From contig NZ_CP019947.1 in the NCBI RefSeq assembly GCF_002025205.1, positions 503,501 through 567,500 of the forward strand: 64,000 nt of DNA, in the 5' to 3' direction. Source of the DNA: Pseudomonas sp. CC6-YY-74. Its GTDB lineage: Bacteria > Pseudomonadota > Gammaproteobacteria > Pseudomonadales > Pseudomonadaceae. Positions 1 to 64,000 of this stretch are shown piece by piece. The notes under the pieces were generated by a model. That model worked only from the letters and a program-made list of their open reading frames with translations. It ran no database searches and was not told where the DNA came from. The position numbers and the translations under genes were made by a program. The first letter of the stretch is position 1; each line of letters opens with the position of its first letter.

Positions 1-751
1 TGCTGTCGCCCAGCTGGAAGTGGGTGCGCTGGCTGGCCGGGATATAGATCCGTGCGTAAGGCGCGTCGCCGACCAGCAGGCTGGCCAGCTCGGCGCCGGC
101 CGGCGGTTGGTCGCCGGGCTTGAAGGGCAGGGCGTCGACTAGTCCAGCCCGCGGTGCCCGCAGGCTCAGGTGCTCACGGTCGAGCTGCAGGCGGGCCAGG
201 TTGGCGCGCACGGCCTCCAGGCTGGCGGCGGCTTGTTGCAGTTGTTCCGGGCGGGTGCCGTGGGTCAGTTCGCGCAGCTGGGCGTCGGCATTGCGGGTGG
301 CGGCCCTGGCCTGATCGCGGCTGGCGCGGGCGCGATCCAGTTCGGCAATGGCCACCTGACGATGCTGGTAGAGGGTGTCGAAGCGCTGGAAATTGCGTTC
401 CGCGTCAGTCAGCTCGGCGTGGTTGCGGGCCAGGATGGCCTGGGCGGCCTCGATGGTTTCCAGGCGCGCGCCGTTGCTCAGCTCGCTCAGGCGTGCTTCG
501 GCCTGAGCCACCTCGCCGCGGGCCTGGGCGATGCGTGCATCCTGGCGGCGCGGATCGAGCTCCAGCAGCAGTTGCCCGGCCTCGACCCGGTCACCCTCGG
601 CGACCTGCCAGCTGAGGATGGTTTCCGAGGCTTCGGCGGGCAGGCCGATGCGGTCCCACTCCAGGGTGCCGAGCAGGGCGTCGTCGCCTGCCGGTTCGCA
701 GCCACTGAGCAGCGCGAGCAGGATCAGGCTGGGTAGCAGGCGTTTGCTCAT
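1..751 (-). CDS. HlyD-family periplasmic adaptor lipoprotein (3' end cut by window edge)
   Basis: Periplasmic adaptor (membrane fusion) subunit of an ABC-type exporter, resembling the YbhG/YhiI group. It would link an inner-membrane pump to an outer-membrane channel. The protein starts MSKRLLPSLILLALLSGCEP, a signal peptide with a lipobox (LSGC), so it is probably lipid-anchored. After this come a biotinyl-lipoyl-like half (EWDRIGLPAEASETI...VAEGDRVEAGQLLLELD), a long coiled-coil hairpin rich in Ala, Gln, Glu and Arg (about residues 70-180), and the returning lipoyl half (LSLRAPRAGLVDALPFKPGD). About 250 codons are visible and the C-terminus lies outside the window. It starts 1 base after the stop of the upstream TetR gene, so the two are co-transcribed. 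The pump genes should follow beyond the left edge. Family is clear; substrate is unknown. Confidence 0.85.
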   Translation of the reverse strand, partial: MSKRLLPSLILLALLSGCEPAGDDALLGTLEWDRIGLPAEASETILSWQVAEGDRVEAGQLLLELDPRRQDARIAQARGEVAQAEARLSELSNGARLETIEAAQAILARNHAELTDAERNFQRFDTLYQHRQVAIAELDRARASRDQARAATRNADAQLRELTHGTRPEQLQQAAASLEAVRANLARLQLDREHLSLRAPRAGLVDALPFKPGDQPPAGAELASLLVGDAPYARIYIPASQRTHFQLGDS

Positions 752-752
752 T

Positions 753-1403
753 TCAGGGCTCCATTCCACGTTCGAGCAGGGCGAGGGTGTGCCGGGCGAG
801 CGCCGCGTCGTCCAGTTCGGGGGCCGCAAACAGGCCGCGCCAGATGGGCGCGGCGGCATAGGGGAACAGGGTCAGGCCGATCAGCGAGACCACCAGCAGG
901 CGCGGGTCGAGGTCGGGGTTCAGCGCACCGCGTCGCTGTGCGCTGGCGAAACGCTCGGCCAGCATGTGCGCCACCGCTGGGCCCACCCGGCTCATCAGCA
1001 ATTCGCGCAAGCCGCCGCCTTCGCACAGCACTTCGCGCACCCATAGCGGCGGTAGCCAGGGGTGCGCTTGAACGGTTCGACGCATGCCCTGAATGAAGCC
1101 GCTGACCAGCGCGATCGGCTCATCGCCGACCTGACGCAACTCCTGGCCGAGCCCCATCAGCAGCGGTAACAAGCGCTCTTCGGCCACCGTAGCGAGCAGT
1201 TTGGCTTTGTTGCCGAAATAATAGTTGACCAGCGCGGGCGTGACCCCGGCCTGCTGGGCGATGCTGCGCAGGCTGGAGGCCTTGATCCCGTCATGGGCGA
1301 AGGCTTGCACGGCGACGTCCAGCAAGCGTTCGCGCTGCGCGGGCGAATCACCGGCCGGTCGACCTGGTGCACGGGGGGTGGTTACTTTGGTGGGTGTCTT
1401 CAT
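753..1403 (-). CDS. TetR/AcrR-family transcriptional repressor (CecR-like)
   Basis: 216-residue TetR-type repressor. The N-terminal helix-turn-helix is at about residues 25-70 (RERLLDVAVQAFAHDGIKAS, then SLRSIAQQAGVTPALVNYYF), preceded by a basic, proline-rich arm. The C-terminal half is all-helical and should bind a ligand. It is the first gene of an operon with the HlyD-family adaptor 1 base downstream. This is the arrangement of the CecR(YbiH)-YbhGFSR drug-export operon, so autoregulation and induction by a small toxic molecule are likely (inference). The upstream 1404-1437 stretch is unusually AT-rich, with direct AAATAT repeats that could carry the operator and promoter. Family is certain; ligand is unknown. 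Confidence 0.85.
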   Translation of the reverse strand: MKTPTKVTTPRAPGRPAGDSPAQRERLLDVAVQAFAHDGIKASSLRSIAQQAGVTPALVNYYFGNKAKLLATVAEERLLPLLMGLGQELRQVGDEPIALVSGFIQGMRRTVQAHPWLPPLWVREVLCEGGGLRELLMSRVGPAVAHMLAERFASAQRRGALNPDLDPRLLVVSLIGLTLFPYAAAPIWRGLFAAPELDDAALARHTLALLERGMEP

Positions 1404-1440
1404 GAATTAAAATTAAATATAAATATAAATAAACGCAAAC
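1404..1440 (-). promoter_or_regulatory. AT-rich promoter/operator candidate of the TetR operon
   Basis: Directly before the TetR start codon lies about 35 bases made almost only of A and T, with repeated AAATAT units, in otherwise GC-rich DNA. Repressors of this family usually bind their own promoter, so this is the likely place. No clean palindrome was found, so the operator itself is not defined. Confidence 0.35.
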
Positions 1441-1514
1441 AATAATTCTGCGCTGGTTGCAGTAAGGAAGGGCGCAAGGCGGCGACCGGCAAAGCCGGAC
1501 GCCGCAGGGCGTGC

Positions 1515-2021
1515 TTAGCGGGTGCCGAGGAAGTCGCGCTTGCCGATTGCCACACCGTTATGGCGCAGGATGGCGTAGGCGGTGGTGACGTGGAAATAGA
1601 AGTTGGGCATGACGTGGTCGAGCAGGAAGGCCTGGCCCTGGAAGTGGGTTTCCTTGCCGCGGCGCGAGAGGGTCACGGTGCGCTCCTCGTTGCCGTCGAT
1701 CTGCGCGGCGCTGACGCCTTGCAGAAAGGCCTGAACCTTGGCGATGCGTGCTTGCAGTTCGGCGAAGCTGGTTTCGTCATCGGCCTGGCTGGGCGCATCG
1801 ATACCGGCCAGCAGCGCCGTGCCGGCCGAGGCGCCGTCGCAGGCGACCTGGACCTGACGGCTCAGCGGGAACATATCGGGGGCCAGGCGGGCATTGAACA
1901 ATACGCTGGGGTCGATCTTGCGTGCTTCGGCGTCGGCGGCGGCGAGGCCGAGGATGGTCGACAGGTTGTTCAATTGACGGGTGAAGACCGGGATGGATGC
2001 TTGGTACATGGACAGGGACAT
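1515..2021 (-). CDS. DUF1993 family protein
   Basis: 168-residue protein matching the DUF1993 family over its whole length: N-terminal MSLSMYQASIPVFTRQLNNL, central NARLAPDMFPLSRQVQVACD, and C-terminal FLLDHVMPNFYFHVTTAYAI. These are helical proteins related to the DinB-like four-helix bundles, and their biochemical role is unknown. There is no signal peptide and no membrane segment, so it should be cytoplasmic. The start is supported by GGAGAACTCC just upstream. It stands alone between the TetR operon and phaJ1, read in the same direction. No function is proposed. Confidence 0.85.
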   Translation of the reverse strand: MSLSMYQASIPVFTRQLNNLSTILGLAAADAEARKIDPSVLFNARLAPDMFPLSRQVQVACDGASAGTALLAGIDAPSQADDETSFAELQARIAKVQAFLQGVSAAQIDGNEERTVTLSRRGKETHFQGQAFLLDHVMPNFYFHVTTAYAILRHNGVAIGKRDFLGTR

Positions 2022-2205
2022 GGAGTTCTCCAGTGAAACAAGTGGGGCGGCTCGAGAAGGGAATGCTCTTGCAAGCTGCCAGGGTAGGGTGGGCTTGTTG
2101 TTGTAGGGATGGGCTGTAGGGTCGGCCGGGTGGCGATCCGCTCAGCCCGCCTGCATCGATTCCAGCATGAGCCGAAACAAATCGCCGCCGAACAAATCCT
2201 TGGCC

Positions 2206-2676
2206 TTAACCGATGGTGATCGGCGGCAATTCGGCCAGTTCGACGGTCTGCGCTTTACGCGGGGCAAGGATTTCCGCCTCACCATCGACCACCAGTTCGT
2301 CGTGCTGGTTGAACACCCGGGTGGCGACGCGGACGCGGAATTTTGGCAGCTTTTCCAGGATTTCCAGGCGCACGGTGAGGGTGTCGCCGAGCTTCACTGG
2401 CGCGGTGAAGCGCATTTGCTGGCCGAGGTAGATGGTGCCGGGGCCAGGCAGTTCGCAGGCCACGGCCGCGCTGATCAGGGCGCCGCTGAACATGCCGTGG
2501 GCAATGCGCTGCTTGAACATGGTGGTGGCGGCATATTCGGCATCCAGGTGCACTGGGTTGCGGTCGCCGGACACAGCGGCGAACAGCTGGATGTCGCGCT
2601 CTTCGACGGTCTTGCTGTAGCTGGCGGTCTGGCCTACTTCGAGAGCGTCGTAAGGCGTGTTGCTGCTTTGACTCAT
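2206..2676 (-). CDS. phaJ1: (R)-specific enoyl-CoA hydratase (MaoC/PhaJ1 type)
   Basis: 156-residue single hot-dog-fold MaoC protein. It hydrates trans-2-enoyl-CoA from beta-oxidation to (R)-3-hydroxyacyl-CoA, the precursor for polyhydroxyalkanoate synthesis. The hydratase signature is FAAVSGDRNPVHLDAEYA (Asp and His of the R-hydratase 2 motif) followed by RIAHGMFSGALIS. The sequence is close to what I remember of P. aeruginosa PhaJ1 (PA3302), including the GPGTIYLGQ and VFNQHDELVVDGEAEI segments. Its ATG overlaps the TGA of the upstream hydrolase gene (ATGA), so the two are translationally coupled. The divergent fadD pair makes a fatty-acid activation to PHA-monomer route likely. Confidence 0.9.
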   Translation of the reverse strand: MSQSSNTPYDALEVGQTASYSKTVEERDIQLFAAVSGDRNPVHLDAEYAATTMFKQRIAHGMFSGALISAAVACELPGPGTIYLGQQMRFTAPVKLGDTLTVRLEILEKLPKFRVRVATRVFNQHDELVVDGEAEILAPRKAQTVELAELPPITIG

Positions 2677-3635
2677 GGGTGTGGCTCCTGGGGCTGAGGG
2701 TGAGGCTGGCGGGGATGGCTCAGGGCCTGTTCCAGCCAGTCGATCAAGTCGGTGGTGACAGCGTCGCGGTTGCTCTCGTTGAGCAGTTCGTGGCGAGCAT
2801 CCGGATATAGCTTCAATTGCACCTGGGTATGTCCGGCCTCGCGCAGGGCATTGACCAGGTCGGCTAAGCGCTTGCCGTCGCTGACCGGGTCGCAGGCACC
2901 GCCGATCACCAGCAATGGCAGTTTGCAGTCGATCTGCGCCAGGTTGCGCGGCGGGGTGATCTGCAGCAGGCCGCCGAGCAGGTCGAGCCACAGCTGGTTG
3001 CTGCAGCGGAAGCCACAGAGCGAGTCGTTGACGTAGGCATCCACCTCGACAGGGTCGCGGCTCAGCCAATCGAAGCGGGTGCGATTGGGCTTGAAGGTTT
3101 TATTGAACGAGCCGAAGGAAACCAACTCGAGCAGTGCGCTTTGTTCGGTCGGCCCCTGACGCCAGCGCTCGAGGCGGGCAATCAGCCTGGCCGCGCGGTA
3201 CAGCGCCAGCGGCTGGTAGTTGGAGCCGGACAGAATGGCCCCCTGCAGGCTGCAGCTGTGCTGCATCAGGTAGGCCTGGCCGATGTAGCTGCCCATGCTG
3301 TGGCCAAGCAGGAAGATCGGTGCTTGCGGGTGCTGCTGGCGAATATGGTGGTTGAGGCAGGCCAGATCGCCCACCACCAGGTTCCAGCCGTTGGCATCGG
3401 CATAGTGGCCGAGGTGGCCATGCTCGGCCGTCCTGCCGTGGCCGCGCTGGTCGTGAGCATAGAGTTCGAAGCCCACAGCGACCAGGGCGGCGCCCAGGCG
3501 CGCATAGCGTCCGCTGTGTTCGGCCATGCCGTGAGCGACCATCAGCACTGCTTTCGGCGGCTGTTCGGCGAACCAGCGGTTCACATAGAGCGGTGTGGCA
3601 TCGCTGCTATTGAGCCAAAAAGCATTGTGCTGCAT
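2673..3635 (-). CDS. alpha/beta hydrolase, lysophospholipase-like (PA3301 type)
   Basis: 320-residue serine hydrolase of the monoacylglycerol lipase/lysophospholipase group (Hydrolase_4). It should release fatty acids from esters or lipids. Visible features are the oxyanion-hole region MVAHGMAEHSGRY, the nucleophile elbow LLGHSMGSYIGQ with catalytic Ser, a late Asp (GGACDPVSDG), and a catalytic His near YPDARHELLNE. The start at 3635 is preferred over an upstream ATG at 3713 because AAGGA lies 8 bases before it and the family begins here. There is no signal peptide, so it is cytoplasmic. It overlaps phaJ1 by 4 bases and is divergent from fadD2. As in P. aeruginosa, it is embedded in the fatty-acid utilisation cluster. 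Confidence 0.87.
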   Translation of the reverse strand: MQHNAFWLNSSDATPLYVNRWFAEQPPKAVLMVAHGMAEHSGRYARLGAALVAVGFELYAHDQRGHGRTAEHGHLGHYADANGWNLVVGDLACLNHHIRQQHPQAPIFLLGHSMGSYIGQAYLMQHSCSLQGAILSGSNYQPLALYRAARLIARLERWRQGPTEQSALLELVSFGSFNKTFKPNRTRFDWLSRDPVEVDAYVNDSLCGFRCSNQLWLDLLGGLLQITPPRNLAQIDCKLPLLVIGGACDPVSDGKRLADLVNALREAGHTQVQLKLYPDARHELLNESNRDAVTTDLIDWLEQALSHPRQPHPQPQEPHP

Positions 3636-3861
3636 GGCGAATCCTTCGGCCTGCGAGAGTTCGGCATTGTAGAGCTTGCGCGCAGGCTTTTCCCAGCCGT
3701 ATGGCGTGATCAAAGATTCACGCGGTCAATGACGCCACGCAAGTATTTGCGCTACGGGCCGGAGCTGCTAACGTCCGCTCACTCCCTGCTGGCCACCGTA
3801 GAGCCTTATGCCATGGTGATCTCAGCGAGGCAGACACTTTCAGGGAAAGAGGATAAAAATA

Positions 3862-5550
3862 ATGCAGCCTGATTTCTGGAGCGACAAACGCCCGGCCGGC
3901 GTACCCAACGATATCGACCTGGGTGCCTACAAATCGGTGATCGAGGTGTTCGAGCGCTCGTGCAAGAAATTCGCTGACCGTCCGGCGTTCAGCAATATGG
4001 GGGTGACCCTGACCTATGCCGAGCTGGATCGCTTGTCTGGCGCCTTTGCCGGCTACCTGCAAAAGCACACCGATCTGCAGCCCGGCGAGCGCATCGCCGT
4101 GCAGATGCCCAATGTCCTGCAATACCCGATTGCCGTGTTCGGCGCCATGCGCGCCGGGCTGATCGTGGTCAATACCAATCCGCTGTACACCGCCCGCGAG
4201 ATGCGTCATCAGTTCAAGGATGCCGGCGTGCGCGCGCTGGTCTACCTGAACATGTTCGGCAAGCTGGTGCAGGATGTGTTGCCGGATACGGAAATTGACT
4301 ACCTGATCGAAGCGCGCATGGGCGACATGCTGCCGAGCCTCAAAGGCTGGCTGGTCAACAGCGTGGTGAAGAAGGTCAAGAAACTGGTGCCGGACTACCA
4401 CCTGCCCCAGGCGGTGTCGTTCAAGGCGGCGCTCAAACAGGGCCATGGCCACGACCTTAAGGCGCTCACGGTCGGTCATGACGACATCGCCGTGCTGCAG
4501 TACACCGGTGGCACCACGGGGGTAGCCAAGGGTGCGATGCTGACCCACGGCAATCTGGTGGCGAACATGCTGCAGGTCGACGCCTGCCTGTCGCAGCTCG
4601 GTGACGACGGTACCCCGCTGATGAAGCAGGGCCAGGAAATCATGATCGCGCCGCTGCCGCTGTACCATATCTATGCGTTCACCGCGAACTGCATGTGCAT
4701 GATGGTCAACGGCAATCTCAGCGTACTGATCAGCAACCCGCGCGATATTCCGGGCTTCGTCAAGGAACTGGGCAAGTGGCAGTTCTCCGCGCTGCTGGGC
4801 CTCAACACCCTGTTTGTCGCGCTGATGGATCACCCCGAATTCAAGAACCTGGATTTTTCCAAGCTCAAGGTCACCAACTCGGGCGGTACCGCGCTGGTCA
4901 AGGCCACCGCCGAGCGTTGGCAGGCCGTCACCGGCTGCCCCGTGGTGGAAGGCTACGGCCTTACCGAGACCGCGCCGGTGGCCAGCACCAACCCTTACGG
5001 CAGCCAGGCACGTCTCGGCACGGTCGGTATTCCGGTGCCGGGCACGGCGTTCAAAGTCATCGACGACGAGGGCAACGAGCAGGCGCTGGGCGAGCGTGGC
5101 GAGCTGTGCATCAAGGGCCCGCAGGTGATGAAGGGCTACTGGCAGCTCGAAGAAGCCACCCGCGAGGTGCTGGACGCCGAGGGCTGGTTCAAGAGCGGTG
5201 ATATCGCGGTGATCGACCCGGACGGTTACGTGCGCATCGTCGATCGCAAGAAGGACATGATCATCGTCTCCGGTTTCAACGTGTACCCCAACGAGATCGA
5301 AGATGTAGTCATGGCTCACCCGCAAGTCGCCAGCTGTGCGGCGATTGGCGTACCCGACGAGAAATCCGGCGAGGCGGTCAAGCTGTTCGTCGTCGCCCGT
5401 GACGGCGCCCTCAGCGCCGAGGCGCTCAAGGCCTACTGCCGGGAAAACTTCACCGGTTACAAGGTGCCCAAGCACATCGTCTTCAGGGAGTCACTGCCGA
5501 TGACCCCGGTGGGCAAGATCCTTCGTCGCGAACTGCGCGATATCGCCTAG
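3862..5550 (+). CDS. fadD2: long-chain-fatty-acid-CoA ligase FadD2
   Basis: 562-residue acyl-CoA synthetase of the ANL superfamily. It activates fatty acids with ATP and CoA before beta-oxidation or lipid synthesis. Motifs include the phosphate-binding loop QYTGGTTGVAKGAMLTH, the adenine/acyl motif VVEGYGLTETAPVAS, the hinge Asp and FACS signature (GWFKSGDIAVIDPDGYVRIV, DRKKDMIIVSGFNVYPNEIE), and a C-terminal catalytic Lys in TPVGKILRREL. The ribosome binding site GAGGA lies before ATG 3862. It is followed by a close paralogue, fadD1, about 280 bases on. The order and divergence from phaJ1/hydrolase match P. aeruginosa PA3300, which is the basis for the number 2. Confidence 0.93.
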   Translation: MQPDFWSDKRPAGVPNDIDLGAYKSVIEVFERSCKKFADRPAFSNMGVTLTYAELDRLSGAFAGYLQKHTDLQPGERIAVQMPNVLQYPIAVFGAMRAGLIVVNTNPLYTAREMRHQFKDAGVRALVYLNMFGKLVQDVLPDTEIDYLIEARMGDMLPSLKGWLVNSVVKKVKKLVPDYHLPQAVSFKAALKQGHGHDLKALTVGHDDIAVLQYTGGTTGVAKGAMLTHGNLVANMLQVDACLSQLGDDGTPLMKQGQEIMIAPLPLYHIYAFTANCMCMMVNGNLSVLISNPRDIPGFVKELGKWQFSALLGLNTLFVALMDHPEFKNLDFSKLKVTNSGGTALVKATAERWQAVTGCPVVEGYGLTETAPVASTNPYGSQARLGTVGIPVPGTAFKVIDDEGNEQALGERGELCIKGPQVMKGYWQLEEATREVLDAEGWFKSGDIAVIDPDGYVRIVDRKKDMIIVSGFNVYPNEIEDVVMAHPQVASCAAIGVPDEKSGEAVKLFVVARDGALSAEALKAYCRENFTGYKVPKHIVFRESLPMTPVGKILRRELRDIA

Positions 5551-5834
5551 GTTGGGCCGCGCAAGCCGCACTCGTTCAGCTTGCGGCCAAGCGCCGCAAG
5601 CCTTGTCCTGCAAGCGCGGCGGGCGTTCGCAAAAGCTGAGCAAAATATGACTTTAAAATATAATTTGTCACTTTTATGACTTATAGGGCAGCGTTTGGTG
5701 CTAGGCGCTCCCAGGCAAAGCTGCTACTCTCGGCCCGCATTTTGGCCGTCTGCCAGGCCGAAAAATGGGCAAACACACAATAAACAACCGCCTCTGCGCG
5801 GTGAAGATAAGCTGTTGCTTAGGAGTGGGCTTCC
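5551..5834 (+). other. fadD2-fadD1 intergenic region with hairpin
   Basis: 284 bases between the two ligase genes. A strong inverted repeat (CTTGCGGC, 5-base loop, GCCGCAAG) at 5580-5600 follows fadD2. It has no T tract, so it is either a weak terminator or a small repeat. The stretch 5645-5680 is AT-rich and probably contains the separate fadD1 promoter. I see no convincing operator for the fatty-acid regulator PsrA. Confidence 0.4.
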
Positions 5835-7523
5835 ATGACCGAAAACTTTTGGAAGGACAAGTATCCCGTTGGGATTGCTGCCGAAATCGATCCCGATCAG
5901 TACCCGAATATTCAGGCGGTACTGAAACAGTCCTGCCAACGCTTCGCTGACAAGCCTGCCTTCAGCAACCTCGGCAAGACCCTGACCTACGGCGAGCTGT
6001 ATGAGTTGTCCGGTGCCTTCGCCGCCTACCTGCAGCAGCACACCGACCTGCAGCCTGGCGATCGCATCGCCGTGCAACTGCCCAACGTCCTGCAATACCC
6101 GGTCGCCGTGTTCGGCGCCCTGCGTGCCGGGCTGGTCGTGGTCAACACCAACCCGCTGTACACCGCGCGGGAACTGGAGCACCAGTTCAACGATTCCGGG
6201 GCCAAGGCCCTGGTCAGCCTGGCCAATATGGCTCACCTGGTCGAGCAAGTGCTGCCCAAGACCGGGATCAAGACCGTCATCATCAGTGAAGTCGGCGACA
6301 TGCTGCCGCCGCTCAAGCGCCTGCTGGTCAACAGCGTGGTCAAGTACGTGAAGAAGATGGTACCGGCCTACAAGCTGCCGCACGCCGTCAAGTTCACCGA
6401 AGCCCTGAGCAAAGGCCGCGGTAAAGCCGTCAGGGAAGCCAATCCGGTCAGCAGCGAGATCGCCGTGCTGCAGTACACCGGTGGCACCACCGGGGTGGCG
6501 AAGGGCGCGATGCTGACCCACCGCAACCTGATCGCCAATATGCTGCAGGCCCGCGCGATGATGGCGTCGAACATGAATGAGGGCAGCGAGATCATCATCG
6601 CGCCGCTGCCGCTCTATCATATCTACGCCTTCACCTTCCATTGCATGGCCATGATGCTGATCGGCAACCATAACGTGCTGATCACCAACCCACGGGACCT
6701 GCCGGGCATGGTCAAGGACCTGGCGCGTTACAAGTTCAGCGGTTTCGTTGGCCTCAATACCCTGTTTGTCGCCCTGTGCCACAGCCAGGACTTCCAGAAG
6801 CTCGACTTCTCCTCGCTGAAGATTACCCTGTCCGGTGGCATGGCTCTGCAATTGGCCACTGCCGAGCGCTGGACCCAGGTGACCGGCAGCCCGGTTTGCG
6901 AAGGCTTCGGCATGACCGAAACCAGCCCGGTGGCCTCGGTCAACCCGATCCAGAGTATCCAGTTGGGCACCATCGGCATCCCGGTGCCTTCGACTCAGTG
7001 CAAGGTCATCGACGACGACGGCAATGACCTGCCGCTCGGCGCGATTGGCGAGTTGTGCGTCAAGGGTCCGCAGGTGATGAAGGGCTACTGGCAGCGCCAG
7101 GACGCCACCGACGAAATCCTCGACGCCGAGGGCTGGTTGAAGACCGGCGATATCGCGGTGATCCAGGAAGACGGTTACATGCGTATCGTCGACCGCAAGA
7201 AGGACATGATTCTGGTGTCCGGCTTCAACGTCTACCCGAACGAACTGGAAGACGTGCTGGCGACCCTGCCGGGTGTGCTGCAGTGCGCGGCCATCGGCAT
7301 TCCGGACGAGAAGTCCGGTGAAGCGATCAAGATATTCGTGGTCGCCAAGCCCGGTGTGACCCTGACCAAAGAGCAGATCATGCAGCACATGCGCGCCAAC
7401 CTCACCGGCTACAAGGTGCCGAAAGCCGTGGAATTCCGCGATGCGCTGCCGACCAGCAACGTCGGCAAGATCCTGCGCCGTGAACTGCGCGACGAAGAGT
7501 TGAAGAAATTGGGCAAGAAGTAA
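5835..7523 (+). CDS. fadD1: long-chain-fatty-acid-CoA ligase FadD1
   Basis: 562-residue acyl-CoA synthetase, tandem paralogue of the preceding gene and of identical length. The same ANL motifs are present: QYTGGTTGVAKGAMLTH, CEGFGMTETSPVASVN, GWLKTGDIAVIQEDGYMRIV, DRKKDMILVSGFNVYPNELE, and C-terminal TSNVGKILRREL. It catalyses fatty acid + ATP + CoA to acyl-CoA, AMP and PPi at the inner membrane face. The start is supported by AGGAG about 9 bases upstream. A perfect 10-base-stem terminator follows at 7542-7566. Its position relative to fadD2 matches P. aeruginosa PA3299. In that species the two paralogues are known to differ in chain-length preference and induction; whether that holds here cannot be read from sequence. 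Confidence 0.93.
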   Translation: MTENFWKDKYPVGIAAEIDPDQYPNIQAVLKQSCQRFADKPAFSNLGKTLTYGELYELSGAFAAYLQQHTDLQPGDRIAVQLPNVLQYPVAVFGALRAGLVVVNTNPLYTARELEHQFNDSGAKALVSLANMAHLVEQVLPKTGIKTVIISEVGDMLPPLKRLLVNSVVKYVKKMVPAYKLPHAVKFTEALSKGRGKAVREANPVSSEIAVLQYTGGTTGVAKGAMLTHRNLIANMLQARAMMASNMNEGSEIIIAPLPLYHIYAFTFHCMAMMLIGNHNVLITNPRDLPGMVKDLARYKFSGFVGLNTLFVALCHSQDFQKLDFSSLKITLSGGMALQLATAERWTQVTGSPVCEGFGMTETSPVASVNPIQSIQLGTIGIPVPSTQCKVIDDDGNDLPLGAIGELCVKGPQVMKGYWQRQDATDEILDAEGWLKTGDIAVIQEDGYMRIVDRKKDMILVSGFNVYPNELEDVLATLPGVLQCAAIGIPDEKSGEAIKIFVVAKPGVTLTKEQIMQHMRANLTGYKVPKAVEFRDALPTSNVGKILRRELRDEELKKLGKK

Positions 7524-7541
7524 ACCCCCCGCTGCGTAACC

Positions 7542-7569
7542 AAAGCCCCGCCCAGTGCGGGGCTTTGTC
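7542..7569 (+). terminator. rho-independent terminator after fadD1
   Basis: Perfect inverted repeat AAAGCCCCGC / GCGGGGCTTT with a 5-base loop, placed 18 bases after the fadD1 stop and followed by a short T-rich run. Typical Pseudomonas intrinsic terminator. Confidence 0.85.
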
Positions 7570-7613
7570 GTTTTACTGACCTCGGTCCAACGGCCAGACC
7601 ACGCAACCCATCC

Positions 7614-7718
7614 GCAGGGTGTTACTCGCCGCGGGCAACCCGCCGTAAATAATCGGTGCGCCACACCACTTTGGCGGGCTGTCGCTGCGCGCCGAACCCG
7701 GACCGGCCTACGTACTGT
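7614..7718. repeat. dispersed GTAGGG-type intergenic repeat, degenerate copy
   Basis: About 105 bases beginning CGCAGGGTGTTACTCGCCGC and ending CCGGACCGGCCTACG. Internal text such as GGCGGGCTGTCGCTGCGC is shared with the two copies at 13804-14023 and partly with 34660-34767. The outer ends are inverted (GTAGGG-like / CCCTAC-like). It belongs to a non-coding dispersed family in this genome and lies between fadD1 and hrpA. Confidence 0.55.
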
Positions 7719-7768
7719 CGTTTTTCACGGCGCAAATCTGCGACAATCTCCGCCCATTATTTTTCGAT

Positions 7769-7786
7769 GGGCACGCTCGCGTGCCC
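7769..7786 (+). promoter_or_regulatory. perfect hairpin in the hrpA leader
   Basis: GGGCACGC / GCGTGCCC, an 8-base perfect inverted repeat with a 2-base spacer, ending 24 bases before the hrpA start. It has no T tract. It could be an operator or an mRNA leader structure. Its role is unknown. Confidence 0.4.
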
Positions 7787-7810
7787 ACACCGCTTTGCCA
7801 CGGCTGCCTG

Positions 7811-10800
7811 ATGACCGACCCGATTACCGATACCGATCACCTGCTGAAAAACCTCGACCAGGCCCTGCTGGCCGACCGTCATCGCCTGCGTCGCCAGCTC
7901 CACGAGCTGCGCAAGCAAGCGCTGCCGGACGAGGCCAAGCTGGCGCAGTGGCTGGAGCGCTTGCAGGCCTCTGCGGCCAAGGTCGAGGCGCGGCGTCTCA
8001 GCGTGCCGGCCATGCGCTACGACGATGCCTTGCCCATCGCCGCCAAGCGCGACGAGATCAAGGCTGCCATCGCCAAGCACCAGGTGGTGGTGATCGCCGG
8101 CGAAACCGGCTCGGGCAAGACCACTCAGTTGCCGAAGATTTGCCTGGAGCTGGGCCGCGGCGTGCATGGCCTGATCGGCCACACCCAGCCCCGGCGTCTG
8201 GCCGCGCGTAGTGTGGCCATGCGGGTGGCGGAAGAAATCGGCACGCCACTGGGCGAGCTGGTCGGCTACCAGGTGCGTTTCGAGGACAAGAGCAGCGAGC
8301 GCAGCCTGATCAAGCTGATGACCGACGGCATCCTGCTGGCCGAGACCCAGCACGACCGCTTTCTCGACAAGTACGACACCCTGATCGTCGACGAAGCCCA
8401 CGAACGCAGCCTGAACATCGACTTCCTCCTCGGTTACCTGAAAACCCTGCTGGTGCGGCGCCCCGACCTCAAACTGATCATCACCTCGGCGACCATCGAC
8501 CTGCAGCGCTTCTCCGAGCATTTCGACGGCGCGCCCATCGTCGAGGTGTCCGGGCGTACCTATCCGGTGGATACCTGGTACCGGCCGCTGACGTCCGAGC
8601 AGGACGAGGACGGCAATCGGGTCGAGGAAGACCTGTCGGTTGATCAGGCGATTCTCGCCAGCCTCGACGAGATCGCCGCATTCGAGCAGAGCGAAGGTAC
8701 GCGACCCGGCGATGTGCTGGTGTTCCTCCCCGGCGAACGCGAGATTCGCGATTGTGCCGAGGTGCTGCGCAAGGCCAATCTGCGCTTTACCGAAGTGCTG
8801 CCGCTGTATGCGCGGCTGAGCCCGGCCGAGCAGCAGAAGATCTTCCAGCCCATGGGCGCACGCAAGATCGTCCTGGCCACCAACGTCGCCGAGACCTCGC
8901 TGACCGTACCGGGCATCCGCTACGTGATCGACAGCGGCACGGCGCGGATCAGCCGCTACAGCTACCGCGCCAAGGTCCAGCGCCTGCCCATCGAAGCCGT
9001 GTCCCAGGCCAGCGCCAACCAGCGCAAGGGTCGCTGCGGGCGGGTCGAGGCGGGCATCTGCGTGCGCCTGTTCAGCGAGGAAGACTTCAACGGCCGGCCG
9101 GCCTTCACCGATCCGGAAATCCTGCGCACCAACCTGGCGGCGGTGATCCTGCAGATGCTCCATCTGCGTCTGGGCGAGATTGAGGATTTCCCTTTTATCG
9201 AGCCGCCGGACGGCAAGGCCATCAGCGACGGCTTCAACCTGCTGCAGGAACTCTCGGCGGTCAGCCGCGAGGGCCAGCTGACCGCGCTGGGTCGCCAGCT
9301 GGCACGCCTGCCAGTCGATCCGCGACTCGGCCGCATGGTCCTCGAAGGTGCCAAGCAGGGCAGTCTCGAAGAAGTGCTGATCATCGCCAGCAGCCTGTCG
9401 GTGCAGGACCCGCGCGAGCGGCCCTCGGATCGCCAGCAGGCCGCCGACCAGGCCCACGCGCAATGGAAAGATGTGGATTCCGACTTCGCCGCGCTGATCA
9501 ACCTGTGGCGCGGCTTCGAGGAGCAGCGCCAGGCCCTCGGCTCCGGCGCGCTGCGCAGCTGGTGCCGGCGGAATTTCCTCAATTACCTGCGCCTGCGCGA
9601 ATGGCGCGACGCGCACCGCCAGCTGGTGCTGATCGCCCGCGAGCTGCAGCTGTCCCCAGGTGGCAATACCCAGGGTAGCCGTAGGGTGGCCAGCGCCGCA
9701 GGCTCGTCCACCGCTGGCAAACCGGCGCAGGGTTCGGCCTTGCCTGAATCGCAGGATCGCCAGCCAGGAGCAGGCGGCGACTCTGGCGCCTACAAGGAAA
9801 AAGAGCTGGCTGAAAAAGACCAGGCCGCCCAGCGCAGCAAGGGCTACGCCTCGGTGCACAAGGCGATCCTCTCCGGGCTGCTCAGCCAGATCGGTCAGAA
9901 GACCGAAGACGGCGATTTTCTGGGCGCGCGGCAGCGGCGCTTCTGGGTGCATCCGTCGAGCGTGATCGGACGCAAGAAACCCACCTGGATCATGGCTTCC
10001 GAGCTGGTCGAGACCACCAAGCTGTTTGCGCGCATGGTGGCCAAGATCGAGCCGGACTGGATCGAGCCGCTGGCGCCGCACCTGATCAAGAAGAATCATC
10101 TGGAGCCGCACTGGGAGAAGAAGCGCGGCCAGGTCGTGGCCTTTGAACAGATCAGCCTCTACGGCCTGATCGTGGTTGGGCGTCGGCCGGTGCATTACGG
10201 TCCCATCGACCCAGTGGTGTCGCGCGAGCTGTTTATCCGCGAGGGCCTGGTCGGTGGCGAAATCCTCTCCCGGGCCAAGTGCCTGACCGCCAACCGGCAA
10301 CTGCTGGAACAGCTCGACGAACTGGAGGCCAAGGCCCGTCGCCGCGACATTCTCGCCGACGAGGAAACCCTGTTCGCCTACTACGAAGCGCGCCTGCCGG
10401 GCGAGATCCACCAGGCCGCAACCTTCGACAGCTGGTACAAGCTCGAGAGCCAGAAAGACCCGCAGCTGCTGATCATGCGCGAGGAAGACGTGCTGGCCCG
10501 CGATGCCAAGGAAATCACCGCCGCGCAGTACCCGGATACCCTGCGACTGGGCGAACTGACCCTGCCGCTGAGCTACCACTTCGAGCCCAATCACTCGCGC
10601 GACGGCGTCACCCTGCGCGTACCGGCGCCGCTGCTGCCGCAACTGCCAGCCGAGCGCCTGCAATGGCTGGTGCCCGGCCTGCTGGAAGCCAAGTGCGTGG
10701 CGCTGGTGCGTAACCTGCCGAAGGCCCTGCGCAAGAACTTCGTGCCGGTGCCGGATTTCGTCGGCGCCGCGCTGAGCAAGTTGAGCGTCGGCCAGGGCAG

Positions 10801-11896
10801 CCTGCCTCTCGCCCTGGGCCGCGAACTGCAACGCATGACCGGCGTGCGGGTGGCCGACGAGGCCTGGGTCGAGGCCGAGGCGCAGCTCGACAGCCACCTG
10901 AAGATGAACCTGGAGGTGGTCGATACCCACGGCAAGCTCCTCGGCGAAGGCCGCGACCTGGCCGAGCTGTGCGCACGCTTCGCCGAAGCCAGCCAGGCCG
11001 CGTTGGCCCTGCCGCAGACCGAGAAGAGCCAGAAGTCGGTGGAGGCCAAAGCCTTCGTCGCCGTGGCCGAAAAAACCCAGCAGCAGATTGCCGGCCTGTC
11101 GCTGACCGTGTATCCGGCGCTGGTGGAGGAGGCCGGCACGGTCAAGGAAGGTCGCTTCCCGACCCAGGCCGAAGCCGAATTCCAGCACCGCCGCGCCCTG
11201 CAACGCCTGCTCCTGCAACAGCTGGCCGAACCGGCCAAATTCCTGCGCGGCAAGCTGCCGGGGCTGACCGAGCTGAGTCTGTTGCATCGCGACCTGGGCC
11301 GCGTCGAGGCACTGGTCGAGGACATTCTGCTGGCCAGCCTGGACAGCTGCATCCTCGATGGCGAAACCCCGCTGCCCCGCGACGGCGCCGCCCTGGCTGC
11401 CCTGGCCGAGAAGAAACGCAGTGCCTGGAGTGAGCACGCCGAGCGCCTGGCCAGGCTGTGCCTCGAGACTCTCAAACTCTGGCACGGCCTGCAGAAGCGC
11501 TTCAAGGGCAAGATCGACCTGGCCCAGGCCATCGCGTTGAACGACATCAAGCAGCAGCTGAGCAACCTGGTCTACCCCGGCTTCGTCCGCGAAACCCCGG
11601 GCGAGTGGTTGAAGGAACTGCCGCGTTACCTGAAAGCCATCGAACAGCGTCTGGACAAGATCGCCGGCCAGCTGCAGCGCGACCGGGTCTGGAGCGGTGA
11701 GCTGGCCGGCTACTGGGAGCAGTACCAGGCGCGCCTGGGCAAACACCGCCAGGAAGGCAAGCGCGATTCGCAACTGCAGCTGTATCGCTGGATGCTCGAG
11801 GAATACCGGGTGTCGCTGTTCGCCCAGCAATTGGGCACCAAGATGGCGGTCTCGGACAAGCGCTTGAGTAAGCAGTGGAGCGGGGTGGACGGCTGA
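7811..11896 (+). CDS. hrpA: ATP-dependent DEAH-box RNA helicase HrpA
   Basis: 1361-residue DEAH/RHA-type RNA helicase. Walker A is IAGETGSGKTTQLPKICLEL (about residue 96), Walker B/DEAH is LIVDEAHERSL, motif III is TSATID, and the helicase C-terminal motifs are LATNVAETSLTVPGI and QRKGRCGRVEAGICVRLF. The HA2/OB-fold and the long DUF3418 C-terminal domain follow, as in E. coli HrpA, which frees stalled ribosomes. ATG 7811 fits the family start better than the in-frame ATG at 7781. Oddity: an in-frame stretch of about 60 residues after ARELQLSPG (DNA about 9655-9835) is low-complexity, not expected in the family, and contains text of the GTAGGGTGG intergenic repeat. Conserved sequence resumes at YASVHKAILSGLLSQIG. 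Confidence 0.93.
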   Translation: MTDPITDTDHLLKNLDQALLADRHRLRRQLHELRKQALPDEAKLAQWLERLQASAAKVEARRLSVPAMRYDDALPIAAKRDEIKAAIAKHQVVVIAGETGSGKTTQLPKICLELGRGVHGLIGHTQPRRLAARSVAMRVAEEIGTPLGELVGYQVRFEDKSSERSLIKLMTDGILLAETQHDRFLDKYDTLIVDEAHERSLNIDFLLGYLKTLLVRRPDLKLIITSATIDLQRFSEHFDGAPIVEVSGRTYPVDTWYRPLTSEQDEDGNRVEEDLSVDQAILASLDEIAAFEQSEGTRPGDVLVFLPGEREIRDCAEVLRKANLRFTEVLPLYARLSPAEQQKIFQPMGARKIVLATNVAETSLTVPGIRYVIDSGTARISRYSYRAKVQRLPIEAVSQASANQRKGRCGRVEAGICVRLFSEEDFNGRPAFTDPEILRTNLAAVILQMLHLRLGEIEDFPFIEPPDGKAISDGFNLLQELSAVSREGQLTALGRQLARLPVDPRLGRMVLEGAKQGSLEEVLIIASSLSVQDPRERPSDRQQAADQAHAQWKDVDSDFAALINLWRGFEEQRQALGSGALRSWCRRNFLNYLRLREWRDAHRQLVLIARELQLSPGGNTQGSRRVASAAGSSTAGKPAQGSALPESQDRQPGAGGDSGAYKEKELAEKDQAAQRSKGYASVHKAILSGLLSQIGQKTEDGDFLGARQRRFWVHPSSVIGRKKPTWIMASELVETTKLFARMVAKIEPDWIEPLAPHLIKKNHLEPHWEKKRGQVVAFEQISLYGLIVVGRRPVHYGPIDPVVSRELFIREGLVGGEILSRAKCLTANRQLLEQLDELEAKARRRDILADEETLFAYYEARLPGEIHQAATFDSWYKLESQKDPQLLIMREEDVLARDAKEITAAQYPDTLRLGELTLPLSYHFEPNHSRDGVTLRVPAPLLPQLPAERLQWLVPGLLEAKCVALVRNLPKALRKNFVPVPDFVGAALSKLSVGQGSLPLALGRELQRMTGVRVADEAWVEAEAQLDSHLKMNLEVVDTHGKLLGEGRDLAELCARFAEASQAALALPQTEKSQKSVEAKAFVAVAEKTQQQIAGLSLTVYPALVEEAGTVKEGRFPTQAEAEFQHRRALQRLLLQQLAEPAKFLRGKLPGLTELSLLHRDLGRVEALVEDILLASLDSCILDGETPLPRDGAALAALAEKKRSAWSEHAERLARLCLETLKLWHGLQKRFKGKIDLAQAIALNDIKQQLSNLVYPGFVRETPGEWLKELPRYLKAIEQRLDKIAGQLQRDRVWSGELAGYWEQYQARLGKHRQEGKRDSQLQLYRWMLEEYRVSLFAQQLGTKMAVSDKRLSKQWSGVDG
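9655..9835 (+). repeat. in-frame insertion within hrpA containing repeat sequence
   Basis: Within hrpA, this stretch encodes a Gly/Ser/Ala/Gln-rich segment (GSRRVASAAGSSTAGKPAQG...) and then a charged segment (YKEKELAEKDQAAQR). At DNA level, positions 9680-9720 read CGTAGGGTGGCCAGCGCCGC, like the intergenic repeats near 2090, 18184 and 49305. HrpA homologues pass directly from the RELQL segment to the YASVH segment, so this is an inserted, translated repeat. Boundaries are approximate. Confidence 0.6.
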
Positions 11897-11932
11897 CGGC
11901 CGAGCCGCCGATAGACCCGACGGAGGGTGTTT

Positions 11933-12991
11933 TCAGCCGAGGTCGGGAGTCGCCAGGTAGGCGCTGTCGGCAGCATCGCGGGCTACCACCCGATTGCGCC
12001 CGCCACGCTTGGCCGCATACGTGCGGCGATCTGCAGCCAGCAGCAGATCGTCAAGGCCTTGGCCATCATCGCCCAGGCTCGCCACTCCGGCGCTGAGCGT
12101 CATCTGCAAGCGGATAGCTCCGCACTGTACTGGTGCGGTAGCCAGTCGGGCTCGCAGAATTTCGGCAATGGTCATGGCCTGGTCGAGGTCGGTGTTGGGC
12201 AGCAGCACGGCGAACTCCTCACCGCCCAAACGGCAGAACAAATCGGTGGCGCGCAGGCGCTGGGCCAACACCTCGGCCAAGTGGCGCAGGGCTTGATCGC
12301 CAATGTCATGACCATGCTGGTCATTGATCTGCTTGAAGTGGTCGACATCCAGAAACAGCAGGGACAGCGCTGTACCGTTGCGCCGCGCATTGGCGCACTC
12401 GCGCTTGAACACCTCGGCCAGCTTCATGCGGTTGGCCAGCCCTGTGAGGTGATCGGTCGTGGCCAGTTCGAGCAGTCGCCGTTCGTTATCCCGACGGCTG
12501 CGTTCATAGATATACGAGAACAGTATCATCGCCAGACTGGCCAGGCAGACATTGGCGATTACCGCCATGTTGAGCAAATAATCGTCAGACATATAGCGGT
12601 AGTTGAAGGCCAGCAAGCCGATGCTGACAAACACCAGGGAAACCACAAAACCCATGCGCAGGCCGAGCAGCAGGTAGCAGATGATGGGGATGGTCTGAAT
12701 CCAGGCGAACACCGCAAAGGATGATTTCGGCAGCAGCAACGAGATCATCATGATGCTGAAAAAGGGCAGCAGGTAGGCCAGGGTCCAGGCCCGTAAATAC
12801 AGGGTTTTATCGACGATACGCAGCATATAAATCGAGAAACAGACGTAAACCACTTCCAGCGCCGTTAGCAGCCATATCCCTCTGAGGGCATTGACCGTCG
12901 AGAAGAACACGCCGCCGATCACCGTGGTCCACAGCAACGCCTTGAGCACCATGCGTCGATGCTGCTGGTTGGATTCGAGTTGTTCAGACAT
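11933..12991 (-). CDS. membrane-bound diguanylate cyclase (GGDEF)
   Basis: 352-residue c-di-GMP synthase. The N-terminal half holds about five or six hydrophobic helices (residues about 15-165) with no recognised sensor domain. A short linker (SYIYERSRRDNERRLLELA) leads into the GGDEF domain, beginning TTDHLTGLANRMKLAEVFKR. The active site GGEEF is intact (FCRLGGEEFAVLLPN), preceded by the inhibitory I-site RxxD (LRATD) five residues earlier, so product feedback inhibition is expected. There is no EAL domain, so it should only synthesise. A good ribosome site (GAGAGGA) precedes the ATG. It is monocistronic, convergent with hrpA. The signal sensed is unknown. Confidence 0.92.
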   Translation of the reverse strand: MSEQLESNQQHRRMVLKALLWTTVIGGVFFSTVNALRGIWLLTALEVVYVCFSIYMLRIVDKTLYLRAWTLAYLLPFFSIMMISLLLPKSSFAVFAWIQTIPIICYLLLGLRMGFVVSLVFVSIGLLAFNYRYMSDDYLLNMAVIANVCLASLAMILFSYIYERSRRDNERRLLELATTDHLTGLANRMKLAEVFKRECANARRNGTALSLLFLDVDHFKQINDQHGHDIGDQALRHLAEVLAQRLRATDLFCRLGGEEFAVLLPNTDLDQAMTIAEILRARLATAPVQCGAIRLQMTLSAGVASLGDDGQGLDDLLLAADRRTYAAKRGGRNRVVARDAADSAYLATPDLG

Positions 12992-13331
12992 CGAGCGTCC
13001 TCTCAGGCCGCGGATTCATTGGTGCAGCCCTTGCGAGGTCGCTGCTGGCCAGATGCTATCGGCCATGAGTGGATAATCCTGAGGTGGTTTTGTCGTTGCG
13101 CAGCGGCTCCTCGTTATTTGCCCTTAACCCTGATGTCCAGGACCCGCTGAGCGCCGCTCAGGTGAGCCTTGTGAGCCGTGGTCTGCGATCCCCGCATGAG
13201 CGCGTTGTCACTGCCCAGTACGATGCCTGATCAATGCGCCGCCATGACACGCTTTGGCGGCGGCTCGGTTTACCTGATCCGGCGCAAGCCGGTATGGTGC
13301 CGCCATCGACCAACATGAACGGAGAAGCCCG
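12992..13331. other. intergenic region between cyclase and HIT gene
   Basis: 340 bases holding the divergent promoters of the diguanylate cyclase (minus strand) and the HIT gene (plus strand). No open reading frame with good coding character, no tRNA-like structure and no clear repeat was found. The ribosome site GGAG of the HIT gene lies at its right end. Confidence 0.4.
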
Positions 13332-13769
13332 ATGAGCCTGTACGGCGATTACGACCCGCAGAACATCTTTGCCCAGATCATTCGCGGCGAGGCCCCCTGC
13401 TACAAGCTGTACGAGGATGACGACGTACTCGCCTTCCTCGACCTGTTTCCGCAGTCCCATGGCCATACCCTGGTGATTCCCAAGCGCGTGGCGGCGCGCA
13501 ATATCCTCGACATCGACGCGGACAGCCTGTGCAAGCTGATGCGGGTGACCCAGCAGCTCTCCCAGGTGCTGGTGGACGAGTTGCAGCCGGAGGGCGTGCA
13601 AGTGGCGCAGTTCAACGGTGCGCCGGCCGGGCAGACGGTGTTCCACATCCATATGCACATAATCCCGCGCTTCGCCGGCCAGGGCCTGGGTATCCACGCC
13701 AGCAGCAAGGCCGACCCGCTCGAACTGGAAACGCTGCAGGCGCGGTTGCTGCAGCGCCTTCGCGGCTGA
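13332..13769 (+). CDS. HIT-family nucleotide-binding hydrolase
   Basis: 145-residue histidine-triad protein. The triad HIHMHIIPRF (H-x-H-x-H) at about residues 98-105 carries the nucleophilic His that attacks nucleoside phosphoramidates or AMP conjugates. The N-terminal FAQIIRGEAPCYKLYEDDDVLAFLD and PQSHGHTLVIPKR segments are typical of Hint-type members. It is cytoplasmic, with no signal peptide. ATG 13332 has GGAG 8-9 bases upstream. The gene stands alone, followed by a duplicated intergenic repeat. Physiological substrate cannot be told from sequence. Confidence 0.92.
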   Translation: MSLYGDYDPQNIFAQIIRGEAPCYKLYEDDDVLAFLDLFPQSHGHTLVIPKRVAARNILDIDADSLCKLMRVTQQLSQVLVDELQPEGVQVAQFNGAPAGQTVFHIHMHIIPRFAGQGLGIHASSKADPLELETLQARLLQRLRG

Positions 13770-13803
13770 GGGGCGCGCGAGGATACACTGCAACCCGCAA
13801 CCC

Positions 13804-13894
13804 GTAGGGCGTACTCGCCGCAGGCAGTACGCCGTGGTTGATCGGTGCGGCGCAAGTCTGGCGGGCTGTCGCTGCGCTCCGAGGCCGCCCTACG
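13804..13894. repeat. GTAGGG-type intergenic repeat, copy 1 of a tandem pair
   Basis: About 91 bases starting GTAGGGCGTACTCGCCGCAG and ending GAGGCCGCCCTACG. The ends form an inverted repeat (GTAGGGC / GCCCTAC), and an internal hairpin GGCGTACT / AGTACGCC is present. It is nearly identical to the copy about 130 bases downstream. Confidence 0.8.
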
Positions 13895-13933
13895 GACAGA
13901 ACGGGCCGCTCGATCTGGAGCAAACCGCGCTGC

Positions 13934-14023
13934 GTAGGATCACTCGCCGCAGGCAGTACGCCGTGGTTGATCGGTGCGGCGCAAGTCTGGCGGGCTGTCG
14001 CTGCGCTCCGATGCCGCCCTACG
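13934..14023. repeat. GTAGGG-type intergenic repeat, copy 2 of a tandem pair
   Basis: About 90 bases sharing an uninterrupted block of more than 60 bases with copy 1, from ACTCGCCGCAGGCAGTACGC through GCTGTCGCTGCGCTCCGA. Both copies are in the same orientation with a unique spacer of about 40 bases. This suggests a recent local duplication, or two independent insertions of the same small element. Confidence 0.8.
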
Positions 14024-14061
14024 CCCCGAACGAATCGCCGCCCGGGCCGCCGGAGGGCCGA

Positions 14062-16389
14062 CTAGAGGCTCGGTTCGGTCAGCAGCGGCAGGCGGCAGCG
14101 TTCGACACGCCACCAGGTCGGCAGCAGGCGGCGGATGGCGGGCTGGTTGAAGCGATCGTCGATCAGGTAGACCACGCCCTGGTCGTCCGTGGTGCGGATT
14201 ACTCTGCCGGCGGCCTGCACGACTTTCTGCAGGCCGGGGTAGAGGTAGGTGTAGTCGTAGCCCAGGTGGTTGCCGAACATGCCCTGCATGCGCTGCTTGA
14301 TTTCCTCGTTGACCGGGTTGATCTGCGGCAGGCCGAGGGTGGCGATGAAGGCGCCGATCAGGCGGTCGCCGGGCAGGTCGATGCCCTCGCCAAACGCGCC
14401 GCCGAGCACGGCGAAGCCGATGCCCTGGCCGGCGCTGCTGAAGCGATCGAGAAAAGCCTGGCGCTGGCTTTCGTCCATCTGCCGCGACTGTTGCCAGATC
14501 GGGATCTGCGGGTGGGCGGCGCTGAATTCATCCAGCACCAGGCCCAGGTAGGCGTAGCTGCTGAAGAAGGCCAGGTAGTTGCCCGGCCGTTCGGCGAATT
14601 GGCGCGCCATCAGCGCGGCGATCGGCGCCAGCGAGTAGTCGCGGTGGGCGAAGCGGGTCGACAGGTTACTGACCGCCTGCACCTGCAATTGCTCGGCGCT
14701 GAACGGCGACTCGACATCGATCCACGGCGTCTGCTGCGGCAGGCCGAGCAGGTCGGCGTAGTAGTGCGCGGGGCTCAGGGTCGCGGAGAACAGGGTGCAG
14801 CTGTGGGCGGCGGCGAAGCGCGGGGCGAGGAAGGGCGCCGGCACTATATTGCGGATGCACAGGGTGGAGGTCGCGGGCCCGCTGGGGTTGTCGTCGCGGC
14901 TGATGTCGAACAGCGAATGGCTGTCGAAGGCCTCGGCGAGGCGGCAGAACAGCATGGCGTCCAGGTAGAAGTGCAGCAACTCAGCGGCGTTGCCCGCCGG
15001 TTGATCGGTGAGGTGATCGGTGAGGGTGCTGACGGCCTTGTGCAGGGCCATGATGAACAGGTCGGGGGCGGCGGGGTAGACCTGATAGGCCGCCTCCTGG
15101 TCGCGCTGCAGTTGTTGCCAATGCCGGTTGACCCGTTCTAGTGGGCCTTTCATTACTGGCGGGGCGATGCGTCTGAGGGCCTCGAAGCGGGTCTGCTCGA
15201 GTTCGGCGGTGTACATGCCGCGGCCGCGTTCGATCAGGTTGTGCGCCTCGTCCACCAGCAGGGTCACGCGCCACTCGTTGAGCAGGGTCAGGCCATGCAG
15301 CAGGCCGCCCATGTCGAAGTAGTAGTTGTAGTCGCAGACCACCACGTCGGCCCAGCGGCACAGTTCCTGGCTCAGGTAATAGGGACAGATTCGATGTTCC
15401 AGCGCGGTTTCGCGCACGCTGTCCTGGTCCAGCCACTGGCGTTCCAGCGCGGCCTGGCGCGCGGCCGGCAAGCGGTCGTAGAAACCCTTGGCCAGCGGGC
15501 AGGAGTCGCCGTGGCAGGCCTTGTCCGGATGTTCGCAGGCCTTGTCGCGGGCGACGTGTTCCAGCACCCGCAGCGGCATCGCGCGTTCCTGGCTGCGCAG
15601 GGTCGCCAGGGCGTCCAGCGCCAGGCGCCGGCCGGGGGTCTTGGCGGTGAGGAAGAACAGCCGATCCAGCTCCTGCTCGGGGAAGGCCTTGAGCTGCGGA
15701 AACAGGGTGCCGAGGGTCTTGCCGATGCCGGTGGTGGCCTGGGCCATCAGGCTGTGGCCGTCACGGGCGGCGCGGTACACCGACTCGGCCAACTGGCGCT
15801 GGCCGCTGCGAAACTGCTGGTGGGGGAAGCGCAGGCGCTCGAGCGCCTGGTTGCGCAGCAGGCGATGTGCGCGCTCGTGCTCGGCCCAGGTGATGAAAAG
15901 GCTGCAGTGCAGTTCGAAGAACTCACGCAGTTCATCGGCGCTGCAGCGCTGATGGAAGGCGGTTTCGTGCTGGCTGAGGACGTTGAAATAGACCACCGCC
16001 AGGTCGATCTCGGCCAGGCCGCGTTGCTGGCACAGCAACCAGCCGTAGACCTTGGCCTGGGCCCAATGCAGCAGGCGGTGGTTCTCCGGGATGCGCGCGA
16101 TGTCGCCGCGGTGGGTCTTGATCTCTTCCAGGCGGTTGTCGTCCGGGTCATAGCCGTCGGCCCGGCCGCGCACCTGCAGGCCCTGGTATTCGCCGCTCAG
16201 CGGCAGTTCCGCCTGGTAACCCGGACCGCGCCGGGAGACCACGATGGCGTGGCCGGTCATGCCTTCCTGGGCGGTGGGCGAGGGGGTGAAGCGCAGATCC
16301 AGGTCACCGACCTTGGCGGTGAATTCGCAGAGCGCGCGCACCGCCACCTGGTAGTTCATGGCCCCGTTATTCACGACTAGTTGCGTCAT
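14062..16389 (-). CDS. Rad3/DinG-type ATP-dependent DNA helicase with FeS domain
   Basis: 775-residue superfamily 2 helicase of the XPD/Rad3/DinG group. The N-terminus (to about residue 170) resembles a RecB-like PD-(D/E)XK nuclease region (RGRADGYDPDDNRLEEIKTH). The helicase part has Walker A ATTGIGKTLGTLF, four iron-sulfur cysteines (KACEHPDKACHGDSC ... HRICPYYL), the DEAH box TLLVDEAHNLIERG, and C-terminal motifs (GGAFGEGIDLPGD, QAAGRVIRT). It should unwind DNA 5' to 3' in repair. Its ATG overlaps the TGA of the FAN1 gene (ATGA), so translation is coupled. The operon is preceded by a LexA-type box, which suggests induction by DNA damage. Confidence 0.9.
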   Translation of the reverse strand: MTQLVVNNGAMNYQVAVRALCEFTAKVGDLDLRFTPSPTAQEGMTGHAIVVSRRGPGYQAELPLSGEYQGLQVRGRADGYDPDDNRLEEIKTHRGDIARIPENHRLLHWAQAKVYGWLLCQQRGLAEIDLAVVYFNVLSQHETAFHQRCSADELREFFELHCSLFITWAEHERAHRLLRNQALERLRFPHQQFRSGQRQLAESVYRAARDGHSLMAQATTGIGKTLGTLFPQLKAFPEQELDRLFFLTAKTPGRRLALDALATLRSQERAMPLRVLEHVARDKACEHPDKACHGDSCPLAKGFYDRLPAARQAALERQWLDQDSVRETALEHRICPYYLSQELCRWADVVVCDYNYYFDMGGLLHGLTLLNEWRVTLLVDEAHNLIERGRGMYTAELEQTRFEALRRIAPPVMKGPLERVNRHWQQLQRDQEAAYQVYPAAPDLFIMALHKAVSTLTDHLTDQPAGNAAELLHFYLDAMLFCRLAEAFDSHSLFDISRDDNPSGPATSTLCIRNIVPAPFLAPRFAAAHSCTLFSATLSPAHYYADLLGLPQQTPWIDVESPFSAEQLQVQAVSNLSTRFAHRDYSLAPIAALMARQFAERPGNYLAFFSSYAYLGLVLDEFSAAHPQIPIWQQSRQMDESQRQAFLDRFSSAGQGIGFAVLGGAFGEGIDLPGDRLIGAFIATLGLPQINPVNEEIKQRMQGMFGNHLGYDYTYLYPGLQKVVQAAGRVIRTTDDQGVVYLIDDRFNQPAIRRLLPTWWRVERCRLPLLTEPSL

Positions 16390-18023
16390 GCGTCGGCCCA
16401 CTGTACGTAGCAGACGTCCACCGGCATGCCGTGCTCGGCGCAGAACGCCAGCCAGCGGCGCTGGTTGTCCTGCAGGCGGTCGCCGGGGCCTTTGACCTCG
16501 ATCATCCGGTAGCGCCGCTGCGCCGGCCAGAACTGGATCAGGTCGGGCATGCCCGCGCGGTTGGCCTTGATATCACCCAGCAGGCGCTGGAACCAGGCCC
16601 GCAGGTGCGTCGCCGGCAGGCAGTCGAGGGCTTGCTCCAGTAACTGTGGATCGAGGGCGTTCCAGAACACGAAGGGCGACTGGACGCCGTATTTGTCGGC
16701 ATAGGTCTGGCGGATCGTGCTCTTGTAGGCATCTGAATCCAGTTGCGCCAGGCAGGCGACGAACAGTTCGGCGCGGCGCGGCTGGAAGTCGGGGCTGAGC
16801 AGATCCAGTGGACCGCTCTGGAACGGATGGAAGAACGCGCCCGGCAGCGGGGCGAAGATCGCCGGCCAGCAGAGCAGGCCGAACAGGCTGCAGATCAGGC
16901 TGTTCTCGACGTAGTGCACCGGCGCGTCCGCTTCGCTCAGGTGCAGCTTGACCCCGTATTCGACACTCTGCCCTGCGGGCCTGGGCAGGCACAGGTCGAG
17001 GCGGGCCGGTGCGGGCGGCTTGGGTTTGGTTGGTTGGGCCAGGCCGAGCTGGCGGCGCAGACGCAGCAGCACGCGCTCCAGCCCTTGTGCTTCGGCCTCG
17101 TTTTCCGCTGCCACGGCCGCCTGGCAGGCCAGCTCATGCGCTTCGGCGGCGCGGCCCAGGCGTTCCAGTACGCGGATGCGGCGCAGGCGGGCGCCGGTAA
17201 ATGGGCAGTCGACATAGCAGGCCAGGGCGTTTTCCAGCTCCCCGGCGCGCTCCAGATGCTGGCCCAGGCGAAACCGCAGCTTGGCCCGGCGCATGGCGAG
17301 AAAGGGCGTGGCGCAGTCCAGCGCAGCGATCTGTTGCAGCACTTCGGCGACCGGCTCGCCGGCCTCGCCACGTTCATGGCAGCGTTGCAGCGCCAGGTAG
17401 CAGTCCAGCTCTGCGCGCTGGCGGAATACCCGGGAGTCGGCACTCAGCGCGACCGGCTCGTAGCGGAAGATGCCCAGGTCGGCGAGGACGAACTCCGACC
17501 AGTCCTGCTGCAGGTTGCCGAAAAACAGCAGGCGCAGGCGTTCGCAGAGCGGATTGATGACCAGGCTGTAAACCTGCTCGTCGAGCCCTGGGCACCAGTC
17601 GGCAAAGCTGCGCGACCGGCTGTGCTCGGCGGCCAGCTGAGCGAGCAACTGAGGTTTCTTCAAGGCTTTGTGTGCGCGCGCGGCGAAAGCCTCGAGCAGT
17701 TCTTCCTTGCGCAGCAGCTCGAACAACTCTGCCAGCGACAGCTCGGCGTCATGCCGAATCCAGCCGGCGTCGAGCAGCGCCTGGGCGGCGTGCAGCGGGC
17801 AGCCAATCTCGGCGTAGGCCAGCTTGCTGGCGCGAAAATGCGGGCCCTTGCGCATGATCATGCGGACCAGCAACGCCTGGCTGGGCAGCGCCAGTTCGCC
17901 GAAGCGGCGCAGGAATGCCTGCTCCTCGGCCAGCAACAGGTCGTGATGTCGCTCCTGGAGCCAGGTCAGGGCTTTATGGAAGTTGCACAGGTAATACAGG
18001 CTGGGGTCGAGCTGAGGCTGCAT
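16386..18023 (-). CDS. fan1: FAN1-type VRR-NUC structure-specific nuclease
   Basis: About 545 residues. It is a bacterial homologue of the FANCD2/FANCI-associated nuclease FAN1, which cuts 5'-flap structures and helps unhook DNA crosslinks. The C-terminal VRR-NUC domain carries the catalytic residues NRAGMPDLIQFWP...RMIEVKGPGDRLQDNQ (PD...EVK). The middle has TPR-like helices (ERAGELENALACY, LERLGRAAEAHELA), and the N-terminus has the winged-helix-like SAP-type region (RKGPHFRASKLAYAEIG). Start: the longer frame opens at 18047, but that ATG lies inside a LexA-like box; 18023 fits the homologue N-terminus (DPSLYYLCNF). It forms a two-gene repair operon with the Rad3-type helicase. Confidence 0.9.
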   Translation of the reverse strand: MQPQLDPSLYYLCNFHKALTWLQERHHDLLLAEEQAFLRRFGELALPSQALLVRMIMRKGPHFRASKLAYAEIGCPLHAAQALLDAGWIRHDAELSLAELFELLRKEELLEAFAARAHKALKKPQLLAQLAAEHSRSRSFADWCPGLDEQVYSLVINPLCERLRLLFFGNLQQDWSEFVLADLGIFRYEPVALSADSRVFRQRAELDCYLALQRCHERGEAGEPVAEVLQQIAALDCATPFLAMRRAKLRFRLGQHLERAGELENALACYVDCPFTGARLRRIRVLERLGRAAEAHELACQAAVAAENEAEAQGLERVLLRLRRQLGLAQPTKPKPPAPARLDLCLPRPAGQSVEYGVKLHLSEADAPVHYVENSLICSLFGLLCWPAIFAPLPGAFFHPFQSGPLDLLSPDFQPRRAELFVACLAQLDSDAYKSTIRQTYADKYGVQSPFVFWNALDPQLLEQALDCLPATHLRAWFQRLLGDIKANRAGMPDLIQFWPAQRRYRMIEVKGPGDRLQDNQRRWLAFCAEHGMPVDVCYVQWADA

Positions 18024-18037
18024 GGGAAAACCGAATA

Positions 18038-18053
18038 CTGTTTGCATGTACAG
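18038..18053 (-). promoter_or_regulatory. LexA (SOS) box candidate for the fan1-helicase operon
   Basis: CTGTTTGCATGTACAG is a 16-base CTG-N10-CAG palindrome with CTGT/ACAG ends, as in the gammaproteobacterial LexA consensus. A TTGCAA hexamer about 20 bases upstream could be the -35 element. The box sits immediately before the preferred fan1 start and spans the alternative one. The match is by eye; the regulation is inferred, and it is consistent with a DNA repair operon. Confidence 0.65.
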
Positions 18054-18513
18054 ATATCAGCGCGCCGCTCGCTTTGCAACGAGCAGGGGATGGGAGGCTG
18101 AGTCCGGCGCCCAGGTGTGGCGAGTTCAGAAGAGTTGTGAGCAGCGCGGCACACGTGGCAAGCCGCTGGCACAGGGCGCTATCGTAGGGTGGCGTTGAGC
18201 GCAGCGATAGCCATCACCGCGAAGATCAACCCGCACGTGGGCAGGCTTGCAGTTGCTGCTGCCAACCATTGCCGGGCAGGGGCGTGATTGATGGATGAGC
18301 GAGGGGTATTGCAGCGCTCAAACCTACGCAGCCCGCCGCATCCTACAAACGCCGTCACCCCTGGGATTGCCTTCCGGCCGCTGCCAAGACCGCACTCGGC
18401 ATAGCGACGGCGCGAACCGACGGCAGAATCCGCCTCCGACTGCTTTACTTGAGCGCGGCAGCCGCACCGTCAATACTGAGCCGGCTTCGATCATCCACCC
18501 CGTAAGGATTCCC
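18054..18513. other. intergenic region with GTAGGGTGG repeat fragment
   Basis: 460 bases between the divergent fan1 and lipoprotein genes. At 18184-18235 there is CGTAGGGTGGCGTTGAGCGC..., a fragment of the common GTAGGGTGG intergenic repeat. The region 18318-18350 (CCTACGCAGCCCGCCGCATC) looks like a degenerate partner in inverse orientation. No convincing gene: an open frame from 18295 into the lipoprotein has no ribosome site. Confidence 0.4.
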
Positions 18514-18939
18514 ATGCGATTGATTTGTGCAGTTCTGCCCCTGCTGGCGTTGGCCGGTTGTTCGTCCTTTCAGGCTGCTCCCGAGAAGGTGAGCGCGGTG
18601 CCCAGTGAACGCTTGCTGGCCTACCAGCAGCCAGTCGAGGGCGGCGGGCTGATCGTGGTCAACCGCGACCTGGGCATGCTCGGCGGCGGCTGCTACGTGG
18701 CGGTGCTGGTCGATCGCCAAGTGGCGGCGCGCATCGGCATGGGCGAACAGGCGCGCTTCCATGTGCCGCCGGGTAACCGGGTGGTCGGCATTGGCATCGA
18801 TGAGGCTGACGACACCCTCTGCGGCAAGGGCCGGCTGCGCCGCGAACTGGCTGTGCGGGTAGCAGAGGGTGAAAGCCAGCACCTGCGCATCATCAGTGAA
18901 GCCAAGAGCGGATTCGATATCCGTCCTGCCACGCCCTGA
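18514..18939 (+). CDS. small outer-membrane-type lipoprotein, function unknown
   Basis: 141-residue protein beginning MRLICAVLPLLALAGCSSFQ: a lipoprotein signal peptide with lipobox LAGC and Ser at +2, which favours outer-membrane sorting. The mature part has a repeated small beta-rich pattern (VVNRDLGMLGGGCYVAVLVD, RFHVPPGNRVVGIGID, AVRVAEGESQHLRI). This resembles the DUF2846-like or PEGA-like beta-sandwich of bacterial lipoproteins with an attached carbohydrate-binding flavour, but I cannot assign a family with certainty. ATG 18514 is chosen because AAGGA lies 6 bases upstream and the signal peptide starts here. It is followed by an unrelated DUF808 gene. Function unknown. Confidence 0.8.
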   Translation: MRLICAVLPLLALAGCSSFQAAPEKVSAVPSERLLAYQQPVEGGGLIVVNRDLGMLGGGCYVAVLVDRQVAARIGMGEQARFHVPPGNRVVGIGIDEADDTLCGKGRLRRELAVRVAEGESQHLRIISEAKSGFDIRPATP

Positions 18940-18956
18940 TTGCTCGCAAGACTGAA

Positions 18957-19001
18957 AGGCTGTGAAAAAATGCTTACCTACTGCGACCGCCTCCAGACGC
19001 C
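18957..19001 (+). repeat. CCTACTGCG-type intergenic repeat, copy A
   Basis: AGGCTGTGAAAAAATGCTTA...CCTACTGCGACCGCCTCCAGACGCC. About 80 percent of positions match 34576-34621 (GAGCCTGTGAAACAAC...CCTACTGCGGCCGTCTCCAAACGCC). It is a second, different dispersed non-coding repeat family, lying just after a stop codon in both places. Confidence 0.6.
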
Positions 19002-19154
19002 CGCTGCTGGCGCTCGATATGTTCACAGCCTCTGAGCCTTGGCCACTGGGGATTTCCCAGCAGCCTGCAGTGCTGATCTACTACAGCTCCCCATTACTGG
19101 GAGCGGCGGTTAGCGAGCGCGCCGTTGAGAATCTGCTTGTCGAGGAAAATATCC

Positions 19155-20108
19155 GTGGCCGGAACCAGCCTGTTAGCTCTGCTTGACGATATCGCCAGCA
19201 TGCTCGACGACGTGGCGTCGATGACCAAGATCGCCGCGAAGAAGAGCGCGGGCATGCTGGGTGACGACCTGGCCTTGAATGCCCAGCAGGTCTCGGGGGT
19301 CAAGGCCGAGCGCGAGCTGCCGGTGGTTTGGGCGGTTGCCAAGGGGTCGCTGCTGAACAAACTGATTCTGGTGCCGGCGGCGCTGGTTATCAGTTTGCTG
19401 GCGCCCTGGGTGGTTACCCCGCTGCTGATGCTTGGCGGCGCTTTTCTCTGCTATGAAGGTTTCGAGACGCTGGCCCACAAACTGCGGCCCAGCAAGGATA
19501 AGGAGCAGGCACACAAAGCCGAGCTGACGGCCGCATTGACCAACCCCGCCATCGATCTGGTCGCTTTTGAGCGCGACAAGATCAAGGGGGCGGTGCGTAC
19601 CGACTTCATTCTCTCGGCGGAAATCATCGTTATCACCCTCGGCACCGTGACCGGCCAGCCTCTGGTCACTCAGCTCGGCGTGCTCGCCGGCATCGCCCTG
19701 CTCATGACTGTCTGCGTCTATGGGCTGGTGGCCGGCATCGTCAAGCTGGACGACGGCGGCCTGTACCTTTCCCAGCGCAGTGGCAGCGGCCTGGTCGGGC
19801 GCCTGCAGCGCAGTATCGGTGGCGGCATTCTCAGCGCCGCGCCCTACCTGATGAAGAGCCTGGCGGTGATTGGCACGGTGGCGATGTTCATGGTCGGCGG
19901 CGGCATCCTCAGTCACGGCATTCCAGGAGTTCAAGCACTGATCGAAGGCTTCGCCCACGGCCTGCAAGCCGTGCCGACACTCGGCGGCGCACTGGCGACG
20001 ATTACCCCAACGCTGCTGGACATGCTGCTGGGTGTGCTGGCCGGCGCGCTGGTGCTGGTCGGGGTGACGGCCTTGGGGCGCCTGTACCGGGTGTTCAAGT
20101 CGGCATAG
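19155..20108 (+). CDS. DUF808 family inner-membrane protein (YedI-like)
   Basis: 317-residue membrane protein of the DUF808/YedI family. The family N-terminus AGTSLLALLDDIASMLDDVASMTKIAAKKSAGMLGDDLALNAQQVSG is present, beginning at a GTG codon (19155) with GAGGAAA about 7 bases before it. The upstream in-frame ATG at 19125 is less likely. Hydrophobic helices occur near residues 70-110 (LILVPAALVISLLAPWVVTPLLMLGG), 160-225, 245-270 and 290-312, giving perhaps six to eight membrane passes. The family is widespread but its biochemical role is not known. It is transcribed alone, read towards the accessory island. Confidence 0.88.
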   Translation: MAGTSLLALLDDIASMLDDVASMTKIAAKKSAGMLGDDLALNAQQVSGVKAERELPVVWAVAKGSLLNKLILVPAALVISLLAPWVVTPLLMLGGAFLCYEGFETLAHKLRPSKDKEQAHKAELTAALTNPAIDLVAFERDKIKGAVRTDFILSAEIIVITLGTVTGQPLVTQLGVLAGIALLMTVCVYGLVAGIVKLDDGGLYLSQRSGSGLVGRLQRSIGGGILSAAPYLMKSLAVIGTVAMFMVGGGILSHGIPGVQALIEGFAHGLQAVPTLGGALATITPTLLDMLLGVLAGALVLVGVTALGRLYRVFKSA

Positions 20109-20208
20109 GCGGCCAGGACTCTGGGCGGTCTCGATCATGAGCCGGCTGATAAGAGCTATTTGACCCGAGCAAACGCCTGCGGGGTAACGCGCCAGCGACG
20201 TGCCTTAT

Positions 20209-20284
20209 GCATAGCGTTTGGTTAAGGGGCTGGCTTTAGCCAGTCCCAGTGAGGGCAGCGAACGACTTGAACCACTAGTTAGAC
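20209..20284 (-). repeat. attC-like integron recombination site A (3' end of the gene cassette)
   Basis: On the minus strand it starts with GTCTAAC (20278-20284), a perfect R'' box (RYYYAAC) that contains the stop codon of the cassette gene. The L'' box GGTTCAAG (20266-20273) and L' box CTTAACC (20220-20226) pair, leaving one extra unpaired base in L'', a hallmark of attC. A central palindrome ACTGGCTAAAGCCAG lies between. The R' end reads GCTATGC instead of GTTRRRY, so this outer end is degenerate. The middle is almost identical to site B. Confidence 0.8.
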
Positions 20285-20665
20285 GGCACCTGCGCCAAGC
20301 CAGGTGAGCGCCGCTACGATCGATAGCGCGATCCAGCCAGGGTGCCGCCCCTTGGTTCCGACGAGCACAAGAACCGCTCCCCCAAGATTGGCGAAAACGA
20401 TGGCGCCAGCCACGAGCGATGCAGACATGGTGTGGCCCAGCGCCAGTTGGAGTAGCAAGCCCGCGAACGCCCAGCCAAATAATGTGGCGAGGTGCCACGT
20501 GGCCCAAATGATTCGGACGTGGCGTTCACGCAGCGGTGGGGCACCTAGCGCCGGCACCAGGCTGCCATTACGGAGGTGTCGAAAGATGAGAATCTCGCCA
20601 AATGCCGAGTGCACTAGGCCGGTTACTGCCGAGAGTATTGCTGCAACTAAATACGGGGTTTGCAT
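20279..20665 (-). CDS. integron-cassette-encoded small membrane protein
   Basis: 128-residue hydrophobic protein with about four transmembrane helices (residues about 5-25, 50-70, 75-97 and 107-126). It also has conserved-looking histidines in GLVHSAFGEILIFRHLR and RHVRIIWATWHLATLFGWAF. No family with known function is recognised. The gene fills a classical gene cassette: its TAA stop lies inside the R'' box of attC site A, and its ATG is 28 bases after the R' box (GTTAGGC) of site B. It reads away from the integrase remnant at 22765-23163, as cassettes do. GC content is lower than its neighbours. It is likely acquired; function unknown. Confidence 0.8.
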   Translation of the reverse strand: MQTPYLVAAILSAVTGLVHSAFGEILIFRHLRNGSLVPALGAPPLRERHVRIIWATWHLATLFGWAFAGLLLQLALGHTMSASLVAGAIVFANLGGAVLVLVGTKGRHPGWIALSIVAALTWLGAGAV

Positions 20666-20692
20666 GCGGATATTCTTAAGGCTCGGTGTGGC

Positions 20693-20757
20693 GCCTAACG
20701 TTCAGGTTAAGGGGCTGGCTTTAGCCAGTCCCAGTGAGCGTAGCGAACGGCTTGAAT
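20693..20757 (-). repeat. attC-like integron recombination site B (interrupted)
   Basis: On the minus strand, the right half is intact: L' CTTAACC (20705-20711) and R' GTTAGGC (20693-20699, matches GTTRRRY). The central palindrome and the L'' core TTCAAG (20751-20756) match site A. Beyond L'' the expected RYYYAAC box is missing and the sequence changes to the region that leads into an IS110/IS1111-type transposase fragment. The site therefore looks cut by that insertion. Confidence 0.75.
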
Positions 20758-21012
20758 GCTGTAATGGACTCTCCCCGCGCCACAGTTCTATACCGAGAGT
20801 GGTGGTGACTGATCATTGGGAGAGGCGTTATGAAGCGAATTTCGGCTGATCTGGTCAAGTCCGTTTACCACGTTGCCGAGAGTGTCCGTTCCGGCCAGGT
20901 GGTGCAGCGTAAGCGGCTGAACCGAGAGGCGTTTAGGCGATATATACAGGAGCAGGCCGAGCCGGACGAGTGGCTAATGGAGGCCTGTGGCACGGCGCAT
21001 TACTGGGGCCGC
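20758..21012 (+). mobile_element. IS110/IS1111-type insertion sequence remnant
   Basis: The frame opening at 20830 encodes the N-terminus of an IS110-superfamily (IS1111 group) DEDD transposase: MKRISADLVKSVYHVAESVR, then KRLNREAFRRYIQEQ and LMEACGTAHYWGRVAL, with the first catalytic Asp in SADLVKS. After residue about 61 the family match stops abruptly and the reading frame runs into AT-rich DNA (SFLLYEARFISMYFYLF) to a stop at 21090. Only about 60 of about 340 residues remain, so it is dead. It begins directly at the lost edge of attC site B. The IS1111-attC group is known to insert specifically into attC sites, which fits. Confidence 0.75.
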
Positions 21013-21201
21013 GTGGCGCTGTCATTTTTACTGTATGAAGCTCGATTTATCAGTATGTATTTTTATCTTTTTCTTCTGTTGCGTTTTTAAATAAAATCGA
21101 TTTGGCCATCATCATTTACCATTTAGTAAAGATGATTTAAGACAATGCCAGTGTTAAAAAACAGCCGATATCGTAGGCGGTCATATGATTTTTAATGACT
21201 T

Positions 21202-21684
21202 TTATGTGTTTTCTTTCTCTGTGTTTTCTTTCTCTGTTTTTTCTATAGCTGCACTTAGTTTTTGATATATACCGAGCGCCACAATTAAAATCGCTGATAC
21301 CATGATGAGTAAAGCTGGATACAGTAAAAGGCTAAGGTCTTTCGTTCCTGCTTTAAATATAAAAACCAACCCTTCAATGCTGACAGCAATAGTAATTATT
21401 ACAATTATTTTTGTAATTGTTCTTCTGGCTTCTTTAGGGTCTCGCAGCTCTTTTTCCTTAAATACTTCTTCTTCCATCATATACTGTGCAACATCAATAA
21501 TGGCTGCAGCTATTATGATAGCGGCTACAGACTGAAGCATTAGTGGAATAAATCCAGTGTCATCCTTTATTCCGGAAATGACGTCATAAACAGACCACAG
21601 CATAATTATCAGGGATAGGAGTATAAGAACTACAGCCGCGAACAGGTGAACTCCAGAGAATATAGTATTAAACAATTTTTTCAT
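21202..21684 (-). CDS. AT-rich orphan membrane protein, function unknown
   Basis: 160-residue protein with four clear membrane helices (about residues 8-32, 46-66, 90-112 and 120-142) and a charged tail ending in a twice-repeated TEKEN unit, encoded by a 15-base tandem repeat at 21206-21235. The gene is strongly AT-rich with A/T-ending codons, unlike everything around it, so it was acquired from elsewhere. It reads in the same direction as the gene cassette and lies between it and the integrase remnant, so it may be a former cassette, but no attC site could be seen next to it. It resembles no family I recognise. It is bounded by the IS1111-type remnant and the IS30 element. Confidence 0.7.
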   Translation of the reverse strand: MKKLFNTIFSGVHLFAAVVLILLSLIIMLWSVYDVISGIKDDTGFIPLMLQSVAAIIIAAAIIDVAQYMMEEEVFKEKELRDPKEARRTITKIIVIITIAVSIEGLVFIFKAGTKDLSLLLYPALLIMVSAILIVALGIYQKLSAAIEKTEKENTEKENT

Positions 21685-21701
21685 ATTTTTTGACCTTTAA
21701 G

Positions 21702-21715
21702 AGTTCCTGAACTCA
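21702..21715. repeat. perfect palindrome next to the IS30 end
   Basis: GAGTTCCTGAACTC, six-base perfect arms with a 2-base centre, ending 5 bases before the left end of the IS30-family element. IS30-type transposases often choose palindromic or inverted-repeat targets, so this may be the target structure. It also lies just upstream of the AT-rich gene start and could be its operator. Confidence 0.45.
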
Positions 21716-21719
21716 TAGA

Positions 21720-22757
21720 ATAAGTGCAACGTTTGAGACGACAGGCAGAGAGCCAGCCACCGGTAGAATCCAGGCTCTCACACCGAAGGATTCAAGCGCA
21801 GATGACTACGCCTTACCGGCAGCTGACTCAGGGCCAACGTTACCAGATTGAGGCCGGTTTAATCGCCGGCAATAACCAGATCAGCCTTGCTAAACAGCTT
21901 GGCGTGCATCCCGCGACCATCAGCCGAGAGATCCGCCGCAACTGCGCAGAAAACCGCTACGCAGCTGTTTCAGCGACCCAGAAAAGCGATGCGCGCCGTG
22001 CCCAAGCACACAAGTACTGCAAGCCCGTTGCCTGGTTCCGTCACTACCTGCCGATCTGGCTTCAGCACGGGATGAGCCCAGAACAAATTGCTCATCGTTT
22101 AAAGCAAGAGCGGCCTGATGACACTGCGAGTCATGAGTGGATTTACCAATTCATCGCCATCGACAAGCGCCGTGGCGGTGATTTGTATACGCACCTTCGC
22201 CACCGTCGGAAATGCTACCGAAAGCGCTACGGAAGCCACGACCGACGCGGACAACTACGAAATCGCGTGTCGATCAGTGAGCGGCCTGCTGAGGTCGAAA
22301 CACGTGAACGGCTAGGCGATTGGGAGGGTGATACGGTGCACGGCCTCGGCGGCAATATCGTGACGTTGGTTGATCGAAAAAGCGGCTACCTGAGCGCCTA
22401 CCCGGTCAAGCGCAGAACACGGAGACAGGTGACGCGAGCAATCAACCTGCTGCTCAAGGGTCATGTGGCAAACACGTTGACGCTGGACAATGGCCGGGAG
22501 TTTGCCGGCCATGAATGCATCGCCCGCAAGAGCCAATGCGCGGTCTATTTTGCTGACCCGTATTCGTCTTGGCAGCGCGGCAGCAATGAAAATGCGAATG
22601 GCCTGTTGCGGCAGTATTTTCCCAAGGGCAGCGACTTTAGCAAGCTGACTGTGGAGGCCGTTAATCAGGCGGTAATGAAGATCAATTTACGACCACGCAA
22701 ACGCTTGGGCTGGAAGACACCATACGAAGTACAAGCAGGGGTAAGCGTTGCACTTAT
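21720..22757. mobile_element. IS30-family insertion sequence, apparently intact
   Basis: About 1.04 kb bounded by inverted ends ATAAGTGCAACG (21720-21731) and its complement CGTTGCACTTAT (22746-22757). It holds one full-length transposase gene whose last codons overlap the right end. A short direct target repeat could not be made out with certainty. The element sits immediately upstream of, and truncates, the integron integrase remnant. Confidence 0.8.
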
Positions 22758-22764
22758 GCGTTGA
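21802..22764 (+). CDS. IS30-family transposase
   Basis: 320-residue DDE transposase. The N-terminal helix-turn-helix of the IS30 type is LTQGQRYQIEAGLIAGNNQI and AKQLGVHPATISREIRRNC. The catalytic core shows the three acidic residues in GDWEGDTVHG, LTLDNGREFAGH and GSNENANGLLRQYFPKG. The length is complete for the family. ATG 21802 matches the usual family start (MTTPYRQLTQGQRYQI). A further 26 in-frame codons upstream to 21724 lie within the inverted end and are probably not translated. The stop codon lies a few bases outside the visible inverted repeat. The enzyme looks functional. Confidence 0.92.
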   Translation: MTTPYRQLTQGQRYQIEAGLIAGNNQISLAKQLGVHPATISREIRRNCAENRYAAVSATQKSDARRAQAHKYCKPVAWFRHYLPIWLQHGMSPEQIAHRLKQERPDDTASHEWIYQFIAIDKRRGGDLYTHLRHRRKCYRKRYGSHDRRGQLRNRVSISERPAEVETRERLGDWEGDTVHGLGGNIVTLVDRKSGYLSAYPVKRRTRRQVTRAINLLLKGHVANTLTLDNGREFAGHECIARKSQCAVYFADPYSSWQRGSNENANGLLRQYFPKGSDFSKLTVEAVNQAVMKINLRPRKRLGWKTPYEVQAGVSVALMR

Positions 22765-23163
22765 ATTCAGGCCTGGAAAAGCCATGAGCCTTTCTATCAA
22801 GCGCCGGTCAGCCTACCGTTTGCGCTGCGCCGCAAGTATCCGAACGCACCGCGCTCGTTCGAGTGGCAATGGCTGTTTCCTTCCACCAGCCTGTGCCCGG
22901 ACGAGGATGGCCAGATCGTGCGCCATCACATTCACGTCAGCTCCATCCAGAAAGCGGTCAAGCAGGCGCTGCATCGCTCTTGCGTGCACAAGCCCGCCAG
23001 CTGTCATGCCTTCAGGCACACCTTTGCCACCGAGTTGCTCAGGCGCGGCAGCGACATTCGTACCGTGCAGACGCTGCTGGGACATGCGGATGTGCGGACC
23101 ACGCAGATCTATACGCATGTGCTGGGCCAGGGTTTTGCCGAGGTGCAGAGCCCTTTGGGCTAG
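22765..23163 (+). pseudogene. intI: integron integrase IntI, C-terminal remnant truncated by IS30
   Basis: An open frame of 133 codons with no start, running directly out of the IS30 element. It matches the C-terminal 40 percent of integron tyrosine recombinases. The IntI-specific insert that XerC/D lack is present ([20 protein letters not shown] then QWLFPSTSL). It is followed by [17 protein letters not shown], the box II His-Arg ([13 protein letters not shown]), [16 protein letters not shown], the catalytic Tyr in IYTHVLGQG, and the typical end VQSPLG. The first catalytic Arg and the whole N-terminal half are missing, so it is inactive. It reads away from the attC sites and cassette, the normal integron geometry. 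Confidence 0.85.
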
Positions 23164-23950
23164 CGGTGATACAGGCAGGCTACCGCCGTCCTCTGCGCGC
23201 AACGGGGCTGGCGACTGAATGGCAAGAAAGACGGGGAGCGACGGCGATCCATACCGGATAGGCGGGGTTGGCTGACAGTCCCTTGGTGTGGCCGAGCATA
23301 GTGCAGTGTGCCACCCGGGCCAAGCCAAGGCGCTGCGACCTGGTAACGCACATCTATAAGCGTGGCGCGGCTTGCTGGCGAGTTTTGCGCTGCTCTTCCT
23401 GCGTTGCGCCGGCACCTGGCGATAAAGCCCGGTGAGTCGTTTTATCTGCTGCTACCCGCGGCACCTCGACACTACAACCTGACAGCGCTGACTGGCTTCG
23501 CCGAGCAGCACCAGGCGGGTATCGCCGTAGCGGTCGAGCAGATCGGCGAAGGCGCTGCTGTGCACATCCGGCAGGTCGGTCGCCTGCGCGGACGAACGCT
23601 TGACTATCTCGACTGGGGATCCGATGACGCACCTCAGTTAACCAATCGATCACTCATCAGCGTAGTGCGGCCAGGTCAACTGACTCCGGCGCCGCGACGA
23701 ACACATGCGGTTGCTGCCCGACACATTGGTAACCGTCTGCCGGTCAAGGGGAACTCACGCTGGGCAGGAGCTGTCGGACCGACTGAATTGTGCTGGTCCC
23801 GCGGGGGTGGCGACTCCAGGGCTCTGACCTCTATAGGGGGCCATTGTCATATGGGGTGACGTCTGGTCGAAAAAGGTGTTTGGCGACACCTGGCTTCTCC
23901 CGGGGCTTTTCTTTATTGTGGCGGCCCGCCAAAAAGCTCGAGTAATCAAT
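23164..23950. other. non-coding stretch after the integrase remnant
   Basis: 787 bases with no intact gene. The only recognisable item is a short minus-strand erythromycin-esterase-like fragment at 23491-23613, listed separately. Open frames here (for example 23362-23859 plus) lack ribosome sites and family resemblance. The last 100 bases presumably carry the promoter of the ZapB-like/ZapA-like pair. This looks like the scarred edge of the accessory island. Confidence 0.5.
23491..23613 (-). pseudogene. erythromycin-esterase-like protein, short N-terminal remnant
   Basis: 41 codons on the minus strand read VEIVKRSSAQATDLPDVHSS and continue AFADLLDRYGDTRLVLLGEAS. This matches the start of the erythromycin esterase/succinoglycan-type family, where the conserved sequence continues GEASHGTSEFY. 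Here the match ends right after GEAS and the frame goes into unrelated sequence. No start codon or remaining domain is visible. It is a deletion relic; many pseudomonads carry a full-length homologue. Confidence 0.55.
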
Positions 23951-24199
23951 ATGTTGGAAAATAGCCTAAGTCAGTTGGAACAGCTGGTCAGTGACCTTGT
24001 ACAGGCGAACAAGGTGCTGCAGAGCGCAAATGCGCAAATGAGCAGCGAACTGGCGCAAATCAAGGATGAAAACGAGACCCTGCAGTTGAGCGCGATCGAG
24101 CAGGAAGAACTGCACAGCGCCACTATCGTGCGGATCCAGGCCCTGGTCGAACTGGCCACCGGCAGCAGCACTGTCAAGGCGAGCCCGGCTAACGTATGA
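23951..24199 (+). CDS. ZapB-like/TIGR02449-type small coiled-coil protein (divergent paralogue)
   Basis: 82-residue protein that is almost one continuous coiled coil (LSQLEQLVSDLVQANKVLQS and onwards through DENETLQLSAIEQEELHS), without signal peptide or membrane segment. Size, heptad pattern and position directly before a ZapA-like gene match the TIGR02449 protein that precedes zapA in Pseudomonas. ATG 23951 is chosen as the family-like start; the frame is open back to 23876. Its stop overlaps the start of the next gene (ATGA), so they form a coupled pair. In P. aeruginosa the zapA locus lies elsewhere (beside the 6S RNA gene), so this is probably a second, divergent copy. Role in division is inferred from the partner. 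Confidence 0.7.
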   Translation: MLENSLSQLEQLVSDLVQANKVLQSANAQMSSELAQIKDENETLQLSAIEQEELHSATIVRIQALVELATGSSTVKASPANV

Positions 24200-24498
24200 G
24201 TGGTGACGATGTAACGATCCAGGTCATTTCAGTCCTGGGCAATGACTACAGCATCAAGGTGCCTGTCGGCCAAGAAGCGGATTTAGCCGCGTCGGCGCTG
24301 CTGCTCAAGCGCCTGCTGGCGGAGACCAAGGCCCAGTCGGCGACCCTGACCGGCGAGCGCCTGCTGGTGCTCACGGCGTTGAAGCTGTGTGCGCAGCAGG
24401 TCGAGCTGGAGCAGCGCCATCGGCAAAACATCGAGCGTATCGAGGGCGCAGTCAGCGCCAGAGTTGCCGATATCGCCGGTTTGATCAAGCAGGCTTGA
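24196..24498 (+). CDS. ZapA-like cell division protein (divergent paralogue)
   Basis: 100-residue protein fitting the ZapA family (FtsZ-ring-associated). The N-terminal globular motif VTIQVISVLGNDYSIKVPVG resembles the usual VxVxILGREYxVxCP, and it is followed by QEADLAASALLLKRLLAETK, ERLLVLTALKLCAQQVELEQ and a C-terminal coiled coil. ZapA normally bundles FtsZ filaments. This copy differs at several usually conserved places (for example ERLLVLTALKL instead of DRIAVMAALNL). It overlaps the upstream coiled-coil gene by 4 bases. Since the canonical zapA should be beside 6S RNA, I infer a paralogue with a specialised or redundant role. Location next to the accessory island suggests acquisition or duplication. 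Confidence 0.75.
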   Translation: MSGDDVTIQVISVLGNDYSIKVPVGQEADLAASALLLKRLLAETKAQSATLTGERLLVLTALKLCAQQVELEQRHRQNIERIEGAVSARVADIAGLIKQA

Positions 24499-24644
24499 GG
24501 TCAATACAACCGCCGACTGTCGGGGCAGCCCGTCTGCGTTACGCTGCGCTGCTAGCCTGTTCTATTAGCCAGCCCTTGAAGGGTTGTCGATCAGCTTCGG
24601 CTGCCGGCCACTGGAGAGTGCCGAGCGGCGCAGGAGTTAAGGCT

Positions 24645-25016
24645 ATGACGGAACTCGCGACAGACAAGCAAGCAATCAACCAGGTGGTGCGTAATTATGT
24701 AGAGGGCATGGTGTTCGCGGACCAAGCCCGGCTGCGACAGGCGTTCCATCCCGATTGCCGGATCATCGGCCACTATCATGGCGAACTGGAGTGGTCATCG
24801 CTAGATGAGTTCATCGCCGCCATTGAGGCCGAAGGCCCGGCTCCGAGCGCTACCCAGCCAGTATGGGAGGTGGAAAGCATCGATATAACGGGTGATGCGG
24901 CCGCGGTAAAGATGACCGATTTGTATTTCGACCTGAAGTTCACGGACTACTTGGCGCTGCTGAAGATCGGGCAAGACTGGGTGATCGTTAACAAGCTGTA
25001 TTACCACCATGCTTAG
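24645..25016 (+). CDS. NTF2-like / lumazine-binding-type protein
   Basis: 123-residue cytoplasmic protein with the NTF2-like fold, closest to the Lumazine_bd_2 group of small conserved proteins. Helical start DKQAINQVVRNYVEGMVFAD, then LRQAFHPDCRIIGHYHGELE, WEVESIDITGDAAAVKMTDL, and a C-terminal strand pair FTDYLALLKIGQDWVIVNKL YYHH. ATG 24645 has GGAG 9-10 bases upstream. It lies downstream of the ZapA-like gene with a 146-base gap, so it is probably a separate unit. Members of this group have varied or unknown activities, and none can be chosen here. Confidence 0.8.
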   Translation: MTELATDKQAINQVVRNYVEGMVFADQARLRQAFHPDCRIIGHYHGELEWSSLDEFIAAIEAEGPAPSATQPVWEVESIDITGDAAAVKMTDLYFDLKFTDYLALLKIGQDWVIVNKLYYHHA

Positions 25017-25211
25017 GTGGCGAATAATCAGATTCATGGGTTGCAGGCGATGCTCCTAGGCTTCGCCGCGCGCCTGCAAGGAAACGTCAGCAGCCCCTAG
25101 GTATCGAACCCTTCAACAGGATCAGGGCGAGTGACAGGCAGCGCATAGTGGAATAGTCGGTTTTTGCCAGGCAAGCGGTGGCCAACCTGGTGGTGAAAGT
25201 GAAGGGCGAGC

Positions 25212-25823
25212 TTAGCGGGCCATCGGCAAGGCCGCGCCCATCAGCGCGAACAGACCACCACAGCAGCGGTTGAAGCCTTTGCCGCTGCGCTCCAGCCACG
25301 GGCGGATACGGTGGGCGGCGCGGGCCAGCAGGTATTCGACGAGGCCTTCCACCACGGCGAAGGTCAATGCCATCACGGCAAATTGCAGCCAGAGGTTGCC
25401 TTGCGGGTCGAGGAACTGCGGCAGAAAGGCGCCGAAGAACAGAATCACCTTGGGGTTGGACAGTGCCGACAGCAGGCCTTGGCGAAACAGCGCACGGCCT
25501 GGTTTAGCGACGGCCAGGACAGGGGCGCTGAGGTGCAGTGGTGGCGCGCGCCAGAGCTGGATGCCGAGCCAGATCAAGTAGCCGCCGCCGATCCATTTGA
25601 GGATGTTCAGGGCGTTGGCCGAGGCTTGCAACAGAGCGCCGATGCCGAACATCGACAGGGCCATCAGCACGGCAAAACCAATCACCCCGCCCGCCACGGT
25701 CCACAGGGTTTTGCGGTGGCCATAGAGGGCGCCGTGGGTCAGTGCCAGCAGGCCATTGGGACCGGGTGTCAGCGATAGGCCGATGACGGCGGCGAGAAAA
25801 AGTAACCAGCTGTGCAGGGCCAT
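25212..25823 (-). CDS. LysE/RhtB-family amino acid exporter
   Basis: 203-residue inner-membrane protein of the LysE/RhtB family, exporters of amino acids such as homoserine, threonine or basic residues. The hallmark N-terminus LSLTPGPNGLLALTHGALYG is followed by GHRKTLWTVAGGVIGFAVL. Six hydrophobic helices are visible, with the loop RQGLLSALSNPKVILFFGAF typical for the family. The C-terminus ends LFALMGAALPMAR. It is monocistronic, followed to the left by the NTF2-like gene in convergent orientation. Substrate unknown. Confidence 0.9.
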   Translation of the reverse strand: MALHSWLLFLAAVIGLSLTPGPNGLLALTHGALYGHRKTLWTVAGGVIGFAVLMALSMFGIGALLQASANALNILKWIGGGYLIWLGIQLWRAPPLHLSAPVLAVAKPGRALFRQGLLSALSNPKVILFFGAFLPQFLDPQGNLWLQFAVMALTFAVVEGLVEYLLARAAHRIRPWLERSGKGFNRCCGGLFALMGAALPMAR

Positions 25824-25910
25824 ATGGTTTTCCGGGGGAGAGGAGGGCGTTTGTTGCGCTCGCGTTGGCGGATGCTCTTTTATGTCGGGGTATCGGTCAA
25901 GCGGCTGTGC

Positions 25911-27518
25911 TCAGGACGCCGCTTCGAAGCTGTCGGTCCGCGCCATCTGCCACATGCGCTGATAGAACGCGCCGGCAACCTTTTCCTCGAGCAGTTCGCC
26001 GGGTTTGAGGAACACGTGTTGCTGGGAGAACAGCTTGATCTCGCTGGCGGATATGCGCCGCACCAGATGTTTGGCGTCGAGCTGCGCGGGATGCTCGAGG
26101 CCGGCAGCAGCGAGCATCTCCGCCAGCGCCTTGAGGGTGTTGCGGTGGAAGTTGAACACCCGTTGGGCCTTGTCCTCGGGCACCAGGGCGCGTTGACGCA
26201 GCGGGTCCTGGGTGGCAACGCCGGTTGGGCATTTGTTGGTGTGACAGCTGCGGCTCTGGATGCAGCCGATGGCGAACATGAAGCCGCGCGCCGAGTTGGC
26301 CCAGTCGGCGCCGATGGCCAGCACGCAGGCGATGTCGAAGGCGCTGACGATCTTGCCGCTGGCGCCGAGTTTGATCTGTTCGCGCAGGCCGCAACCGACC
26401 AGGGTGTTGTGCACGAACAGCAGGCCTTCGCGCATGGGTACGCCAATATGGTCGGTGAATTCCAGCGGCGCGGCGCCGGTGCCGCCTTCCTTGCCGTCGA
26501 CGACGATGAAGTCCGGCAGGATGCCGGTCTCCAGCATGGCCTTGGCGATGCCCATGAATTCCCAGGGGTGCCCGAGGCACAACTTGAAGCCGACCGGCTT
26601 GCCGCCGGAAAGCTCACGTAACTGGGCGATGAACTGCAACAGCTCGATCGGCGTGGAGAAGGTGCTGTGCCGCGACGGCGAGATACAGTCTTCGCCCATC
26701 GGCACACCGCGGGTCGCGGAGATCTCCGCGGTGACCTTGTGCTTCGGCAGAATGCCGCCGTGGCCGGGTTTGGCGCCCTGGCTCAGCTTGATTTCGATCA
26801 TCCGCACTTGTGGCTGTTGCGCCTGGACGGCGAAGCGCTGCGGGTCGAACCGGCCATCGCTGCTGCGGCAACCGAAGTAGCCGCTGCCCAGTTCCCAGAT
26901 CAGGTCGCCGTCATGCTCGCGGTGATAGGCGCTGATGCTGCCCTCGCCGGTGTCGTGGGCGAAGTTGCCGAGTTTCGCGCCCTTGTTCAGGGCGCGAATG
27001 GCGTTGGCACTCAGCGCGCCGAAACTCATCGCAGAGATATTCAACAGCGAGGCCGAGTAGGGCTGAGTGCATTGCGCTCCACCGATGACCACGCGGAAAC
27101 TCTCAGGATCGCTCAATGGTGCCGGGCGCATGGAGTGGCTGATGAACTCGAAGCCGTTCTGATAGACGTCGAGCAGGGTGCCGAAGGGTTTGTCGGCGCC
27201 TTCATTCTTGGCCCGGGCATAGACCAGGGTGCGCTGCGCGCGGGAGAACGGCAGTCGGTCGCCGTCCGCTTCCAGCAGGTACTGGCGAATTTCCGGGCGG
27301 ATGCCTTCGACCAGGTAGCGGATGTTGCCAAGGATCGGGTAATTGCGCCGCACCGCCTGACGCGTCTGCAGCAGGTCGCCGATGCCGATCAGGCTGAGTA
27401 CGGCGCTAATCAGGGTTAAGGGCCACAGCCATTCGTGCTGCAGGAAAGCCAGGCTAACCAGGGTGAAGAGCAGGCAGAAAGCGAAGAAGGCGTAACGGCT
27501 GAGCAGCGACAGCGACAT
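25911..27518 (-). CDS. FMN-binding glutamate-synthase-like protein
   Basis: 535-residue protein: two N-terminal transmembrane helices (residues about 8-25 and 28-46), then a glutamate synthase central/FMN-binding (GltS) domain. Visible are SLLNISAMSFGALSANAIRA, GEGSISAYHREHDGDLIWELGSGYFG, KLSQGAKPGHGGILPKHKV, VDGKEGGTGAAPLEFTDHIG, and the cysteine cluster CIQSRSCHTNKCPTGVATQD for a 3Fe-4S centre. It lacks the glutaminase domain of true GltB, so glutamate synthesis from glutamine is unlikely on its own. Members are common in Pseudomonas and usually annotated as FMN-binding glutamate synthase family protein. Membrane-anchored oxidoreductase of unknown substrate. Confidence 0.9.
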   Translation of the reverse strand: MSLSLLSRYAFFAFCLLFTLVSLAFLQHEWLWPLTLISAVLSLIGIGDLLQTRQAVRRNYPILGNIRYLVEGIRPEIRQYLLEADGDRLPFSRAQRTLVYARAKNEGADKPFGTLLDVYQNGFEFISHSMRPAPLSDPESFRVVIGGAQCTQPYSASLLNISAMSFGALSANAIRALNKGAKLGNFAHDTGEGSISAYHREHDGDLIWELGSGYFGCRSSDGRFDPQRFAVQAQQPQVRMIEIKLSQGAKPGHGGILPKHKVTAEISATRGVPMGEDCISPSRHSTFSTPIELLQFIAQLRELSGGKPVGFKLCLGHPWEFMGIAKAMLETGILPDFIVVDGKEGGTGAAPLEFTDHIGVPMREGLLFVHNTLVGCGLREQIKLGASGKIVSAFDIACVLAIGADWANSARGFMFAIGCIQSRSCHTNKCPTGVATQDPLRQRALVPEDKAQRVFNFHRNTLKALAEMLAAAGLEHPAQLDAKHLVRRISASEIKLFSQQHVFLKPGELLEEKVAGAFYQRMWQMARTDSFEAAS

Positions 27519-27632
27519 GCGAGCTCCGAGAGCGGGCGGGGACTGCTCAATGTAGCCGCCTGCAGGGTGCTTCGTCGATGTCGAAGCAGCAAGTAGGCCG
27601 CCCCGCGCTCGAGGCGGCCAGGGTTGCAGGGC

Positions 27633-28706
27633 TTAGCGGGCGTAAAGCTTGAAGCTGTCGTCCCAGGGTTCCTTGGTTGTGCCGCCCTGGTCATGCACCA
27701 GCTTTTGGATGCCATTCATCAGGGTATTGATTCGGCTGTCGGGGGTGCTGGCCGAGGCGGCCTGGTTACTGCTGCCGGTGATCAGCGGCGGGTTGGAGGC
27801 GAACGACCAAAGGTAGTGCCAGACCGCAGCGTTGTGCTTTTGGGTCTGCTGAGTGCCGCTGAAGTAGCCGGTCTTGAGTTCGCTGAAGGCGGTCATGTTC
27901 ATCAGGCCAGTGTTGTTGTCGCCGACGAAGATGGTGCTGGTGGCGGCCGAACTGCGGTAGGCCTCGAAGATCACCCCCTTGGTTTTCAGCTCGCTGACGT
28001 AGCTGCGGCACACCTCGCCGACCCACTTGTTGCCCAGGTAGCTCTTGGCCTGGTTGGAATAGAAGGGGTCGAGCAGGGCGACGCGCTTTGGCAGCAGGTT
28101 GCTGCTCAGCGTGCTGGCGCTGACCGCGTCGCTGATCTTCTTCGTCAGCACGATGGCCAGCTGGTTGCCTAGGGAGTGGCCGAGCAGGCGGATGTTGTTG
28201 CCGCTGTAGCCGGCCAGGTTGTCCTTGTAGATCTGGAACATCAGGTCGCCGGCCGACTGCGCGGGGCCATTGGCGTAGACGCCACTGGCGTCGCGCCAGC
28301 GCATGGCGCGCGGGCCGCTGGCGGTCCAGATCTTCGCTTCGGCATCCTTGACCTCGCCTTCGTCGGCGAACTGGTTCCAATAGAGGACGCCGACGTTGTA
28401 GCCGGCCGTCAGCCAAGCGTGAGCCAGGTCCAAGTCGGGGCCGCCGGCATCCAGACGATTGAAGGTCTCGCGGTTCTTGTTGACGCTGGAACCGTTCTGC
28501 CAGCCGTGGATATAGATCACGGTCGGCTTGCTCGGGCTGTAATAGGCGTTGCTGTAACCCGGCTGCGCCTTTTGCCAGCTGTCGCCATAGCCGAACCAGT
28601 ACAGGCCGTAATCCAGGTTGTTGAAGGTGCTGGCGGGGAACACGCCGGTGGCGGCCTCGGCCAGGGATGTGAGTGTCAGGAGGAACAGCAGGACAAGCTT
28701 GCGCAT
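27633..28706 (-). CDS. secreted lipase-like alpha/beta hydrolase
   Basis: 357-residue protein with a Sec signal peptide (MRKLVLLFLLTLTSLAEAA). The alpha/beta hydrolase core has the oxyanion region PTVIYIHGWQNGSSV, a nucleophile elbow IRLLGHSLGNQLAIVL with catalytic Ser, and a strand PKRVALLDPFYSNQ that would carry the acidic residue. The order resembles pancreatic-lipase-like bacterial enzymes. Few other features are shared with known lipases, and the substrate is unknown. It is exported to periplasm or medium; no lipase foldase or secretion gene is adjacent. Lone gene between the glutamate-synthase-like gene and the sensor kinase. Confidence 0.8.
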   Translation of the reverse strand: MRKLVLLFLLTLTSLAEAATGVFPASTFNNLDYGLYWFGYGDSWQKAQPGYSNAYYSPSKPTVIYIHGWQNGSSVNKNRETFNRLDAGGPDLDLAHAWLTAGYNVGVLYWNQFADEGEVKDAEAKIWTASGPRAMRWRDASGVYANGPAQSAGDLMFQIYKDNLAGYSGNNIRLLGHSLGNQLAIVLTKKISDAVSASTLSSNLLPKRVALLDPFYSNQAKSYLGNKWVGEVCRSYVSELKTKGVIFEAYRSSAATSTIFVGDNNTGLMNMTAFSELKTGYFSGTQQTQKHNAAVWHYLWSFASNPPLITGSSNQAASASTPDSRINTLMNGIQKLVHDQGGTTKEPWDDSFKLYAR

Positions 28707-28814
28707 GGAGCGAACCCTCTATTTGTTGTTGTGTGGGGTCGTTCGAGCTTAACGGAGATCTTGATGCCAGCCATCGCCTGGACGGGTGAGGGCTGGCATC
28801 AAAAGGTCGACGGG

Positions 28815-31454
28815 TCAGGCGTCCGTCAGCGGCAGGGTGAAATAGAAGGTGCTGCCTTCGCCCAGCACACTGCTATAGCCAATTTTGCCGTTCATCCGCT
28901 CCACCAGGGTTTTGCAGATACTCAGGCCGAGTCCGGTGCCGCCTTTACGGCGACTGTCTGACCCATCGGCCTGGGCGAATTTCTGGAAGATGCGTTCGCG
29001 GAATTCCTCGGCGATGCCGGGGCCATGGTCGTGCACCTGGACCCTGACTTCATTCGCGATGATTGCGGCGGATATCCGCACCTGGTTGCGTGGTTCGGAG
29101 AATTTCACCGCATTGGATATCAGGTTGCTCAATACCTGTTGCAGACGCAGGCTGTCGATTGCAACCGGTACCTGCTCCGGCAGTGCCTGGTCATCCAGGC
29201 TGAGATGCACCTCGAAACTGTCGGCGTAGCCCTGGTTGTGCAGCAGCGCTTCATGCAACAAGGGCCGCAGGTCGGTGCGGCTGAGCTGGATGCTGGTTTG
29301 ACTGTATTCAAGTTTCTCGATATCCAGAATGTCGTTGACCAGGTTGACCAGACGTTCCGAATTGCTTTGCGCGATGCAGACCAGCTCGCGCACCTTCTCC
29401 GGCAGCTCGCCCACAGCACCCGCCGCCAAAAGGCCTAACGAGCCCTTGATCGAGGTGAGCGGGGTGCGTAACTCGTGGCTGACGGTGGCAATGAATTCAC
29501 TCTTCAGGCGTTCGACCTGCTTACGCGCGCTGATGTCACGGGCCATGCAGATATAGCGCTGACGCCCCGGCAGCTGATAACGGCTCAGGCTGATCTCAAG
29601 TTCCAACTGCACGCCAGCGGCGTTAGTCGCAGTGACCTCCAGTGGCTTGCCAAGCATGCCCTGCAATCCTTCCTCGGCGCGCAGGTGCAGCGCTGGGATC
29701 AGGCTGGCTATCTGGCGCCCGAGCAGCTCACTAGAGGCATAGCCGAACAGGCGGCTGCTGGCCGGGTTGGCGCGTTCGATCAGGCCTCGTTCATCGAATA
29801 TGAGAATGCCTTCGGCGGCGTTTTCCAGGATGGCACTCAGCTCCAGGGTGCGTTGCGTGACCTGATGGCGAATCTGATCGGCGCGACCGGTGATGGTCAG
29901 CAGATAGCCGCCGAATAGGCTGCATAACAACAGACCGCCTGCCAGCACCGCCCAAGGCTGCAGGCCATGGTTGCGTTGCAGAAAGGCTTCGGTTGGCGAG
30001 ATCGACAGCTGTAGCATGCGTCCGGCCACCTGAAACGACTCCTGCCAGACCAGCCCTGCGGCATAGGGCGTCAGCGCAGCGCTGGCTTGGCCATACAGGG
30101 GCTGCGGCGTGGCGTCGGTAATATCGAGCAACTGTAACTGGAAGCTGTCAGCCGGGTAGGCCTGGAGTGCATTTTCAATAAGGTCGGCAATCCGGATCAC
30201 CGCAGCCGCATAGCCGCGTAACTCGCGTCTACGCTCGCCGATGCTGAGGGGCAAGTTGCCCCTGTACACCGGGTATAGCAGCAGGACGCCGGGTTGCGGT
30301 GCTGCGTTGTCCGGTATGAGGGTGATCGGTGCAGTCATCACCGCCCTGGCGCTATCGCGAGCCCTTTCCAAAGCCTGACGCCTGTGCGGGCTGGAGAGCA
30401 CGTCGAAACCCAGTGCCTTGGTGTTTGCCGCGAAGGGCTCGACAAAGGTTATAGGTGTATAGGCCTCTCGCTGTGCGGCGGGAACCAGCTCGCCTGAGTC
30501 GTTGAATTCGCTAATGCGGAACCCGGGAAAGCCTTCGGCAACCATCTGCGCTTCATAACGCGCACGCTGGTCCGCGCTGATCAATGGATCCCAGCTCACC
30601 GCGTTGATACCTGGATAGGTGCTCGGCAGATCAGCCACGAAATGGGCGAAATCTTGCCGGGAGACCTGATCCGACGCTGAAAAAAAGCGCCCTATGGACT
30701 GAGCCGCCTTGCCGTAAAGCTCAAAGCGGAACTTCAGGGTAGCGGCCATCAGCTTGGTCTGTTCGTGAAAGCGCAGGCGCAGATTGTTCTGCTCGACTTC
30801 GCTGGAGCGGATGAAGATCAGCACCATAATGCTGCAACTGATCAGCAGCGGCAGACCCACGCTGCCAGCGCGGCTGCGCCAGAGGGCGCGGGGCTGGGCG
30901 AAGAGGATGAACATCAGCGGGGTGGCGATCAACACGCCAATGCTGTCGCCGACCCACCAAGTCCACCAGCTGAAGGGCAATTGCGCGGCCGTGATGACCT
31001 GGCTCAGGTACAGCACGCCAGCGCCGCCGCTGGCGCTGATCAGGCAAGCCAGCGGTCCGCCAATAAAGAGCAGGAGCAAAATGCTTCGCTCATCGGTGAG
31101 CGAGGTGGGGAAGCCGACGAAATGACGAATCAGCCAGCTGCCGACCAGGCTCTGCAGTGAGGTGCCGAGCGCGATGCCCATGGCGATCAGCAGGCCCTCC
31201 AGATTCAGTTGCTCGAAGCTGATAAAGCCGATGCTGAGGTTCAGCAAAGTCGAACCGAGAAACACCCCGGCGAGCATCGGGTAACCCCAAATCAGCACCG
31301 CGGCCAGGGCGATCCCCACAGGTGGGAAAATGGCACTGGCGAACCCAGGCGCAATGGCCAGCATCAGGGCCAGGTGGCCTGCTACGGCATAGGCCAGAGC
31401 GAGCAGCAATATTTTCGCAGGCAGTGGCACTGCGGCAAAGGGTGCAGTCTGCAT
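28815..31454 (-). CDS. MASE1-CHASE-PAS hybrid-less sensor histidine kinase
   Basis: 879 residues. An N-terminal MASE1 integral membrane sensor (residues about 10-205, eight or so helices) is followed by an extracytoplasmic CHASE-type domain (about 230-500: ATLKFRFELYGKAAQSIGRF ... NAVSWDPLISADQRARYEAQ), a further helix (about 505-525), a PAS domain (ILENAAEGILIFDERGLIER), HisKA (FIATVSHELRTPLTSIKGSL with phospho-acceptor His) and HATPase_c (N box NLISNAVKFSEP, G boxes DHGPGIAEEF and GGTGLGLSICKTLVERMNGK). There is no receiver domain and no response regulator gene adjacent, so its partner is an orphan elsewhere. Signal unknown. Confidence 0.92.
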   Translation of the reverse strand: MQTAPFAAVPLPAKILLLALAYAVAGHLALMLAIAPGFASAIFPPVGIALAAVLIWGYPMLAGVFLGSTLLNLSIGFISFEQLNLEGLLIAMGIALGTSLQSLVGSWLIRHFVGFPTSLTDERSILLLLFIGGPLACLISASGGAGVLYLSQVITAAQLPFSWWTWWVGDSIGVLIATPLMFILFAQPRALWRSRAGSVGLPLLISCSIMVLIFIRSSEVEQNNLRLRFHEQTKLMAATLKFRFELYGKAAQSIGRFFSASDQVSRQDFAHFVADLPSTYPGINAVSWDPLISADQRARYEAQMVAEGFPGFRISEFNDSGELVPAAQREAYTPITFVEPFAANTKALGFDVLSSPHRRQALERARDSARAVMTAPITLIPDNAAPQPGVLLLYPVYRGNLPLSIGERRRELRGYAAAVIRIADLIENALQAYPADSFQLQLLDITDATPQPLYGQASAALTPYAAGLVWQESFQVAGRMLQLSISPTEAFLQRNHGLQPWAVLAGGLLLCSLFGGYLLTITGRADQIRHQVTQRTLELSAILENAAEGILIFDERGLIERANPASSRLFGYASSELLGRQIASLIPALHLRAEEGLQGMLGKPLEVTATNAAGVQLELEISLSRYQLPGRQRYICMARDISARKQVERLKSEFIATVSHELRTPLTSIKGSLGLLAAGAVGELPEKVRELVCIAQSNSERLVNLVNDILDIEKLEYSQTSIQLSRTDLRPLLHEALLHNQGYADSFEVHLSLDDQALPEQVPVAIDSLRLQQVLSNLISNAVKFSEPRNQVRISAAIIANEVRVQVHDHGPGIAEEFRERIFQKFAQADGSDSRRKGGTGLGLSICKTLVERMNGKIGYSSVLGEGSTFYFTLPLTDA

Positions 31455-32058
31455 AGACTGGAGAGCTCCGTTGATGCGGTTGGTCCAACTCTTGTGGCGT
31501 TTACAGTGCCGCGTCAGACTCCGCTTTCATTCAAGCAGGGCAGCATTAATCGGAGATAGCAGGCGGGTTCTATCGGGTGAAATATACGTTCATGCTGGCA
31601 ATGAGCAATTAAAGAGGGCGGGGGTAGGCTTCTTGTCCGTGGATGCATCACTGCATGGCTCGAAAGCTAGCGGAAGATAACCCGCACCACAAGTCAGTTG
31701 AGGCGGAGCAGGCGTTTGAGAGTCTGATATTGGTTTTTATCCAGACCCGTCACTCCCGAGGTGCCGCGCTTCGGCACCGCGGCGTATCGCACGCGCGCAG
31801 CTTATATGGTGAAACTGCAATGCCGTATCGGGGCTACAACCGGCGAAACTGACTAACTGAGTAGGCCCTGCGAGCGCTTGACTGACGTGCGGACGAACCT
31901 AGCAGGTTGTGGCACACTCTGCGCTTTGCAACGCGTGTGCTAGTGCTCGGCGATAACGCCCTGTTAGCACTCAGAAATTTCTGTCTGTGGCCCGCCGGCC
32001 AGGGGCTTATGCATAAATGGCCGCGATGCGCGGCAAATAAATATCGAGAGGAATGACC
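31455..32058. other. intergenic region upstream of the FabH-like operon
   Basis: 604 bases between divergent genes. It holds a hairpin GGTGCCG / CGGCACC at 31760-31778 without T tract. No open frame shows coding character, and no RNA gene is recognisable. Promoters of the histidine kinase (minus) and FabH-like gene (plus) must lie here. GAGAGGA just before 32053 is the ribosome site of the downstream gene. Confidence 0.4.
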
Positions 32059-33180
32059 GTGCACAACGTCGTGATCAGTGGTACCGGCCTGTACACACCG
32101 GCGAATAGCATTTCCAACGACGAGCTGGTGGAGTCCTTCAACGCATTCGTCCAGCAGTTCAATGCGGACAATGCAGCGGCGATCGCCAAGGGTGAGGTCG
32201 AGGCACTGGTCGAATCGAGCAGCGCCTTTATCGAGCGGGCCTCAGGGATCAAGAGCCGCTTCGTGATCGACAAGGACGGCATCCTCGATCCAAAACGCAT
32301 GACGCCACGTATCGCCGAGCGTAGCAACGAGCAGTGGGGCATCCTCTGCGAGATGGCTATCGGCGCCGCCCAAGAAGCACTGGCCCGTGCGGGCAAGACC
32401 GCAGCGGATATCGACGGGGTGATAGTCGCCTGCTCGAATCTGCAGCGCGCCTATCCGGCAGTGGCCATCGAAGTACAGGCGGCGCTGGGGATTCAGGGGT
32501 TCGGCTACGACATGAACGTGGCCTGCTCCTCGGCCACCTTTGGCCTGCAGGCCGCGACCAACGCCGTACAGCTCGGCCAGGCGCGGGCGATCCTGATGGT
32601 CAACCCGGAAATCTGCACCGGTCACCTGAACTTCCGCGACCGCGACAGCCACTTCATCTTCGGCGATGCCTGCACCGCGGTGATCGTCGAACGGGCCGAC
32701 CTGGCTAGCTCCGCGCACCAGTTCGACATCGTCAGCACCAAGCTGATCACCCAGTTCAGCAACAATATTCGCAACAACTTCGGCTTCCTCAACCGTGCAG
32801 CGGAAGAGGGTGTTGGCGCGTCGGACAAGCTGTTCGTCCAGGAAGGCCGCAAGGTGTTCAAGGAAGTCTGCCCAATGGTCGCCGAGCTGATTGCCAGCCA
32901 TCTGGCGGAAAATCAGTTGAACGTTAGCGACATCAAGCGCTTCTGGCTGCACCAGGCCAACCTCAATATGAACCTGCTGATCGCCCGTAAGCTGCTCGGT
33001 CGCGATGCCGAACCAGGTGAAGCGCCGGTGATCCTCGACAGCTATGCCAACACCAGCTCGGCCGGTTCGGTGATCGCCCTGCACAAACATCAGGACGACC
33101 TGCCGAGCGGTGCCTTGGGTGTACTCAGTTCCTTCGGTGCCGGTTACTCGATTGGCAGCGTGATTCTGCGCAAGCGTTAA
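32059..33180 (+). CDS. FabH-like beta-ketoacyl-ACP synthase III (PA3286 type)
   Basis: 373-residue thiolase-fold condensing enzyme. The catalytic Cys is in DMNVACSSATFGLQAATNAV, the His in FWLHQANLNMNLLIARKLLG, and the Asn in DSYANTSSAGSVIALH, giving the Cys-His-Asn triad. The end FGAGYSIGSVILRK is typical. As I recall, P. aeruginosa PA3286 is nearly collinear; that enzyme takes octanoyl-CoA from beta-oxidation and condenses it with malonyl-ACP, feeding it into fatty acid synthesis. Start: GTG 32059 has GAGAGG at proper distance and gives the homologue start MHNVVISGTG; ATG 32053 is an alternative. The stop overlaps the next start (TAATG), so it is coupled to an ECF sigma factor. Confidence 0.88.
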   Translation: MHNVVISGTGLYTPANSISNDELVESFNAFVQQFNADNAAAIAKGEVEALVESSSAFIERASGIKSRFVIDKDGILDPKRMTPRIAERSNEQWGILCEMAIGAAQEALARAGKTAADIDGVIVACSNLQRAYPAVAIEVQAALGIQGFGYDMNVACSSATFGLQAATNAVQLGQARAILMVNPEICTGHLNFRDRDSHFIFGDACTAVIVERADLASSAHQFDIVSTKLITQFSNNIRNNFGFLNRAAEEGVGASDKLFVQEGRKVFKEVCPMVAELIASHLAENQLNVSDIKRFWLHQANLNMNLLIARKLLGRDAEPGEAPVILDSYANTSSAGSVIALHKHQDDLPSGALGVLSSFGAGYSIGSVILRKR

Positions 33181-33791
33181 TGGATTATCCGTCCGATAGC
33201 GCGCTGATCGCCCGCCTGCTGGCCGGCGAGCAGAAGGCCTTCCGCGAACTGGTCGCGACCTATCAGGGGGCGATGCGGGCGGTGGCCTTCGCCATCGTTG
33301 GCAGTCGCAATGCCGATGAGGTGGTGCAGGATGCCTGGCTTGCGGTGGTGCGCAACCTGGGCGGCTTTCAGGGCCGCTCCAGCCTGAAGACCTGGCTGCT
33401 GACCATCACTGCCAATACCGCCAAGACGCGCCTCAAGCACAACCGTCGTGAAGTGCTGCTGGACGATTTGCCGGGACCGCACGGATCGATTGGCGAGGAG
33501 CGCTTCGCGGACGACGGCCACTGGTTGCTGGCGCCGCACGCCTGGCATCAGGACACCCCGGAAGCGCTGCTCACGGAGGAAGAACTGCGTGAATGCCTGG
33601 AAATAACCCTGACCAGCCTCTCGGAGTTGCAGAGCAGCGTGTTGCTGCTGCGCGAGCGCCAAGGTCTGGAGTTGGAGGAAATCTGTAATCTTTTGCAGAT
33701 ATCGCTCTCCAATGTCCGGGTGTTGTTGCATAGGGCACGGTTGAAGGTGTTCGCCACCCTGGAGCATTTCGAGGAGACCGGTCAATGCTGA
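33180..33791 (+). CDS. ECF-family RNA polymerase sigma factor (PA3285 type)
   Basis: 203-residue extracytoplasmic-function sigma factor. Region 2 is at about residues 10-80 (AFRELVATYQGAMRAVAFAI, DEVVQDAWLAVVRNLGGFQG, SSLKTWLLTITANTAKTRLK). A longer, acidic linker follows (about 85-130), then region 4 (LRECLEITLTSLSELQSSVL, GLELEEICNLLQISLSNVRVLLHRAR). It starts on the last base of the FabH-like stop codon and its own stop overlaps the next gene, so three genes are translationally coupled. The following small zinc-finger protein is a likely anti-sigma factor. The same order exists, from memory, in P. aeruginosa PA3286-PA3284. Its regulon is unknown to me. Confidence 0.92.
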   Translation: MDYPSDSALIARLLAGEQKAFRELVATYQGAMRAVAFAIVGSRNADEVVQDAWLAVVRNLGGFQGRSSLKTWLLTITANTAKTRLKHNRREVLLDDLPGPHGSIGEERFADDGHWLLAPHAWHQDTPEALLTEEELRECLEITLTSLSELQSSVLLLRERQGLELEEICNLLQISLSNVRVLLHRARLKVFATLEHFEETGQC

Positions 33792-34018
33792 GTTGTAAGG
33801 AGCTGGTGGCGAACTCCAGCGATTTATTGGATAGCCAGTTGAATCTGCGCCAGCGTCTGGCTGTGCAGATGCATCTGGCCATGTGTTTTCGCTGCAGGCG
33901 CTTCATCAAACAGATGCGCCTGAGTCAGCGGGTGTTGCGCGGGTTGCCGGAAACGGCCATTCCCGAGTTGGAGGAGTTGGCTGCACGGCTGGCCGAACAG
34001 GTCCGCTCGCAGCGCTGA
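33785..34018 (+). CDS. small zinc-finger putative anti-sigma factor
   Basis: 77-residue soluble protein with the ZAS/zf-HC2 pattern: Cys near the N-terminus (MLSCKELV), then VQMHLAMCFRCRRFIKQMRL giving H-x3-C-x2-C. The zinc-binding module of anti-sigma factors is thus complete. The C-terminal part is a short helix (PELEELAARLAEQVRSQR) with no membrane helix, so it would act in the cytoplasm, for example as a redox- or metabolite-responsive anti-sigma factor. It overlaps the sigma gene by 7 bases, which supports a functional pair. The pairing is inferred, not shown. Confidence 0.8.
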   Translation: MLSCKELVANSSDLLDSQLNLRQRLAVQMHLAMCFRCRRFIKQMRLSQRVLRGLPETAIPELEELAARLAEQVRSQR

Positions 34019-34131
34019 TCGGGGCTGAGTGTGCTTATCTCATTGCAGTCTCGGGCTTTGCCAGCCAGCGCGACTGGCGCCAGCGCCTATGCTGACTTGG
34101 CCAAATCACCATTTCGGTGTGGGAGCGCGAG

Positions 34132-34575
34132 ATGTCATCAATTACCAGCCACGATGCCTGTTTCGTCGGTCTCAGGGCGCTCAGCCATGACAGATTTCCC
34201 AAGCGCTGTCGCAGTTGCGGGCGGGAGTTTGCCAGCGAGGCGGACTACTTCCAGCAGACCCAGGCGATTCGCCCCGGTATCACCGGCCTGAAGGCCGTCT
34301 ACGACGACGAAGAGGGGACGCTGGTCGAGGTCTTCCGTAACTGCGTATGCGGCTCCACCTTGTTGGTCAACTGCATGTCGCGGCGCGATGATTCGGCGGC
34401 CGGGCATAGCCGGCGGCGGCTGTTCGACGACTTGCTCGGCTATTTGCAGCTCCACGGGGCCGAGCGGGCGCAGGCGCGGCGCGAGCTGCTGCGGGTGGTA
34501 GCCGGTGAGCGCAGCGAAGTGCTGGAGGCCTGGTACGCTCAGATCGCCGCGCGGGGGGCTAAACGCGAGGGCTGA
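34132..34575 (+). CDS. conserved hypothetical protein with zinc-ribbon-like cysteines
   Basis: 147-residue soluble protein. Two cysteine pairs, FPKRCRSCGREFASEADYF and RNCVCGSTLLVNCMSRR, suggest a zinc ribbon or similar metal site. The C-terminal third is helical and Arg-rich (RRLFDDLLGYLQLHGAERAQ). ATG 34132 has GGAG about 7 bases upstream; a longer in-frame start at 34117 has no ribosome site. It follows the sigma/anti-sigma pair by 113 bases in the same direction, so it may be a target or partner. No function known to me. Confidence 0.75.
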   Translation: MSSITSHDACFVGLRALSHDRFPKRCRSCGREFASEADYFQQTQAIRPGITGLKAVYDDEEGTLVEVFRNCVCGSTLLVNCMSRRDDSAAGHSRRRLFDDLLGYLQLHGAERAQARRELLRVVAGERSEVLEAWYAQIAARGAKREG

Positions 34576-34621
34576 GAGCCTGTGAAACAACTCTCGCCTA
34601 CTGCGGCCGTCTCCAAACGCC
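34576..34621 (+). repeat. CCTACTGCG-type intergenic repeat, copy B
   Basis: GAGCCTGTGAAACAACTCTC...CCTACTGCGGCCGTCTCCAAACGCC, matching 18957-19001. It starts at the stop codon of the preceding gene. Confidence 0.6.
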
Positions 34622-34659
34622 CTACGCGGCGACCCATTACCTCGAGCAATTCGCGATCG

Positions 34660-34767
34660 GTAGGACGTCACTCGCCGCCGGCAGCGCACCGTCGTTCACC
34701 GGTACGCTATACATCCGGCGAGCTATTCCTTCGCTCCGATCGGATCGGCGCCCGGACCGGCCTAAGC
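34660..34767. repeat. GTAGGG-type intergenic repeat, degenerate copy
   Basis: GTAGGACGTCACTCGCCGCC... to ...GCGCCCGGACCGGCCTAAG. The general plan and several words match the copies at 7614 and 13804, but many positions differ. Confidence 0.45.
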
Positions 34768-34892
34768 CCCGAACGGAACGCTGCTATGCCTTGCCGCGAA
34801 TGCCTGGAAGCGGCTTCGCGACGGCGCCCGATTTTCCACACCCGCTGAGCAACGTCTCGACCACAGCTGGAGCGGCGGTCGGGCGGTGTTCC

Positions 34893-35014
34893 GCTTTAGC
34901 CGCGATGCTTTGGCGGCCGCTCCAGTCGCAGTCAAGCCCCCCTGCCACAAAAGCAATGCGGTGTTCTTTGCGCCAGATAGGTGGCGTTCTCTGGCTCGAC
35001 TTCGCGGCTAAAGC
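34893..35014. repeat. inverted pair of REP-like sequences (REPIN-like)
   Basis: GCTTTAGCCGCGA at 34893-34905 and its exact complement TCGCGGCTAAAGC at 35002-35014, separated by about 96 bases, with further partly paired sequence (GAGCGGC..., GGCCGCTC) around the first. This is the usual layout of two REP elements in inverse orientation. The REP type (CTTTAGCCGCGA) differs from the one around the RAYT gene. Confidence 0.6.
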
Positions 35015-35234
35015 CCCCCCACACGAGCAGCCTGCTCTGCAGCGACTCGCCCTCGAGACTCAGGGCCAGCAATTACTGCTTATAGATATTCGAAGTAGAA
35101 AAGTTCCGCTGTCATCAAAACTTTATATATCAGCAGCCGCGCTGACATAACCCGTCGCCAAGATTCCCTGCAGCACAAACGAGCGCGATCGCTCGGGTGT
35201 TTTCAACACTAAAAGTCTATTAGAGGAATCTTCG
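35015..35234 (+). promoter_or_regulatory. oprP upstream region with Pho-box-like repeats
   Basis: Between the REP pair and the porin gene. CTGTCAT at 35109-35115 and CTGACAT at 35142-35148 are exactly 33 bases (three 11-base periods) apart, with the weaker ACTTTAT at 35120-35126 on the same 11-base phase. PhoB boxes are 7-base CTGTCAT repeats at 11-base spacing, and OprP/OprO genes are phosphate-regulated. The match is suggestive but incomplete. TTAGAGGAATCTTCG before the ATG contains the ribosome site. Confidence 0.45.
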
Positions 35235-36563
35235 ATGATCCGTAAGCACAGCTTCCGTGGAGCAATGGTCGGTTTCGCAGCCAGCACCCTGGCTCTGGCC
35301 GTTTCCGCCCAGGCTTTCGCAGGCACCGTCACCACCGACGGCGCCGATATCGTGGTCAAGACCAAGGGTGGCCTGGAAGTGGCGACCACCGACAAGGAAT
35401 TCAGCTTCAAGCTAGGCGGCCGCCTGCAGGCCGACTACGGTCGTTTCGACGGTTTTCACACCAAGAACGGCAATACCGGTGACGGAGCCTATTTCCGCCG
35501 CGCCTTCCTCGAACTGAGCGGTGTCGCCTACAAAGACTGGAAATACGTTCTCAGCTACGACTTCGCACACAACGCCGGTAACTCCGACGATGGCTATTTC
35601 GACGAAGCCTCGATCGCCTACACCGGTTTCGCCCCGGTGACCCTCAAATTCGGCCGTTTCGACCCGGACTTCGGCCTGGAGAAAGCCACCAGCTCCAAGT
35701 GGATCACCGCTATCGAGCGTAACGCCGCTTACGAAATCGCCGACTGGGCCAACGGTCACGAAAACGGCCTTGGCGCACAAGCCAGTGCCGTTGTCGGCGG
35801 CATGGCCTGGGTGTCCGCTGGCTTGTCCGCCAAGGACTACAACGATGTCGACGGCGACAGCGTCAAGCAGTTCAACGCACGTGGCGTGTTCGCGCCGATG
35901 AGCGAGTCCGGCAACGTGCTGCATCTTGGCCTGAACTACGCCAACCGCGACCTGAGCGATGCTGCCGCCGACGGCCGTATCCGTCCGCGCCTGACTGTGC
36001 GCGGCGTATCCACCGCAGGTGGTAACGACGCCGGCACCAATGGCAACCGTGCCCTCTTCGGTGGCTTCCAGGGCATCGCCGGCGATTTCGATAATGACGC
36101 AGCCTGGGGCGCCGAATTGGCCTGGGCCGCCGGTCCTTTTTCAGCCCAGGCTGAATACCTGAGCCGTAAGCTGAAGGCCGATCGCGCCACCATCGAAGAC
36201 GTCGAAGCCAGCGGTTACTACGGTCAACTGGCCTACACCCTGACCGGCGAGTCGCGCGGCTACAAGCTGGACGGCGCCAAGTTCGACAGCATCAAACCGG
36301 CCAACAAGCAGATTGGTGCCTGGGAAGTGTTCTACCGCTATGACCATATCAGCGTCGAAGACGACAACATCGTGGCGGCTACCGCGACTCGCGAAGTGGG
36401 CGATGCCGAGGCCAAGCTGCACACCGTTGGCGTCAACTGGTACGCCAACGAGTCAGTCAAGGTCGCGGCCAACTACGTGATGAGCTCGACCGACAAAATC
36501 ACCAACAGCGTGGGTGACGATGACGGCGATGCGGTAGTGATGCGCCTGCAGTACGTGTTCTGA
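35235..36563 (+). CDS. oprP: phosphate/polyphosphate-selective porin OprP/OprO
   Basis: 442-residue outer-membrane trimeric porin for phosphate or pyrophosphate. Signal peptide [20 protein letters not shown] ending in AQAFAG. The mature N-terminus [43 protein letters not shown] is nearly identical to what I remember of P. aeruginosa OprP/OprO. The C-terminus ends VVMRLQYVF with terminal Phe, required for outer-membrane assembly. Only one copy is present here, whereas P. aeruginosa has two in tandem, so choosing P over O is tentative. A Pho-box-like element lies upstream and a strong terminator downstream, so it is monocistronic and probably induced by phosphate starvation. Confidence 0.9.
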
Positions 36564-36597
36564 GTAAACACCGCGCCAATACAACGCTGCACCCTAC

Positions 36598-36625
36598 AAG
36601 CCCCGCCTCGTGCGGGGCTTTTTTT
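36598..36625 (+). terminator. rho-independent terminator after oprP
   Basis: AAGCCCCGC, loop CTCGT, GCGGGGCTT, followed by a run of T. It lies 35 bases after the porin stop. Confidence 0.9.
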
Positions 36626-36653
36626 CGTCAGGACAACAGGCCAGACTGCGGCC

Positions 36654-37777
36654 ATGCCTATATCGACCTTGTCTGCGTTGAACGAGTTGGATGCCTCAAG
36701 CTGGGATGCCTTGCGCATCAATCAGCAGCCTTTTCTGTGCCACGCCTTTCTCTCGGCACTGGAAGACAGCGGCAGCGTTGGTGGCCGTAGCGGCTGGCAG
36801 GCGGCGCATCGGCTGTTGCAGGACGGTCAGGGGCGGGTGCTGGCGGCCATGCCGGGCTATATAAAAAGTCATTCCTATGGCGAGTACGTGTTCGACCATG
36901 GCTGGGCCGATGCCTGCCACCGTGCGGGCATCGACTATTACCCCAAGTTACTGGGGGCCATTCCCTTCTCGCCGGTGGGCGGGCAGCGCCTGCTCGGCGA
37001 TCCGCTCGCCGCCGGGCAATTGCTCGATGAGCTGAGCGCCAGCCTGGCGCAGCAGGGCTTGTCGAGCCTGCATATCAACTTCACCAGCCCGGCCGACGAT
37101 GCGCTGCTGCAGGGGCGTGACGGCTGGTTGCAGCGCCTTGGCTGCCAATATCATTGGCACAACCGCGGCTACCGGGATTTTCAGGATTTTCTCGATGCCC
37201 TCAGCTCGCGCAAACGCAAGCAGATGCGCAAGGAGCGTGAGCAGGTGGCGGGGCAGGGCATCGAGTTCGACTGGCGCGAAGGCCATCAGCTCAGCGAGGC
37301 CGAGTGGGATTTCGTCTACCTGTGTTACGCCAATACCTACCGGGTGCGCGGCCAGTTGCCCTATCTGACCCGGACGTTCTTCAGCTTGCTGGCCGAGCGG
37401 ATGCCGCAGATGATCCGCGTGGTGTTGGCACGCCAAGGTGGCCGGCCGGTGGCGATGGCGTTCAGTTTGATCGGTGGCGATAGTTTGTATGGCCGCTACT
37501 GGGGTTGTCTGGCGGAGTTCGATCGGCTGCACTTCGAGACCTGTTTCTACCAGGGCATGGAGTATGCGATTGCTCAGGGGTGCAGCGCTTCGATGCCGGT
37601 GCCCAGGGCGAGCACAAGCTGATCCGCGGCTTCGAGCCGGTGATCACCCACTCCTGGCACTACCTTTGCCATCCGGGCTTGCGCACGGCGGTGGCGAATT
37701 TTCTCCAGGACGAGCGCCAGGGTGTGCAGGGCTACGCCGAGGAGGCGCGCGGTTTGTTGCCGTATCGGCAGGCATAA
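36654..37777 (+). pseudogene. FemAB-like/PF04339 acyltransferase-type protein, single-base frameshift
   Basis: Full product would be about 374 residues of the GNAT-fold PF04339 (DUF482, peptidoglycan-biosynthesis-like) family: NELDASSWDALRINQQPFLC, RAGIDYYPKLLGAIPFSPVG, SSRKRKQMRKEREQVAGQGI, DSLYGRYWGCLAEFDRLHFE. The frame is lost at the G run 37577-37580: upstream reads YQGMEYAIAQG, and the expected continuation VQRFDAGAQGEHKLIRGFEPVITHSWHY is one base out of frame, ending at 37777. One extra G would restore the whole gene. The C-terminal part shows no other damage, so a base-call error is as likely as a real mutation. Function in cells is not established. Confidence 0.8.
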
Positions 37778-37784
37778 GATTTTT

Positions 37785-37820
37785 TCGCGGGCATGGAACT
37801 CGGCGTCCCCCCGCTCCTAC
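37785..37820 (+). repeat. REP element (RAYT-associated), left copy 1
   Basis: TCGCGGGCATGG...CCGCTCCTAC. It carries the same ends as the copies at 37840 and 38397. Together with the next copy it forms an inverted REP pair between the FemAB-like gene and the RAYT gene. Confidence 0.75.
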
Positions 37821-37839
37821 GGGTGATGCGGTGGCCCAT

Positions 37840-37862
37840 GTAGGAGCGGGCCATGCCCGCGA
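37840..37862 (-). repeat. REP element (RAYT-associated), left copy 2
   Basis: GTAGGAGCGGGCCATGCCCGCGA, a compact REP hairpin of the GTAGGAGCGG class. It is inverted relative to the copy 20 bases before it and lies 37 bases from the 3' end of the RAYT gene. Confidence 0.8.
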
Positions 37863-37898
37863 ATCGATATCGGAGACACCGACGAATTACTCGCCTTA

Positions 37899-38375
37899 TC
37901 AAAGCCAGATGGCATTCCAGAACGGATAATCCCCAATCCGCTTGACCAGTCCCGCGCGTAGCGGATTGGCCACGATGTAACGGGCGACGGCTTGCAGGTC
38001 TTCCTCTTCGCGCAGGGCATGATCGTGAAAGGCTTTCGACCAGAGCGGACCCGTTCGATTCAGGGTCCGATTGGTGTGGCGGGAACTGGCGGATTTGAGT
38101 TGGCCAATCACCTCGCCGAGTGTGTCCTTGCCGCCGAGCTGCAACAGCCAGTGGGCGTGATCGGGCATCAGCACCCAGGCCAGCATGCGGCTCTCCTTGA
38201 GCAAGGCGGCGTCCTCGAAACAACGGGCGGCCGCGCAGGCTGCCGGAAAGTGGGTGAACAGCGGTTCGCGGTTGTCGCTGGTTGCGGTGATCAGATAAGC
38301 CGTATTGCTCAGGGATACCCGGCCTTTGCGCAATGCCGCGTGGCCCGGTTTTTTGTGGCTGTGGTGCTCATCCAT
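37899..38375 (-). CDS. rayT: REP-associated tyrosine transposase (RAYT)
   Basis: 158-residue Y1-type HUH endonuclease related to IS200/IS605 TnpA. The HUH motif is VLMPDHAHWLLQL (His-x-His). The catalytic Tyr is in the helix ARYIVANPLRAGLVKRIGDY, with the RAYT-typical NPxRAxxV. SASSRHTNRTLNRTGPLWSKAFHDHALR lies between. Start at ATG 38375 is supported by AAGGAG 9 bases upstream; the frame is open further but without ribosome site. RAYTs bind and cut REP sequences and are thought to spread them. Here REP elements of the GTAGGAGCGG class flank the gene on both sides, the standard arrangement. Confidence 0.92.
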   Translation of the reverse strand: MDEHHSHKKPGHAALRKGRVSLSNTAYLITATSDNREPLFTHFPAACAAARCFEDAALLKESRMLAWVLMPDHAHWLLQLGGKDTLGEVIGQLKSASSRHTNRTLNRTGPLWSKAFHDHALREEEDLQAVARYIVANPLRAGLVKRIGDYPFWNAIWL

Positions 38376-38396
38376 AAGCGTTCTCCTTGGGAATTT

Positions 38397-38419
38397 TCGC
38401 GGCCATGGGCCGCTCCTAC
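38397..38419 (+). repeat. REP element (RAYT-associated), right copy
   Basis: TCGCGGCCATGGGCCGCTCCTAC, placed 22 bases upstream of the RAYT start codon. Partial further copy (GTAGAGGTATGGCCGCGA) follows to about 38440. Confidence 0.75.
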
Positions 38420-38448
38420 GGGGTAGAGGTATGGCCGCGACCGGCGCT

Positions 38449-40289
38449 TCACTCCACCCCGACAAAACCGCCGGTCTGATGCTGCCAGAGGCGGGCGTAG
38501 AGGCCGCCGCGTTCGATCAACTGGCGGTGGCTGCCGGTTTCGACGATGCGGCCTTGATCGATGACCACCAGGCGGTCCATGCGCGCGATGGTCGACAGGC
38601 GGTGGGCGATGGCGATCACTGTCTTGCCCTGCATCAGGGTATCCAGGCTGTCCTGGATCACCGCCTCAACCTCCGAGTCGAGCGCCGAGGTGGCTTCGTC
38701 GAGCATCAGGATCGGCGCGTCTTTGAGCAGTACCCGGGCGATGGCGATGCGCTGGCGCTGACCACCGGAGAGCTTGACCCCGCGCTCGCCGACCCAGGCA
38801 TCGAAGCCGTGGCCGCCCTGGCCGTCGTCGAGCAGCGGGATGAAGCTGTCGGCGCGGGCCTTGCGCACGGCTTCGAGCAGTTCGGCTTCGCTGGCCTCGG
38901 GTTTGCCGTACAGCAGGTTGTCGCGAATCGAGCGGTGCAGCAGCGAGGTGTCCTGGGTGACTACGCCGATCTGGGCGCGCAGGCTTTCCTGGGCCACCTC
39001 GGCGATGTTCTGGCCGTCGATGAGGATGCGCCCGCTCTCCAGGTCGTAAAGGCGCAGCAAGAGGCTGACCAGGGTCGATTTACCCGCGCCGGAAGGACCG
39101 ACCAAGCCGATCTTCTCGCCGGGCGCGACCTCAAGGTTCAGGCCGCCGATGACCCCGTGGCTTTTGCCGTAGTGGAAGTGGATGTTGTCGAAGTGCACCT
39201 CGCCCTGCTGACCCGCAGCGGCCTGGCGTCCGCCCGGTCGCACACCTGGCGCGGCTGGACGATGGTGCGCATGCCGTCCTGCACGGTGCCGACGTTCTCG
39301 AAGATGCCGTTGACCACCCACATGATCCATTCGGCCATGTTGTTGATGCGGATCACCAGGCCGATGGCCAGGGCGATGGCACCGCTGCTGATCATCGCCT
39401 GGCTCCATAGCCACAGCGCCAGGGCGGCGGTGCCGACGATCAGTAGGCCGTTGAGGCCGGTGATGAGGAGGTCCAGCACGGTGATGATGCGCGATTGCAG
39501 GCGGAATTTTTCGAGCAGCTCCTGCATGGCCTCGCGGGCGTAGCGTTCTTCAACCTTGGTGTGGGCGAAGAGTTTGAGGGTGGCGATGTTGCTATAGCCG
39601 TCGACCACCCGGCCCATGACTTTCGAGCGTGCCGCCGAGGCGGCGGTGGAGCGTTCCTTGATGCGTGGCACGAAGTACCAGAGCGCCGCGCAGTAGCCGA
39701 CGATCCACAGTAGCAGCGGCAGGACCAGGCGCAGGTCGGCGGCGGCGAACAGGTACAGCGCGCTGCCAGCGTAGACCAGCACGTGCCAGAGCGCGTCGAC
39801 CACCTGCATGGCCGAGTCGCGCAGGGCCGGGCCGGTCTGCATGATGCGCTGGGCGATGCGACCGGCGAAGTCGTTCTGGAAGAAGCTCAGGCTCTGCTTG
39901 AGCACGTAGCGGTGGTTCTGCCAGCGGATCAGGTTGGTCAGGCCGGGGTTGATGGACTGGTGCGTCAGCAGGTTGTGCAGGCCGAACACCAGCGGGCGGA
40001 TGATCAACGCTACCAGAAGCATCCACAGCAGCTCGCCCTGGTACTGGCTGAAAAATTCGCGGCTCGGCGTGGCCTGGGTCATGTCGATCAGCCGGCCGAG
40101 GAAACTGAACAGCGCCACTTCGATCAAGGCCGCGAAGAAGCCGACCACCAGCACGGCGATCATCAGTGGCCAGACCTGGCGCAGGTAATGGGCATAGAAC
40201 GGCAGGATGCCCGCTGGCGGCTCGACGTCCGGCGTGGCTTTGAATGCGTCGATCAGGGCTTCGAAGCGGCGGAACAGCATGTCAGGCAT
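38449..40289 (-). pseudogene. MsbA-like ABC exporter (fused permease-ATPase), single-base frameshift
   Basis: Intended product about 613 residues: six-helix ABC transporter transmembrane domain (from MPDMLFRRFEALIDAF; WPLMIAVLVVGFFAALIEVA ... LDLLITGLNGLLIVGTAALA) followed by the ATPase with Walker A GLVGPSGAGKSTLVSLLLRL, signature VKLSGGQRQRIAIARVLL, Walker B ILMLDEATSALDSEV and H-loop AIAHRLSTIARMD. The frame breaks at the CCC run 39203-39205 (plus strand), between RPLRVSR and GEVHFDNIHFHYG. One extra base there makes a continuous protein. All motifs are otherwise intact. Its place before ppiA matches P. aeruginosa PA3228. Substrate unknown; lipid or drug export are possible. Confidence 0.85.
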
Positions 40290-40560
40290 CCGCCTAAGTC
40301 AGGGAGAAGAACCTGATTCTATCCCTTAACCCGCAGGCGCTCGACCGCCGGGCAATGCCGCAGGGTGAAGGCCGTACCTGGGCGCGCAGGCGTCTGCTGT
40401 CGATTATCGACAAGGGTTGTGGCCCGTGCGGTCAGGGTTGCGTGGCTGAGCCCTGTCAGCCGTTACGGCACTCTTGCGCCTGATACCGGTCAATAAGGAT
40501 GAGGGGCGGCTTAACCCGCCTTGCCCGAGTTCGGATAGCCACTAGTGATTGAGGTCATGC
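40290..40560. other. intergenic region with a possible Cys-rich micro-ORF
   Basis: 271 bases between the divergent ABC exporter and the small lipoprotein. A frame at 40355-40483 (plus) would give 42 residues, MPQGEGRTWARRRLLSIIDK followed by GCGPCGQGCVAEPCQPLRHS, with six cysteines and Pseudomonas-like third-position GC. It lacks a ribosome site, and the frame is open further upstream without a start codon. It may be a real small protein or a gene relic. Confidence 0.3.
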
Positions 40561-40737
40561 ATGCGTATTTTATTTCTGTTACCCGCAGTTTTCGCCCTGG
40601 CGTTGGTGGGGTGCGACAAAGAACCGGAACAGCCTAGTGTTCCACCGGCGGCACCGATACAGGAGGAGCAGGCTCCCGCACCTGCGGAGCCCATGCCAGC
40701 TGAGCCTGCCCCGGCCGAGGATAAGTACGGGCAGTAA
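40561..40737 (+). CDS. small proline/glutamate-rich lipoprotein
   Basis: 58-residue protein: lipoprotein signal MRILFLLPAVFALALVGC with lipobox ALVGC, then a short disordered tail rich in Pro, Ala and Glu (EEQAPAPAEPMPAEPAPAED). Asp at +2 would favour inner-membrane retention by the classical rule, though that rule is weaker in Pseudomonas. ATG 40561 has GAGG 6 bases upstream; an earlier TTG at 40549 is not needed. No neighbour partner. Possibly an entericidin-like or spacer lipoprotein; function unknown. Confidence 0.7.
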   Translation: MRILFLLPAVFALALVGCDKEPEQPSVPPAAPIQEEQAPAPAEPMPAEPAPAEDKYGQ

Positions 40738-40942
40738 GCGGTAATCCTACCGGGTGTGCGCTGTCGGTTCCGCGGCTTGAAACCGCGGCGCTAGCGCCAT
40801 AGCCCCAAGGCGCGGGGTACGTGCGGGCCGAGCGGGCCGCTACGAGGGCGGCACGTTGGCGAGACTCTGCGCGTGCAGGGCCTCGGTGGCGGTCATGCGG
40901 CGACGACGGCGCAGAGGACGAGCGTCGTGCGCCGCCCACTGG
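40738..40942. other. intergenic region with hairpin
   Basis: 205 bases between the convergent lipoprotein and PPIase genes. CCGCGG occurs twice within 19 bases (40770-40789) and can form a hairpin that may stop transcription from either side. Nothing else recognised. Confidence 0.3.
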
Positions 40943-41497
40943 TTATAGGCGCTTGGCTTCGATGATCAGCACCGGTTCGCGCGGTACGTTCTGCTGGCCG
41001 CCGCGATTGCCGGTCGCTACCTGGGCGATCTTGTCGACTACTTCCATGCCGCGCAGCACCTTACCGAATACCGCGTAACCGAAGTCGCGCGAGCTGTGGT
41101 CGAGGAAGGCGTTGTCCTTGTGGTTGATAAAGAACTGGCTGGTGGCCGAGTCGCGTACCTGGGTACGCGCCATGGCCAGGGTGCCGCGCACGTTGTGCAG
41201 GCCATTGTCGGCTTCGTTCTTGATCGGTGCTTGCGGCTGCTTCTGCTGCAGGTCGGCATCGAAGCCGCCGCCTTGCACCATGAAACCCGGAATCACCCGA
41301 TGAAACTGGGTGCCAGCGTAGTAGCCGCTGTCCACGTAGCCGAGGAAGTTTTCCACGCTGATCGGGGCTTTATCCGCGTCCAGCTCGATTTCGATGTCAC
41401 CGAGACTGGTGGTCAGCAGCACTTTCGGGTTCTCCGCAGCCAGCAGGCTGCTGGCAAACAGTACCGAGCAGGCGGCGAGGGCGAGTGTTTTCAGCAT
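40943..41497 (-). CDS. ppiA: periplasmic cyclophilin-type peptidyl-prolyl isomerase
   Basis: 184-residue cyclophilin with Sec signal peptide ([23 protein letters not shown]). It speeds proline cis-trans isomerisation in periplasmic proteins. Motifs: [20 protein letters not shown] (catalytic Arg), [39 protein letters not shown], and [20 protein letters not shown]. The end IEAKRL is complete. Its start overlaps the 3' end of the upstream hydrolase gene by 7 bases. The neighbours ABC exporter, hydrolase and LysR are as in P. aeruginosa (PA3227 region). Confidence 0.92.
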
Positions 41498-42318
41498 GCT
41501 TGTTGATCCTTGTTGAGGGCAGTGGCGGCAGTTTGTTCGACTTCCTCGAGGAAGGCCAGCAGGCTGCTGTTGAAGCGCTGCGGTTGATCCAGCGGTGTGG
41601 CGTGACGCGAATCTTCGATCACCAGCAAGCGTGCGTTGGGCATTTCCTTGACGTAGGCCTCTTTCTGCGCGACTGGGGTGTAGTCGCGGTCGGCGCTGAT
41701 CACCAGGGTAGGGCAGGTTATGCGCGCCAGGCGTTCGCGCACCCCCCAGCCGATGATCGCGTCGAGGCTGGCGAGGTAGGCGCGCTTGTCGTTCTGCGGC
41801 CAGCGCTCCTCGATCTTACGCCGCAGTTCGGCTTGTTCGGGCTTGGGGAACAGCAGCTTACCCAGTGCCTTGGCAATCGTATCGAGGCTGAGCAGGCGCG
41901 ACAGGCTCCAGCGTTTGGCGATTTCCAGGTAGTCGCGCGGGCTTTTCGCCTTCACTTCGGGGCCGCTGTTGACGATGGTCAGACTTTTTAGCAGTTCGGG
42001 ACGGTCGACGCCCAACTGAAAGCCGATCATGCCGCCCATGGAGATGCCAACCAAATGCACCCTGTCGAACCCCAAGTGCTCGATCAGTGCGCTCACATCT
42101 TCGGCAAAACCGGCGATGCTGTAGCGTTCGCGCGGCTTGTCCGAGCGACCGTGACCGCGTACGTCGAGGGCGATCACCCGGTAGTGCGCCGCCAGTTCGG
42201 GGATCTGATATTCCCAGTCGCGGGTGCTTGAGCCCAGGCCGTGCACCAGCAGCACCGGTGCGCCCTTGCCGTAATCCTCGTAGTGCAACTGGCAACCGTC
42301 GTTATCGTAGTAGGACAT
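41491..42318 (-). CDS. alpha/beta hydrolase (PA3226 type)
   Basis: 275-residue cytoplasmic hydrolase. Oxyanion region [20 protein letters not shown], conserved [20 protein letters not shown], nucleophile elbow [20 protein letters not shown] (Ser), acid residue [13 protein letters not shown] (Asp), and catalytic His in [16 protein letters not shown]: a complete triad. It is similar to 3-oxoadipate enol-lactonase/haloperoxidase-like hydrolases; substrate unknown. AAAGGAG precedes the ATG. It overlaps ppiA by 7 bases and lies 12 bases after the predicted (corrected) LysR stop, so it may be in one transcript with both. Confidence 0.9.
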
Positions 42319-42330
42319 GAGTGACTCCTT

Positions 42331-43256
42331 TCAACTGGCTGATTGGGGGCGGCGAAGGGTGCATTGAGTGGTGCCGAGTCGAAGTTCCTGATCAGGTCAA
42401 CGAGAATCTGGCTGGCTGGCCCCAGGGCTTTGTCCTTGTGGCTATAGAGGGTAAAGCGTGGGTGGCTGGTGCCGCCTTGTGCCAGCGCCAGGGGCTGGAG
42501 TATTCCATCACTCAGCTCCCGGTCGATCAGGTGGCGCGGCAGCCAGGCGAAACCGAGGCCGCTGCTGACGAAATTGGCGGCGGTCGGCAGGCTGCTGACG
42601 GTCCAGCGCTGCTCGGCGCCCAGCCAGCCGACATCACGCGGCTTGCTGCGTCCGGAGTCGCGTATGACTACCTGCAACTGATTGTGCAAATCCTCGAAGG
42701 TCAGCTGGCGTTGCAGCTTGTGCAACTGATGGTCGGGGTGGGCGACCGCCACGAACTCCACTTCGCTGAGTTCATGGCCCAGGTAGCCGACCATGGACAG
42801 GCTGCTGATGGCCAAGTCGGCGGTGCCTTCCAGCAGCACTTCTTCTACCCCCGACAGCACTTCCTCGCGCAGGCGCACGCGGCAACCGCGGCTCTGCGGG
42901 ATGAAGGCGGCCAGTGCCCTGATCAGCCGTGCGGTCGGGTAGGCGGCGTCAACCACCAGGCGTACCTCGGCTTCCCAGCCCTGATCCATGTTGTAGGCCA
43001 GGTCTTCCAGCTGGCTGGCCTGCTTGACCAGTTGCCGCGAACGGCGCAGCAGCACGTCGCCGGCCTCGGTGAGTACGGCCTTGCGTCCGTCGATGCGCAG
43101 CAACGGCACGTCGAGTTGTTCCTGCATCCGCGCAATGGTGTAGCTGACTGAGGATTGCGAGCGATGCAGCACCTCGGCGGCTTGGGCAAAGCCGCCCTGA
43201 TCGACTACGGCCTGCAACGTACGCCATTGATCGAGGGTCACGCGGGGCGCTTTCAT
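42331..43256 (-). pseudogene. LysR-type transcriptional regulator, probable single-base frameshift at the C-terminus
   Basis: LysR regulator. The N-terminal winged helix is RVTLDQWRTLQAVVDQGGFA and AAEVLHRSQSSVSYTIARMQ, and the rest is a substrate-binding domain. As read, the frame runs 360 residues and overlaps the hydrolase gene by 145 bases, which is too long and ends in low-quality sequence. If the GGGGG run at 42345-42349 (plus strand) had one more G, the protein would end ...NAPFAAPQSAS at the stop 42331-42333. That gives about 308 residues, the usual length, and leaves a clean ribosome site for the hydrolase. I annotate that end. It corresponds to P. aeruginosa PA3225. Divergent from the gene at 43342. 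Confidence 0.8.
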
Positions 43257-43341
43257 TATCTTCTCCTATTCACGCGAGCCGTTGGGTGCACGCTGAGGCG
43301 AACTCGCTCTAAACTGGCAGTCCTTTGTTGGAGACTGCCGC

Positions 43342-43656
43342 ATGAAAATCTTTTGCTGTGCCCTGATCGCCTGTTTGCCGCTGGTTGCTTTCGCTTATCC
43401 GATCGAGGTGGAAAAACAGCTCAACGGTGCCGAAGTGTCGGTCACGACCCAGGAAGTCGATCACAACATGGGCGCCTTACTGCTCTACAACTACGGTCAG
43501 ACCGAGGCCGAGTGCTCCGGGGTGTTCCGCAACGGCCCCGAGGCGCCGCGCACCCGTAAAGTAGTGTTGGTGCCGGGGCAGAGCAGCAACCTGACCATGA
43601 AATTCGCCCGGAGCATCATCAAGCTGCGCGTGCAGTTGACCTGTGGCCTGAAATGA
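43342..43656 (+). CDS. conserved periplasmic protein (PA3224 type)
   Basis: 104-residue protein with Sec signal peptide (MKIFCCALIACLPLVAFAYP). The mature part is a small beta-rich domain with two cysteines (TEAECSGVFRNG and VQLTCGLK at the very end) that could form a disulfide. In Pseudomonas it lies between the LysR gene and the azoreductase. Nothing is known to me of its role. It is divergent from the LysR gene, which may regulate it. Ribosome site: GGAG about 10 bases before the ATG. Confidence 0.8.
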   Translation: MKIFCCALIACLPLVAFAYPIEVEKQLNGAEVSVTTQEVDHNMGALLLYNYGQTEAECSGVFRNGPEAPRTRKVVLVPGQSSNLTMKFARSIIKLRVQLTCGLK

Positions 43657-43771
43657 CCGCGCCGCTATGAACATTACCGATCCTAGTGCGAGGTGGTTAA
43701 TAAATCAATTTTGTTGATAGGTAAAAGCGATTATTTGCGCTTTTTAATCGATAACTGTGTCTCTACTCTGT

Positions 43772-43806
43772 GCTCCATCGACGTTAACCAATCCCCTCGA
43801 TGGAGC
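43772..43806 (+). promoter_or_regulatory. perfect inverted repeat covering the azoreductase ribosome site
   Basis: GCTCCATCGA and TCGATGGAGC, ten-base perfect arms with a 15-base spacer. The right arm contains GGAG, the ribosome site of the ATG at 43813. As RNA the hairpin would hide that site; as DNA it could be an operator. Both are inference. Confidence 0.55.
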
Positions 43807-43812
43807 AAAAAT

Positions 43813-44411
43813 ATGTCCAATGTTCTGGTAATCGAAAGCAGCGCGCGCCAACAAGGCTCGGTTTCTCGTCAGCTCACCGAGCAATTCATTGCCCAGTGGC
43901 AAGTCGCTCACCCTGTCGATCAAATCCAGGTGCGCGACCTGGCGGTCGAGCAAGTACCGCACCTGGACGCCAATCTGCTGGGGGCTGGATGACCTCGATC
44001 GACCAGCAGAGCGTCGCGGAGCAACGTGCATTGGCCCTGTCCAATACGCTCACCGATGAAGTGCTGGCTGCCGATGTGCTGGTGCTGGCCGCGCCCATGT
44101 ACAACTTCGCCATCCCCAGCACTCTGAAAGCCTGGCTGGATCATGTGCTGCGTGCCGGCGTCACCTTCAAGTACACCGAAACCGGCCCGCAGGGCCTGCT
44201 CACTGGCAAGCGTGCCTTCGTCCTGACCGCCCGTGGTGGTATCTACGCCGGTGGCAACATGGATCATCAGGAACCCTACCTGCGTCAGGCATTGGCCTTC
44301 ATCGGCATCCACGACGTCAGCTTCATCCATGCCGAAGGCCTCAACCTGGGCGGCGAGTTCATGGAGAAAGGTCTGGCCGAGGCCAAGGCGCAATTAGCGC
44401 AAGTGGCTTAA
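43813..44411 (+). pseudogene. azoR: FMN-dependent NADH-azoreductase, single-base frameshift
   Basis: Intended product about 199 residues, flavodoxin-fold azoreductase/quinone reductase: MSNVLVIESSARQQGSVSRQ, HPVDQIQVRDLAVEQVPHLD, VLVLAAPMYNFAIPSTLKAW (FMN-binding P-M-Y-N-F), LLTGKRAFVLTARGGIYAGG. The frame breaks at the G run 43980-43984: upstream ends ...DANLLG, and the rest continues GWMTSIDQQSVAEQRALAL one base out. Adding one G restores the gene. It reduces azo dyes and quinones with NAD(P)H. By position after the PA3224-type gene it matches P. aeruginosa azoR3 (PA3223). A striking inverted repeat covers its ribosome site. Confidence 0.85.
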
Positions 44412-44909
44412 CAGACCGCTGAAAAGGCTAAGACCCGGTTATGGGTTGAAACGTGCAGGTCAGCTAGGTGATGCCTGGGGCGCGATACTGCGTAGGGCGG
44501 GCCGGGCCACGCAGGTTAGTGGTGCAGAGCAAGGTCTGAAAATCAACTGTGGAATAGGTGCGCCGCGTAACCCACCAAGCGATGATCGGTGTGCTCCATC
44601 GGGTGGGTTACGGCGCAACGGACGGCGTGCCCGCCAATCGCCTGTGCGCATGCGCCTAACCCACCCTGCAAAAACTGCGCGCAACACGAAATTGAGACAG
44701 AGTCGTTGAAAAACTACTGCGTTCGCGACGTTTTCAACGGCCGGCTAGTGTTCAAGTAACAGGCAGCTCCCTTGGCGTCCCTTTGCTCCTGGCGCGCATA
44801 TGCCCGGTCGATCGCTTTGGCGGTTGGCCGGGTTTTTTTGTGCCGGTGGTGCGGCGATTGTTCGAAACCTCGCGACAGGCTAAGGTCGCCGGCTTGCTGC
44901 GAGGTGGCC
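44412..44909. other. repeat-rich intergenic region
   Basis: 498 bases. From 44491 (CGTAGGGCGGGCC...) to about 44680 lies sequence of the GTAGGG/GTGGGTTACGGCGC type common between Pseudomonas genes, with inner copies of AACCCACC and GGTGGGTT in inverse orientation. At 44703-44742 a hairpin GTTGAAAA...TTTTCAAC of another repeat class is present. No gene is supported; open frames here lack coding character. The first TM-protein gene starts right after. Confidence 0.5.
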
Positions 44910-45785
44910 ATGCGTTATCTAGTCTTCGTGACCCTGTTATGGGCCTTTTCTTTCAGTCTGATCGGCGAGTACCTGGCCGGCCAGGTGGACAGTTATTTTG
45001 CCGTGCTGACGCGGGTGCTGATCGCCGGTCTGGTGTTTCTGCCCCTGACCCGCTGGCACGGCGTGGCGCCAGCGTTCATGCGTGGCATGTTGCTGATCGG
45101 CGCGTTGCAGTTCGGTGTCACCTATGTCTGCCTGTACCTGAGTTTCAGCGTGCTGACGGTGCCGGAAGTGCTGCTGTTCACCATTCTGACGCCGTTACAC
45201 GTGACCCTGATCGAGGATGCGTTCAATCGGCGTTTCAATCCCTGGGCCTTGCTCGCCGCACTGGTCGCGGTGGCGGGCGCGGCGATCATTCGCTACGACC
45301 AGCTCGGCACTGACTTCTATGTCGGCTTCTTCCTGCTGCAAATCGCCAACTTCACCTTTGCCGCCGGGCAGGTGTTCTACAAGCACCTGCTCGTCCGGCA
45401 TCCTTCGGACATTCCACAGTATCGGCGCTTCGGCTACTTCTACCTGGGTGCGTTGGCCGTCGCCTTGCCGGCCTTCTTGCTGTTCGGTAACGCCGCCCGC
45501 TTGCCCACCAGCGCCATCCAGTGGTGGGTCTTGGTCTGGCTCGGTATGGTGGCGTCCGGGCTTGGTCTTTACTGGTGGAACAAGGGCGCGAGCCTGGTCG
45601 ATGGCGGTACCCTGGCGGTGATGAACAACGCGTTGGTGCCGGCGGGTCTGCTGGTCAATCTGTTGCTGTGGAACCGCGATGCCGATCTGTGGCGGTTGAG
45701 TCTGGGTGGGGCGGTGATTGCCAGCTCCCTGCTGTTGACTCGGGTCGGCAGCCGGCGGCTACTGGCGGCGAAGGAGATGCGATGA
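44910..45785 (+). CDS. EamA/DMT-family exporter
   Basis: 291-residue inner-membrane protein of the drug/metabolite transporter superfamily: ten hydrophobic helices as two EamA repeats (MRYLVFVTLLWAFSFSLIGE ... and from TDFYVGFFLLQIANFTFAAG). Members export amino acids or other metabolites. ATG 44910 has GAGGTG directly upstream and the first helix begins here; the long upstream open frame is not used. Its stop overlaps the start of rarD (ATGA), so two DMT transporters are translationally coupled. Substrate unknown. Confidence 0.88.
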   Translation: MRYLVFVTLLWAFSFSLIGEYLAGQVDSYFAVLTRVLIAGLVFLPLTRWHGVAPAFMRGMLLIGALQFGVTYVCLYLSFSVLTVPEVLLFTILTPLHVTLIEDAFNRRFNPWALLAALVAVAGAAIIRYDQLGTDFYVGFFLLQIANFTFAAGQVFYKHLLVRHPSDIPQYRRFGYFYLGALAVALPAFLLFGNAARLPTSAIQWWVLVWLGMVASGLGLYWWNKGASLVDGGTLAVMNNALVPAGLLVNLLLWNRDADLWRLSLGGAVIASSLLLTRVGSRRLLAAKEMR

Positions 45786-46672
45786 AGCTGTCCGGGCGTG
45801 GCGTGTCGCTATCGATTGGCGCGTCGATGCTGTTTGCCCTGATTCCCGGCTATGTGCAGCAACTGGCGCCGCTGGACGGTGTACAGGTGTTCGCCCAGCG
45901 GGTGCTCTGGTCGATTCCGGCGGTGTTGCTGCTGGTCGCCGTGGCCCGGCAATGGACGGTGCTGGCAGTGGCCATCGGCCGCCTGCGCCGTGAGCCGCTA
46001 TTGCTGGCGGCCTTGCCGCTGGCGGCGGCGTTGATTGGCGTGCAGTGGGCCGTGTTCGTCTGGGCGCCGCTGGCCGGGCGCATGCTGGATGTGTCGCTGG
46101 GCTACTTTTTGCTGCCCCTGGCGATGGTGCTGGCCGGGCGGGTGTTCTACGGCGAGCGCTTGCGCCCGTTGCAGCAGTTGGCGGTGTGCTGTGCCTTGCT
46201 CGGCGTGCTGCATGAACTGTGGCGCCTGCAGGCGTTTTCCTGGGTCACCCTGGTCACCGCGCTGGGTTATCCACCGTATTTCATGTTGCGCCGCTGGATG
46301 CGTCTGGATGCCCTGTCCGGGTTTATTCTGGAAATGCTGGTGCTGGCGCCTCTGGCGGTCTGGCTGATCGTCGCCTGGGGGCCGGTGGCGGCGTTCACCC
46401 AGGCGCCGCAGCTGTGGTGGCTGTTGCCGGGTCTGGGCTTGCTCGGCGCCCTGGCGTTTGCCGCGATGATGGCGTCCAATCGGTTGTTGCCGCTGGGGCT
46501 GTTTGGCATTCTCAGTTATGTCGAGCCGGTGCTGTTGTTTCTGGTGGCACTGTTGTTTCTCGGCGAAAGCTTCAATGCCGAGCAGTGGCTGACGTATCTG
46601 CCGATCTGGCTGGCGGTGCTGCTGGTCGGCTGGGACAGTGCGCGGCTGCTGATCAAGCAACGGCGTACCTGA
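45782..46672 (+). CDS. rarD: RarD-type EamA/DMT transporter
   Basis: 296-residue membrane protein with ten helices matching RarD. The typical N-terminal GVSLSIGASMLFALIPGYVQ, FAQRVLWSIPAVLLLVAVAR and WAVFVWAPLAGRMLDVSLGYFLLPLAMVLAGRVFYGERL (RarD signature), then LGILSYVEPVLLFLVALLFL-like end segment. RarD was named for chloramphenicol sensitivity, but its substrate is not firmly known. It overlaps the preceding EamA gene by 4 bases and is followed 12 bases on by a cupin protein. Confidence 0.88.
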   Translation: MKLSGRGVSLSIGASMLFALIPGYVQQLAPLDGVQVFAQRVLWSIPAVLLLVAVARQWTVLAVAIGRLRREPLLLAALPLAAALIGVQWAVFVWAPLAGRMLDVSLGYFLLPLAMVLAGRVFYGERLRPLQQLAVCCALLGVLHELWRLQAFSWVTLVTALGYPPYFMLRRWMRLDALSGFILEMLVLAPLAVWLIVAWGPVAAFTQAPQLWWLLPGLGLLGALAFAAMMASNRLLPLGLFGILSYVEPVLLFLVALLFLGESFNAEQWLTYLPIWLAVLLVGWDSARLLIKQRRT

Positions 46673-46683
46673 CAGGAGGTAAC

Positions 46684-47382
46684 ATGCAGATCCATGCTGA
46701 CCTGGCCGAGCGTGTAGTGCTCGATACCCAGGCTATCGACTGGCAGGCCTCACCATTGCCAGGCGTCGAACGGCGTCCGCTGGAACGGTTTGCCGCGGAA
46801 AGCGGGCGCGCCACCTCGATCGTGCGCTATGCGCCGGGGTCTTCGTTCAGCCGTCACCAGCATCCGGCGGGAGAGGAGATTCTGGTGCTCGACGGTGTGT
46901 TTACCGATGAGCACGGTGACTATCCCGCCGGTTACTGGCTGAAAAATCCGCCCGGTAGTGGCCATGCGCCATCCAGTGCGCAGGGTTGTCTGTTGTTCGT
47001 CAAGTTGTGCTACCAGGCGCCGGAGGATCAAAGCTCGCTGCGCATCGATACCCGTGCCGCCGAGTGGCGCCCCGGCCTTGTCGCAGGCTTGAGTGTGTTG
47101 CCGCTGGCCAGCTTCGCCACGGTGCACACGGCATTGGTACGCTGGGCGCCAGGCACCGAGTTCCATGGCCACCGGCATCTTGGCGGGGAAGAAATCCTGG
47201 TGCTGGAGGGGGTATTTCAGGATGAATTCGGCGATTATCCCGCCGGCACCTGGCTGCGCAACCCGCACGGCTCAACGCATACACCGTTTTCCCGTGAGGG
47301 TTGCCTGATTTATGTAAAAGTCGGCCATCTGCTCGAAGCAAGTGCAACGGATCAGTCCAGCACGTTTCTCAGCACTTCGTAG
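46684..47382 (+). CDS. double-cupin protein (ChrR-like cupin domains)
   Basis: 232-residue cytoplasmic protein made of two similar cupin halves (about residues 25-110 and 130-220). Each has the metal-binding pattern: FSRHQHPAGEEILVLDGVFTDEHGDYPAGYW and FHGHRHLGGEEILVLEGVFQDEFGDYPAGTW, with His, His and Glu ligands. This is the ChrR C-terminal cupin type. There is no N-terminal zinc anti-sigma domain and no ECF sigma gene next to it. AGGAGG lies before the ATG. It follows rarD closely, so it may be co-transcribed. Its 3' end overlaps the convergent CigR-like gene by 31 bases. Function unknown. Confidence 0.85.
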   Translation: MQIHADLAERVVLDTQAIDWQASPLPGVERRPLERFAAESGRATSIVRYAPGSSFSRHQHPAGEEILVLDGVFTDEHGDYPAGYWLKNPPGSGHAPSSAQGCLLFVKLCYQAPEDQSSLRIDTRAAEWRPGLVAGLSVLPLASFATVHTALVRWAPGTEFHGHRHLGGEEILVLEGVFQDEFGDYPAGTWLRNPHGSTHTPFSREGCLIYVKVGHLLEASATDQSSTFLSTS

Positions 47383-47768
47383 ACAATCCCGCTGGCAATC
47401 GCTACCAGCACCACGTCGGTGCCGACCTGCTTCCATTGGTAGCCGTCATAGCGCGGCAGTTGGCTGGCCACGCGGTCGTTGACGTTCTTGGCGATACCGG
47501 GTGGCAGTGGTTTGCCGCATGCCAGGTTCTTGGCGATGCCTGGCGGCAGTGAGCGGGTCGGGCCGATCAGTTGCCGGTTGTCGCCCAGCACGATGCGTAC
47601 GCGGCCGATATCGATGGTGGGGCCACTGACGTGGACACTGACGTCGCCGTCATAGCCAGCGCCCTGTTTGCCATGGTTATCGGTTTTCGGCGCGGCGAAG
47701 GCGCTCTGCGTGGCCAAGGCGATGGCCAGGCCACTACCGACCAGCAGGCTGGGAGACGGGTTGGGCAT
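47352..47768 (-). CDS. CigR-like / RcnB-type small periplasmic protein
   Basis: 138-residue protein with signal peptide (ending TQSAFAAPK). It has the repeat LPPGIAKNLACGKPLPPGIAKN typical of the anti-virulence regulator CigR family in Salmonella and its many homologues. A C-terminal hydrophobic segment (GTDVVLVAIASGIVYEVLRN) may insert in the membrane. In Salmonella CigR binds and inhibits a T3SS-2 regulator, but most homologues, including in Pseudomonas, have no known role. Convergent overlap with the cupin gene. Confidence 0.75.
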   Translation of the reverse strand: MPNPSPSLLVGSGLAIALATQSAFAAPKTDNHGKQGAGYDGDVSVHVSGPTIDIGRVRIVLGDNRQLIGPTRSLPPGIAKNLACGKPLPPGIAKNVNDRVASQLPRYDGYQWKQVGTDVVLVAIASGIVYEVLRNVLD

Positions 47769-47942
47769 GCAACTCTCCGGGGCTTTGGGGCGGTTGTACG
47801 GCCTGATTTGAGCGCTTTCATGGCGTTCTGTTCAAGTGCCGAGGTGCCCGCTCTGTGCGGTTCTGCACAAAGAAATTCGGCCACAGCGCGGGAAACCGTT
47901 ACGCTATACAGCTGATTTCCGTTTTTCGTCGAGGTTACCTCC

Positions 47943-49295
47943 GTGTTTTCCCAATTCGCCCTGCATGAACGTCTGCTGAAAGCCGTGGCTGCGCTGAACT
48001 TTACCGAGCCCACCCCGGTGCAGCTGGCGGCTATCCCGCTGGCGCTGCAAGGGCGCGATTTGCGGGTGACGGCGCAGACCGGCAGCGGCAAGACGGCGGC
48101 CTTCGTCCTGCCGATGCTTAATCGCCTGTTAGGCGATGGTGCTTCCTCGCCGCGCATGAGCGTGCGCGCGATGATTATGCTGCCCACCCGTGAGCTGGCC
48201 CAGCAAACGCTCAAGGAAGTCGAGCGCTTTGCCCAGTTCACCTTCCTCAAGGCCGGTTTGATTACCGGCGGTGAGGATTTCAAGATGCAGGCCGCGATGC
48301 TGCGCCGGGTCGATATTTTGATCGGCACACCGGGTCGTCTGATCGAACACGCCAACGCCGGCAACCTGCTACTCGATGAAGTGGAAGTGCTGGTCCTCGA
48401 CGAAGCCGACCGCATGCTCGATATGGGCTTTGCCGAAGACGTGCAGCGTCTGGGCGAGCTGTGCAATGCCGCGCGCCAGACCCTGCTGTTCTCCGCGACC
48501 AGCGGCGGTGCAAGCCTGCGTGAGATCGTCGCCAAGGTGCTCAAAGAGCCCGAGCACCTGCAGCTCAACCGCGTCAGCCAGCTCAATGAAGGCACGCGCC
48601 AGCAGATCATCACCGCCGACCACAACCACCATAAAGAACGTATGGTCGAGTGGTTGCTGAAGAACGAGACCTACGACAAGGCGATCATTTTCACCAATAC
48701 CCGGGTTCAGGCTGACCGCCTGTATGGCAAGTTGGTTGCCCACGACTTCAAAACCTTCGTGTTGCACGGCGAGAAGGATCAGAAAGACCGCAAGCTGGCC
48801 ATCGACCGTCTCAAGCAAGGCGCCGTGAAAATCCTGGTAGCCACCGATGTGGCCGCGCGCGGTCTGGATGTCGACGGTCTGGATCTGGTGATCAACTTCG
48901 ACATGCCGCGTTCGGGTGACGAATACGTGCACCGCATTGGCCGTACCGGCCGTGCTGGTGCCGAAGGTCTGGCGATTTCACTGATCTGCCACAATGACTG
49001 GTCGCTGATGTCGAGCATCGAACGCTACCTCAAGCAGCGTTTCGAGCGGCGCAATATCAAGGATATGAAAGGCATCTACCAAGGGCCGAAGAACCTCAAG
49101 GCGTCTGGCAAGGCAGTCGGGCCGAAGAAGAAGAAAATCGATCCCAAGACCGGCAAGAAGCTGGCCGCGAAGAAACCGGCCGCCAAGGCGCCAAGCAAGC
49201 GCAATACCATCAACAAGCCCAAGGTCGCAGCGGCCGAGTTGGTCAGCCAGGATGGTTTGGCGCCGCTTAAACGGCGCAAGCCTGAAGCAGAGTAA
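47943..49295 (+). CDS. DEAD-box RNA helicase (PA3950 type)
   Basis: 450-residue DEAD-box helicase. Q motif FTEPTPVQLAAIPLA, motif I AQTGSGKTAAF, Ia PTRELAQQ, Ib GTPGRL, II VLDEADRML, III SAT, IV/V IIFTNTRVQADR and VATDVAARGLDVDGL, VI HRIGRTGRAG. The C-terminal tail (residues about 375-450) is highly basic, lysine- and alanine-rich, and binds RNA. It is like SrmB/RhlE-type ribosome biogenesis and cold-growth helicases; from memory very close to P. aeruginosa PA3950. Start: GTG at 47943 is read as Met (GAGGTTACCTCC upstream). Monocistronic. Confidence 0.9.
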   Translation: MFSQFALHERLLKAVAALNFTEPTPVQLAAIPLALQGRDLRVTAQTGSGKTAAFVLPMLNRLLGDGASSPRMSVRAMIMLPTRELAQQTLKEVERFAQFTFLKAGLITGGEDFKMQAAMLRRVDILIGTPGRLIEHANAGNLLLDEVEVLVLDEADRMLDMGFAEDVQRLGELCNAARQTLLFSATSGGASLREIVAKVLKEPEHLQLNRVSQLNEGTRQQIITADHNHHKERMVEWLLKNETYDKAIIFTNTRVQADRLYGKLVAHDFKTFVLHGEKDQKDRKLAIDRLKQGAVKILVATDVAARGLDVDGLDLVINFDMPRSGDEYVHRIGRTGRAGAEGLAISLICHNDWSLMSSIERYLKQRFERRNIKDMKGIYQGPKNLKASGKAVGPKKKKIDPKTGKKLAAKKPAAKAPSKRNTINKPKVAAAELVSQDGLAPLKRRKPEAE

Positions 49296-49302
49296 GCGCC
49301 AC

Positions 49303-49350
49303 GCGTAGGGTAGGCGGGTGGCGATCCGCTGCAGCCCACCCTACGCCACT
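49303..49350. repeat. GTAGGGTGG intergenic repeat
   Basis: GTAGGGTAGGCGGGTGGCGATCCGCTGCAGCCCACCCTACG. Nearly palindromic (GTAGGG.../...CCCTAC), lying between the convergent DEAD-box and oxidoreductase genes. A similar sequence is found at 2088-2150. Confidence 0.7.
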
Positions 49351-49359
49351 AGAGCGAGT

Positions 49360-50340
49360 TTACTTCGGCACAATCAGGATCTTGCCGTCGCGTTCGCCAC
49401 TGGCGGCCGCGGCCACCGCCTGCTTGATCTGACTGACGTCATAGGTAGCTGCCACGCGAGTCTGCAGCTTGCCGCTGGCAATCAGTTGGGTCAGCTCACC
49501 GAACACCTTCATCTGCTCGGCCGGGGTGGCATTCCGGAACCATTTGGCCAGCCAGAAGCCACGCAGGCTCACGTCGCGGAACACGATGGACGCCGGTGAG
49601 ACCTGGCAAGGCTGACGGCTCATCATGCCGTAGTTGACCAGTACGCCGCCCTCGCTGAGGCTCGCGGCCAGATGGTCGGTGGACTCGCCGCCCACCGCAT
49701 CGATACCCAGACGCACGGCTTCGCCGTCGGTGGCCGCGCGCACGCGCTTGGCCAGGTCGGGTCCGTCCACCAGCACCACGTCGCCGCCTTCGGCCGTCAC
49801 CCCAGCCACTGCCGACTCACGGCGCACCACGTTGATGGTCTTGAAGCCACGCAGCTTGGCCAGCTGGATCAGGTAGCTGCCGACGCCCGAGTTGGCCGCG
49901 TTCTGGATCACCCAGTCGCCGGGCTTGAGGTCGACGAACTCGCTGAGCAGCAGGGAGGCGGTCGGCGGGTTGACGGTCAGCATCGCCAGTTGCACCGGGT
50001 CGCCTTCCGGCAGCGGGATCAACTTGTTCGCCGGTGCATTGAGGTGGCTGACCCAGGTGCCGCAGCCGACCGGCAGCAGCACCAGTTGGCCGACCTTCAG
50101 GTTGCTCACCTCGGGCCCCAGCTCCTCGATGCGGCCGACCCCTTCGTTGCCACCAATCGCCGGCAGCGGCGGCAGCATGCCGTATTCGCCGGTCAGGGTG
50201 AGCACATCGGAGGGGTTGATCGGCGCGGCCTCCACCTTGATCCGTACCTGGCCCACGGCAGGTGCGGGTAGTTGCAGTTCGACGGCGTCGATCACGTCTT
50301 GCGGCACGGGGCCGCGGGTTTGGTATTCGGCTTTGAGCAT
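49360..50340 (-). CDS. zinc-independent MDR reductase (2-enoyl thioester reductase / quinone reductase type)
   Basis: 326-residue medium-chain dehydrogenase/reductase. N-terminal GroES-like part (VGQVRIKVEAAPINPSDVLT, GGNEGVGRIEELGPEVSNLK) and Rossmann domain with the nucleotide motif WVIQNAANSGVGSYLIQLAK. It lacks the zinc ligands of alcohol dehydrogenases. The pattern resembles mitochondrial-type trans-2-enoyl-CoA/ACP reductase (MECR/Etr1) more than zeta-crystallin quinone reductases. Uses NADPH most likely. Monocistronic. Physiological substrate uncertain: enoyl thioester is my first choice. Confidence 0.88.
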   Translation of the reverse strand: MLKAEYQTRGPVPQDVIDAVELQLPAPAVGQVRIKVEAAPINPSDVLTLTGEYGMLPPLPAIGGNEGVGRIEELGPEVSNLKVGQLVLLPVGCGTWVSHLNAPANKLIPLPEGDPVQLAMLTVNPPTASLLLSEFVDLKPGDWVIQNAANSGVGSYLIQLAKLRGFKTINVVRRESAVAGVTAEGGDVVLVDGPDLAKRVRAATDGEAVRLGIDAVGGESTDHLAASLSEGGVLVNYGMMSRQPCQVSPASIVFRDVSLRGFWLAKWFRNATPAEQMKVFGELTQLIASGKLQTRVAATYDVSQIKQAVAAAASGERDGKILIVPK

Positions 50341-50567
50341 GAGGATTCTCCAGTTGGTCGCGACTCATTCAGAGGACAGAGTCTAGACCGGAGTGGGTAG
50401 GGCGGGACGAATCCTGTTTAATCGATCTCGGTGATTACTCTCGGCTTGCTGCACCTGAGCCTGTGAACCTTGGCTGGCCTTTGCGGGTCGGAACTCAAGA
50501 GAGCCGTGTGCACGGAATTGGCTCCGCGTTCGGTACGCCGAGCGACACGCTAACAGGAGAGGATGAG

Positions 50568-50960
50568 ATGACTTACAACTGGGATCTGATCGAGCGCTTG
50601 TTGCATGAAGTACAGAACAGCGCGGGCAAACCTTTCGCGCCGCGGGATTATGCCGAAGAGCTGGCCGCAGAGCTGCAGCGGGCGGGTGAGCAGACCGGCA
50701 ACCTCGACGCACTCAAGGTACTTGCTACGCAGTATGAGGAGCAACTACTGAGCGCGGGCTTCATCACGCCGCGGCCCGAGGATGAAGGCGGCAATGGCGA
50801 GAACTTCATATTGACCGAACGTGGGGCGCAACTGTTGAGCATGATCGACAGCAGTTTCCCTGGCGGCGAGCACGCTCGCGAGTTGCTCGATCAGCAGGGC
50901 GCGTCAGCGCTGGTACCAGAAGCGTTCGACGAACTGGCCAGCCAGGCCAGCCTCTTGTAG
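50568..50960 (+). CDS. conserved hypothetical protein, winged-helix-like (DUF2513-like)
   Basis: 130-residue acidic cytoplasmic protein: TYNWDLIERLLHEVQNSAGK, DYAEELAAELQRAG, ALKVLATQYEEQLLSAGFIT, NFILTERGAQLLSMID. The pattern of three helices and a likely wing (GFITPRPEDEGGNGENFILT) resembles DUF2513-type winged-helix proteins. Conserved in pseudomonads. ATG 50568 is preceded by AGGAGAGGA. Not in an operon. Function unknown; a DNA-binding role is only suggested. Confidence 0.8.
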   Translation: MTYNWDLIERLLHEVQNSAGKPFAPRDYAEELAAELQRAGEQTGNLDALKVLATQYEEQLLSAGFITPRPEDEGGNGENFILTERGAQLLSMIDSSFPGGEHARELLDQQGASALVPEAFDELASQASLL

Positions 50961-51083
50961 TCCATTACGTTGGCTGCTGCATGAGTCGAGGCCGCCTGAT
51001 GGATGCATTGGGTCGTGACGTGGCTACACGTTCACCCTGATTAGGCGGTTATGCTGCACGTCTGCTGAACAAAGGGGACTGGC

Positions 51084-51806
51084 ATGCAGTGGATGTTGGG
51101 GATGGTGCTGCTCTGGTTCAGTCTCGCCATTGCGGCTGAACCGCTGCGCCTGGGTATGGGCACGCACAAGCCACCTTATGTGTTTCAAGATGAAGCGCGG
51201 GGGCTGGAGTACGAGATAGTGGCGGCTGCCGCAAAGCACGCCGGCTTTGCCATACAAATCACCTATGCGCCGATGGAGCGCTTGCACCTGCAGTTACGGC
51301 GTGGCGAAATCGACGCCATTGCCACCACCAACGAGCAGAGCGGCATTGATGCCTTCTATTCCGAGCCGCATATCTACTACCAGAATGTTGCCCTGGCATT
51401 GCGCGCGCGCAACTACAACATCGAGCGGATTGCCGATCTGGGTAATTACTCGGTCAGCGCCTTTCAGCGTGCACGTTTTTTACTCGGTAATGAGTTTCAG
51501 CGGATGGCGCAGAACAACCCGCGCTATCGTGAAGAGGCGCAGCAGATCGCGCGTAATCGCCTGCTCTACAGCGGGCGGATCGAGGTGGTGGTGGGGGATA
51601 TGCGGATCCTGCGCTACCTCAATCGTGAGGTGCTCGATCAGGTCGATGTCAGTCAGCCACTGAGCGAATACCGGATATTCGCCGCCACTCCCTATCAGGT
51701 TGGCTTCCGCCGTGAGGCTCAGCGCGACCGTTTCAATCGCGGGCTGGCGGCCATTCACGCGAATGGCGAGTACCGCGCAATCGAGCGGCGTTACGCGATG
51801 TATTGA
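51084..51806 (+). CDS. periplasmic solute-binding protein (SBP_bac_3 type)
   Basis: 240-residue protein with signal peptide (MQWMLGMVLLWFSLAIAAEP). The SBP family 3 fold typical of amino-acid ABC transporters follows: LRLGMGTHKPPYVFQDEARG, LEYEIVAAAAKHAGFAIQIT, LRRGEIDAIATTNEQSGIDA, YQVGFRREAQRDRFNRGLAA. It has no permease or ATPase gene next to it. In Pseudomonas many lone SBP_bac_3 proteins exist, with unclear roles. Ligand unknown. Confidence 0.87.
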   Translation: MQWMLGMVLLWFSLAIAAEPLRLGMGTHKPPYVFQDEARGLEYEIVAAAAKHAGFAIQITYAPMERLHLQLRRGEIDAIATTNEQSGIDAFYSEPHIYYQNVALALRARNYNIERIADLGNYSVSAFQRARFLLGNEFQRMAQNNPRYREEAQQIARNRLLYSGRIEVVVGDMRILRYLNREVLDQVDVSQPLSEYRIFAATPYQVGFRREAQRDRFNRGLAAIHANGEYRAIERRYAMY

Positions 51807-51908
51807 GCTCGACAGCTAAAGTGATGCGCGCTGGGCTGCAAACCGGGCTGCGCGGTTGCATGACTCGGCCATCCGGCTCCGCCACTATCCGACGCTAAGG
51901 AGAGAAGT

Positions 51909-53060
51909 ATGTTGCGCACCCGCATGCTGGCGATTCTGGGTTTGACCGGCGTGCTGCTGATGCCGCCGATTGCCGTGCACGCCGGTGAGTTTCCCAGCGA
52001 ACAGGGCACCCTGCAGGTCAGCCAGCTGGTCGCGGGCCTCGAGCATCCCTGGAGCATGGCCTTTCTGCCTGAACGACAAGGCCTGCTGGTCACCGAGCGA
52101 CCTGGGCGTTTGCGCCTGGTTGATCTGCAGGGTGGGCTGTCCGCGCCGATCGGCGGGGTGCCGGCGGTCTATGCCAGAAGCCAAGGCGGGCTGCTCGATG
52201 TGGCGTTGTCGCCCGAGTTTGCCCAGGATCGTCTGGTTTATCTGTCCTATGCCGAGGCCGGCGACGGTGAGTACAGCGGTACCGCGGTCGGGCGCGCCAG
52301 GTTGTCGCTGGATAAGCGCACGCTGGAAGGTTTCGAGGTGATCTTCCGGCAGCTGCCGAAACTGTCCCGCGGCGCGCATTTTGGCTCGCGGTTGGTGTTC
52401 GACCGCGACGGTTATCTGTTTGTCGCCTTGGGCGAAAACAACCAGCGCTCGACCGCGCAGGACCTCGACAAGCTGCAAGGCAAGGTGGTGCGCCTGCACC
52501 CAGACGGCAAAGTACCACCCGACAACCCCTTTGTCGGCCAACCAGGCGCTCGAGCGGAAATCTGGTCTTACGGCCATCGCAACCAGCAAGGCGCCGCACT
52601 CAATCCCCGGACCGGGCAGTTATGGACCCACGAGCATGGCCCGCGCGGCGGTGATGAGATCAACATCCCGCAAGCCGGCAAGAACTACGGCTGGCCGCTC
52701 GCCACCCATGGGGTCAACTATTCGTTCCTGGCGATTCCGGAAGCCCAGGGCAAGGTGGTCGCCGGAACCGAACCGCCGCACTATGTCTGGGAAAAGTCCC
52801 CGGCAATTAGCGGCATGGCGTTCTATGACGGCGAGCGCTTTGCCGCCTGGCGGGGCAACCTGTTCATCGGTGCGTTGGCCGGACAGGCGCTGATTCGCCT
52901 GGAGTTGCGCGGCGATCAGGTGGTACACGAGGAGCGTCTGCTGGAGCAGCTCGATGCGCGCATCCGCGATGTGCGCCAGGGGCCGGATGGCTATCTCTAT
53001 GTGCTGACCGACGCCAGCAACGGACAGTTGCTGCGCCTGGACCTGCGGCCACAGCAGTAA
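51909..53060 (+). CDS. PQQ-dependent aldose sugar dehydrogenase (YliI/Asd type)
   Basis: 383-residue secreted six-bladed beta-propeller of the soluble glucose/aldose sugar dehydrogenase family. Signal peptide MLRTRMLAILGLTGVLLMPP ending before AGEFP. Family motifs: LEHPWSMAFLPERQGLLVTE (start of propeller), GGLLDVALSPEFAQDRLVYL, HFGSRLVFDRDGYLFVALGE (catalytic His), SYGHRNQQGAALNP (PQQ-binding Arg), HEHGPRGGDEINI and YGWPLATHGVNYS. It oxidises aldose sugars in the periplasm using PQQ and passes electrons to quinone or a dye. Ribosome site AAGGAGAG. Confidence 0.9.
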   Translation: MLRTRMLAILGLTGVLLMPPIAVHAGEFPSEQGTLQVSQLVAGLEHPWSMAFLPERQGLLVTERPGRLRLVDLQGGLSAPIGGVPAVYARSQGGLLDVALSPEFAQDRLVYLSYAEAGDGEYSGTAVGRARLSLDKRTLEGFEVIFRQLPKLSRGAHFGSRLVFDRDGYLFVALGENNQRSTAQDLDKLQGKVVRLHPDGKVPPDNPFVGQPGARAEIWSYGHRNQQGAALNPRTGQLWTHEHGPRGGDEINIPQAGKNYGWPLATHGVNYSFLAIPEAQGKVVAGTEPPHYVWEKSPAISGMAFYDGERFAAWRGNLFIGALAGQALIRLELRGDQVVHEERLLEQLDARIRDVRQGPDGYLYVLTDASNGQLLRLDLRPQQ

Positions 53061-53078
53061 GCGCCGGGCTGACGTCGC

Positions 53079-55319
53079 TCAGTGGGTCTTCTGGGCGTCG
53101 TCCTTGTCGGTCTTGGCTGCCAACAGCTTGGGGTTCAGCGGCCTGCTGGTCACGCTGAAATCGAGGATCTCGATGGCGCCTTTACCCTCGCCGAGCAGGT
53201 GGAAGGAGAACGCCTTGCGTGCGGCCAGGTTGTTGAAACTGAAGCTGACCTCGATCGGCCTGTCCTGGGTCAGGCGCGGCAGTTCAGGGATTGGCAAGGC
53301 CACGTCGCGCTCGAACTCTTTGGTTTTCAACTGCAGCGTGGCGCCTCCACTATCCATGCCCACGCCGCGCACTTTCAGGGTGACAGTGGTTCGCGTGCCG
53401 CGCGGCAGCTCCAGGTACTGGGCGCCGACCAGGCTGTCCGCCCAGTCGTCGCCGACTTTGCGTTTCAGCTTGATGGGTCTGCGGTTGGCGAACTGGTAGT
53501 GCAGTTGCGCCTGGCCGTTGCGCAGGGATTGGTCGAGCAGGGCGGCGCGCTGGCTGACCAGGCGCGCCTCGCGGCCGCTGATGCGGCCGAGGTAGGCCGC
53601 GCTATCGGCAATGAATCCGGTGCTGGCGTAGCGCCGGCAGACCTGCTGGAAGTCGCATTCGGTGAAGGTGCCCTGGCCGTCGTGCTGGCGCAGCATGCCG
53701 TTGGTGTAGGACAGCATGGCGCGCCCGCTGGCGTAGTCGCGCAGCAGCGAGCGGCCGGCGATATTGTCCGGTATCGGTAGGGCGAAATAGTCGAGCACCG
53801 AAGCCGTCAGGTCGACGTGGCCGTAGACGCCGCTCTTCAGCGCCGGCAGTTGTGCCTGTTCCGGCGCCAGCAACAGGTTGAAGCCCCAGGCCGACGCCAG
53901 GCGCACGTTTTCCACGCCATGGGATTCGTCGGAGGTGATCAGCACCAGCGTGTCCTTGAGCACGCCCTGTTTCTCCAGCCCGCTGAGGAAATCCGCCACG
54001 GCGTCGTCCAGGTAGGCGACCACCGCCTGCTTGGCGGTCGGGTAGCGGGCGAGGTAGTCCTGTGGCGCCGAGTAGGGTTGGTGGGTGCCGACGGTGAGCA
54101 GGGTGAGCATCCAGGGGCGTTTCTGCTGGCGCAGCTGCTTCACATAATCCAAAGCGCCTTCGAAATAGGTCTTGTCGTCCACGCCCCAGCCGAAGTCCAG
54201 GTAGGGCTTGTTCTTGAACCAGTCGCGACCCAGGGTCTGGTCGAAGCCCATGCGCGGCATGATCTGATCCTTGGCCATGAAGCGTAGCCCGGCGCCTTGC
54301 AGGTAATGGGTAGTGAAACCGCGCTGGCGCAGCTGCGCCGGCAGGCACTGCTCGCTGCGCTTGGGGTTGCCGAGCAGTTCGAGGCCTTTCGGCGAGCCGG
54401 AGTCGAGCTTGCTGTAATCGCCGCAGAGCATGGCGTACAGGCCGCGAATGGTCTGGTGGCTGTGCAACACATAGTCCGGAGTAAGCATGCCGCGCTCGGC
54501 CCACTGACTGAGCCGTGGCATCAGTGCTTGCTGGTAGCTGCTGTGCAGGGCCTTGCGGCTGGCGTCGATATAGGCGCCTGGGATGCCTTCCAGGGTGATG
54601 ATCAGCACATTGCGCGCCTGCCCTGGGTGGTCGAGCAGCGGTGTGCCGGCGAGGTCGAGCTGGTTGAACGTGCGGATGTCCGGCGGGCTGGCGGGCTGGT
54701 CGCCGGCCAGCCAGTCCGCGAGGCGCAACTGGCCGGCGCTCAGGCTTTCCGCCAGCATCTTGTGCGGCAGGTTGAATTGCAGCCATTGGGCGGCTTCGCT
54801 GGGGCTGCGGTACTGGTAGATGGCATGCGTCAGCAGCAATGACAGCGGGGCCAGCAGCCAGACCAGGTTGAGGCGTTGCCGCGACGGCGCGCTTGGCCGC
54901 CTGCTCAGCAGCAGGTGCAGGGCGATACCGAACGTCAGGGTCAAGGCTAACCAAGGGTGGCTGAGGCCCGCGCCCTGGGTCGAGTGGCGGACGAATTGGG
55001 CGTCGCCCAGGTAGTGCAGATCCGCTGGTTCGGGCATGCGTCCGACTGCGCTAATCAGTTCAGCGTTGCTCAGACTGAAGATGCCCCAGGCCAGCAGCAC
55101 CGGCAGGCGCAACAACCAACTGCGGCCATGCAACAGGATCAGCAGCAGACTGCCGATGGCCAGATCCGACAGATAACCGAACGGGTGCGACCAGCCCAGG
55201 CCGTAGCGACTGGCCAGTGGGATCACAATCAATACCAGGGCCAATGTCAGCGAGGCGCTGGCCGGGTGCTGCAGCCAATGGCTGGATGGGCGCACGGATA
55301 CTCCAGAAGCAATTGTCAT
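53079..55319 (-). CDS. LTA synthase/phosphoethanolamine-transferase-like membrane sulfatase
   Basis: 746-residue protein. N-terminal membrane domain with five or so helices (residues 20-175), then an alkaline-phosphatase-fold catalytic domain of the LTA synthase type: VLIITLEGIPGAYID (metal site Glu), LHSHQTIRGLYAMLCGDY (nucleophile Thr), WMLTLLTVGTHQPYSAP, LVLITSDESHGVE (usual SDHG altered to SDESHG), YGHVDLTASVLDYF. The last 170 residues form an extra beta-rich domain. It probably transfers phosphoglycerol or phosphoethanolamine to an envelope glycan, for example periplasmic glucans. Monocistronic, convergent with the sugar dehydrogenase. Target uncertain. Confidence 0.88.
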   Translation of the reverse strand: MTIASGVSVRPSSHWLQHPASASLTLALVLIVIPLASRYGLGWSHPFGYLSDLAIGSLLLILLHGRSWLLRLPVLLAWGIFSLSNAELISAVGRMPEPADLHYLGDAQFVRHSTQGAGLSHPWLALTLTFGIALHLLLSRRPSAPSRQRLNLVWLLAPLSLLLTHAIYQYRSPSEAAQWLQFNLPHKMLAESLSAGQLRLADWLAGDQPASPPDIRTFNQLDLAGTPLLDHPGQARNVLIITLEGIPGAYIDASRKALHSSYQQALMPRLSQWAERGMLTPDYVLHSHQTIRGLYAMLCGDYSKLDSGSPKGLELLGNPKRSEQCLPAQLRQRGFTTHYLQGAGLRFMAKDQIMPRMGFDQTLGRDWFKNKPYLDFGWGVDDKTYFEGALDYVKQLRQQKRPWMLTLLTVGTHQPYSAPQDYLARYPTAKQAVVAYLDDAVADFLSGLEKQGVLKDTLVLITSDESHGVENVRLASAWGFNLLLAPEQAQLPALKSGVYGHVDLTASVLDYFALPIPDNIAGRSLLRDYASGRAMLSYTNGMLRQHDGQGTFTECDFQQVCRRYASTGFIADSAAYLGRISGREARLVSQRAALLDQSLRNGQAQLHYQFANRRPIKLKRKVGDDWADSLVGAQYLELPRGTRTTVTLKVRGVGMDSGGATLQLKTKEFERDVALPIPELPRLTQDRPIEVSFSFNNLAARKAFSFHLLGEGKGAIEILDFSVTSRPLNPKLLAAKTDKDDAQKTH

Positions 55320-55500
55320 AACTGATCGACGGCAATGCCGAATTCACCGCGGAGCGCAGTTAGACATGATTCTGAAACATGCCTGTGCTAACCGCCAGTA
55401 GGGGCAGTTGAATACACTGAAATAGAGGGGGGAGGGATGAAGCATTAGCCCAGCGCCTTGTCTGGGGGAGCAAAGCGCTGCGGGGCTAAGGGAGCTCGGC

Positions 55501-55689
55501 TTATTTCTTGCCGATGGTGATCTGCTTGGACGCGCCGTAGACCTGGCCACTGACGCCTTTGGCGATCTGCTGGATTTCACCGCCGGAGGTCAAGAAGGCG
55601 GCGATCTGCGCATCAATCGAGGCGCTGGTTTCAACGGCGGGAGCTGGTTTGGGCTTGCTGTTTGATGCTTTTACACGCATGGCGGCCAT
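55501..55689 (-). CDS. conserved small Pseudomonas protein, function unknown
   Basis: 62-residue basic protein: MAAMRVKASNSKPKPAPAVE, then IDAQIAAFLTSGGEIQQIAK and GVSGQVYGASKQITIGKK. The first 25 residues are disordered and Lys/Pro-rich; the rest has a helix and a basic tail, which suggests nucleic-acid or ribosome contact. It looks conserved in Pseudomonas. Start is 55689 (AGG 3 to 5 bases upstream) or the inner Met at 55680. Not in an operon. Function unknown. Confidence 0.7.
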   Translation of the reverse strand: MAAMRVKASNSKPKPAPAVETSASIDAQIAAFLTSGGEIQQIAKGVSGQVYGASKQITIGKK

Positions 55690-56012
55690 TAACCTATTAA
55701 AAAATTAATTTGGGCAGAGATTGTACATGAACGGCTTGACAAATGCTTGGTAAATAACGCTGGCAACTCAAGTTACGGCTAGGTCAGTGACTGGCCGAGG
55801 GTGTGGATAGTGCCGATGGCGCTGAGTAAGTCATTGTTTATCAAGTTTCTGTCAGAGGAATGAGCCGTCCAGCGGTTTGCTTAACGGATGGTCCCCACTG
55901 GTCGGATCGGTTCTAGGTTCCCTGGCGAGGTCCTGCGAGTTCACGTGCCGGCGTCGAGAATCCAGGCCGCAACTCAGGTAGAATGTCTGGCTCGCAAAGA
56001 GGGTAGGGCATC
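55690..56012. other. intergenic region upstream of cvfB
   Basis: 323 bases holding the divergent promoters of the small protein and cvfB. AT-rich part at 55690-55760. GAGGGTAGGG near 56000 is the ribosome site of cvfB. Nothing else recognised. Confidence 0.4.
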
Positions 56013-56855
56013 ATGGCTGTAATTGGACGAATGAATAGTTTGCAGGTCGTGAAACACACCGACTTTGGTCTGTATCTGGATGGCGGCGCGGACGGCGAAA
56101 TCTTGCTGCCCAAGCGCTATATCCCCAAAGACACGCCAAGTGAGGTGGAGGACTGGCTGAATGTATTCATTTATCTGGACAGCGATGACAAGTTAATTGC
56201 CACCACAGAAACACCGAAAGTGCAGGTCGGTCAATTTGCCAGCCTGAAAGTGGTGGATATCAACCGCGTCGGATTATTCCTCGACTGGGGTTTGCCCAAA
56301 GATCTGCTGTTGCCCCACTCGGAAGAAAAGCGCCCGCTGCAAGTCGGCGACTACTGCGTGGTCTACGTGTTTGTCGACAAACGCAGCAAGCGCCTCACCG
56401 CCACTGCGCGTCTGGATCGTTACCTGGACAGCGTGCCGGCCACCTACACGACGGGTCAGGAAGTCGATCTGCTGGTGGTCGAGTCCACCGACATGGGCTT
56501 CAAGGCGATCATCAACGGCAAGCACTGGGGCCTGATCCACAAAAACGAACTGTTCAAGTTCGTGCGCAGCGGCATGCAGGAGAAGGGCTTCATCAAGGAA
56601 GTGCGCGCAGACGGCAAGATCAGCCTCAGTCTGCAGGCGATTGGACAGGAAGCGGCGAGCAGCCTGGGCGAGCAGATCCTGGCCAAGCTGCGCGAGCACG
56701 ATGGCGTGCTGCCCCTCAATGACAAGAGTTCGCCAGAAGCCATCAGCGCCCTGTTTCGCGTCAGCAAAGGCAACTTCAAGAAGGCCATCGGCGGTTTGTA
56801 CAAGCAGGGTCGCATCGTGATTCACGACGACCGCATTGAGTTGCCCGCCAAGTAA
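56013..56855 (+). CDS. cvfB: CvfB-like S1-domain RNA-binding protein
   Basis: 280-residue cytoplasmic protein of the CvfB/YitL family. Three S1-type beta-barrel domains (about 1-60: FGLYLDGGADGEILLPKRYI; 65-130: RVGLFLDWGLPKDLLLPHSE; 145-215: MGFKAIINGKHWGLIHKNEL) and a C-terminal winged helix (NDKSSPEAISALFRVSKGNF onwards: KKAIGGLYKQGRIVI). In Staphylococcus aureus CvfB affects virulence and RNA levels; in Pseudomonas it is not characterised. The start is supported by AGAGGGTAGGG. Monocistronic, followed by tRNA-Thr. Confidence 0.9.
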   Translation: MAVIGRMNSLQVVKHTDFGLYLDGGADGEILLPKRYIPKDTPSEVEDWLNVFIYLDSDDKLIATTETPKVQVGQFASLKVVDINRVGLFLDWGLPKDLLLPHSEEKRPLQVGDYCVVYVFVDKRSKRLTATARLDRYLDSVPATYTTGQEVDLLVVESTDMGFKAIINGKHWGLIHKNELFKFVRSGMQEKGFIKEVRADGKISLSLQAIGQEAASSLGEQILAKLREHDGVLPLNDKSSPEAISALFRVSKGNFKKAIGGLYKQGRIVIHDDRIELPAK

Positions 56856-56998
56856 GGCGCCTGCCCCGCAGCTGCGGGCCGCTGGCTTGTGCTCTGGCAG
56901 CGGACGCGAGAGGGTGGTCGAGGAGGGCGCCGGATGCCGGTTTTTTGAAAACCTGCTTGAGCGGCCTTAGACTCCATTGAATAATGCCCAGGCATTTT

Positions 56999-57074
56999 GC
57001 CGTTGTAGCTCAGTTGGTAGAGCACGTCATTCGTAATGATGGGGTCGGGGGTTCGATTCCTCTCAACGGCACCA
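56999..57074 (+). tRNA. tRNA-Thr(CGT)
   Basis: Full cloverleaf of 76 bases: acceptor stem GCCGTTG / CAACGGC, D arm GCTC...GAGC, anticodon loop TTCGTAA with anticodon CGT (reads ACG, threonine), T arm with GTTCGATTCC, discriminator A and encoded CCA. A terminator follows at 57083. Confidence 0.95.
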
Positions 57075-57082
57075 ATAAAATC

Positions 57083-57118
57083 AAGCACTTAACGTTAATG
57101 GCGTTGAGTGCTTTTTTG
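57083..57118 (+). terminator. rho-independent terminator after tRNA-Thr
   Basis: AAGCACTTAACG, loop TTAATGG, CGTTGAGTGCTT (one G-T pair) followed by TTTTT. It ends tRNA transcription. Confidence 0.85.
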
Positions 57119-57678
57119 TTTATGGGTGCAGCGCGGGTGCAAAAGTCCGGGTTTTGATCTGACTTACTATCCTGAGTAGGCGCACCTTTCGAGAGCTTCC
57201 TGATGGCTGCGCAGCACCAGGAAGCTACGTTGAAAGCACAATCCGAAACGCACCTTCTACCAGCTGTTCGTCAGTTGGCTCAGCTTTTGACTTATGCAGT
57301 CGTGCTAGGCAACTCGTGCCCGCGGGTAAAAGTGCTAGGCCTGGTCAAGAACACTGCTTGGCTAGTCACGTCGTTCGCTTCTCCATGCCTATGGAGGCCA
57401 CATTAATGCAGTTGGGTATTTTCGAGTCGAGTCTGCAAAAGGCACAAGCTAAGGGTTGGCACTGGTTGTTGGAGCAGTCGGTTCGCAGCAGTGCAATGAG
57501 GGATTGGTGAGAAAAACCTTGATCCTGTGCCCCGGCTGGATAACCGCTGTAATCCCCTCACGCCATAAGACAAGACCTGTGCACTGAATGACAAAAGAGC
57601 GGGCGGTCAGCGTCAATTCTTCGCCGGCTCGCCACCCTTACCATCGTGACTCTCTCAAACAACAACAAAGAGAAAGTC
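57119..57678. other. non-coding region between tRNA-Thr and the NCS1 permease
   Basis: 560 bases with no supported gene. Short frames at 57203-57406 and 57316-57510 have no ribosome site or family. I looked for a duplicate of the tRNA 3' end (an attachment-site scar) and did not see one. The tRNA may still have hosted an element once, because the area has lower GC and no conserved gene. The permease promoter should be near 57600. Confidence 0.4.
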
Positions 57679-59040
57679 ATGGCCGGAAACATCAAAAAAC
57701 AAGGCGATAGCATCGACTACACCGCCATCGCGGTGCCCGACGCACAGCGCATGAGCAAAGGCTCACTGACCATGGCCTGGTGGGCCATCTGCAGCGCCAT
57801 GTTCTGGCTGGTGGTTTCCGCCACCCTGGCAATGAGTTTCGGCACGATAAATGCCATCATCGGCTTACTATTGTCTGTCGTAAGCTTTGCGGCCATCAAC
57901 GGCGTCATTGCCCGCTACGCCATTAAGACCGGGTTGTCGGTCGCGCTGTTCTCCCGCGTGCTATTCGGACGCACCGGCGCTGCACTGGCCACCCTGATCT
58001 TCTTCGCCACCGCGATCTACTACAGCGTGTTCGAAGGCTCGGTGATCGCCATCGCCATCCACAACTATGTATCCGCCCTGACGCTCAATCAGGCGTATCT
58101 GCTAGTGGTGCTGTACAGCGTGCCGCTGGTATTCGGCAGCGTGCAAAACTGGCTGGACAAGCTCAATGGTGTGCTGCTGCCGCTCTACCTGATGGGTTTG
58201 ATCGCGGTGGTGGTGATGGCCGTCGGCGAATACGGCTACAGCTCCGCCTGGCTGGAAATGGGGCCTGAGAGCGGGCCGGTGAGCAATGGCTGGTGGGACT
58301 GCTTCACCTACTTCATGGGGGTGTGGATTCTCATGATGTACACCTGGGACTACGCCCGTTTCGGTCGTAAGCAGGATGCCGGCTACCACGCCAAGTTCAA
58401 CTTCGGCCTGCCCTTCTATATATTCACCTTCCTGATCAACGGCCTGGTCGGCATCTTCCTCGCCGCCACCATCCCCACCCAGGGCGGTCTGTCGGAAGTC
58501 TCGGTGGTGCTCGCCATCGTCGAGCTGATGGGCATCTGGGGGCTGCTATTCGTCTGGGTCAGCCAGACCCGTATCAACACCGCCAACTTCTTCATGGCGG
58601 CCAGCAATATGCATGCGTTCTTCGGCCGCTTTGGCCTGGGCAAGGTTCCCTATATGGTTTGGGCCATCGTGGTCGGCGCACTGGTCTACCTGCTGATGCT
58701 GCTCAACGTGTTCAGTTACATCCTGCAGGCCTTGGCGTACCAGAGCATCTTCGTGGTCGCCTGGGTGGCGATTGCCCTGGCACACATCTGCTCGCCGAAG
58801 TACTCGCAGTTGTTCGAGGGCAAGGTCGAGTTCGCCCTCGAGCGAGTCAACGCCTTCAACCCGTGCGGTTTGACCGCCTGGTTCTTCGCCGCAGGCCTGG
58901 GGATAGTGCTGCTGAACTTCGGCGGCGCAACGCTGGCGACTTTCTCGGCGCCGGTGACCTTTGTCAGCGCGTTCGGCAGCTACTGGCTGCTGCTCAACAG
59001 CGCCAAACGCAGCTGGTTTGTTCGCGCCAGCTGCACCTGA
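57679..59040 (+). CDS. NCS1-family nucleobase/hydantoin:cation symporter
   Basis: 453-residue permease of the NCS1 (codB/Mhp1) family with about twelve helices. The typical N-terminus (YTAIAVPDAQRMSKGSLTMA WWAICSAMFW), the helix TM1 region, the loop YTWDYARFGRKQDAGYHAKF, and AASNMHAFFGRFGLGKVPYM are present. Substrates in the family are cytosine, purines, allantoin and hydantoins. It is the first gene of a cluster with a porin and hydantoinase A/B-type genes, so uptake of a hydantoin or related cyclic amide is likely. ATG 57679 is used; GTG 57646 upstream lacks a ribosome site. Confidence 0.88.
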   Translation: MAGNIKKQGDSIDYTAIAVPDAQRMSKGSLTMAWWAICSAMFWLVVSATLAMSFGTINAIIGLLLSVVSFAAINGVIARYAIKTGLSVALFSRVLFGRTGAALATLIFFATAIYYSVFEGSVIAIAIHNYVSALTLNQAYLLVVLYSVPLVFGSVQNWLDKLNGVLLPLYLMGLIAVVVMAVGEYGYSSAWLEMGPESGPVSNGWWDCFTYFMGVWILMMYTWDYARFGRKQDAGYHAKFNFGLPFYIFTFLINGLVGIFLAATIPTQGGLSEVSVVLAIVELMGIWGLLFVWVSQTRINTANFFMAASNMHAFFGRFGLGKVPYMVWAIVVGALVYLLMLLNVFSYILQALAYQSIFVVAWVAIALAHICSPKYSQLFEGKVEFALERVNAFNPCGLTAWFFAAGLGIVLLNFGGATLATFSAPVTFVSAFGSYWLLLNSAKRSWFVRASCT

Positions 59041-59187
59041 AACCATCGCCCCTGTCCGCCGGGCCGATGCAGTCGGCTCTGGCAACTCGCTGCAGCTACC
59101 CACCCGATCCAGCACCCAGCCACGGCACTGCCGCGGCTGGGTGCTGCGCTGCTGAAAACAAGACTAATAATGCAAAAGAGCCAATCC

Positions 59188-60366
59188 ATGAGCCTGATCA
59201 ACCTGCACTCACTACCCACACTGACATTACTGCCGTTGCTGGCATCGCTCGCGCTACCCGCCGGCGCGGTGGCTATCAATGACAACCTGGACATAGGCGG
59301 CGCCGTGCGCGCGCGCATCGACTACGACCCCGACCGGGATATCGAGAAGCTCAGCTTCGATACCGCCTTCCTCACCGCGACCTACAACTCCGACAGCTGG
59401 ATAGGCGCGGCCAAGTACCGTTTCTACGGCAAGGCCTACCCCTTCGACTACACCGACAAGATCGGCGACATCTCCTTCGCCGAATATGCCTGGATTGGCT
59501 ACAAGTTCGATGAATCCCGTCAGATCCAGGTGGGCCTGAACAAGATTCCCTTCGGCCTGCTGCCTTATGCCGGCAGTACCTTCTTCGAGACTCTGGGCAG
59601 CGTGATCGGCCTGGAAGACATTGCGAACCTGGGTGTCAAATACATCCAGCAGCAGGATGACTGGAACTTCCAGCTCGGTTACTACCTGCGCCCGGCCGAT
59701 CAGGGCCAAGGCACCAGCCGCGGCGGGCGGACCTATGCAACCAGTGTCGCCACGGCCGACGATTACGTTGTCGACGGCAGCGACAACCATGAGCGCGACA
59801 TCTTGGTCGGACGTCTGGCCCGCAACCTCAAGCTTGGCAGCTGGCAGTCGGAGATCGGCGCCTCGGCATTGACCTCGTCGCTGCAGAACCAGGACACCGG
59901 CGACAGTGGTCGGCGCAATGCCCTGGCGGCCCATTATCTGGGCAAGAACGGCCCCTGGGGCGTGCAGCTGCAAGCCACCCGCCAGGACATGACCCCGGAA
60001 AATTCCGGCAGCGACAAGCTGGTCAGCTTCGGCAGCTTCGACGGCACCTTCAACGTCGCGGCCAAGGGCAACCTCTATGTCGCCGACCTCAGCTACGACA
60101 TTCCCGGCACACTCGGCTGGCTCTCCGGAGTCAAGGTCTACGGCAACTACAGCCTGTTCGACAAGGATGAGTCCAGCTTCGAGGACTCCCAGCGCTTCAT
60201 CCTCGGCACCTCGTTCTCGCTGAAAGACCTGTGGATCGCCGTCGAGTGGCTGCATGGCAAGCACGATCCCTATATCGGCGGCAGTAGCTACACCCAGAGC
60301 CTGGGCGCCGGCGGTAGCGATCGCTGGGAAAACCAGTTGTACACCAACATCGGTTACTACTTCTGA
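59188..60366 (+). CDS. outer-membrane porin of the hydantoin-type cluster
   Basis: About 392 residues, signal peptide (MSLINLHSLPTLTLLPLLAS to PAGAVA) and a 16-stranded-type beta-barrel pattern (DNLDIGGAVRARIDYDPDRD ... DRWENQLYTNIGYYF) with a terminal Phe. Many alternating aromatic strands, for example SWIGAAKYRFYGKAYPFDYT. It resembles the OprO/P-like porins in general layout but I cannot place it in a subfamily. Start ATG 59188 is preferred (AAGAG upstream); ATG 59170 is in frame. Co-directional with permease and hydantoinase genes; it probably lets the same substrate through the outer membrane. A hairpin with T run follows. Confidence 0.82.
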   Translation: MSLINLHSLPTLTLLPLLASLALPAGAVAINDNLDIGGAVRARIDYDPDRDIEKLSFDTAFLTATYNSDSWIGAAKYRFYGKAYPFDYTDKIGDISFAEYAWIGYKFDESRQIQVGLNKIPFGLLPYAGSTFFETLGSVIGLEDIANLGVKYIQQQDDWNFQLGYYLRPADQGQGTSRGGRTYATSVATADDYVVDGSDNHERDILVGRLARNLKLGSWQSEIGASALTSSLQNQDTGDSGRRNALAAHYLGKNGPWGVQLQATRQDMTPENSGSDKLVSFGSFDGTFNVAAKGNLYVADLSYDIPGTLGWLSGVKVYGNYSLFDKDESSFEDSQRFILGTSFSLKDLWIAVEWLHGKHDPYIGGSSYTQSLGAGGSDRWENQLYTNIGYYF

Positions 60367-60408
60367 GGCCATAAGCGGCGCCAGCAACCACTCACGCTCC
60401 TGTTTTCG

Positions 60409-60433
60409 CCAGCCATGTGCTGGCTTTTTTTTG
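60409..60433 (+). terminator. rho-independent terminator after the porin gene
   Basis: CCAGC, loop CATGT, GCTGG, then CTTTTTTTT. The stem is short but the T run is long. Placed 42 bases after the porin stop, so the hydantoinase genes may have their own promoter or depend on read-through. Confidence 0.7.
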
Positions 60434-60616
60434 CGCAGCGATCCGTCCTCCGGGCACTGGATCCTGCCTCGCCGCAGCAATAGCAACAGTACACCCCAGG
60501 ACAAAAAACGGTGCGTTCTGCGACAAGCCAGCCGCCATGCCCGCGCGTAGTTTTAGTGACGTGGGCAAGACATCCGTCACGGCCCCCCCGGATAAAAACA
60601 AGATTTCTGGTGACCC

Positions 60617-62362
60617 ATGAACACAGTAGATCCGATCACCCTGGCAGTCGTGCGCGGCGCGCTCGAAACCGCCCAGCGAGAAATGACCCTGACGCTGGAG
60701 AAGACCAGCCGCTCGAGCGTGTTCAACCTCGCCCATGACTACTCCAACGCGCTCTTCGACCACTTGCCGGAAATGATTCTGCAAGGGCAGGACATCCCGA
60801 TTCACCTGGGCTCGCTGATTCCCGCGATGAAATGCGTGGCCGGTTTCTTTGGCGATGACATTGCCGAAGGCGACGTCATCTACCACAACGACCCGGCCTA
60901 CATGGGGAGTCATATCCTCGACTGCTGCATGTACAAACCGGTGTTCTACAAGGGCGAACTGGTGTTCTGGGCGGTCTGTAAGGGCCATCTGACCGACATC
61001 GGCGGCCCGGTGCCGGCCGGCTACAATCCGGACGCCAAGGAAATCTACGCCGAGGGTCTACGCATTCCGCCGGTCAAGTTGTGGTCCCAGGGCCAGCGCC
61101 GTGAAGACGTGATCAACCTGCTGCTGACCAATATGCGTGCCCGCGCCTACCAGGAAGGCGACTTGAATGCCCAGTACGGTGCCTGCAGCGTGGGCGAACG
61201 CCACCTGATCGAGCTGCTCGATCGCTACGGCGTCGACCAGGTCCGCGCGTGCATTACCGAGCTGAAGGATATGGCCGACCGCCATATGCGTGCCCTGCTG
61301 CGTGACGTGCCAGACGGTTTCTATAGCGGCACCGCAATTCTCGAAGACTCCGGTCATGGCCTGGGAGAACTGTCGATCACCGCGCAGGTGGAAATTCGCG
61401 GTGACGAGGCGCACGTACTGATCGAGAGCCCGCCGCAGGTGCCTTACTTCATCAACTCCTACGCGGGCAACTCGATCTCCGGGGTCTACCTCGGGCTGAT
61501 GATGTTCGCCCAGGTGCCTCCGCCCTATAACGAAGGCCTGTATCGCTGCGTCAGCGTCGACCTCGGCCCGCCCGGCACGCTGTGCAACGCCCAGGAGCCG
61601 GCGCCGCACGTCAACAGCACCACCACACCGATGGAAACCCTGGCCGACGCCGTACGTCTGGCCCTGGAACAGGCCGCTCCGGAGCGGGTGACCGCCTCCT
61701 GGGGACATGCCAGCGGGATCAACATCGCCGGGCGCGACCCACGCAGCAACAACGACGAATACGTGACCATGGTGCTGGCCTCGATCATCTCCGGTGCCGG
61801 CGCCAACAAGGCCATGGACGGCTGGCCGGCCTGCGGCCCGCTGTGTTGCTTCGGCGCGCTGATGTCCGGCGATATCGAGCTGCTGGAGTACTCCTATCCG
61901 GTGCTGATCCATCGCTACAGCCTGATGGCAGACAGCGGTGGCGCCGGCGAATTCCGCGGTGGTTCCGGTACTCGCCTGGAGATCGAACCGCTTGAACACG
62001 CCATGACCGTGATCGGTTTCGGCGAGGGCCGGCAGCTGCCCACCGCCGGTGCGGCGGGGGCGAAGAATGTCCTGCTCGAACCCAAGCTCGGCCGCCTGAT
62101 CCATCGGCATGCCGATGGTGAGGAAGACCATTACATCCAGAACACTCTGCTGACCGCGCAACCGGGCGATCGTGTAATCAACGTCAACCCGGGCGGTGGC
62201 GGCTATGGCGATCCACTGCGTCGTCCGCTGGCTGCGGTACTGGCCGATGTGCGCAACGGCCTGGTCTCGGTCGACGGCGCGCGCCTGGAATACGGCGTAG
62301 TGATCGACGGCAACGGCCAACTAGATGAAGCCGCCACCCACGCCAACCGCGCCGCGCACTAA
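60617..62362 (+). CDS. hyuB: hydantoinase B/oxoprolinase family protein (HyuB)
   Basis: 581-residue beta-subunit of the ATP-dependent hydantoinase/oxoprolinase/acetone-carboxylase group. Family motifs: DPITLAVVRGALETAQREMT, GQDIPIHLGSLIPAMKCVAG, GDVIYHNDPAYMGSHILDC and VCKGHLTDIGGPVPAGYNPD, the end NPGGGGYGDPLRRPLAAVLA. With HyuA it opens cyclic amides (hydantoins, N-methylhydantoin, 5-oxoproline-like lactams) at the cost of ATP. It is followed 35 bases on by hyuA and preceded by the permease and porin. The exact substrate cannot be read from sequence. Confidence 0.9.
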   Translation: MNTVDPITLAVVRGALETAQREMTLTLEKTSRSSVFNLAHDYSNALFDHLPEMILQGQDIPIHLGSLIPAMKCVAGFFGDDIAEGDVIYHNDPAYMGSHILDCCMYKPVFYKGELVFWAVCKGHLTDIGGPVPAGYNPDAKEIYAEGLRIPPVKLWSQGQRREDVINLLLTNMRARAYQEGDLNAQYGACSVGERHLIELLDRYGVDQVRACITELKDMADRHMRALLRDVPDGFYSGTAILEDSGHGLGELSITAQVEIRGDEAHVLIESPPQVPYFINSYAGNSISGVYLGLMMFAQVPPPYNEGLYRCVSVDLGPPGTLCNAQEPAPHVNSTTTPMETLADAVRLALEQAAPERVTASWGHASGINIAGRDPRSNNDEYVTMVLASIISGAGANKAMDGWPACGPLCCFGALMSGDIELLEYSYPVLIHRYSLMADSGGAGEFRGGSGTRLEIEPLEHAMTVIGFGEGRQLPTAGAAGAKNVLLEPKLGRLIHRHADGEEDHYIQNTLLTAQPGDRVINVNPGGGGYGDPLRRPLAAVLADVRNGLVSVDGARLEYGVVIDGNGQLDEAATHANRAAH

Positions 62363-62397
62363 GCACAGCCCCATTGAGCAATGCAGAGGATTCGAGC

Positions 62398-64000
62398 ATG
62401 AGCAAACAACAATATCGCCTGGGCATCGATGCCGGCGGCACCTTCACCGACTTCATCCTCGCCGACCAACAGGGCAACGTGCAGCTGTTCAAGGCGCCGT
62501 CCACCCCGCATGACGGCACCCTGGCCATCCGCAACGGCCTGGCGCAAATCGCCGATGCCATCGGCCGCACGCCAGCCGAGATCATTGCCGACTGCGATCT
62601 GTGCATCAACGGCACCACCGTGGCGCTCAACGCGCTAATCGAAAAGACTGGGGTCAGGGTCGGCCTGCTGTGCACCGATGGCCATGAAGACAGCCTGGAA
62701 ATCCGCCTGGGCCACAAGGAAGACGGCCATCGTTACGACGCCACCTATCCACCGGCGCATATGCTGGTGCCGCGCCACCTGCGTCGTCCGATTGGCGGCC
62801 GAATCGTCAGTGACGGCAGCGAGTACAGCCCGCTGGACGAGGCGGCGATCCATGCCGCCATCGACTACTTCCGCGAACAACAGGTGCAGGCGGTGGCGAT
62901 CTCCTTCGTCTGGTCGGTGCGCAACCCCAGTCACGAGCAACGCGCCATGGCCATGGTGCGTGCCGCCTTACCGGACGTCTTCGTCTGCAGCGGCCACGAG
63001 GTGTTCCCGCAGATTCGCGAATACACCCGCACCTCGACCACCGTGGTCAACGCCTACCTGAGCCCAGTGATGGGCCGCTATATCGAACGCATCGACGCCC
63101 TGTTCGAGGAGCTGGGCGCGCAGCAGCCGACCCGCTACTTCCAGTCCAACGGTGGCCTGGCTCCGGGCGTGGTGATGCGTGAGCGTGCGGTCAACGCGAT
63201 CAACTCGGGCCCTGCCTCCGCCCCGCAAGCCGGTCTGTGCGTGGCCCAGCCCTTCGGTATCGACAACGTGATCACCGTCGACATGGGCGGTACCTCGTTC
63301 GACATCACCCTGAGCAAAGGTGGGCGCACCAATTTCAGCAAGGACAGCGACTTCCTGCGCTACCGCATCGGCGTACCGATGATCCAGGTGGAAACCCTCG
63401 GCGCCGGCGGCGGCTCTATCGCCCACCTCGACGACTTCGGCATGCTCCAGGTCGGCCCCCGCAGTGCCGGGGCTAACCCCGGCCCTGTGTGTTATGGCAA
63501 GGGTGGAGTCGAACCGACTGTGACCGACGCCAACCTGGCACTCGGTTATCTGGCTGATGGCGCACTGCTCGGTGGCAGCATCCGGCTAAACCGACAAGCT
63601 GCGATCGAGGCGATCCGCAGCAAGATTGCCGAACCGCTGGGCATAAGCGTTGAGCGCGCTGCTATCGGCATCATCACCCTGGTCAACCTCAACATGGTCA
63701 GTGGTATCCGTCGGGTGTCCGTCGAGCGTGGTTATGATCCGCGTGACTTCGCCCTGATCGGTGCCGGTGGAGCCGCGGGCATGCACGTGATGCGCCTGGC
63801 CGAGGAGATCGGCAGCAAGGTCGTACTGATTCCCAAAGTGGCTTCGGGGTTGTGCGCCTTCGGCCAGATTCTCTCGGACATTCGCTATGACCAGCTGACT
63901 ACTCTGCCGATGCGTCTGGATGACGAGTTCGTCGACCTGGAGCAGCTCAACCTGGCTCTGCACCAGCTGCGCGAGCGTGGCATGGCCAACCTGCGCGACG
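62398..64000 (+). CDS. hyuA: hydantoinase A/oxoprolinase family protein (HyuA), 3' end beyond the window
   Basis: 534 codons visible of about 690. ASKHA-fold ATPase subunit: the start YRLGIDAGGTFTDFILADQQ is the phosphate-1 loop, then ALNALIEKTGVRVGLLCTDG, EYTRTSTTVVNAYLSPVMGR, NVITVDMGGTSFDITLSKGG (phosphate-2), and ETLGAGGGSIAHLDDFGMLQVGPRSAGANPGPVCYGKGG. It phosphorylates or activates the lactam carbonyl for hydrolysis together with HyuB. ATG 62398 has AGAGGA about 9 bases upstream. The right edge of the window cuts it, so nothing is known of the genes downstream. Confidence 0.92.
   Translation, partial: MSKQQYRLGIDAGGTFTDFILADQQGNVQLFKAPSTPHDGTLAIRNGLAQIADAIGRTPAEIIADCDLCINGTTVALNALIEKTGVRVGLLCTDGHEDSLEIRLGHKEDGHRYDATYPPAHMLVPRHLRRPIGGRIVSDGSEYSPLDEAAIHAAIDYFREQQVQAVAISFVWSVRNPSHEQRAMAMVRAALPDVFVCSGHEVFPQIREYTRTSTTVVNAYLSPVMGRYIERIDALFEELGAQQPTRYFQSNGGLAPGVVMRERAVNAINSGPASAPQAGLCVAQPFGIDNVITVDMGGTSFDITLSKGGRTNFSKDSDFLRYRIGVPMIQVETLGAGGGSIAHLDDFGMLQVGPRSAGANPGPVCYGKGGVEPTVTDANLALGYLADGALLGGSIRLNRQAAIEAIRSKIAEPLGISVERAAIGIITLVNLNMVSGIRRVSVERGYDPRDFALIGAGGAAGMHVMRLAEEIGSKVVLIPKVASGLCAFGQILSDIRYDQLTTLPMRLDDEFVDLEQLNLALHQLRERGMANLRD

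Follow-up and report, generated by a model that had tools for sequence, protein, structure and literature searches.

A probable chromosomal integron remnant in Pseudomonas sp. CC6-YY-74 and its intact counterpart in a second strain

Introduction

Do the attC-like sites, the small gene and the integrase fragment found close together in the chromosome of Pseudomonas sp. CC6-YY-74 come from one integron, and if so, what broke it? They lie at positions 20209-23163 of the window, a 64-kb stretch of contig NZ_CP019947.1 (503,501 to 567,500) that was analyzed as a whole. An earlier note, made from the letters alone, read them as a decayed chromosomal integron. An attC model, an integron integrase profile and the orthologous locus in a genome labelled as the same species (G402) all support that reading. 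We conclude that the region is very probably what is left of a chromosomal integron (integron B), that an IS30-family element likely destroyed it, and that the full-length integrase gene and a long array are kept at the same locus in G402.

Results

Components of the locus

The remnant reads, in order, as a terminal attC, one cassette, a cut attC, an AT-rich stretch that bears a cassette-type gene, an IS30-family element and intI from codon 192:

20209..20284, minus (cassette orientation): attC1, the last attC of the array (90.7 bits on model R1, E 5.2e-25); boundary common to G402
20279..20665, minus: last-cassette gene, an ORF for a 128-aa hydrophobic protein
20693..20756, minus: attC2, retaining the central palindrome and the R' and L' side (model R1 over 20693-20767: 68.3 bits, E 4.7e-18)
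20757..21019, plus: 263-bp left part of an IS1111-attC type element, reaching to about codon 63 of its IS110/IS1111 transposase; remainder missing
21020..21705, minus: AT-rich segment of 686 bp with a 160-aa membrane-type gene (21202-21684)
21706..22771, plus: IS30-family element, transposase at 21724-22764; right end abuts intI codon 192
22772..23163, plus: 3' remnant of intI-B, a gene of 321 codons counted from the ATG at L169:18287; it begins at codon 192, keeps the C-terminal catalytic motifs and lacks the N-terminal domain, start and attI

No Rfam family matched the region, so we built an attC model from sites extracted at other loci, without window sequences. One misparsed row was dropped from the 58 extracted (57 left) and 19 near-identical rows were thinned by hand, leaving 38 for training. 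In this set 95.5% of cells pair as drawn, a value that none of 500 shuffles reached, and three pairs show changes on both sides; the counts of both-side-changed pairs and of pair types were not above shuffles (366/500 and 452/500). Searched on both strands up to E = 10, the model found exactly two sites in the window, 20209-20284 and 20693-20767. The earlier note had named the lack of a hit to either site as one ground for refuting the integron reading; both were recovered, far beyond chance. Their folding energies as single-stranded DNA were unremarkable (z of -0.97 and -1.94 on the plus strand). Across the chromosome, with 150 of the 1509 first-look candidates scored, the model marked at least 22 places, made up of five clusters and a lone site; plasmid records gave partial attC matches only.

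Both sites are damaged. In attC1 the R'' box reads GTCTAAC, as described, but the R' box is degenerate, reading GCTATGC on the cassette strand. In window letters this is GCATAGC, against GCATAAC at the same boundary in G402, so that the crossover triplet is altered from AAC to AGC; all 17 sites examined, of the 24 in arrays A and B, carry AAC. The second site, proposed at 20693-20757, is a genuine attC, but attC2 proper ends at 20756, where the IS1111-attC element begins. It lacks its R'' end because that element inserted after TTGAA.

A single small gene fills the space between the attC sites, as proposed, and its TAA stop lies within the R'' box GTCTAAC of attC1. Its 128-aa product has 750 homologues at E <= 0.001 (of 1226 candidates) and no NCBIfam or Pfam family at that threshold. 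The AT-rich segment has 34% G+C (21020-21704), compared with 65% in the left flank. Its 160-aa protein has 372 homologues among 600 candidates. The best 120 of the 372 are 76-92% identical, the window itself aside, and the named relatives among them are unrelated marine and sediment bacteria; relatives in plasmid records are distant only. Matches of both cassette proteins in Pfam and PADLOC were weak only. The model found no attC for the segment, which we interpret as a likely second cassette that has lost its own attC.

The frame at 22765-23160 is open. Its assignment to the C-terminal part of a true IntI was correct (TIGR02249 at 1.5e-51, compared with 2.6e-23 for XerC and 7.4e-22 for XerD), but the intI sequence proper starts at 22772 rather than 22765. 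With 175.6 bits on TIGR02249 versus 82.8 on XerC, the 132 residues fit IntI much better than a Xer recombinase, so that the second refuting condition of the earlier note, a better match to XerC/D or a phage integrase, also came out in favour of the integron; the score stays below the 265-bit TIGR02249 cut-off because the gene is truncated. The remnant ends exactly at the end of the IS30-family element and reads away from the cassette, divergent as in G402, as had been claimed. The nearest named relatives among the matches listed are from Pseudomonas sp. (96% and 84%) and Stutzerimonas urumqiensis (77%).

Insertion sequences

Two insertion sequences had been said to separate the parts. Both are present, but one is only a 263-bp remnant, and the AT-rich segment lies between them. 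The remnant is 93.5% identical to a full-length copy (L014) up to 21019 and matches the IS110 transposase model NF033542 (3.9e-07). Its insertion point is the same as in the L014, L179 and L171 copies, which places it in the IS1111-attC group by one half, the right end being absent in the window. That group is described in PMC11187229 as including ISPst6 and ISKpn4. The likeness extends to insertion at one attC end, the IS110-type transposase and, by our own reading of the L014 copy, ATGGACT/AGTCCAT near the ends with 7 and 3 outer bases; the window copy differs in being a left-end remnant.

The IS30-family element scores 303.9 bits on NF033563 (cut-off 80) and has matching terminal ends, as read from two copies; four more full-length copies, 97-99% identical, lie elsewhere in the genome. 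No target duplication was seen at the window copy. This fits a deletion, but it would also be seen had copies recombined or had the element inserted after the locus was broken.

Two further ideas were discarded. In the first, an IS30 copy that lies beside a degenerate attC at 1.38 Mb carried the missing half of intI as the result of a reciprocal exchange. Its flanks do not pair with those of the window copy, and the genome offers nothing closer to the 5' half of intI-B than a stretch of intI-A (66% over 228 bases). Targeting of attC by IS4 as a group-wide rule was also rejected, as an attC flank was seen in 3 of 10 near-full-length copies from other genomes (at most two candidates scored per genome).

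The orthologous locus is intact in G402

The comparison with orthologous loci suggested in the earlier note yielded an intact intI. In G402 the same flanks (left, 18200-20220 against 1542824-1544843, 96%; right, from 22771, 97%) enclose a full-length intI and 16 attC-type sites over about 20 kb, of which 2.55 kb are left in the window genome. Identity on the left side stops inside the outer attC box, and the terminal attC boundary is common to both. Three of the 16 sites are split by an IS4-family element and one is a weak terminal site (22 bits). The G402 integrase scores 404.2 bits on TIGR02249, and the window remnant differs from its gene at 3 of 393 bases. Flank, terminal attC boundary, array, intI and flank follow in the same order and orientation in both genomes. 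Further broken intI fragments are present in G402.

The flanking DUF808 protein is 70% identical in P. alcaligenes and 64% in Stutzerimonas stutzeri (best 71%, among 80 kept loci with named genomes, from which near records may be left out). For the ZapA-type flank the best match is 51% (57 genomes beyond its own).

A functional integron has a full-length integrase and attI. In the window genome about the first 191 intI codons are missing, as is the stretch from intI to the cassettes, and the IS30-family element sits there, which agrees with the earlier description of a local, inactivated example. As a remnant, the locus retains an integron-specific integrase gene and attC sites with paired R and L boxes, and intI is divergent at the orthologous locus. 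With two attC sites, both damaged, and no functional intI, it also falls within the CALIN definition (at least two attC sites, no functional intI), the threshold of two being that given in PMC12444791.

Two integrons with opposite fates

Both genomes carry traces of two integrons, whose integrases (IntI-A and IntI-B) are 53% identical and, by sequence, represent two lineages. In the window genome IntI-A is full length (494.8 bits) and its array has 8 attC sites. In G402 the same flanks (94% and 96%) enclose a single attC (43.4 bits) and, beyond an IS30-family element, a 390-bp piece of intI-A that contains a stop. Integron A is preserved in the window genome, with its integrase, and collapsed in G402; integron B shows the reverse. 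Both wrecks have an IS30-family element, a different one in each, between the array end and a 5'-truncated intI.

A comparison of 6 of the 8 attC sites in array A with 11 of the 16 in array B showed no separation: identity within arrays minus identity between them was -0.006, a value equalled or exceeded in 1216 of 2000 shuffles, and the sites form one pool. Among seven genomes found with both intI lineages, exactly one lineage is open in four, both are open in G223 and G309, and neither is in G263. With 3 of the 7 keeping both or neither, no rule of reciprocal loss holds; this survey used the C-terminal part of intI, so remnants like that in G402 may be missed.

Discussion

Three other readings of the locus itself were weighed. 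The integrase remnant does score on general tyrosine recombinase models, but its origin from XerC/XerD or a phage integrase is scarcely credible, as the integron integrase model stands 93 bits above XerC, IntI-A is its closest other match in the genome, and the full-length orthologue scores as an IntI. We give equally little weight to unrelated parts, that is, cassettes at a secondary site and a stray integrase fragment joined by insertion sequences. Clusters of attC without an adjoining integrase do occur elsewhere in the chromosome, but this reading is contradicted by the shared order and orientation of flanks, boundary, array and intI in G402. Improbable, if less so, is a working CALIN, an orphan array whose attC sites are recombined in trans by IntI-A, encoded about 0.4 Mb away. 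IntI-A is full length, the attC sites of A and B are one pool, and PMC12444791 states that a functional IntI can mobilize CALINs in trans. Against it, attC1 lacks the AAC triplet kept in 17/17 sites, attC2 has lost its R'' side to the IS remnant, and the segment with the 160-aa gene has no attC detected by the model.

For the integron remnant, we propose, from the two strains compared, that a common ancestor had both integrons and that each strain lost a different one. The IS30-family element would have caused the deletions rather than followed them. Its deletion at integron B may have removed about the first 191 intI codons, attI and some cassettes, and the last cassette would now be frozen. 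Loss of one integron may have been tolerated because the other integrase could use the same attC pool.

Redundancy might drive such reciprocal loss: with two integrons sharing one attC pool and one integrase sufficing, deletions by IS30-family elements within the attI/intI interval would rid each strain of a different integron, leaving all arrays to the survivor in trans. We propose this only tentatively. On balance the more probable view is that the opposite fates of A and B are coincidental, a random decay under IS pressure with no link between losing one integron and keeping the other. It is favoured by the comparison being of two strains, by the three of seven genomes that keep both lineages or neither, and by the common, repeated intI inactivation reported for Xanthomonas in PMC12444791. 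The four genomes that keep exactly one lineage open speak against coincidence and are suggestive, not strong.

The integron hosts in PMC3108266 include P. stutzeri, P. alcaligenes and P. mendocina. The locus resembles the sedentary chromosomal integrons of Pseudomonas in its IntI-family integrase, divergent array, homogeneous attC sites of about 76 bp and, in the G402 orthologue, a LexA-like box at intI. It differs in that the window locus lacks attI, the 5' part of intI and nearly all cassettes, and in that the present species shows two integrons with different intI lineages. The inactivated integrons and CALINs of Xanthomonas (PMC12444791) share two attC sites without a functional integrase, a truncated intI and lineage-specific loss. 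Here, in contrast to what is described there, the break is visible at base level (the IS30 end at intI codon 192), and in the other strain a second integron has met the opposite fate.

Integron decay and attC-targeting elements are already known; the notable part is the reciprocal collapse, which comes from two strains only. Integron death is caught here with its breakpoint and a living copy, the same locus being kept in one strain and collapsed in the other, at two loci and in opposite directions. Together, attC-targeting and IS30-type elements would here have turned an array into fixed genes. The question of loss by redundancy becomes testable across strains of one species and, if the redundancy reading is true, which integron survives would act as a strain-level switch for the place where new cassettes are inserted and expressed.

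An integron remnant and its attC sites

The window locus at 20209-23163 is a decayed chromosomal integron (hereafter integron B), and this class is already known. The two attC sites, single cassette and integrase remnant reported in an earlier note were all found in the window, and the decay it proposed is confirmed; a breakpoint and a living copy are now identified. Nothing in Rfam matched here, and we therefore built our own attC covariance model. Its 38 attC sequences came from the genome of the window (G000) and five other genomes, none of them from the window itself, and its structure was drawn from the box anatomy. Both proposed sites matched, and they were the only matches in the 64 kb (both strands, E up to 10).

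Covariance model matches in the window.
20209-20284, minus strand: attC1, last attC of the array, 90.7 bits
20693-20767, minus strand: attC2, 68.3 bits

In the 38-site alignment 95.5% of cells paired as drawn (reached by 0 of 500 shuffles) and three column pairs changed on both sides; the count of such pairs and the pair types were not above shuffles (366/500 and 452/500). These statistics support the drawn structure without proving it, because the training sequences share kinship. The crossover triplet, the position of the strand cut, is AGC in attC1; it was AAC in 17 of 17 sites examined in arrays A and B (six of the eight sites in A and 11 of the 16 in B).

Scoring 150 of 1509 first-look candidates in the 5.04-Mb chromosome gave 22 matching places, in five clusters plus one single site (C1:3672745-3672820). 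Among the clusters, those at C1:3561000-3562937 (L015), 2611954-2614268 (L016) and 1380394-1380864 (L017) have no adjoining integrase. A degenerate attC at 1.38 Mb has a further copy of the window's IS30 element about 110 bp away.

The 132-residue translation of 22765-23160 matched the integron integrase model TIGR02249 at 175.6 bits (1.5e-51), versus 82.8 for XerC and 78.0 for XerD. It contains FRHTF, LGH and IYTH, C-terminal motifs that we take to be catalytic, and an 11-residue stretch that, with its surroundings, is presumably the IntI-type insert.

The intact counterpart of integron B

The C-terminal integrase part matched 45 of 398 genus genomes (E up to 1e-25). One of these, G402, is labelled as the same species and provides the orthologous locus with an intact intI that had been sought: the 98% identical stretch lies inside a 352-codon open frame. 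Window 18200-20220 corresponds to G402 1542824-1544843 at 96%, and window 22771 onward to G402 1564859 onward at 97%; about 20.0 kb separates these flanks in G402 versus 2.55 kb in the window. The G402 locus carries 16 attC-type sites (three split by an IS4-family element, one weak and terminal) and a full-length intI-B (404.2 bits, cut-off 265), with a LexA-like box (CTG-N10-CAG), CTGTATGAAAAAACAG, at its start (L169:18256-18271). The 5' end bearing this box is absent from the window, and no such pattern occurs upstream of intI-A (L014 10706-11120).

Comparison with G402 places the start of the intI sequence proper at 22772, codon 192 of 321 (from the ATG at L169:18287). Over 393 bases the window remnant has 3 differences from the G402 gene, and the collapse therefore looks recent. 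On the left, identity extends a few bases beyond the crossover triplet and ends within the outer box of the last attC, so that the two genomes carry different last cassettes at one common boundary, in keeping with site-specific exchange. Elsewhere in the window, a FAN1-type nuclease gene (16386-18047, minus strand; VRR_NUC, FAN1_HTH and FANC_SAP domains) is ordinary as far as seen.

Seven copies of the IS4-family element (1635 bp, 213.8 bits) were found in G402, one of them at L169:34-1668. All seven (five whole, two interrupted) lie within attC sites, inserted in the central palindrome, GGGCTTTAGCCC, which becomes duplicated. Among relatives in other genomes (81-88% identical), 3 of 10 near-full-length copies have an attC flank. 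Judged by title and abstract opening, none of the papers listed in a literature search on IS4 and attC dealt with this.

Insertion elements in the window copy

In attC2 the sequence breaks off after TTGAA, where the left 263 bp of an IS1111-attC type element begin. The other G000 integron, integron A (L014), has a full-length element with a 341-residue transposase (299.5 bits) at the same attC position. ISPst6 and ISKpn4 are described as targeting one end of attC sites, with seekRNA guiding such elements (PMC11187229). Next to the remnant are 686 bp at 34% G+C in which no attC of its own was found, holding a gene for a 160-aa protein. Its homologues are 76-92% identical among the matches listed, and the named ones come from unrelated marine and sediment bacteria; by this pattern it is a putative cassette gene.

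The IS30-family element in the window (1066 bp, with four further full-length copies in G000 and no target duplication seen here) ends exactly at the start of the intI sequence. This geometry suggests that the element may have produced the deletion.

Reciprocal collapse of two integrons

Integron A of G000.
C1:103.8-112.05 kb: eight attC sites, one containing the IS1111-attC element

IntI-A (331 residues, 494.8 bits) is 53% identical to IntI-B. Searching G402 with this locus recovered its flanks at 94% and 96%. Between them the array is reduced to one attC (43.4 bits), accompanied by another IS30-family element, whose transposase shares 37% identity with that of the window, and by a 390-bp piece of intI-A that spans codons 47-176, contains a stop and is also cut on its 3' side. 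G000 thus kept A and lost B, and G402 kept B and lost A; in both wrecks an IS30-family element separates the end of the array from an intI that is truncated on its 5' side. The simplest reading is that a common ancestor had both integrons.

G402 also holds two N-terminal integrase fragments. That at L200:7729-8040 is 76% identical to IntI-A, has an in-frame stop and lies near DNA that matches the sequence downstream of intI-B at 84%; that at L203:7713-7862 shares 62% identity with IntI-B across 50 residues.

Seven genomes have both intI lineages: both are open in G223 and G309, one in G000, G402, G159 and G198, and neither in G263. Retention of one lineage is suggestive at most in this count, which used the C-terminal part, so that remnants can escape detection. 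Grouped by array, the attC sites of A and B were not separable: identity within groups minus identity between them was -0.006, a value that 1216 of 2000 label shuffles reached or exceeded. This similarity would fit a single cassette pool usable by either integrase.

Pseudomonas stutzeri, P. alcaligenes and P. mendocina are among the integron hosts named in PMC3108266. For Xanthomonas, PMC12444791 describes CALINs and repeated inactivation of intI in individual lineages, with cases of truncated intI next to transposases, and states that CALINs can be mobilized in trans. We found no report of reciprocal integron collapse in our searches of open-licence papers, which does not establish its absence from print. 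What most deserves to be followed up is the reciprocal fate of the two integrons in a single species.
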